DNA of 33,332 bases from Melanopsichium pennsylvanicum (Eukaryota; Basidiomycota; Ustilaginomycetes; Ustilaginales), in assembly GCA_900208305.1 (NCBI GenBank), contig OAPG01000033.1:1-33332 (forward strand). Direction: 5' to 3'. A program made the translations under genes and the position numbers. Below, in pieces: positions 1 to 33,332 of the stretch (the first letter of the stretch is position 1; every line of letters begins with the position of its first letter). Below the pieces are notes generated by a model. That model saw only the letters and a program-made list of their open reading frames with translations. It was not told where the DNA came from and ran no database searches.

Positions 1-1180
1 AAGACGGTGCTTGGGCTCAAACTTCATCGACTCGCGCGAGTCGTAGATGAGGGCGAAACCAGTGGATCGTCCACCACCAAATGCGGTGCGCATGCCAAAG
101 ACGACACACTGCTCCTTGGGGGTCTTGTACATCTCCGAGAGCTTCTCCGAGAGCTCAGCCCTGGAGACGTTGGGGCGAGCAGGGTGAATGACATCAAGAA
201 CCATCTGCTTCCTCTGGAGCAGACGGTTGGTGATGAACTTGCGAGTTCGGAGGGTTACGGGCGAAGTGGAGTCCTGTAAATTGACAGCGAGCATTGCATG
301 GAATGCAGTAAAATGGTCAGCGAATCTCATGTGCAAAGGTGGTTTGGTGAATCGATGATGGACCTCTGCCGAGTCAGAATAGGAGTCAAAGTGACTGATG
401 CTGCGGCTGCGAACAAATGTTGTTGGTTAGATGATATGAATGTTGAAATCAAAGTTGATGCATGGATGGCAAGAGCGTTTTGAGAGTGTAGTTCGCTCTG
501 TTCGGACAACGGGAGCGCCGAATAATCCAGTCGAGCTTTGGTGCGTTGAGAAACACGGCGTGCGTTCCATGCACCAAATCCATCCTGGGTAAGCAGCGTC
601 TCGTTTGTCCTGCGACAGAAGCCTGCAACGCCTATGCATAGCTTCAGGACTGTCCTCACTGCATAGAGCGATCAACAAAGCTAATCAGAGCGAATTGTGC
701 CTTCGAGAAAATTCCGCATCGACCCCTTCTGAGCGTCGACGAATGACTCAATGCATGTCGAGGCCAAAGAGTTGAGATCGTGGGTGCGCTTTTGTCTGCA
801 ACAGTACTACCGTCGAGAAGGTGCACAACATATATCTTCCAGCAAGAAGAGCAGATTCGTGATGATTTTCTATAGTCCCAATGATCGAATGATACGTCTG
901 TGAAACGAGTTTGCTAATGTTGATGCTGATGCAAATGTAGACTGGAGCGTTTTCCAAATGCCGACATTGTCGCTGAAGCGCTCGGTTTGAGAGATTGTCG
1001 TCATGTTGTCTGGTTCACGGTCTTGCACCGTCGTATGCTTGTCTGCTGAAATCATGACTGTTATATGTCGAATGGATGTGTAGTTCGTGCGAGCAGCAGC
1101 ATCACTGTGATTGTGTGTCTGTGGATACGTGGCTGATTCGGCGGAGATCGGCATCAAAAGTAAAGGAGCTTACTCACCAT
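1..1180 (-). CDS. RPS24: 40S ribosomal protein eS24 (RPS24), 3' end cut by window edge
   Basis: Structural protein of the small ribosomal subunit. On the minus strand, bases 273 to 1 encode 91 residues that match eS24 closely, including [19 protein letters not shown], a [25 protein letters not shown] core and EPKHRL. About 40 C-terminal residues lie beyond the window. The exon opens with GAC right after a TTTACAG acceptor and has no in-frame ATG of its own. The best start is the ATG at 1180-1178, directly followed by a strong donor (GTGAGTA, from 1177). This gives an ATG-only first exon and a 904-nt phase-0 intron (1177-274), and the protein would begin [14 protein letters not shown] start-codon-only first exon also fits what I recall of eS24 genes elsewhere. 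It is divergent from USB1, with about 610 bp shared upstream. The protein call is very secure; the exon 1 choice is an inference. Confidence 0.92.
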
Positions 1181-1793
1181 CTTGACGAATTCTTGGTGAT
1201 AGCGAAGAGGAGCTAAGGATGGTGTCGAGCTTGATCAAGCACCAAACCACTCGCACACCCCGAGCCTCAGTCTCAGTCCACTGTCTCTTGCCCTTTGGCA
1301 CTTCAGTCTCGGTTTGCAACCACACTCTCAGAGACACTGGCCGAGACTTGCAATGCTGGCTCTTTAGTTTCAGACTCTTGGCGGTGTTGAGCTGCACGAA
1401 ATCAGCTCTCGACCAGGTTGCACATCGCGGTATGGCTCAAAGCTTGAATCCAAATTCAAATGTCTCGTATGCAGCTTGACTTCTTGGTTGAATACTCTTT
1501 TCTATTTCCGACCTTTGTATCCAAAATTCTGCCAGTAAAAAAATTAGCATAAAGGCCAGCAAAATTTTTGAGAGCGTGGGAATTTTTCTTGACCAACTGC
1601 AAATTGATCCACAGATTGGTAGACACGCTTCTGTTCGATCAACCGATCGGGTAATATCGGGAATTGCCATTCGGACGTTGATCTCGTTCGGAATTCGGAC
1701 TCACCTCCACTCATGGAATGGCTGCATTAACCGACTAGTTGCATTTGGACCCTTAATCTGCATCCGCACTTTTTACAATACCGATGACCAACG
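1181..1793. promoter_or_regulatory. Shared upstream region between divergent RPS24 and USB1
   Basis: This 613-bp gap separates two divergent start codons and should hold both promoters. I see no strong TATA box. Short ORFs on either strand show no family resemblance and look like chance. Near the USB1 side there is a T/A-rich stretch (about 1540-1570) and the short word ATTCGGAC occurs twice close together (about 1670-1705). No specific regulatory site can be assigned. Confidence 0.4.
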
Positions 1794-3138
1794 ATGAGCG
1801 ATGCTCTTGCCGGGTTATCACAGTACACAGACTCCGAAACCGACGATGTAATATCGTCTGATACAGACAAAGAGCATGCTGTTCCTATGCAAGTCGGTCA
1901 ACACGATCACAATAGAGATCGCTCGCCTGCGACACAACTACCGGTTTCAGGCCGTGCAAATTGGCTCAAGAGGTGAGCATCCCCTTTGGGACTTGCCATT
2001 GCTGTGTATCGTGGAACGGCTGCTAAAGCACAGAACGTTTTTTTTCTCTGGTCTCGCCGCTGTGTATGGGTACAGAAAACTGCCTCCGTTGGAGTTGGAT
2101 CGCCCGCCACAAGATGATGATGACGTTGACCCAGCAGCGGCAAAGTCAGCGACGAGTGGGGGCAGTGCAAAAAAGCTCACCCGTGGAGAATGGCTGTGCT
2201 ATTGCTTTGTCGAAGGTGAGTCTGCTTCAAGAGCAAGGTTGCATCCATAACGTATTTTTTCTGAACATAATTTCTCGCTTGCTCCTCAGTCCATGTCGAG
2301 CCCTCTCTAAACAAGTTGATAACAGAATGTCACAATTATCTGCAGAGACACCTTGGCTCTGACCACAACTTGCTGGACCTGCGAGTCTTCTCGGATTTAA
2401 ACAATTCGGAAGGGACATTATTGGCCAAGGGAGAGGCCTTGGCCACCCGCTCGATAAAGGGACAGCTGCACATTTCCTTGACCCGCCCGTTCACAGTGCA
2501 TAGCTACGAGCGTGAGGAGTACGTAAAGGTCGCTTCCGCCGAAGTCAGTCGTCTCAGAGACACAATTGGGAGGTGAGAGACACTATTCCTTAGATACTCT
2601 TCCATCAGAAGATGTTTGCGAGAGACTGACATCGAATTTGTTGTTTGATTAGCTTTGCCTTCTCTTTCTCAAGAATCGCTCATTTGGCCAATGATGACCA
2701 GTCGAGGAGGTTTATGGTCTTGGAAGTCGGTTCTGGTCGCGAAATGGTATGTTCGTAAATGCGTCCCAAAATTGTGATTTCAGGCCGTTGTGGTAATATC
2801 ATCATGACCGTCTGATCTATCTTGACTTTTTGTGCACTTCACAGTTTCAGAAACTCTCAATCTCTCTCAGCACCGAGCTTCGACGAGCATTCAAAGCAAA
2901 GCAGTACTACGAAGAAGCACGATTCCATGCAAGCACAGCATGTTTTCTCGACACCCCAACCACCAGTCACATTCAAAACGCCACGGATGCTACTGCGAAG
3001 ACACTGACACCATCTTTCTGCAACCTGGTCAGCAAGGTAGAGGCAAAGCGGGGTGATCTCCTCCGGAAGAGTCCACCCATCTGGGCTACTCGTGTCGGTA
3101 TACAGGTGGCAAATTGCGTATCCTATGTAGAGCTCTAA
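1794..3138 (+). CDS. USB1: U6 snRNA 3'-5' phosphodiesterase Usb1 (Mpn1), five exons
   Basis: Usb1 is a 2H-family phosphodiesterase that trims the oligo-U tail of U6 snRNA and leaves a protected end. I join exons 1794-1972, 2076-2215, 2290-2572, 2653-2746 and 2845-3138 into 329 residues. All four introns (103, 74, 80 and 98 nt) have GT..AG ends and the joined frame stays open. The family layout is complete. An acidic/Ser N-terminus (SQYTDSETDD) precedes a RGEWLCYCFVEV strand that aligns with the RGNWATHVYV of human USB1. The first catalytic H-x-S is at residues 167-169 (QLHISLTRPF). Next comes a FMVLEVGSG strand, and the second H-x-S is at residues 260-262 (RFHASTACF). Both catalytic histidines are present, so the enzyme should be active. 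The exons were assembled by eye, so a boundary could shift by a few bases. Confidence 0.88.
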
Positions 3139-3289
3139 CACAAACTCGTAAGCCATCAACACTGAATCTCTACTGATCGTATTTCGACGTATGCGTTGAT
3201 CAAAACAATCTGAACCTAACTCTTAACCGAATTGAAATTTAAATATATATATTATATACACTATAATTTTTCGAGATGGTATAAGAGGA

Positions 3290-3397
3290 TCCGAATTAGT
3301 TTAGTGGCTATGACGGCGCCTTGTCATCTTCGGATGCTTGTTCATAATCTCTGCGTTTCACACGGCGCAGACCCGGGTTCAATTCCCGGATTCGGAG
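3290..3397 (+). tRNA. tRNA-Asp (anticodon GTC) with a 36-nt intron
   Basis: The acceptor stem TCCGAAT (3290-3296) pairs perfectly with ATTCGGA (3390-3396), and G3397 is the discriminator. The anticodon stem GCGCC (3316-3320) pairs with GGCGC (3364-3368). The T arm is CCGGG-TTCAATT-CCCGG. The loop reads TT-GTC-A followed by an intron (3327-3362) at the canonical 37/38 position, then C, so the anticodon is GTC at 3323-3325. The four-base variable loop (AGAC) and TTCAATT T loop match fungal tRNA-Asp. A run of T (from about 3404) after the gene fits an RNA polymerase III terminator. The TTTCAC at the 3' end of the intron could suggest tRNA-Glu, but it lies on the wrong side of the splice point. 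Confidence 0.9.
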
Positions 3398-3403
3398 AAT
3401 AAT

Positions 3404-3416
3404 CTTTTTTTTTTTC
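3404..3416 (+). terminator. Oligo-T terminator of the tRNA-Asp gene
   Basis: A long uninterrupted T run starts 7 bases after the mature tRNA 3' end. Such runs are the standard RNA polymerase III termination signal. The position and strand match the tRNA exactly. Confidence 0.75.
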
Positions 3417-3419
3417 CCT

Positions 3420-4195
3420 TTAACAAGGCTCACGAACGCATCCTTGCCTGGCTAGCAAAGTATTGCGAGATTTTTGTCAGGTATCTGAAGCATTTCAAGA
3501 ACGCTTGGGGATATTTGAATGACCATTATCCTTGCCCTTCCAAGAACCCAACCAACTTGAAGCCAAATACTACTTTCGTCCAACCCGATCTCTGCCCGCA
3601 CTGCTTACTTACCCGAGATGAGCCTTCGACCGCATGCAGCGAGTCCACTTGGAATCTATCAGCGTTTCTGCCACCACTCTCGAAATTGAAATCTGCAAAG
3701 AATTCGAGACCAAGCTATTCAACCCTGACTTGCTTCTTGATATTGTGCGCCATCACCTCAAACCGCGCCTCGCACTCTTGGAGGAGTTGTCGCCCAAGAA
3801 TGTAATGCAACCTTTCCATTTTCTAGCGCTGGATGAGTGTGGTTCCATGTTGGCGTTGTTGTTAAAGTAGTCAGCATGGCCGGCTCGGACTGCGTTGACG
3901 CCGATCAAAAAGTCGTAGGAGAGATGGACACCTTTGCCTTTGGTGATAGATTTGCACCTGGCGCTGTAAAGTGAGGCAAAAGATCGATGTCGCTTCGACC
4001 TTCGGTACCAGGAGTGTGGACCCAGATGTGGTGCTCGCCCTTGTCAGAGTCGCGTGCAGATGGATTGAGAATGACCTAGAAGCATACGCCAGGATGACCG
4101 AAGGAATTAGAGAGGAGGGCGGTTTGATAGTGAGGCAGGTTGCGCGGGAGATGGGTAATGTGCCGACCGGACAAGAGGTGACGAACAGTACTTGA
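3420..4195 (+). pseudogene. Unassigned coding fragments, possible gene remnant
   Basis: Just after the tRNA the plus strand shows protein-like stretches in changing frames. One is at about 3430-3630 (ending PTNLKPNTTFVQPDL). A second, from ATG 3634, contains ETKLFNPDLLLDIVRHHLKP. A third, from ATG 3876, contains EMDTFAFGDRFAPGAVK and meets a TGA at about 3970. The frame that opens right after that stop contains VDPDVVLALVRVACRWIEND and runs to 4195. The switch at 3970 could be a frameshift or a missed intron, since GTGAGG lies there. I recognise no family. It may be a decayed gene, an unresolved multi-exon gene or chance. Confidence 0.25.
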
Positions 4196-4969
4196 GGATG
4201 CAGGGAATTGCGCAAAGTGACAGCTTTGAAGTCCTGGATCTGGCACTAGTTACGCTACCGAAGGCCTCGAGCCAATTATGATGACCATGGAAGCCTGCCT
4301 TTGGGTCCAAACAATTCCGCGGCCGAGGCTCAAATAAAGTTATGTCTGCGTACCACTGTTGTGGTGACTGCCAAAGTGTGCTGCCAGTCTCGGCGAGAAG
4401 GGAAAGAAAGAGAGCTTGTGGAAGAGGCTGAGGGAGCAAAGTGGGCACAGGACAGCCGGAAGTTAATTGGCCGCAAAAGATTCAGATGTGGTGAATGGTG
4501 CGATCTTGTGACACGGGAACGGCTGCGTTGAAAACAGAGTATTGGAAGGTGGACGGTGTGCGGACAAAGGAGTGAGGTTGCGTGTAGGTGTGGCTCTTGA
4601 CGTTCAATTCATCGTATGCGAGCTCGCACGGGTGCTGATCGGATGAAGGTGTGGGTGAGTGCGTAGAAGCGGTGATCCCAAAACGTCCGTGAGAGAGTTG
4701 TACAAGGTCGACATAACAAACGAAGAACTTCAAAATTGAGTGAGGGCAACATCTGCATGGCGCACATTCCTCTTTCTTCTTATGGCTTCATGGGTGGATC
4801 TTGCAGGTTGCTGCAGATGGTGGTGACACATCTAAGAAGAGATGTAGACAAGTTGCTTAACTCAGTCCAGGCCCATCATTCAATTTTGGCTCGAAGTACG
4901 GGTAAATTACGATATTGCACTGTCACTAGAGCCGAACAACCAAGACAAAGTTGAAAGCGGTGCGAAACT

Positions 4970-5090
4970 ATTCGAACCCACTTCAAGGCACGGCGGGTGC
5001 AGTAGTGCCGCGTGTGGGGAAGCGGTCAGTAAGTGTGAAGACCCCGTGACCCCACGCTGACACAAAGCGCGCGGGCCACTTACCATCGGT
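4970..5090 (-). other. GC-rich structured segment with RNA polymerase III box-like motifs
   Basis: On the minus strand a TGGTAAGTGG sequence (about 5086-5076) resembles a tRNA-type A box. About 105 nt downstream, GGTTCGAATAG (about 4980-4970) resembles a B box. In between, inverted repeats can pair, for example GGCAC with GTGCC and GCGTGTGGGG with CCCCACGC. It does not fold as a tRNA because the T stem GTGGG has no partner. It could be an unrecognised structured RNA, a decayed tRNA-like sequence or coincidence. ATG followed by GTAAGT also occurs at 5086-5078, but no convincing downstream exon was found. Confidence 0.2.
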
Positions 5091-6087
5091 CGGAGAATAC
5101 AAAAAAAGGAAAATGGTGTCTGTGACACTAATTTTTTATTTTATTTCATTTTTATTTCATTTTTATTTACTTTTTACCCCGCCTTGCTTCAGCGAAGCGA
5201 TGCTTTTCTTTCGCCACACTCGTTCCTGCTTGCCGCAGCGTCCTGTCAGAAGGATGGAAGCTGTCGACGAGCAAAGGGGGAAAGCAAAGGTATATTCTGA
5301 AGCGCGCGAGATGGGCTCTGATGTCATTCCAAGTCTCTCGATTTGATCGTATGCCTGATCGCTACTGACTTTTGAGCAGCGGCAGCCAAGATGTTGCAAC
5401 CTCCCTTTCATCAGCCTATCAAGCGAGATCAAGCCAAAAGTTATCGCTGAAATAAAGTGATAGCATTGCCGACAGACGAGTCAAGAGACATTGGACTGAT
5501 AAGCGGTAGGCTCGCGTGACTGTCGGGTCTTTGAAGTGTGTCAGGAGAGAAAAGAGGCCAAGACGAAGTCGAAAGAAAGTCCAATTGGTTATACACATCT
5601 GATGTTTTGGAGGGACAGAGTGGTAAGTTAGCGCTTCGCCTGACCTTCAAGGTCGAACAAGCACGTTCCATGTTCGTGGCGTCAGACCCGCCATCTCTGT
5701 GCGTGTGGAAATAGAGTTGTGCAGGGACAGTCAGCGACAATAAGGTGTTCCTTCCTCTGTGTGCTACCTCTCACACTCTGCACCCTGACGAGGCTGCCCA
5801 TTGTGACTAGGAAACCCGGAAATAATAATAAAGGCCGACGCCTGTTGGCCCGTTCGCTTGCAACCTCTGCCTGTCGCGGTTCGGAGGTGACACTCTGGGG
5901 GAGTCAAGTTGGCTTGCGACTGACTCTCTGCTCAGCATCGCCTCTCTTTCTGTGTTGAACTGCAACGTCCACGGCCAGCTCTTGCGGCTCTTGGCCGACA
6001 TTCCATTCAGTGCAATTCAATATTCAACCGCTCAAGCCTCCGTCTGTCGGCGCTTCCTCGATCCTGGTTTGCATTGCCTCGACACGC

Positions 6088-6110
6088 TTTCTCTCTCTCT
6101 CTCTCTCTTC
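6088..6110 (+). repeat. CT dinucleotide microsatellite
   Basis: About ten CT units, followed by TTCAGG. It lies about 240 bp upstream of the aldehyde dehydrogenase ATG, in or near the 5' leader. Such pyrimidine tracts are common in fungal promoters. The TTCAG ending could also act as a 3' splice site of a leader intron, which cannot be decided here. Confidence 0.7.
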
Positions 6111-6200
6111 AGGTGCCATTCAATGTTGGCATTAGCAAGCCTCGTGATGCCGCCTCGTTGCCCTTCTCCCCGCAGTCAGAAGCCTCGCACGCTCCTGCAG

Positions 6201-6210
6201 ATATATAATA
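6201..6210 (+). promoter_or_regulatory. TATA-like box of the aldehyde dehydrogenase gene
   Basis: The sequence ATATATAATA sits about 140 bp before the ATG at 6350, with pyrimidine-rich leader sequence in between. Spacing and context fit a core promoter for a well-expressed gene. Confidence 0.45.
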
Positions 6211-6349
6211 TGAGATGGTCCGCCTCAGTAACTTTGCTCGTTCCCGCATCTAGGATCACCTCTCATTTCCATCGATCCAACTTGCCACTTCATCTTTCTC
6301 CCCTGCGTCTTTTTCCCTCCTCAGCAACCCCCATAAACACAGATTAAAC

Positions 6350-7843
6350 ATGCCTACTCTCAATCTTGACCTCCCCACCGGCATTAAGTCGACCATCCAA
6401 GCCGATCTGTTCATCAACAACAAGTTCGTGCCTGCTCTTGACGGCAAGACTTTCGCCACCGTCAATCCTTCCACTGGTAAGGAGATTGGCCAGGTCGCCG
6501 AGGCTTCCGCCAAGGATGTCGATGTAGCTGTTAAGGCTGCCCGTGAGGCTTTTGAGACCGTCTGGGGTGAGAACACTCCAGGTGATGCTCGTGGCCGTCT
6601 CCTCCTCAAGCTTGCTGACCTCGTCGAGAAGAATATGGACGAGCTTGCTGCCATCGAGTCTCTCGACAACGGCAAAGCGTTCTCTATCGCTAAGGGCTTT
6701 GACGTTGCTGCTGTCGCTGCCAACTTCCGCTACTATGGTGGCTGGGCTGACAAGAACCACGGAAAGGTCATGGAGGTCGACAACAAGCGTCTGAACTACA
6801 CCCGCCACGAACCCATCGGTGTTTGCGGTCAGATCATTCCCTGGAACTTCCCCTTGCTCATGTTCGCCTGGAAGCTCGGCCCCGCCCTTGCCACCGGCAA
6901 CACCATCGTCCTCAAGACCGCTGAGCAGACTCCTCTCTCGGCCATCAAGCTTTGTGAGCTCATCGTCGAGGCAGGCTTCCCTCCTGGTGTCGTCAACGTC
7001 ATCTCTGGTTTCGGTCCCGTCGCAGGTGCCGCCATCTCGCAGCACATGGATATTGACAAGATCGCATTCACTGGTTCCACGCTTGTTGGTCGCAACATCA
7101 TGAAGGCCGCCGCTTCCACCAACCTCAAGAAGGTCACCCTCGAGCTCGGTGGAAAGTCGCCCAACATCATCTTCAAGGACGCCGACCTCGACCAAGCCGT
7201 CCGATGGTCCGCATTCGGCATCATGTTCAATCACGGTCAATGCTGCTGTGCTGGCTCGCGTGTGTATGTCGAGGAGGAGATCTATGATGCATTTATGGAG
7301 AAGATGACAGCTTACTGCAAGGCTCTCCAGGTCGGTGACCCCTTCGCCGAGAACACCTTCCAGGGTCCTCAAGTCTCGCAGCTTCAGTACGACCGTATCA
7401 TGGAGTACATCGAATCGGGTAAGAAGGATGCCAACCTTCACCTTGGTGGTGTGCGAAAGGGAGACCAAGGCTACTTCATCGAGCCCACCATCTTCACCGA
7501 TGTTCCTCACAATGCCAAGATCGCCAAGGAAGAGATCTTCGGCCCCGTCGTAGTGGTTTCCAAGTTCAAGGACGAGAAGGACCTCATCCGCATTGCAAAC
7601 GACTCGATCTACGGTCTCGCCGCCGCCGTCTTCAGCCGAGACATCAGCCGCGCTCTTGAGACCGCACACAAGCTCAAGGCCGGTACCGTGTGGGTGAACA
7701 ACTACAACCAGCTGATGCCCCAAGTTCCTTTCGGTGGCTACAAGGCTTCAGGTATTGGCCGAGAGCTCGGCGAGTATGCTCTGGCCAACTACACCAACGT
7801 CAAGGCCGTGCACGTCAACCTCAGCATCCCTCCCCCTATCTAA
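6350..7843 (+). CDS. NAD(P)-dependent aldehyde dehydrogenase, 497 aa, intronless
   Basis: It oxidises aldehydes to carboxylic acids. The protein is full length for the ALDH1/2-like family. The NAD-binding and oxyanion region IIPWNFPLL has Asn166. The Rossmann motif FTGSTLVG is at 240-247. The general base Glu265 is in VTLELGGKSP, and the catalytic cysteine in FNHGQCCCAGSR is Cys299, the middle of three. The EEIFGPVV and PFGGYKASGIGRELG signatures follow near the C-terminus. No mitochondrial presequence is obvious, so a cytosolic enzyme is likely. Codon choice is biased toward C-ending codons, which suggests high expression. In Ustilago maydis an indole-3-acetaldehyde dehydrogenase (Iad1) belongs to this broad family. 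This gene could be that orthologue or an acetaldehyde-oxidising paralogue; the sequence alone does not decide. Confidence 0.95.
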   Translation: MPTLNLDLPTGIKSTIQADLFINNKFVPALDGKTFATVNPSTGKEIGQVAEASAKDVDVAVKAAREAFETVWGENTPGDARGRLLLKLADLVEKNMDELAAIESLDNGKAFSIAKGFDVAAVAANFRYYGGWADKNHGKVMEVDNKRLNYTRHEPIGVCGQIIPWNFPLLMFAWKLGPALATGNTIVLKTAEQTPLSAIKLCELIVEAGFPPGVVNVISGFGPVAGAAISQHMDIDKIAFTGSTLVGRNIMKAAASTNLKKVTLELGGKSPNIIFKDADLDQAVRWSAFGIMFNHGQCCCAGSRVYVEEEIYDAFMEKMTAYCKALQVGDPFAENTFQGPQVSQLQYDRIMEYIESGKKDANLHLGGVRKGDQGYFIEPTIFTDVPHNAKIAKEEIFGPVVVVSKFKDEKDLIRIANDSIYGLAAAVFSRDISRALETAHKLKAGTVWVNNYNQLMPQVPFGGYKASGIGRELGEYALANYTNVKAVHVNLSIPPPI

Positions 7844-8845
7844 ACGATACCGGAAAGGAAATGAAAGTGAATTGAAACGTATTGCTATGTATCTGTATTC
7901 CCGATGATTCATCATCTGTCGCATGAAAAAGATCTGGAATTTATGAACAAGCTCGTGTGATCGTGATGCTTTACAGCTTGTCGACTGTGTACGAGTGATG
8001 CTTGCCACTGGTGCTCTGCTTGTCTTGTCGCCATGCTACTCGCATTGCGGACGAATGATTATCCGTTCATCACGGTGTTCTCCACGACCAACGACCGAGT
8101 GTGTGTAGGACTTGATGTTCTGCGGCTGAAGAGAAATCAATATACTGTATTCTAACGTCTTTGTCGATTTTGCCGACGGATACTGATTGACAGCAGCATG
8201 TTTGCGGCAATGAAATGGTAGCGTTATCGGGGCCCGATATTTTATCGCACCGATTTGGGTAGGGCGAGGTCGAATTGGGTGGACCCTGAAAACGTGCTCA
8301 GGTTTGAGCGCCCAACGTTACACAAGATCGCGAGTGTCGATGTGGCAAAACTTGGATGCGAAAATTCGAGATTTTGGGGGCTTTGGTGACGCAGTCGCAG
8401 CGGCTGGCTGGACGACCTCTCCACAATGCCGATGGAGAAAGTGGCCGAATGGCCGAAAGTGACACGAGAGCGTGTTAGGAGCGATTGTCAGACCTGTCCA
8501 CGTTCGCATACACGCCTGTTTTGGCCGTCATCCACATCCCCCCGAATTGATACAGAACAGCCGTTGCTCAAACCTCTTTAGTAGTATCTCCTCTTACTCC
8601 TCCACACTGTGGTATACAATTGGGTCATTGAAATGTGCGCCTAGCATGTTTTGACCATACCGTCAGTCCTGCTCATCAACCTGCCCCCATCTTTGCACCG
8701 CTCGCTGAACAGACTCAACCACGGATACAAGTATCATCGTACATGTGCGCTTAACGAGTCTACTCAGCTTGCAGGCAAAAGGACTCCGCTGGCTTTCTGA
8801 CTCCATCCACAGACGACTCTGCTTCATCTATCTCGCACGACCACA
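7844..8845. other. Intergenic region between aldehyde dehydrogenase and TLC gene
   Basis: About 1 kb with no gene-like ORF. It should hold the aldehyde dehydrogenase 3' UTR and the promoter and leader of the TLC gene. The last 150 bp are pyrimidine rich. No repeat or RNA gene is seen. Confidence 0.5.
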
Positions 8846-10600
8846 ATGTCACAATTCGTCTTTGCAGATCGCTTCGTCCTGCCAGCGACGTCCGCTCTTA
8901 CCTCGTCAAGGCTGCACGCGATCTTTTGCGCATCTCTGGTCATTCAGCATGTCATCTTTCACGGACTCTCCCACACCTGGCTCAAAGGCGACAGCAAGGA
9001 GATGCTCAAGAAGCGATGCTGGATCCTTACAACATTTGCCAGCTTCGTCATGTGCATCGCCAGTCTGCCTTACCTCTACGACCTCATTTTCGGTGGCTTT
9101 GACCTTCATGCCATCCATCCAAGGACCAAGACGGTCGCCGAACCTCTCGCCGCTTTCTTCGTCGCCTATCTTGTCTCAGATCTGACTCTTGGCTCCATCT
9201 ACTATCGCAAGCTCATCAACCTCTCTTCTGGTTGGATCCACCACATCGCCTACACCTTTTTGTTCTCCCTCTGGGTCCACCGAGGCTGGGCGCACATCGC
9301 AGCGGCGGCAGCCATCTTTGAATTACCCACGCTCATTATGGGCGTCGCCTCCATCCACCCTCCACTGCGTTCCAACATGGCATTCACCGTCACATTTTTC
9401 GCCACGCGCATCTTTTACCACCTCGCGTTGCTCCTCGCTAGCGTGACCGAGCATGGCCGCAGCGCTCCCGGCATCAATGGCAGCTGGGGCCCGACGTTCA
9501 GCGTGATCGCAACCTACCCCATGCATCTTTGGTGGGGATACAAGTGCATCTGCAGTATCCGACGCAGAATGCACAAGAGAAAGTTGGAAGCTGTGCAGGT
9601 CGCCAGGGAGAAGGCGTCGTTCGCTTCAGCTGCCGGTCAGCTCTTCAATGGCCTGCCTGCTCCCGACACCAGCAGTGCCGTCAACACGCCTGCTGTTACA
9701 CCTGGCGCTGGTGCAACCCATGCGACCGCCCACTTGGGCGCTACCGGTCCAGTGCATGCAGCCTTTTCTCGTGCCGCAGCTGCTGCTCGACCCAATGTCA
9801 AGCTGCTTATGCCCAAACGCCGCGCAAATCAGCACATAGATGACGGGGCAGCTGCCTCGCACCCGCTTCTAACCAGAACGCTCAATCCGCACTACATCAA
9901 CTCGAACTCGGTCTTCACCGCCCCCGTGGCACCTCATGGCGCTAGACCGGATGACACAGAGCCATTCCTGGCGATTCGATCTCCTGCTGAGTCGAGCGAC
10001 CGAGCACGTCGACTCGTGGCCGATGCAGTGCGCAAGGTTTGGATTAACGCCCCCGCTAGCTGGCGACGTCAGTTTGAGGAAGAAGCTGGTGTACGACCCA
10101 AACGACTCGGGTCTGCTGGCCGGGTTCCATCTTACACCACTGACGAGTCCTCAGAAGAGTACGAGGAGGCAGACTCGGACCCACTTGCCTCATCCACCAC
10201 TCACTCGGTGTCAGAATCGCGAACGCGCCGCTATCTGCAAGCGCAGCGATCGCGCATGCGTCAAGCAGTCTTGCGTGCTGTTAGAACAGCTGTTAATGGG
10301 CGAGACGCTGATGGCGTTAAGGCTGTAACCTCGCACGATGGCAACGTCATCACTGCCTTTGCTGATGGTGCAGTGGGCGTCGCCGGCGATATTCGACCCG
10401 CCGGTATCGACAGGACGCTTCTCTCACTTGATTTCAGTTCGCTGGTCAAGTACTTGCCGCCGGATTTCCTCGGTCAGGACTACGAGATTCGAGAATTTCC
10501 CGTCGAGCAAGTGGCGCAGGGTGGGCGGCGCAGACGCATTGTTGGTCAAATTCGTCGTCGTATGGAGGTGGCGCGACGCGACTTTGTCGTATTCGAATAA
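8846..10600 (+). CDS. TLC-domain membrane protein with long basic C-terminal extension, 584 aa
   Basis: The N-terminal ~240 residues form a TRAM/LAG1/CLN8 (TLC) domain with several hydrophobic segments. Recognisable elements are a YLVSD motif (108-112), GWIHHIAYTFLF with paired His132-His133, an ELPT motif (159-162) and a final membrane segment near HLWWGYK (227-233). This pattern is closest to the TLCD4/TMEM56-like branch rather than ceramide synthase, which carries a more extended Lag1 motif. The remaining ~340 residues are hydrophilic. They are Ala/Pro-rich at first, then acidic (DESSEEYEEADSD), then Arg-rich, and match nothing I know. Function is unknown, probably in lipid handling in an internal membrane. 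The start has A at -3, and no in-frame upstream ATG is evident. Confidence 0.85.
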   Translation: MSQFVFADRFVLPATSALTSSRLHAIFCASLVIQHVIFHGLSHTWLKGDSKEMLKKRCWILTTFASFVMCIASLPYLYDLIFGGFDLHAIHPRTKTVAEPLAAFFVAYLVSDLTLGSIYYRKLINLSSGWIHHIAYTFLFSLWVHRGWAHIAAAAAIFELPTLIMGVASIHPPLRSNMAFTVTFFATRIFYHLALLLASVTEHGRSAPGINGSWGPTFSVIATYPMHLWWGYKCICSIRRRMHKRKLEAVQVAREKASFASAAGQLFNGLPAPDTSSAVNTPAVTPGAGATHATAHLGATGPVHAAFSRAAAAARPNVKLLMPKRRANQHIDDGAAASHPLLTRTLNPHYINSNSVFTAPVAPHGARPDDTEPFLAIRSPAESSDRARRLVADAVRKVWINAPASWRRQFEEEAGVRPKRLGSAGRVPSYTTDESSEEYEEADSDPLASSTTHSVSESRTRRYLQAQRSRMRQAVLRAVRTAVNGRDADGVKAVTSHDGNVITAFADGAVGVAGDIRPAGIDRTLLSLDFSSLVKYLPPDFLGQDYEIREFPVEQVAQGGRRRRIVGQIRRRMEVARRDFVVFE

Positions 10601-13600
10601 CGTATCTCGTCTCTCAAGCCGCATGCTTTTAAGGATGTTCTGATGTAGATATGGACAATACAGCCTTGATGGCCACGCTAGATTTGAACCTTGTTATATA
10701 CCCGACCGTTGCTTATGCTTAGCAAATACAAGATTTCCGTGTGATGTCCCTTGAAAAACTTGCAGATAACTGCAAGGCAGCGCACTCAACTTGAGCTGCG
10801 ATGACCGGTCCACTGTGTCACAGAAAGTCTGTGTGCTTGACATTTGTTGGGATGGAATTAGCGTGTGTTCCGCTTAAGTTCTTCAGGCGATGGATGATGC
10901 ATTTTAATCTTCGAGGCGATCCTAGACTGTGGTGGCTTGCGTAAGATCAACGCAGGCGATCTGGACACAGGCTTTCATTTCAATCCGTGGTGGCGATAGG
11001 AAGAGCAGGTGCATGAATGTGCTTCCCCCCCGTTGCTAATCTCAGAGAAAGAAAGGGACAGATGCTTTCAAACTCAACTTTCGGCTGGATTCAAGGAGCG
11101 ACATAAACACTTGTTCTATCGGCTCTGCGGATAGACGGTTGTCCATGAAGCTTGTGATTTATCACAGCATGGCTATCTGCACATGGCCAGGAGACTTTAA
11201 CGTGCCCAAGCGAATGTGGACTAAAATGGGCAATGCAACATAAACTTTCGTATTTTTTGACGCCGCCAAGGCTGAGTATATGTTACCACCGCAATTAGTG
11301 TTAGACCGCGGTGCATCGTTGAGAGACGATCACAAAGACAAGCTATACATGTGGGCTAGCTCGATTGATTGCCGCCACAAGATGATGCGGAAGCAACCCG
11401 TGTGAGAGAAGGCCTAAATATGCGGAGCAAGTGTTCAGAATGTGCAACTGTTTGTGATCGTGCTGACCATCACAACGACGAACCGGTGCGCTGTTGCATG
11501 ACCGCAAATCAGGGCAGGCGGCCATCAATTTCATCCGCTTTCACCGAGCGTTTGGCCCTCCCCCGGGGCGTTGCAACTTGCTAAGCTTGGGAGAATCGGA
11601 GAGGCCAGACATTGTGTCAACAGTTAAGCCTCGGTGCTTGGAATCACGAGTATCTTTCGATGTTCGAGGCCTCACCAGCGATGGATAGATTGGGTCAGAG
11701 GTAAGGGGGAAATCCAGGCCTTGCGATGGAGCGGAGCTTGAACTTGTTCGAGTGACGGCTCAAGACCTGTCCCGAGCTAGAACCACCGATAGTTGCAAAA
11801 GACGTCAAAACAAGTCTAAAGCTGTTCAAAGCATGTGGTCGCGAAATGGGCGCAGCTTCTTGCATTTAAGCCAAGATGAATGAAGCCAATGCGGTCAAAG
11901 TGCATCTTATGTTTTTATGTTTTTATGTTATTTTGTTTGATTTTATTTTTTTGGGCGTTAGGCATTTGGGACATGGCCTGTGGTGTTTTGAAAAATTTTG
12001 CAGCAAGGTGCAAGTTTAAATAAGTTGACGGCAGAGAGTGTTGAGCAGAGGCGAGAATTGCATGTGCACTCGCACTGCATGTGCGCGCCTGCGCCTGCCT
12101 TGTAGATCCTTGCAGCTTCGCCGACGCAATGTTGCCAGGAATGCAATCATGAAAAGTGCACTCTGACGTAACTTTTGTTTCCAACAGGTCGCCTCACAGA
12201 GACCAATAAGCGTTCTAGTCACTACAATATTATATATAAACATATATACATGGAGACGGGCGAAAAAACCAACATGGTATGGTACGTATATGTGCTCGCT
12301 GCTGACAATTCGCTATCCTTTCAACTTTTCGTTTGGGTGGCTTAGTGGATTCATGTTGTGCCGATCTTGGTACTCCTCGCTCTTCACGCGTGATCACAAA
12401 ACCGATCACGTAGATTGCGTTCCCTATGTCAAAGGTCGAGACCAGCACATTGCGCCGCAAGAGGGGCAATATCCGATCTGGCCGTAACTCAGACTGTAGT
12501 GCTTCCGAAAGCTGCGCCGATGAGTGAGACGGGAGGGATGGACCAAAGCCTTATTCAGAGTGAGTGGTGCCAGAGTGCAACTACTGTACATCCGTAAATC
12601 CATTGAATCAGACTCGCTTTCCAGTCACTAGCCCGCTGGCATCGACATTTTTTTTTTTTTCCTTTCTAAAATGTGACACACTCCGCATATCAGCCGCGAA
12701 ATACGCGCGTGCACATTTTCAAGAGCCGACCGTGTCCAACATGAAAGCAGAGGACTATCCCGGAGCAAACTCTTTCTTTCGGTCTCCGTCTCCTCACTGC
12801 ACTTGACCATTGTCGATAGGTCTATCATCAACGGCATAGTTCCGACTCGACTGTGCAAACTTTGATGTACACGCAACTTACATTCAGGAGAAAAAAAAAG
12901 GGCTGAACTGTTGGCAATCGATTGCGGACAGAAGATGCGGGTAACCCTCAGACTCGCTTGAAAGGGATGCCAAGGCTGGTTAAATGACTTGACCTCGTTC
13001 GAATTCTCCATCGGTCACCTCCATCGCAAAGATTCAGGGTGTCAATGGAGATTTCATTTTTATTTTTATTTTATCAAAATTAAGATAAGAAATACAGACG
13101 GATCAGAGTGCAGACGAAATGCAGATAAAATCACCTCGGCACTGGTGCACATGCGTTTCATATCGAGGTGCACTGCATGTAACCAAAAAAAAGCGTGTGT
13201 GAACAGCCTCTCGGCGAGCCTCATACATCACAACATAACCGACACAGTCAAGCAACCAATCTGTCTCGCTTGCCCTCATACCAGCTCGACAGTTTCACGC
13301 ACACTTGTTCGCTGCTCTTGATTAGACGTGACACTGTGCATACGGCGTTTCTTTTCTCCGCCTTCTTGAAAAAAACTTGAGCTTCCTAGCTTTGACTCGA
13401 TTCCCATGTCGTCACGTCCTCTCTCGCCTGACGCCTGCAAAAGCGCATCGTGACGAGTTTCATGCCGAACAACACGCAGACTGTGTCAGGTGCTATATAT
13501 TTGAGAGCCTCCGCCGCTCGTTTTATTTTTTTGGACTCCCACCTTTTTCAAAGTATCAGTCCCTATACGACTTTAATCACTCCTGCGCATCGACCGCTTC

Positions 13601-13623
13601 CAAGTAGTCCCCGCGCTCTACTC
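10601..13623. other. Three-kilobase intergenic region
   Basis: No gene is supported. The ORFs present are under 130 codons and lack family features. Low-complexity parts are an ATGTTTTT-like tract (11905-11955), an AT-rich TATATATAAACATATATA segment (about 12228-12250), a pure T run (about 12648-12660) and a TTTTA-type tract (about 13051-13080). Transcription of the CSC1-like gene probably starts near 13520-13540, judged from the TATA box at 13494. Confidence 0.5.
13494..13501 (+). promoter_or_regulatory. TATA box of the CSC1-like gene
   Basis: TATATATT lies 130 bp before the ATG at 13624. The frame is open further upstream with an ATG at 13450, but that ATG precedes this TATA box. The later ATG is therefore preferred. 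Confidence 0.5.
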
Positions 13624-16293
13624 ATGCCGCCGTTCAACCTTGTCTCTGGTCCGGCGAGACTGGTGTTGGCTGTCCTGCTTGTGCAGCAGGCTGCCGCCCA
13701 GGAGGCCACCAAAAGCAGCGCATCCACTTCCACGGTCATCTCGTCGATCGTGCTTAACGCTATCATTCTTGCTATTTTCTTCTGCGTCTTCCTCATCTTT
13801 CGTCCCCGCTTCAAGCGCGTCTATGCTCCCCGCACTTACCTCGTCGTACCAGAAGAGCAGATCGCGCCTCTGCCCAGCTCGCTCTTTGGATGGCTTCCAG
13901 TCTGGCTCAAGACCCCCACTTCCACCATTTTGGAAAAGAACGGTCTTGATGCCTACATGTTTGTCGAATATCTCGAAATGATGCTCTGGGTCTTTGTCCC
14001 CATTTGGATCCTTTCTTGGATCGTCCTCATGCCCACTTACGGTGCCAACACTACTGGTACTGGCTCCGGATTCAATCGCTTTATTCTCAGCAGAGTTGGT
14101 TCAACCGCGCAGCAGCAAAAGCGATACGTCGCTCCCCTCCTCATCCAGTGGATTTTCACCTTTTGGCTCTTGTGGAACATCCGATCACGCATGACCAAGT
14201 TCATCAAGCTTCGCCAGGAGTTCCTTGTTTCGCCACAGCACGCTTCTTCCGCTCAGGCTAGGACTGTCCTCATCACCGGTATCCCTAATGAGCTTCTTAG
14301 CGAAAAGAAACTGCGTGCCATCTACTCGCAGCTTCCCGGCGGTGTTGCCAAGATCTGGCTTAATCGCAACCTCAAGGACCTTCCCGACCTCTCTGATGAG
14401 CGTGACAAATGGTGCAACAAGCTCGAGTCCGCTGAAACCACTTTGATCAAGACTGCATACAAGCTTGTCAAGAAGGGCAAGGCTCAGGACGCGAGCGGAT
14501 CTCTTCCTGATGCCGATGTTGAGATCAACGCCGAGGTCGCTGACCACTACGTCCCAAAGAAGAAGCGTCCGACTCACAAACTCGGATCGATTCCCTGCAT
14601 GGGTGAAAAGGTTGATACCATTCACTGGTGCCGTGAAGAGATCGCTCGCCTTAACAAGGAGATCGAAAAGAAGCGATCTGAGATCGCTGTCGACTACAAG
14701 AACTACCCTCCCCAGAGCAGTGCTTTCATTCTCTTCAACACCCAAATCGCTGCTCACATGGCTGTCAAGTCCCAGGCTCACCACGAGCCTTACCGCATGA
14801 CCAACCGATACGTCGAAGCTCACCCCGACGATGTTGTCTGGGCCAACATGAACATGAACCCATACGAGCGCAAGCTCCGAACTGCCATCGGATGGGCCAT
14901 CACCGTTGGCCTCATCATCTTCTGGGCTGTTCCTGTCGCGTTTGTTGGTATCATCTCCAACATCAACGGTATCGCCTCCAAGGTTTCCTTCCTCAACTGG
15001 CTCCTCGACATCCCTACTGTTGTTTTGGGTATCATCCAGGGTATTCTTCCTACTGTTCTCCTCGCCGTCCTCAACATGCTCCTTCCCATCTTCTTGCGTC
15101 TTCTCTCTCGCCTCAGTGGTGTTCCTACCCGCAGCGGCATCGAACTCGACCTTCAGGGACGATTCGCAGCCTTCCAGATCGTGCAAAACTTCCTCTTCCT
15201 CACCTTGATTTCAGGTAACGCCGGTCAGATTGCCACGTATATCAACGATGTCGCTCAGAACCCTGGTGAATTCCCAGGCTTGCTCGCCGAGGCTATTCCC
15301 AAGGGTTCGCTCTTCTTCCTCAGCTTTATCGCTTTGCAGGGTCTCTCCGGAGCCTCCTCTCTTTTTGCTCAGCTCCCAAAACTCGCTGTGTACTACGTCA
15401 AGAAGTTCTTGCTCGCTTCGACTCCCCGCAAGGTGTGGCACATCGACCACGACACTGGCGGACCTGCATGGGGTACCCTTTTCCCTACTATCACCCTGAT
15501 CACTGTCATCGGTACTGGTTACGTTGCCATTGCGCCAATCGTAAACGGCTTCGTCGCATTCACCTTCTTCCTCTTCTTCCTCGGCTACAAGTACCTTTTC
15601 CTTTACGTCTACGATACAAAGCCTGCCAGCGAGACCTCTGGTCTTTTCTTCGGCAAGGCTATTCGTCACATCTTTGCCGGCCTGTACGTCGAAATGGTCA
15701 TGCTCACTGCCATCTTCTTCCTTACTCAGTCGCAAGAGTACCCCGACGGTCCCAAGAAGCAGTCGGCAATTCCCGAAGGTGTCTTCATGGTCGTTTTAAT
15801 TGTCATTGTGATTGGTTACCATTACTTCCTCAACGACTCGTTCAAGCAGCTTGAGACAGCTTTGCCCCTCACTCTCACCACTGGTAGCACCAACGAGGCC
15901 CTGCTCCACGCGGGCAACGAGCGAATCTCAGGCGAGACCGCCTACAACGAGAAGAAGGCTCTGAATGGACTGGGAAGCTCGACCGTCGAGGCCGCCCCTG
16001 CTATCAAGGGCGGCGCCAACGGCAACGGCTACAATGCTGACGCGCCTCATCATGGCAAGCCTCACCAGGACACTGGCTTGACCGACGAGCAAGAGCAGGC
16101 TTTCTACCACCCATCGCTAACTGGCGAACAGAAGCCCATCTGGCTCCCCAACGACAAGTTCGGTATCGGTCGTGCTGGTGTCGCTTCGGCTCGCAAGGCT
16201 GGCCTCGACGCTACCTGCGAGCACACCTCGGTCACTGAGAAGGGCCAGGTCGAGACCAACGCCTACGAGCCCCCCGGTGAGCCTCTTGTCTAA
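13624..16293 (+). CDS. CSC1/OSCA/TMEM63-type (DUF221, RSN1) membrane channel protein, 889 aa
   Basis: The family comprises calcium-permeable channels gated by osmotic or mechanical stress, and in fungi also proteins linked to secretion (Rsn1, Phm7). An N-terminal hydrophobic segment (about 10-25, ending AAAQ) may be a signal peptide. Membrane segments follow at about 40-60, 112-136 and 167-186. A cytosolic RRM-like domain (about 190-410) contains ARTVLITGIPNEL and SSAFILFNTQIAAH. The core of further membrane helices spans about 415-740, including the P-L-P-type tract LLPIFLRLLSRLSGVPTRS. The hydrophilic C-terminal ~140 residues end with a family-typical FYHPSLTGEQKPIWLPND motif. An upstream in-frame ATG at 13450 would add 58 residues. 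It is rejected because it precedes the TATA box and would bury the signal-like segment. Confidence 0.92.
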   Translation: MPPFNLVSGPARLVLAVLLVQQAAAQEATKSSASTSTVISSIVLNAIILAIFFCVFLIFRPRFKRVYAPRTYLVVPEEQIAPLPSSLFGWLPVWLKTPTSTILEKNGLDAYMFVEYLEMMLWVFVPIWILSWIVLMPTYGANTTGTGSGFNRFILSRVGSTAQQQKRYVAPLLIQWIFTFWLLWNIRSRMTKFIKLRQEFLVSPQHASSAQARTVLITGIPNELLSEKKLRAIYSQLPGGVAKIWLNRNLKDLPDLSDERDKWCNKLESAETTLIKTAYKLVKKGKAQDASGSLPDADVEINAEVADHYVPKKKRPTHKLGSIPCMGEKVDTIHWCREEIARLNKEIEKKRSEIAVDYKNYPPQSSAFILFNTQIAAHMAVKSQAHHEPYRMTNRYVEAHPDDVVWANMNMNPYERKLRTAIGWAITVGLIIFWAVPVAFVGIISNINGIASKVSFLNWLLDIPTVVLGIIQGILPTVLLAVLNMLLPIFLRLLSRLSGVPTRSGIELDLQGRFAAFQIVQNFLFLTLISGNAGQIATYINDVAQNPGEFPGLLAEAIPKGSLFFLSFIALQGLSGASSLFAQLPKLAVYYVKKFLLASTPRKVWHIDHDTGGPAWGTLFPTITLITVIGTGYVAIAPIVNGFVAFTFFLFFLGYKYLFLYVYDTKPASETSGLFFGKAIRHIFAGLYVEMVMLTAIFFLTQSQEYPDGPKKQSAIPEGVFMVVLIVIVIGYHYFLNDSFKQLETALPLTLTTGSTNEALLHAGNERISGETAYNEKKALNGLGSSTVEAAPAIKGGANGNGYNADAPHHGKPHQDTGLTDEQEQAFYHPSLTGEQKPIWLPNDKFGIGRAGVASARKAGLDATCEHTSVTEKGQVETNAYEPPGEPLV

Positions 16294-17153
16294 GCTAACA
16301 CGCTTGTTTCTGTGTCCTATTTGTGCACCACTCCTTAACACGAGATCGTTGCAGCAATTCTTGCTGTTTCTGGGGCACAAGGCTATATCCAAATTCGTGC
16401 TTTCAATACCCTCCTTGTTAATCACTCCCACTCTCCCTTTACCTAGTGCTGATCCTCGATATTCACAGTGCATGTAAAAAAGTATCCACGCGCTGTAACG
16501 CTGGGACTCGCTCCCAATACTTTGTGCCGGAATGCATTGCGGTTGTGTGTGTATGTGTGTTTTTGTGCTGAAACTGTATGACGGCACCGCCCCCACAGTA
16601 AGAGGCCATTGATTGCTTGTGTGGGGCCGCTAGATGCTCTTGGGTGTCGTTCGCACACGTACTTGTCCTCGTTGGGCTGAAAAAACACGGCGACCCTTAG
16701 GGCATGGTCATCGTGCAGACCAGCCACGACATGACCTAAGCTAAGATCGTTTTGGCGAGAGCAGGATGTTGTCCGAGAAGCAATCGTGTGTCAGCGTCTG
16801 TTGGACCATAATTTTGCGCTGATTATACTTTAAGCTTGCGAGAAGGGCATCGGAGCGGCGATTTGGGAAGGTCGGTCAACTAAAGGGCTCCCTACGCCGA
16901 CCGACCGGTGTGAGCGCTCCGCAAGCACAAACAAGATTGTTATTCATTGCTTCTGTCTCCGCACTCACAGCTCTCCAAAGGCATGGGCAATGCTCAGTTG
17001 GTTTCTCCGAGTAGCTCATTCTGCAAGCCTTTTCAGCTTCTAGCATCGCAGGGGAAAACTTTGACATACACGCAGTTGCGCTTTGACATACACGCAATTG
17101 CGCGCCGGTCAGCCTTGGTAAGTCCGATCCATTTCCTTAGCTTGCAACCACCG
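16294..17153. other. Intergenic region upstream of the cyclase pseudogene
   Basis: About 860 bp without a gene. It contains the 3' UTR of the CSC1-like gene, a TG-rich run (about 16541-16567) and, near its right end, a 22-bp tandem duplication listed separately. Confidence 0.5.
17059..17102 (+). repeat. 22-bp tandem direct repeat upstream of the cyclase gene
   Basis: Two adjacent copies (17059-17080 and 17081-17102) of CTTTGACATACACGCARTTG plus CG differ at one base (G or A). The repeat ends 51 bp before the first ATG of the cyclase pseudogene, so it lies in its promoter or leader. It could be a duplicated protein-binding site or a simple slippage product. Confidence 0.85.
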
Positions 17154-18453
17154 ATGAGACCTGCTTTGTTCCGACCACTCGCACCGCTTGCTCATTCCAT
17201 TTCGCGGACTACGATCCTCAGAATCGCACGGAAAGCAACAACAATGACCCAGTCGTCCTCAAAATCCAATGACTGCGGTGAAGGGGCCTTTGCATCGGGC
17301 AATCTTCCCAGCTTAAACGACCTGCCTCCGGTCCTAGGTATGCCTCACGGGTGTGCCTGGAAGGTCTGAGGTGAAGGCGACGAGCTGGGCACACTGAATC
17401 TGCTCACCCCTGCCATTGTGGCCCAAGCAGCAGCGGAAAACATTCGTACTGGAGAACGTGTCCAGATCGACTGGGGACTTGATTCGGTCGACGTGCCCGC
17501 CAACAAGCGCATGCGCTTCCATCACAACATCATTGATCTCGAACAAAGACTCAGTGTCTACGCCACAGATGACGAGGTGCATCTCAACACTCAAACGTCC
17601 TCTCAGTGGGATGGCTTCAACCACTTTGCCCACCAAGAGAGCAAGGTTTACTACGGTGGTGTTAAGCATGAGGATCTGCATTCAGGCAAGATCGACAAGG
17701 CGGAGAGAAACAGTATGCACAAGTGGTGTCTGAACGGTGAAATCGTAGGCAGGGGTGGTGTTGGTAGACTGGGTGCATTGGTGGGAGGCGACAAAATCGA
17801 ATGAGCCGATTCCTCCTGCCAACTCGTCCTACCCTATTCTGCTGGATCAGATCAAAGAGGTGTTGAAGTGGCAAAAGACAGAGCTTAGAACTGGTGATGT
17901 CCTCTTATTGAGGACAGGCGTGGTGCGATGGTTCGAACAAGCATCGGATGAGGAAAAGATGAAAGGATTGATCGAGAACGACAACTTTCCGGGTATCGAG
18001 GCCACGGAGGAGGTCAAAAGATGGATCTGGAATAGTCACTTTGCCGCTGTGGCTTCTGACAATATGTCGTTTGAATTCGGGCCCCATGGAGGTAAGTACC
18101 ATGCACGACTTGAAGTAGCTGCATACTGCATCGAGATGCACAGACTGACAATGATGTTGATCTCGCTTGTTTTGGCTGTATAGATCTTTGGCTCCACGAA
18201 TGGATCTTACCCATGTTCGGATGTCCCATTGGAGAGCTCTTTGATCTTGAAAGACTCTCACAGGCATGCCAAAAGCACCAGCGCTGGACGTTTTTCTTGA
18301 CCTCGGCTCCCATTCGAGGTGAGCTAAGAATCCCAGTGAAGCTTGTCCTGCTTGCCCTGGATCCCGCTGCTTACTCATATCACCGTCTTTTTCTTCGCAT
18401 TCACAGTCGAGGGCGGCATCGCGTCATCTCCGAACGCCATCTGCATCTTCTAA
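17154..18453 (+). pseudogene. Cyclase-family (PF04199, kynurenine formamidase-like) gene with nonsense and frameshift lesions
   Basis: Cyclase-family proteins are metal-dependent hydrolases. Exons 17154-18091, 18184-18318 and 18407-18453 are joined by two good GT..AG introns (92 and 88 nt) and end in the family terminus RVEGGIASSPNAICIF. Conserved blocks are MPHGCAWKV, GDELGTLNLLTP, NTQTSSQWDGFNHFAHQ, LHEWILPMFGCPIGELFDLE and WTFFLTSAPIR. Two breaks are seen. A TGA at 17367-17369 stands where the family has Trp (HGCAWxVWG). Near 17752-17760 one extra G (GGTGGTG against an expected GGTGTG) shifts the frame inside the GRGVLVDW block. The frame stays open otherwise. The Arg-rich N-terminus (MRPALFRPLAPLAHSISR) looks like a mitochondrial presequence; a second start is at 17244. 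Either a recent pseudogene or two assembly errors. Confidence 0.85.
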
Positions 18454-18528
18454 ATCTCCTCCCTGGCTTCATGCTTCCCACAGATTCGCCAGTTCACGCA
18501 ACCGAATCACACAACACTGGTGGAATTT

Positions 18529-18556
18529 TGTAAAAGGTCTACTGTAAAAGGTCTAC
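18529..18556 (+). repeat. Exact 14-bp tandem duplication between convergent 3' ends
   Basis: TGTAAAAGGTCTAC occurs twice in a row (18529-18542 and 18543-18556). It sits in the ~150-bp gap between the ends of the cyclase pseudogene and the phosphofructokinase gene, probably in overlapping 3' UTRs. Confidence 0.85.
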
Positions 18557-18605
18557 AATGGTTGCACTTTTTAGACAAGGACTGCTTTACATACATTGGC
18601 CGCAC

Positions 18606-21212
18606 CTACAACTCAGCAAGAGCGGTACGACCACCCAAAAGCTCCACCAACGCCTTTAATTCGTGCCACCAAGCCTCTTTTCCCCTCCTGTTCTTCATAT
18701 CCGCATTCTTCGCCATCTCTGTTGCACTCGTGAAGCAGATTGTTGAACCTTGGATGGTAATCATCACTGCCGTTTCATCCGAGTACGACTTTTCAGAAGC
18801 ACTAAGCTTGGAAGAGGAGGACGAGGCATGAGAAGAGTGGTTGCTGCGTTGCTTGAGAGCCTCACTTTCGAGGAACTCGCAGCACTTCAATGCCAGACGG
18901 GTAGCACGAACACGATCGAGGGGCGAAGGAACACCGCCTTGCAACGTGTGACCCAGACTGGCTGATCGTGCATCGAACAGAGTATCTCCCTCTTCCTTGA
19001 GAATCTTGGTGATGACCTCGGTGGTGAAAACGTCCGAAGACTTTTCGTTGCGAATGACAAGACGTCCTTCCGACTTGCCCTTGACATCGAGCAAGAAGCG
19101 CTTCTTGAGGAAAGCCACGTCCTTGCCGAGCTGATGGAGACCGATACCCGCTTCTGGAGTGTAGACGAGCACGGCACCAGCTGCAAGCGCACCCATGACA
19201 GCGATGTAACCACACTTTCCACCCTGTGTCTCCACCACAAAGACACGATTCCTCGATGCGGACGCCGACTGTTTGACTGCGTCACACGCATCGACAAGCG
19301 CATTGAGCGAAGTGTCTGAGCCGAGAGAGAATTCGTTCATTGGCACATTGTTGGAGATGGTAGCGGGAAGGCCCACGACAGGAATACGGAAGGCAGGATA
19401 TCGGTCCCTATTGTCGTTGAGGATCTTGACCGAGGAGAAGGCCTCAAAGCCACCGACGATGAGCAGACCCTCGATCTTGTGCTCTTGCAACTTGGCGGCA
19501 ACAGCTCCGATGTCGATGTCGGGCAAATGACGGTTGACGCCAAGTTCGGAACCACCTCTTGTTGCCCAGTTGTCGACACGCAGCCAGTTAAGCACCGAAA
19601 TATTGTCTTCTAGCAAGCCAGGGAAACCATTGTAGATGACCACAGCATCGTGACCCTTGGCAAGGCAGTAGCGAACTGCCGTACGAGTAGCGGCGTTCAT
19701 ACCACCGGCCGGCGCACCGACGTGGATGATCCCCATCCTTACCCTCTTCTTCTCCGGCAGTCTCTCGTCTTCCGTGATCTGGCTAATGTATTTGAAGGCG
19801 CGTAGACCTTCGGCAAACTCGGGATCGCGCAACGCCAAAGCTCCGTCAAAGTCCTTGCTCTCAATGAGCTTGGCAACCCTTTGGGTTTGCTCAACAGCAA
19901 ACATGAGTGGGATGCGGGTGATCTTGTTTTCTGAAATGCCGATCACGTAGGACGGGGTCTCGGGAGTTGCCTCGAGGACGGCATCGACAGCTTCGATACC
20001 TTGAAGAGTGGCGAGGATGCGATCGTTTGCGTCGGGCTTTCCACCGCGCTGAGTGTGACCGAGGGTGGTGACTCGGGTATCGAGACCGAGGTCGTTTGAG
20101 AGGACGTTCTTGATCATGTCCGGAGTAATATCGTTGAGTTCGCGATCGATGGCGCCTTCGGCAACGATAACGATCGACTTTCGCTTTCCGAGATCTCTGT
20201 GCTTTTGAAGCACTTCGCACATCTCCGAGTGCCATTCCTGACCCTGAGGAGGACGCTCAGGAATGAAAACGTAATCTGCACCGGTAGCAATACCAGCCAT
20301 GAGAGCGAGCCAGCCGCAATGCCTGCCCATGACCTCCACGACGAAAGCGCGAGAGTGGGACGCAGCCGTGGACGAAATGGAATCGACTGCCTCGCAGATG
20401 CGTTGCAAGGCAGTAGAGGCGCCGATGGTGATGTCGGTGGTAGCCATGTCGTTGTCGATCGAGCCCACAAGACCAACAATGTTGAGATGTGCGAATTTGG
20501 TGGCTTGATCTTCGGTGATCCTGCATTTGGCCTGTAGCGAGGCGACAAGATCAGGCCATTCTGCGCGGAGCTTGTCTGCACCGGTGAGACTTCCGTCGCC
20601 TCCACATACGGCAAGTGCGTCGATGCCATTGATGATGAGATTGTAAGCCGCCTGTTCACGGCCCTCTGGAGTGCGGAAGGTTGTAGATCGAGCCGTCCCG
20701 ATGAGTGTACCACCTTGGTCCATCCATCCACGAACGTCGTCCCATCCTACCCGAATGATATATCGTCCTCGTAGACCAAGCTCCTGAGCTTCTCCAACAC
20801 CTTCACGCAGCAGTTCGCCTTCGCCATAGGTAGGAACGAAGTCACCCTGTACAGCGTGTTGATCAAGATGGGTAGCTTTGCCTTTTGTGTCGAGAGTATC
20901 GAAGAACGTAGAAGCGTTCCTACTGACAGAAGGGGTTGCTGAGGGGGTGCTGTCAGGAGTGTGATTGCCGCGGACGAGACCCTCCCACCCTTCTCGGATA
21001 ACAAAAGCTTCGCAGCCTCGAAAGATGGCCATCTTGACAACGGAGCGCACGGCAGCATTCATTCCAGCTGAGTCACCACCCGAGGTCATGACGGCGAGTC
21101 TTCGTGGTTGGCCTCCATTCTTGGCGGGGGCGAACCTGGAGACGACGGGCTTGGAGGACTGATTGGCGGCGGAGGTGTTCTCCTCGCGGATCGCGGGTGC
21201 GAAAGGAGGCAT
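18606..21212 (-). CDS. pfk1: ATP-dependent 6-phosphofructokinase, 868 aa, intronless
   Basis: It phosphorylates fructose 6-phosphate, the committed step of glycolysis. The protein has the eukaryotic double-length architecture. The catalytic N-terminal half has the ATP-binding VMTSGGDSAGMN (41-52), GGDGS (204-208), the catalytic SIDND (251-255, Asp253 as proton acceptor) and VMGRHCGW (294-301). The C-terminal, effector-binding half starts near MGIIHVGAPAGGMNAATR. An insert of ~45 residues (NHTPDSTPSATPSVSRNAST onward, about 83-130) and a Ser-rich insert near the C-terminus (HSSHASSSSSKLSASEKS) may be phosphorylated linkers. The frame is open three codons further upstream, but only through a TTG, so the ATG at 21212 is used. 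It converges with the cyclase pseudogene and is divergent from the kinase gene, 3.5 kb away. Confidence 0.96.
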   Translation of the reverse strand: MPPFAPAIREENTSAANQSSKPVVSRFAPAKNGGQPRRLAVMTSGGDSAGMNAAVRSVVKMAIFRGCEAFVIREGWEGLVRGNHTPDSTPSATPSVSRNASTFFDTLDTKGKATHLDQHAVQGDFVPTYGEGELLREGVGEAQELGLRGRYIIRVGWDDVRGWMDQGGTLIGTARSTTFRTPEGREQAAYNLIINGIDALAVCGGDGSLTGADKLRAEWPDLVASLQAKCRITEDQATKFAHLNIVGLVGSIDNDMATTDITIGASTALQRICEAVDSISSTAASHSRAFVVEVMGRHCGWLALMAGIATGADYVFIPERPPQGQEWHSEMCEVLQKHRDLGKRKSIVIVAEGAIDRELNDITPDMIKNVLSNDLGLDTRVTTLGHTQRGGKPDANDRILATLQGIEAVDAVLEATPETPSYVIGISENKITRIPLMFAVEQTQRVAKLIESKDFDGALALRDPEFAEGLRAFKYISQITEDERLPEKKRVRMGIIHVGAPAGGMNAATRTAVRYCLAKGHDAVVIYNGFPGLLEDNISVLNWLRVDNWATRGGSELGVNRHLPDIDIGAVAAKLQEHKIEGLLIVGGFEAFSSVKILNDNRDRYPAFRIPVVGLPATISNNVPMNEFSLGSDTSLNALVDACDAVKQSASASRNRVFVVETQGGKCGYIAVMGALAAGAVLVYTPEAGIGLHQLGKDVAFLKKRFLLDVKGKSEGRLVIRNEKSSDVFTTEVITKILKEEGDTLFDARSASLGHTLQGGVPSPLDRVRATRLALKCCEFLESEALKQRSNHSSHASSSSSKLSASEKSYSDETAVMITIQGSTICFTSATEMAKNADMKNRRGKEAWWHELKALVELLGGRTALAEL

Positions 21213-21444
21213 GTTGTGCAAGCGTTTTCGAGTAGATGCTCCGGGAGCGTTTAAGTGTTGGTTGGCTGCGCGTCAAGGGATCCAGCTCTGCTTGAAGTAA
21301 ATCTCGTGTGGAGGGAAAGAGTTGGGCTTGGATGAGGTTTTTGCGCAAAGCTAACCAGGTCGCTAGGGATGATTACCAGGGATGCTCACGATGGGTTGGA
21401 TGTGAGCGCGCGAATGGCAGCGCTGCTTGTGCGAAAAGTTGAGA

Positions 21445-21470
21445 TGATGAAGTCAAGTGATGAAGTCAAG
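21445..21470 (+). repeat. 13-bp tandem duplication upstream of phosphofructokinase
   Basis: TGATGAAGTCAAG occurs twice without a gap and is followed by a partial third copy (TGATGA). It lies about 230 bp upstream of the phosphofructokinase start codon. Confidence 0.8.
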
Positions 21471-23579
21471 TGATGAGAGCTCGCTCACCTCTCCGAGAGT
21501 TATGAGAAGACGATGAGACTGGTTGCAAGCAGTGAGGAGCCGTGTGATTTCATATCGATCTGCGAATCATTATTGAAGCCGAAAAAAAGGTCAAAAATAA
21601 AAGCGACCTGCAGCTGATCTCTATATCCCCAAAATGAACAAAAAAAACGCGCTTTTTCTTCATCACATTTTTGTAACAGCAGACCAATCAATTGAGAATC
21701 TCTCCGAACGAGATAAGCAATTAATTACAACAAGATCCGATGTGGCTCGGTGGATTTTCGCATTAACTTTTCTCATGCTCGCCATGTAGCTCGCTGACGG
21801 TGGAGCAACAAAGTGCGCTTAATCAAAATCGAAGGATTCGGCTTGGACAACCGTTTGTTGAGCAGCGCAAATTTCGGCCAAGATATGTCAGTCTAGGGTG
21901 AGCAAGTTCATCGGTCTGCCGATTTTCACCTCCAAGTTGGCTAATAACGGCAATCGGGACATTGCGTTTCGCTCCCTCGAGACCTGCGGCTGACAATCAC
22001 AGAATGGTTTCGGGGCGGCATCGATGTACCGTATTGTGATTATGGCAGCTTCGAGGATGAAGAGAATTCGGAGTTGGGATCGGCCAAAGGATCGGGTTGA
22101 ATCACAACGCTCAGAATTCGATCCTTTCAAGCGGCTTAGTTCTCATGAACAGGAATGTATAATTTACAGCACATTAAAGTAAATAATATACTGTAGCAGC
22201 AATTAGCGTCGCGTGCAGCAGAGCCCGAGACATTTTGAGGCTTCGTATGTGCTCTATCGTGTACATGTGAGTGACTTGCACACGCAGACTCGTGTTGTCA
22301 ATGAGCACAAAACCGCGGTTGCGAGACGAGAACGTTGTATTACCACTCTTTGCATCATACCAAGGCCAGCAGCGTAATATCTCGTGCTTTTCAATGATTG
22401 ACTCGAACCGCTGATCTTCGGAATGGAGACGTTTTGATTGGAATGGTCAGGGCGGATCAGCCAAACCGTGTGGGCGTGCAATTGTGGCCAAGCATGAAGA
22501 CGATGAGAAAATGATACTCTTACCTCTCAACACATCTAGCGGGTTAGGTTCGCGTACCTGTTTGCTCAGGATCGAGATGCGCTCGCAGCGCTTTGACGAC
22601 ATGATAAATGTCATGTTCTCCCGCCCAGCTTGAGCCGCTGTATGGATGTGGTGGATCCAATTATCGTGGACCCGCGTGTTAAAATCTCAAACCAGCACGG
22701 TATGATGGATGAGATTCGCATCTTGGTTTGGACAAACTTGACCGATACAAATCCAATCGGATCGCATTGGAGAGTAAAAACACACACACTAATTGAAAGA
22801 TGCAATCTCTCCCGGTTATGTAACGGATGAACTCTCAAACTGCAGTCATATGTCAGTTGGAGTGAGCCGCTTGACTCGATGGCGGATGGAGCAGCCTTCA
22901 GGTGGATGGTTCACTGCCGCCGTTTGTCTAAGTTCTGAGTGCCAAAATGCCCAAGTCAAGGTGCCACAGAAGCAAGCGAACAGGAGTGACGGCGGAATTC
23001 CATTTCATCTGCAAACTCCTCAACGCAACCCGTCCTCAGCTTTGTTTCTGTTCTACCTAAGAAGTTATCGGTTCGTGTCTGTCTGTCTGCCTGTGCTTTA
23101 TGCGCTGCGCTGCCTTAGCCTTGTATGTAACAGTACTCTGTTACCGTTGCGAGTCAGCTAGCTGCTCCTTTCAACCAAAACACTCTCTTCGAACAAGCCA
23201 AGAGATACGAAAACATGAAAATTAAATAAGCTCGGATGGTCGGTGGTTCCACTATTAATAAAAAAAAGGTGCGAAAATTTAGGCAGAGCGGGCAGGAGAA
23301 GTGTGGGAGAAGCCAAGCACACTTTCCAAGGTGGAAATTCATGTAGCTGCAGCACAGCGTGACGGTCTTGACCGTGAATCTGTTGACGCCCCCCTTGGAG
23401 GTGGGAATTTCGGGTTGAGTTGACTTACCTCGACTTTGAGCCCCTTGCGTTTCAATTTTGGCTGACCCTCACTCTTTACCCACACGCTCCAAGCATATTT
23501 CTTTGGCAATCACATTTTCAAGAGAGCGGGGGAGGGAGTTGGTGCTGCTGTTGCGTTCTCTCAATTTATGCCGATTGCT

Positions 23580-23640
23580 TAATTTTTTATTTATTTTTAT
23601 TTTTATTTTTATTTTTACTTTCATTTTCTTTCAATTTATC
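23580..23640 (+). repeat. T-rich TATTTTT low-complexity tract
   Basis: A 60-bp stretch made almost only of TATTTTT-like units, about 1.1 kb before the kinase ATG. Similar tracts with the same T-rich polarity relative to the downstream gene lie at 5130-5175, 11905-11950 and 13051-13080. Such tracts commonly exclude nucleosomes. Confidence 0.7.
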
Positions 23641-23883
23641 CAGCCTTCCCACTCAGAGAGCCAACGCCCCGCGTCGATTTAAAAAAAAATAAAATCTGCC
23701 GCCGCTGGCTTTTGACAAGGCTTGGACCGGCTCCAACGCTTCCAAAAAGGGGTAGAGAGGAAAGAGCATCAAGTTAAGCCTACAAGACAGTACCAGAAGG
23801 CAGACTGTGACACTTTCCAAGCGCCAACCTGGACTCCGTTGCGACGGACCAACCGCGATTATTGCCAACTGACAACCTGTCGC

Positions 23884-23935
23884 CTGCTGTCTGCTGTCTG
23901 CTGTCTGCTGTCTGCTGCCTTCTGCCTTCTGCCTG
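23884..23935 (+). repeat. Heptamer tandem repeat CTGCTGT / CTGCCTT
   Basis: About four and a half copies of CTGCTGT are followed by two diverged CTGCCTT units. The repeat lies in the likely 5' leader of the kinase gene. A 7-bp period is out of frame for translation, which agrees with a non-coding role. Confidence 0.8.
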
Positions 23936-24730
23936 ACTCTGTTGCTGCGTGCTGCACACGCAACAACCAAACCAACCCACACATTTTGATTGACTCAATC
24001 AACCGTCTTGATCCACTTTTGTGGCCATCCAACCCATCCCTCATCCTTTCCTCTACTTGCCACTCACACACTGCTCATCAAGCAGCCACAGCTGCAGCCG
24101 CCGTCTCTCGCTTTCCGTGTTTCTCAGGCCAACTTCAGCTGCTCCGCCGCATCGCACACACCAATTGGTTCGCGTCTCGCATCACCACCAACAGTTGGCT
24201 TGCCGAATTCGCGCTTGGTCCTTCTTCACGATTTCTTCACTTCGCCATCCACATAGCTCGTTATCCTTGCTCGCTACGCCTTCCTCTCAACATCCATACC
24301 ACCGCAACAGTCCATCTCTCACCTCTTGGATCCGTGCTGCTCTAGTGTCAATCTTATTGTCATCTGCCAACTCCATCTTCACCCTGCTACGCCGCCCTCG
24401 TTCGCTGCTCTCATCGCGCCAGACTTGTTGCATTTTTGTCTCGAATTTCTGCGATCAAACTCGCTCAGTACACTCCAATCCTCAACCTTCGGCTCTTCCG
24501 TGTTCGTACCCTGATAGTCGCAGCAAGCAAGACGGAACACGAGCAAGACCGCCTTATCCTGTGGTCACTTGCTGCTGAAGTCCTGCTCAGCTCGATCGGA
24601 CATTCCGCATTTGGTCGATTATTACTCATTGTTGTCGTTTAGGCAACCAGCAACATCATCCATATACGGACCGAATCCTTCCGTGCGGTCCCTTGCTCGT
24701 TAATTCAACGTGATTCGACTCACCCGAACC

Positions 24731-24757
24731 ATGCCTTTGCAGAGTCTCAGCAGATAA
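24731..24757 (+). promoter_or_regulatory. Upstream ORF ending 3 nt before the kinase start codon
   Basis: An ATG in good context (A at -3) opens an 8-codon ORF (MPLQSLSR) that stops with TAA at 24755-24757. Only GCT separates it from the kinase ATG at 24761. Such placement could limit kinase translation through leaky scanning or reinitiation. Alternatively the ATG lies in a leader intron ending at the TTTGCAG before 24743, in which case it would be spliced out. Confidence 0.5.
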
Positions 24758-24760
24758 GCT

Positions 24761-27700
24761 ATGGCACGGGTTGCTTCTAGCTCAAATCTACCCTTCGCCC
24801 CTTCGCATCACGATCAATTTCATCGGCAGTACAATCGCGGCAACGACATGGCAGCCGGTATACCCAGGAGCGCCGCTGACGGTGCCCACGGCTCTAGCTC
24901 CGGTTCCTATACCATGCAAACTTCGTCAGCCGCAACTTCTCACATAGTCTCGTCGTCGTTACGGCCACCAGATCAAGAAATGCCAACAACAGCCGCATCA
25001 CTCATGCGAGAAGGTCCAAGAGACTTTACCGTAATCAAAGATGTCGGCGACGGCTCTTTCGGTACCGTATGCCTGGCCGATTGGAAGAGCCCTCTTCCGA
25101 GCGGTACCATGCTCTCACCAATGCAACATCCCACTACACGTCCGGAATACATTGGCAAACGTCTCGTGGCTATCAAAAAGATGAAGAAGCCTTTTCCCAA
25201 CTGGCAGGAATGCATGAAACTCAAAGAGCTCAAGTCGCTTCTCACCATACCTCCGCATCCACACATCATCCCCCTCTACGATGCTTTCCTCATGCCCACC
25301 ACAAAGGAGCTTCATTTCGTGTTTGAGTGCATGGAAGGAAATCTGTATCAGCTTACAAAGTCGCGCAAAGGGCGTCCCCTTGCTGCCGGCTTGGTGGCAT
25401 CCATTTACGAGCAGATCGTTCTTGGCCTCGAACATATCCACCAGCACGGCTACTTTCACCGTGACATGAAGCCCGAAAATCTCCTCATCACAACAACCGG
25501 CCTCGCAGATTATGCGAATTTTACGCAAGGCATGCCTTCAGAGAAAGATGTGCTCGTCATTGTCAAGCTGGCTGACTTTGGTCTCGCACGTGAGACCCTT
25601 AGCAAGCCGCCATATACCGAATATGTCTCAACACGTTGGTATCGTGCTCCCGAGGTGCTGCTCCGATCGCGCGACTACAGCAACCCAGTCGACATGTGGG
25701 CACTCGGCACAATCCTGGCTGAGCTTGTCAATCTGAAGCCACTCTTCCCTGGTCACAGCGAGGTTGATCAGGTGCTTCAGATCTGCGAGGTGCTTGGCGA
25801 CCCGAGCCACAGCTATGGCTACGACTCACGACAGCGACGCAATGGAGGTGGCCCGTGGGATAGAGGCATTCGCATGGCCAGAGCCGTCGGCTTCCAGTTC
25901 CCTATTCACAAGCCCGTCAAGTTCTCGCGCTTGTTTTCGGATCGAGTCCCACGAAGCCTTGTCGACTGTATTGAAGATCTTCTCCGTTACGATCCAAAAC
26001 TCAGGCTTACTAGCAAAGATTGTCTCGAACACGAGTACATGAAGTTAGACGCTCCACGTTTGCGACCTCCACAAGCAAAGCCTGTCGTCAGTGCCACAGC
26101 TCCTTTGCGTCCACAACAAGGCGCATCGCGACCCATTCCTCCTCCGCATTCTGGACCGCTCTCATCACATGCAGGCAAGCATCCGTCTGGAGCAACCGAC
26201 GCGAATCTCAAGCCCTTGGCCATGTTGCGTCATCCGCATGGCTCACCTGTCGTCATGATCAACGGCGGTCGCCCTCCGGCCAACGCTTCGGCTCCCAGCG
26301 CGAATAGGCAGGATCCTGCAGACGGGAACGCCTCTCCAGCTTCACCCATGCAAGAAGACGGCGCGGAAGTGCACTGGACACGTCCGATGGTGTCCATGAG
26401 CCGGGATGTCTCTCTTTCCGGATACCCGGCCTTCCCTGATTCGGCCTCTGTGTATGCGACCAGCTGCTCGGCTCACCACGATTTTTCAGATGTACCTTCT
26501 TCTGATGCAACTGTCGTCCTTGGCAACGCATCGAGTGAGCCATCCGACACTCATGTGACCGAGACCACGCTAAAGCATCCCGATTACCGACACGGGCAAG
26601 CGTTGCAAGCACATCGTTACGAGCAATACCAACACCAGTATCAGCAAAATGTAGGCCAATCGCAGAGAGGTGGCCACGACGACCTGGTTGCGGCAACTGC
26701 GGTGTACGAACGCCAGCAACCCGCCCAATCCGGTTCCTTCGTACCGTATCCTGGCCAATACTCTGTTGCGGGCGTACAAGGCCAAATCCCAGCCGCTGCA
26801 TCATCCGGCGACCTTTCACAGAAGAATGACTCCAACGCCAGCAATGAGACCATCGGCTCGCGCGACAAAGACAAGCGCAGGAGCAAAGCATGGGGTCTCA
26901 ACATTTCATCTGTATTTGGAGGCAGCGGCAGCAGTGGGACAGCGGTTGGAAGTGGCGGGATCGGAACTACCAATGCGACGCATCAGTATGCAGTCGGAAA
27001 TGCAGCAGCCAGTCGCATGCTGTCGAACGGCATGGCGACCAGCAATATGGCTGGCAACGGATCTGTGCAGGAGCTGAGGTCGTCCACTGAGCCCACACCG
27101 GCTCAGCGAATCGCTGCTGCGCACTCGAACGCACAAGTACTAGCCAATGGATCAGCGGCAAAGCAACTGGATCCCAAGAAAGCCAAGAAGGAAGCAGAAA
27201 AGGCAGCACGAGAGGCCGAGAAGGCCAGACGTGAGGCGCAGCAGAAAGCTGCTCGTGACCGCGCGCGTGCCGTCATGCAGAAGCGCAACCAATTTTTAGC
27301 CTCTTCCAATAGCAAAGATCCTGTCGAATGGCTTGCAGGGACCATCCAGGCAGATGAGCCGTACCGGTCCAGCCCGAGCGAGAAGGTGCGGGGCAAACAA
27401 CCTGCCATGCCAGGCTCGCAGCTCTCGCCTTCCATGCCCAGCTATGCCTCGGGGGAGTTCCCACGATCTCCTCTTCAACAGCCAATGCATGGTCTCAGCC
27501 CCGACTACGGCATGGCTGCCAATCCAGCCGTATCGAGCAGCATGGCTTGGCGAGGTGTGGGCGCTGCCAGATACAGTCGATCCAACAAAGCTCGCAGACG
27601 CGAGCACGACGACGATCATTCCATGTCGAGCTTCGAAGATGCCGTCGACCCGCGTAGAGCTTCAATGCAGTCCTATCAGACCGGCGAAAGTGATCCTGGA

Positions 27701-28429
27701 CCGGGCACGGGACAGCATCTGCCGCAAGGGCATCACATCCAGCGAGCAAGCTCATCTTCCTCTCTCGCCTCTGCTCCATCATTGCTCGACCAGCGTCGGT
27801 TTGCTCCATCTCTCGAGTCGCATCGCAGCTCACAAGAAACCCGCTCCATCAGCTCTCTTGATCATCAGCTCATCACCAACATGGAGAAAATGACGGCCGC
27901 CGAAGCTCGCAGCCGTACTCCAGGCAACATTTCACCTGGTCCAGCGCATCTTGTCGGCACCCGCCAATCGCTCAGCCGTCAAAGTCGAGCCAATAGTCGT
28001 GCTTCCTCCGCCTCGGCCCATCGTCAAGGCTCAGCATCACCTTTGCATCACGCTAGCGGTATCCCCCGGTTCCACCCATATTCTCACGGCGGGCCTGTCA
28101 CCCCGTCCGGAGGCTATCATCCCAACTACCAGCTGCCTCCGCTCCACCAGAGCTTGCAACAGGGGGGTGGTTATCGAGGCGATACTGCTGGCGATGGCGC
28201 AGCTCCATCCGCTTTCTATCACAATTCAGGAGGGCATCAACAGCAATATGCACACCAGCATCATATTAATCCCATCTTTCACGTGTCTGCTGGTGCCGCT
28301 GGACATGGGACAACGCTGCCGCCCTTCTCGTCCATTGCCGCATCGATTGATTCACCAGCGATTGATGATAAGACGGCGCAGATGCTGTACGGACAAACGA
28401 AATCGACTGGACCCTTGCCGCAAAGCTGA
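24761..28429 (+). CDS. crk1: Ime2/Crk1-type CDK-related protein kinase, 1222 aa
   Basis: A serine/threonine kinase of the RCK (Ime2/MAK/ICK) family. In Ustilago maydis Crk1 is the known member, required for morphogenesis and virulence. The kinase domain covers about 89-427. Elements are the Gly loop GDGSFGTV (96-103), VAIKK with Lys139, HRDMKPEN with Asp235, DFG (272-274) and the dual-phosphorylation motif TEY (286-288) in PPYTEYVSTRWYRAPE, typical of this family and targeted by a MAPKK-like activator. The long C-terminus is low in complexity (Ser, Gly, Gln, His). It contains a charged Ala/Lys/Glu helix around 800-850, ending RDRARAVMQKRNQF, a segment I recall from fungal Ime2 relatives. The leader is long and has upstream ORFs, which suggests translational control. 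No intron is needed. The symbol is inferred from family and lineage. Confidence 0.88.
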   Translation: MARVASSSNLPFAPSHHDQFHRQYNRGNDMAAGIPRSAADGAHGSSSGSYTMQTSSAATSHIVSSSLRPPDQEMPTTAASLMREGPRDFTVIKDVGDGSFGTVCLADWKSPLPSGTMLSPMQHPTTRPEYIGKRLVAIKKMKKPFPNWQECMKLKELKSLLTIPPHPHIIPLYDAFLMPTTKELHFVFECMEGNLYQLTKSRKGRPLAAGLVASIYEQIVLGLEHIHQHGYFHRDMKPENLLITTTGLADYANFTQGMPSEKDVLVIVKLADFGLARETLSKPPYTEYVSTRWYRAPEVLLRSRDYSNPVDMWALGTILAELVNLKPLFPGHSEVDQVLQICEVLGDPSHSYGYDSRQRRNGGGPWDRGIRMARAVGFQFPIHKPVKFSRLFSDRVPRSLVDCIEDLLRYDPKLRLTSKDCLEHEYMKLDAPRLRPPQAKPVVSATAPLRPQQGASRPIPPPHSGPLSSHAGKHPSGATDANLKPLAMLRHPHGSPVVMINGGRPPANASAPSANRQDPADGNASPASPMQEDGAEVHWTRPMVSMSRDVSLSGYPAFPDSASVYATSCSAHHDFSDVPSSDATVVLGNASSEPSDTHVTETTLKHPDYRHGQALQAHRYEQYQHQYQQNVGQSQRGGHDDLVAATAVYERQQPAQSGSFVPYPGQYSVAGVQGQIPAAASSGDLSQKNDSNASNETIGSRDKDKRRSKAWGLNISSVFGGSGSSGTAVGSGGIGTTNATHQYAVGNAAASRMLSNGMATSNMAGNGSVQELRSSTEPTPAQRIAAAHSNAQVLANGSAAKQLDPKKAKKEAEKAAREAEKARREAQQKAARDRARAVMQKRNQFLASSNSKDPVEWLAGTIQADEPYRSSPSEKVRGKQPAMPGSQLSPSMPSYASGEFPRSPLQQPMHGLSPDYGMAANPAVSSSMAWRGVGAARYSRSNKARRREHDDDHSMSSFEDAVDPRRASMQSYQTGESDPGPGTGQHLPQGHHIQRASSSSSLASAPSLLDQRRFAPSLESHRSSQETRSISSLDHQLITNMEKMTAAEARSRTPGNISPGPAHLVGTRQSLSRQSRANSRASSASAHRQGSASPLHHASGIPRFHPYSHGGPVTPSGGYHPNYQLPPLHQSLQQGGGYRGDTAGDGAAPSAFYHNSGGHQQQYAHQHHINPIFHVSAGAAGHGTTLPPFSSIAASIDSPAIDDKTAQMLYGQTKSTGPLPQS

Positions 28430-29006
28430 GCCCCTTGGCAATCAGCTGCTGCAAAGAATCTAGACCGCAAAAACCTTGTTCATTCAAGGCGTTTGTTTGC
28501 TCCATCTTTTAACATTCCCACTCATTCTTGCCTAATCTTACTCCTCGTGCATACCGCCATACGCTTGCCAAAACCATGATGGCACATTGTGTCCATTCTA
28601 GTGAAGGTGTGCAACTTTTTATCCAGAATTTTTGTTGTGCTTGTTTGCTGTTTTGGTCCATGTTGAGCCTTTTTGACACCTTGCTCCTTCAGATGCTGTG
28701 CTTATCCTGTTCCCTCAACCACATTGTGAGGTGGAGCTTTTAGTAGAATTTGCAAAGATATGCAGACAGCTGTATGTCAACACAATGTCTGGAAACAGCA
28801 ACCAATTGCAGACCCTGTGCTTCCAAAAAGTTCGAGGTGCCAACAAAGCAAGTGAACTTTCAAATCAACAAGGCAGTGTTCCATTGGATCTCAAACAAGA
28901 TTGCATAGAACCACATGTTTCATTGGTTTTCATGCTGAGTTACAATAGAACAGCCAGTTTCATTGTATCTCAAAATGGTACTTGGGTTTGGCACACCAGT
29001 TTCTGA
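28430..29006. other. Kinase 3' region passing into CpG-poor subtelomeric sequence
   Basis: The first ~140 bp look like the kinase 3' UTR with normal base composition. From about 28570 onward CG dinucleotides almost vanish while TG and CA are common. An open frame at about 28698-29006 is in the same frame as the helicase remnant that follows but shows no helicase motif I recognise. It may be decayed helicase sequence or unrelated. Confidence 0.4.
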
Positions 29007-29603
29007 CACTGTGCTGCCACCAACTGCAGTAATATTGCATATTGCCTGCAGAAGGTGAAATCAAGCACAGAGGTCATGTTTGGCTTCCAGCAACTGTTAT
29101 TGTGGCATGCATCTGGTCCAGTCATGATATTTTGCAAGGATAAGGCAGAAGCACAGTCAATGGCAGGGCACTTGGGATGTGCATGCATCACATCAGAGGT
29201 GGAGGAGAGGACCAGGCATGAGATCTTGTTTGATTGGTTGCCATGCTCAGCAGCAGAGAGGGAGAATAGCAAGCACATCTTGGTTGGCACATCTGCCACT
29301 AGTACCAGCATCAACCCACAGCATGTTGGTCTGGTGGTGCATTGCAGAGATGCATGGGATTTGGTCAGCTATGTGCAGGAATCAGGATGTGCTGGCTATG
29401 GCAGCAAGGAGACAGCTGCAGTATTTCTAGCAGTGGAATGTCCAAGGCAGGAAGAAATGGCCAAGTGGTATGTGGAAGAGCAGACTTGCTACCACCTTGT
29501 CCTTTCCCACTTTATTGATGGGTAAACTGTCACTTGCCTCAGTCAGCCCAGCCTTGTGTTATGTGACCTTTGCCATCAACATGTATTCCCTGCAAGAGGG
29601 TAA
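29007..29603 (+). pseudogene. Subtelomeric RecQ-type helicase (telomere-linked helicase) remnant
   Basis: This is the C-terminal half of a RecQ-family DNA helicase of the kind found next to telomeres in Ustilago and other fungi. Visible blocks are NIAYCLQKV, GPVMIFCKDKAEAQSMA (motif IV) and HILVGTSATSTSIN (motif V, family form GTSAMGTGIN). Motif VI reads YVQESGCAGYGS where RecQ proteins have QESGRAGRDG, so both arginines are lost. A TGA (29004-29006) precedes it and a TAA (29523-29525) interrupts it. Beyond the TAA the same frame continues with a Cys-containing tail (TVTCLSQPSLVLCDLC) to a stop at 29601-29603. The key Arg changes and stops show it cannot be an active helicase. It points toward the telomere, about 3.6 kb away. 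Confidence 0.8.
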
Positions 29604-29889
29604 TGTCAGGGGCCAATGTGCCTAACTTGGAATTCTGTTTAATATCCGATGAAATCTGGGGTTTTATTGTGCTTTGAAATGAAACCCGCTGGAAATGCAT
29701 TTTCTATCTGGTTTTGTTCTGAGACCTGCTGGAACCGTTCCAAATTGACTAGCCCCTGTGAACACTCCGTTCAGTGGTAGTGCAGCTTATCTAGATGATT
29801 GTGTGACCTGCGCTACACACAAGTGTCCTTAATGCACACGCTGGTCAATGTCTACAACGTTTCCTGCAAACTTGGGAGCTGTTGTTGTT

Positions 29890-30540
29890 GTCTGATAAGG
29901 CTACAGTGTGGGTTCCATTGCCGCAGTTGAGGTTCCGCCTACAGTGGAGGTGCTGTAGTGTCAGTAGAGGTGCTGACAGTTGTCGAGTGTGTTTGGTTTC
30001 TCCAATGAGGAAGACACAAACGCCGTAATGCTGCAATACCTGGTGATTGCAGCGGAGACAGGAAGTAGATACCAAGAAACTGATAACATATAACTAAGGT
30101 AATGAATAATAGAGTTGAATGAGCTCTGCTCCTCCACAATTGAAACAAATGCCCTCTTATATCTATCAAGCCCTGCTTGAAGTTCTTATCAGGATCCCTC
30201 TTATCAGGGACCCCCTTATCAGCAGTTAGTCTCCCTAGCTGCCTTGTGCCTGTATACGCTGGATTTGGCCCCCGTGCTTATCAGTGCTAGCTACCAGAGC
30301 CAGTAACTGCTTATTGCTTGACCCCAAATCCTACCAAGCCTGTTATTTGGACCCTCTGTACCTGCTGGAGATCCTTCCAACCCTTGTAACAGCCCTCTAC
30401 AGCCTCTGGTCTCCGCCCACGGCTTCTGGCAAGTGTCCAACCAAAAACAGCTGGAAACCCACCCTTTACCGGAACTCAATATGAGACCCAATAAAATCAA
30501 GGGTTTCATCTGGACTCATTCTGAGTCCCTGTAACAAAGG
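29890..30540 (-). mobile_element. Possible LTR-type retroelement remnant with GATA-motif array
   Basis: Read on the minus strand, this segment has features in the order seen in an LTR. It has repeated CTGATAAG words, a TATA-like GATATAAGAGGGC (30163-30151), a T/A-rich stretch with TCTATTATTCATTACC, and then TTGGTATCTACTTCC (about 30076-30061). The last resembles the start of a tRNA-primed binding site (TGGTATC). No polyprotein domain, flanking target duplication or second LTR was found, so this is only a candidate. Confidence 0.3.
30185..30222 (-). repeat. GATA-type motif array at 15-bp period
   Basis: CTTATCAG (CTGATAAG on the minus strand) occurs at 30185, 30200 and 30215, exactly 15 bp apart, with a fourth copy at 30277. 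This octamer matches the consensus for GATA-family zinc-finger regulators. Further GATAA words lie at about 29893 and 30082. Confidence 0.7.
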
Positions 30541-30994
30541 GCTTGGATGATCTTAGACTCCTTCTGGCTGCTTTTCCTTGCCAACTCTCTCATCACAGCC
30601 ATTTGGTGGCTAGGTAGCCTTGTATGTGGAGACATGGTGATGTTGCAGGCTAAAAAAGGCCCTGTACTGCTGGGTATGGTTGACATATGTTGCTACAACC
30701 TGTGTAAACAAGGACTGTTGCAGATGAACACAAATATGGTGGTGGTAGACCATATGGAAAGAAACAATAATTCTTGCAAAGCATGGATTCTCGCGACACA
30801 AGGATGTTTACGTAAGTGTCAAACGTCGAAACCTCAACATGGCAATGATCTTCGGCGAGTTTTACCGGGTCCAGCTGCCGATACCTGGCGAGCATAGCAT
30901 ACATTGATTGCCCTCGACATGCTTCCTTCTTCTGGTTACACCAAAGCTCCGCAGTCCATTCCCTTCTCGAATTCATCCTACTAAAATAGCAACG

Positions 30995-32422
30995 ATGAGC
31001 AGTAGCAGCAGTAGCATCAGCAGCAGTAGTAAGCCGCTCGTAGCTCTGATAGGCACCCTCGACACGAAGCAAGCCGAATACCAATTCGCTACGTCTTACC
31101 TCGAAAAGCACGGCTGCAACGTCGTCGTACTTGACGCAAGCACTAAATCTCCCCTTCGTGGTCCGTCCGATTTCCGCCTCGGTCCCACATCACAGCTCGT
31201 TCGACCACAGGAACTTCTCAAAGCACGTGTGGACAGCGACACTCGCGAAAGATCCGCTGTTCGTGAGGCCCTACGCAAGGCATGCCTTTCTCACCTTGCT
31301 CAACTGCAAAAAGATGGGGTGCTCAACGCCATTGCCTCACTTGGCGGCAGTCAAAACACAGCGTTTGCTACTTCCATAATGCGGGATGCTACCTTCCCCA
31401 TCGGTCTACCGAAGTTCATGCTCACCACCATGGCTAGTGGAGATATGAGCGAGTATCTCGGCGAGGGTGACATTTGCATCATGCCTTCTATCGGGGATAT
31501 TTCGGGTTCGCTGAACAAGATCACTTTGACTACCCTCCAGTCTGCTCTAGCGGCAATCTCCGGCATGGCGCATGCTCGACTCGACTCCGAGCAAGAAAAG
31601 AAGCAACCATCCGCTCAGCAACAGGATCACAAGCCCATGATCGCCATCTCCATGTTTGGCGTGACTACTGTTGCCGTAAATCAGATCTCAGATATTCTCA
31701 AGGAAAAAGGTTTCGAGCCAGTAGCTTTCCATTGCACCGGATCCGGCGGTCGCAGCATGGAGAGGCTCATTCGAGAAGGGTTCTTCGCAGCGGTAGTTGA
31801 CCTCACCACCACCGAAATCTGCGACCATCTCTATGGAGGTGTCCTCTCTGCAGGGCCTGATCGCCTCACCGCCGCCGCCGAGATGGGTGTGCCGCAAGTT
31901 GTCTCTGTGGGGGCGTTGGATATGATCAATTTCGGCTCGCTCTCATCCCTACCGTCCAAGTACAGACTCCAAGAGGGGGAGGGACCGATGCATCGCACCG
32001 ACAAAGGAACGCCAGTCTACGAGCATAATAGCCAAGTGACGCTGGTACGCACATCAGCAGAGCAATGCGAGGAACTCGGAAAGTTTCTTGTGTCGCAACT
32101 AGTCAAAGGATCGCAGAGGTTGGGAAATGGCCGAACAGCAGCACCAATCACCATTATCTTCCCAGCGGTCGGAATCTCAGCTATGGACGGAGAAGACGGG
32201 GTATGGGACGATTCGGGAGCGAGATCTGCTCTGCTAGCCGGTATGAAGGCTGCGCTTGCCAAGCATTTGCAAGGAAGACAGGAATCCGACTTTCACATCA
32301 TTGAGTTTAATCTTCACATCAACAGTCCCGAATTTGCAAGGAAAGTCGCCGATATGGCGGGTCGAATTGCCCAGCAGTGTGAATGTACAAATAAGCAAAA
32401 TACCAATCTTCATGACTCGTAA
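30995..32422 (+). CDS. UPF0261 (Tm-1-like, PF06792) protein, 475 aa, intronless
   Basis: Members of this family are widespread in bacteria and occur in fungi and plants, where tomato Tm-1 carries the domain with an ATP-binding fold. Biochemical function in fungi is not known to me. Conserved parts are LVALIGTLDTKQAEY (15-29), SLGGSQNTAFATSIMRD (115-131), FMLTTMASGDMSEYLGEGD (141-159), MPSIGDISGSLNKIT, a CTGSGGRSMERLI block and DLTTTEICDHLYGG. The second, TIM-barrel-like domain that accompanies it in some proteins is absent. The frame is open upstream to a TTG at 30908, but the first ATG is 30995. The Ser-rich start (MSSSSSSISSSS) is host-like low complexity. CpG content is normal while both flanks are CpG-poor. 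Its stop is about 740 bp from the telomere repeats. Confidence 0.9.
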   Translation: MSSSSSSISSSSKPLVALIGTLDTKQAEYQFATSYLEKHGCNVVVLDASTKSPLRGPSDFRLGPTSQLVRPQELLKARVDSDTRERSAVREALRKACLSHLAQLQKDGVLNAIASLGGSQNTAFATSIMRDATFPIGLPKFMLTTMASGDMSEYLGEGDICIMPSIGDISGSLNKITLTTLQSALAAISGMAHARLDSEQEKKQPSAQQQDHKPMIAISMFGVTTVAVNQISDILKEKGFEPVAFHCTGSGGRSMERLIREGFFAAVVDLTTTEICDHLYGGVLSAGPDRLTAAAEMGVPQVVSVGALDMINFGSLSSLPSKYRLQEGEGPMHRTDKGTPVYEHNSQVTLVRTSAEQCEELGKFLVSQLVKGSQRLGNGRTAAPITIIFPAVGISAMDGEDGVWDDSGARSALLAGMKAALAKHLQGRQESDFHIIEFNLHINSPEFARKVADMAGRIAQQCECTNKQNTNLHDS

Positions 32423-33007
32423 CCAGTTGTGTGGTTGACATGTTTGCAAAGTGGCCACCTGTGATCTTAAGGGTGAGTGGCTAGGCAAGAAATGGCAGAA
32501 ACGAGCAACTGCCTTGATAAGAACATCAAGATAGGCAGAGAATGAGTTGATGGATGATTGTAAGGACATTTTGTGTGATCCCAGTGCTAAAGGCTTGCGT
32601 GTTAAAACCCCAAATCTGGGGTGACTTTAGATCTCCTCATTGCTTTGTTGGAGTTGCAGTTGAGATATCTGGCCTGGCAGTTCAGCATTGATCCTGCTAG
32701 GCCAAGCACATGACCTTTTCCTGGCTATCGACAAAAATGTCTGTTCCTGACACTCTAAAATCAAAATCCAGCAGGCCACAAGCTTGTTCACAGCTGCAGT
32801 GCAAGAAAGACAGGGAAACCCAGAGACAAAGACACAGAAAGGAACAAATATAAAGAAAACCAATTGATTGCCTAACTTGAAGGAGTTGCTTGAGAGCTCC
32901 CAGCCGTGGCCACATGGTGTGCAAGTGGCGTACCGTATGGTGAGACGGTCACAAGCTGCGGCTGGAGAGCAATGGAAGGTGGGGTCCAAGGAGAAAGGCA
33001 ATCAATG
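32423..33007. other. CpG-poor telomere-proximal spacer
   Basis: No gene is supported. CG dinucleotides are rare until about 32900. A perfect 6-bp stem with 4-base loop lies at 32607-32622 (ACCCCA-AATC-TGGGGT). Its right part, AAATCTGGGGT (32612-32622), recurs exactly at 29652-29662 behind the helicase remnant, suggesting shared subtelomeric repeat sequence. Open frames on the minus strand (about 32627-33001) show no family resemblance. Confidence 0.45.
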
Positions 33008-33148
33008 TCAAAGGTTGCGCCAGGCAACGGTGTTGAGGCGCAGAGGAGCTGACACATTGGAGTAGAGGGCTGCCTTGGTAGTGGCAGCACGGTCAGCAGC
33101 TGACTTGTCAACATAGCGACGGAAGCAGTCGCTCTGCCACCGGCCGAG
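33008..33148 (-). pseudogene. C-terminal tail of a tyrosine recombinase, truncated by the telomere
   Basis: On the minus strand, 46 codons run from 33148 to a TGA at 33010-33008. The first residues, LGRWQSDCFRRYV, match the signature around the nucleophilic tyrosine of tyrosine recombinases (general form LGRW-x-SDaF-xRYi). The Tyr is encoded at 33115-33113. The next codon upstream is TAA, in sequence that already belongs to the telomere-like repeats, so the rest of the gene (including the catalytic Arg and His-x-x-Arg boxes) is missing. Fungal sources of such enzymes include Crypton and DIRS/Ngaro-type elements. Which one this was cannot be told from 46 residues. Confidence 0.6.
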
Positions 33149-33160
33149 TTAGAGGTTGAG
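33149..33160 (+). repeat. Degenerate telomere-like junction
   Basis: The sequence TTAGAGGTTGAG forms two imperfect telomere-like units between the recombinase fragment and the first perfect repeat. Variant units at the inner edge are typical for old telomere tracts. Confidence 0.7.
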
Positions 33161-33332
33161 GTTAGGGTTAGGGTTAGGGTTAGGGTTAGGGTTAGGGTTA
33201 GGTTAGGTTAGGGTTAGGGTTAGGGTTAGGGTTAGGGTTAGGGTTAGGGTTAGGGTTAGGGTTAGGGTTAGGGTTAGGGTTAGGGTTAGGGTTAGGGTTA
33301 GGGTTAGGGTTAGGGTTAGGGTTAGGGTTAGG
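33161..33332 (+). repeat. Telomere repeat array (TTAGGG)n, right chromosome end
   Basis: About 28 units of TTAGGG run to the window end with the G-rich strand 5'-3' outward, as at a right chromosome end. Two adjacent shortened units (TTAGG, 33198-33207) occur after the sixth perfect unit; the other units are perfect. The array probably continues beyond the window. Confidence 0.97.

Follow-up and report, generated by a model that had tools for sequence, protein, structure and literature searches.

The right-hand end of contig C33 of Melanopsichium pennsylvanicum raises the question of why telomere repeats should begin within what looks like the gene of a tyrosine recombinase (YR). The contig, 33,332 bases long, was analyzed over its whole length (the window) and is one of the 61 contigs of a 21.1-Mb genome, cited below as C1, C2, and so on. 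An earlier note on this DNA had offered two answers: a broken chromosome healed by telomere addition within a mobile element, or an element residing at telomeres, or inserting into them, whose 3' coding end faces inward.

The recombinase fragment and the telomere junction

Translation of the minus strand gave the frame LGRWQSDCFRRYV...WRNL-stop, with 46 codons at 33148-33011 and the stop at 33010-33008, which bears out the start in the LGRW region and the stop 33 codons past the quoted motif described in the earlier note. A telomere-like tract begins at 33149 with TTAGAGG TTGAGG and continues as TTAGGG repeats from 33162 to 33332, the contig end, the single interruption of the array being two TTAGG units; terminal repeats total 184 bp. 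The YR coding part therefore stops at 33148. The telomere-like sequence does lie directly upstream of the Leu codon, as had been noticed, but the coding part does not reach 33160. The codon immediately preceding this Leu is a TAA stop built by the telomere-like sequence, and the frame has no start codon; the YR of the window is therefore a dead 3' fragment. The right end of the window is composed as follows, from the contig end inward:

33162..33332, plus strand: (TTAGGG)n telomere array reaching the contig end, with its G-rich strand outward
33149..33161, plus strand: degenerate innermost telomere-like units TTAGAGG TTGAGG, in the position held by upstream YR coding sequence in 7/7 other copies
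33011..33148, minus strand: last 46 codons of the YR gene, 5' remainder absent, stop at 33008-33010 (translation, genomic copies, Pfam, conserved W and Y)
32912..33010, minus strand: stop codon and the stretch from the YR gene to the B1 repeat, homologous to other copies (92% to the C10 copy over 32759-33148)
32759..32911, minus strand: B1 repeat, about 153 bp, recognized by its end motif and by matches to B repeats in the copies on C1 and C18 and in solo A-B units (C2, C13)
32700..32758, minus strand: beginning of A2, recognized by alignment to A repeats at other sites (82-95% identity)

The 46 residues matched seven other sites of the genome, on C1, C3, C10, C13, C15, and C18 (twice), with 80-91% identity over residues 1-45 and E values of 1.2e-19 to 3.0e-23, each site lying within a stop-free 363-codon open frame. 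Full-length copies had been proposed as a check on the identity of the fragment, and in 7/7 of them the LGRW stretch belongs to the recombinase frame, not to an unrelated protein or a non-coding repeat. The Pfam family Phage_integrase (PF00589) matched the full-length C3 copy above the cut-off (E 1.4e-8), whereas a Pfam search with the 46-residue fragment alone gave no match, so that the anticipated profile similarity to recombinases holds for the full-length copy and not for the fragment by itself. With these E values in the genome and the Pfam match, the similarity of the fragment goes far beyond chance. A search of PDB sequences with the full-length YR returned no recombinase among its four matches at E<=10 (the best, at 0.26, and the others being unrelated), and the recombinase fold thus rests on Pfam and the alignment described below.

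When the C10 copy was used as a protein query, 7,996 candidates were scored and 554 of them were relatives at E<=0.001; many of the best 120 of these 554 were named from Ustilago species. In an alignment of 30 chosen proteins, seven from this genome and 23 others, H295 was invariant and R186, W321, and Y329 were conserved in at least 90%; we take these four to be catalytic positions. W321 and Y329 are the W and the Y of the window motif LGRW...FRRY. An HxxR motif is expected in tyrosine recombinases; the Arg three residues past H295 was the majority residue, yet below 90% in the 30-protein alignment, and Cys replaces it in at least one copy of this genome. Altogether, the comparisons support the reading of the window fragment as part of a tyrosine recombinase of a mobile element, as the earlier note had proposed.

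In 7/7 other copies, the coding sequence upstream of LGRW reads (R/C)RGA(A/V)TWAA(S/A)NGV(N/D)ADTIRG, and in the window TTAGAGGTTGAGG takes its place from 33149 on, with the canonical repeats behind it. Since all seven copies continue coding past this point, the break in the window lies inside the gene and not at an end of the element. The outward-facing telomere repeats sit directly on truncated non-telomeric sequence. The final native base is a G that falls in register with the TTAG behind it, making a 1-nt seed, which is compatible with telomerase, as weak evidence.

The window copy, whose nearest relative is the C10 copy, keeps 138 bp of YR, B1 with the stretch that separates it from YR, and approximately 60 bp of A2; farther inward the homology fades, the sequence being too diverged to be clearly recognized. 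The flank at 32430-32695 had no match elsewhere in the genome, and an open frame with UPF0261 domains stops at 32422. Searches of the genome with window positions 1-6000 and 28430-32760 revealed no second copy except for dispersed repeats, as expected of a true chromosome end, and the first 1500 bases of the contig showed no overlap at E<=1e-3 with the left ends read, including that of C6.

The CpG observed/expected ratio was 0.90-1.04 in five gene stretches of the window and 0.73 in the YR fragment itself. CpG was strongly depleted at 28430-30700 and 32430-33010 (observed/expected 0.10-0.33); such depletion beside these genes suggests methylation- or RIP-like decay of repeats and their flanks. 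In the homologous piece of the element, the ratio was 0.52 in the window vs. 0.82-1.05 in the seven copies, and 11 of the 31 differences found between the window and the C10 copy in 393 columns were CpG losses in the window, with none in C10. The window copy is decayed. A recently healed end, as the earlier note had it, found no support: the copy is CpG-decayed and the innermost telomere-like units are degenerate, and neither feature dates the junction. G-rich variants resembling these units were also visible by inspection at C2 and C21; telomere arrays were defined throughout as starting at canonical units.

The parent element

The longer relatives of the fragment allowed the element to be classified. 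In the C3 copy, RVT_1 (1.4e-9), RT_RNaseH (4.3e-7), and Phage_integrase (1.4e-8) all scored above the Pfam cut-off, with reverse transcriptase (RT) and RNase H upstream of YR, and all three are thus combined in one element. In the C13 copy, RVT_1 was above the cut-off (2.5e-10) and RT_RNaseH below it (0.0016). The C1 copy is ordered A1 - coding - B1 - A2 - B2, followed by one further A-B unit, with a period of 467 bp. A1, B1, A2, and B2 are also present in one C18 copy, so that split direct repeats of the A-pol-B-A-B type were found in both. The C3 copy has only A1 and B1 and the C10 copy only B1, and solo A-B units occur on C2 and C13. The ends of the element are GTTAGAGTGTCAGG and GGATGTTGAT; the five copies inspected all have flanking sequence that is non-telomeric. 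The C18 copy is interrupted by a Ty3 element: in the region C18:299700-313635, a 7.6-kb Ty3 is nested in the YR retrotransposon copy; its LTRs measure about 432 bp and are 99% alike, and it is accompanied by a TTTGG duplication.

Cryptons are YR DNA transposons without reverse transcriptase. The elements described here share the tyrosine recombinase with them and, unlike them, carry RT and RNase H; a Crypton was rejected because the C3 copy has both of these domains upstream of YR and the C13 copy has RT. DIRS was rejected as well, since no inverted pairs of at least 40 bp (seed 14) were detected in 10-kb stretches of C1, C3, and C10, and no N6-adenine methyltransferase (PF05869) was found among the Pfam matches at E<=1 in nine frames. 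A long frame downstream of RNase H that overlaps YR was considered as a possible methyltransferase and appears low-complexity. The architecture fits a Ngaro-like YR retrotransposon; this assignment, made by architecture and not by a tree, leaves room for the PAT type, another split-direct-repeat YR element.

The survey by Muszewska et al. (2013, PMC3783388) describes the Ngaro architecture in Basidiomycota and reports Ngaro as absent from Ustilaginomycetes. Like the Ngaro elements, the copies found here combine RT, RNase H, and YR, with no methyltransferase found, and those on C1 and C18 have the A-pol-B-A-B direct repeats; unlike those of the 2013 survey, they come from a smut, and the window copy is a fragment only. 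Our data indicate that Ngaro-like elements are present in the Ustilaginales, where the 2013 survey found none. In the literature surveyed on Ustilaginales/Melanopsichium, Ngaro/DIRS, and telomere addition, no description of such elements in Ustilaginales was recognized, and the words DIRS and Ngaro do not occur in the main text of PMC9603552, PMC5106213, and PMC5897528.

Other chromosome ends of the genome

Twenty-three telomeric left ends were read, namely 22 of those of C1-C23 (C6 has no telomere) and that of C40; the right ends read were those of the window and C2. In 10/23 left ends the telomere edge lies no more than 12 bp from an interrupted repeat, in both orientations. At the left ends of C1, C3, C16, and C22, the edge is on Ty3 coding sequence with integrase or RT domains (Pfam), the query for these four being the end itself and the repeat status coming from the Pfam domains and Ty3 comparisons. 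At the left ends of C5, C9, C19, C21, C23, and C40, it is at a dispersed repeat of about 930 bp, which is also present in the window at approximately 29604-30536 and has at least 88 matching pieces genome-wide, the window's own included. The remaining 13/23 left ends had no tested repeat at the telomere edge, and the C2 right telomere begins in sequence not recognized as repeat. A telomere on a broken repeat is not an unusual junction in this genome. Such a junction becomes a countable event, and with 10/23 other ends starting on or beside broken repeats, the break-and-heal frequency of smut ends could be measured with long-read or multi-strain data.

The breaks in the dispersed repeat (about 930-940 bp) are at positions 107, 236, 279, 339, 371, and 887; four of the six fall within 135 bp (236 to 371), a clustering that could be due to chance. 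The left ends of C16 (C16:1-1500) and C22 (C22:1-1000) have their telomere caps at a shared 24-bp stretch of a Ty3 RT, one on each side of it. The C18 copy of this Ty3 has its 5-bp TTTGG duplication on both sides. The sequence next to the C22 half is GTTTC, and that next to the C16 half is GGAAA; the two halves therefore come from different insertions, and a chromosome fission or one split Ty3 insertion was rejected for this pair. Taken with the four clustered breaks, this 24-bp coincidence would fit a reading with recurrent break sites, in which smut ends would turn over by repeated retroelement breakage and re-capping; we consider this generalization speculative and rather unlikely.

Several other features of the contig ends were observed. 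The left ends of C4 and C11 share the same sequence directly after the telomere. G/T-rich fillers such as TGGGCGTGTGGACGGGCGTG and CGGGCGTGTGGAT interrupt the arrays at the left ends of C1, C14, and C40 and at the inner edge of the C21 left end, and they may represent a shared motif. By eye, the first 1000 bases of many of the small contigs among C24-C32, C34-C39, and C41 look AT-rich and of mitochondrial type, not like nuclear ends.

Origin of the chromosome end

SART/TRAS are telomere-targeted retroelements, and the second answer of the earlier note would place the window element beside them, as a YR retroelement that inserts at telomeric repeats or lives in them, its 3' coding end pointing inward. 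One copy, that of the window, does adjoin a telomere in this orientation. Near the C2 right telomere there is a solo A-B unit, about 0.23 kb inward of it, and fragments of A/B repeats are present 0.6-0.9 kb inward of the C9 left telomere. Against this, the YR-bearing copies are interior in 7/7 cases, the C15 copy at about 15 kb from a contig end and the other six at more than 100 kb (C10 and C18 have 741,870 and 556,139 bases, respectively). None of the 23 other telomeric ends read abuts this element, so the recurrence of the junction at other ends of the same genome, which the earlier note had wished to see checked, was not observed (0/23 left ends), and searches with the C3 and C10 copies gave no other contig-end-abutting match among the matches listed. 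The GTTAGAGTGTCAGG...GGATGTTGAT ends have non-telomeric flanks in five copies, and the junction falls within the YR gene. A pattern of copies at telomeres with telomere repeats at the element end was thus not found; a telomere-specific element was rejected, its probability being very small indeed, and a new kind of telomere-associated element, as suggested earlier, is unsupported.

The junction might also have been made in the assembly, by misjoining a telomeric read end to a truncated element copy from an internal site, and the contig is indeed only 33 kb long, with 184 bp of terminal repeats, and comes from a single assembly. We hold such an artefact to be improbable, given that the repeats are terminal and correctly oriented with a degenerate inner edge, that comparable junctions occur at 10/23 other ends, and that the flank at 32430-32695 matches nothing else in the genome. 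No better a chance is given to a telomere captured by recombination, in which break-induced replication would have copied the telomere of another end onto the broken element. The left ends of C4 and C11 begin alike, and copying from one end to another may thus take place here, and such a capture would give the same appearance as healing; however, no other end with the YR junction appeared among the matches listed and the ends read, and YR adjoins the telomere with no intervening subtelomeric sequence.

Breakage or erosion inside an old Ngaro-like copy, followed by telomere re-capping, best explains this chromosome end, with a probability that we estimate at about 0.85; of the two earlier answers, it is the broken end healed by telomere addition within a mobile element that is supported. 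The old, decayed copy would have lain with its 3' end inward, just beyond the UPF0261 gene. Breakage or end erosion may then have cut it within the recombinase gene, so that the distal DNA (RT/RNase H, the 5' repeat, the larger part of YR, and anything beyond) would have been lost. New TTAGGG repeats would then have been added to the raw end, telomerase acting from a minimal seed being the most likely agent. We favor healing because the frames of 7/7 copies run through the breakpoint, the outward telomere runs to the contig end, and 10/23 other ends show comparable junctions; the match of the 1-nt seed to the new telomeres of Magnaporthe adds a weak argument. Counting against it, the breaks in the dispersed repeat are less scattered than random breakage might give, and 13/23 left ends and the C2 right end have no recognized repeat at the telomere edge.

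In Magnaporthe (PMC7367193), 19/24 new telomeres at rDNA ends grew from seeds of 1-4 nt, and truncated retroelements were re-capped likewise. The Ngaro-like element differs from the MoTeRs, which are inserted in telomeres, in that it was not found inserted there. The junction in the window resembles the rDNA ends and MoTeR junctions of the same source in that telomere repeats sit directly on a sequence truncated internally, the seed being short or absent.
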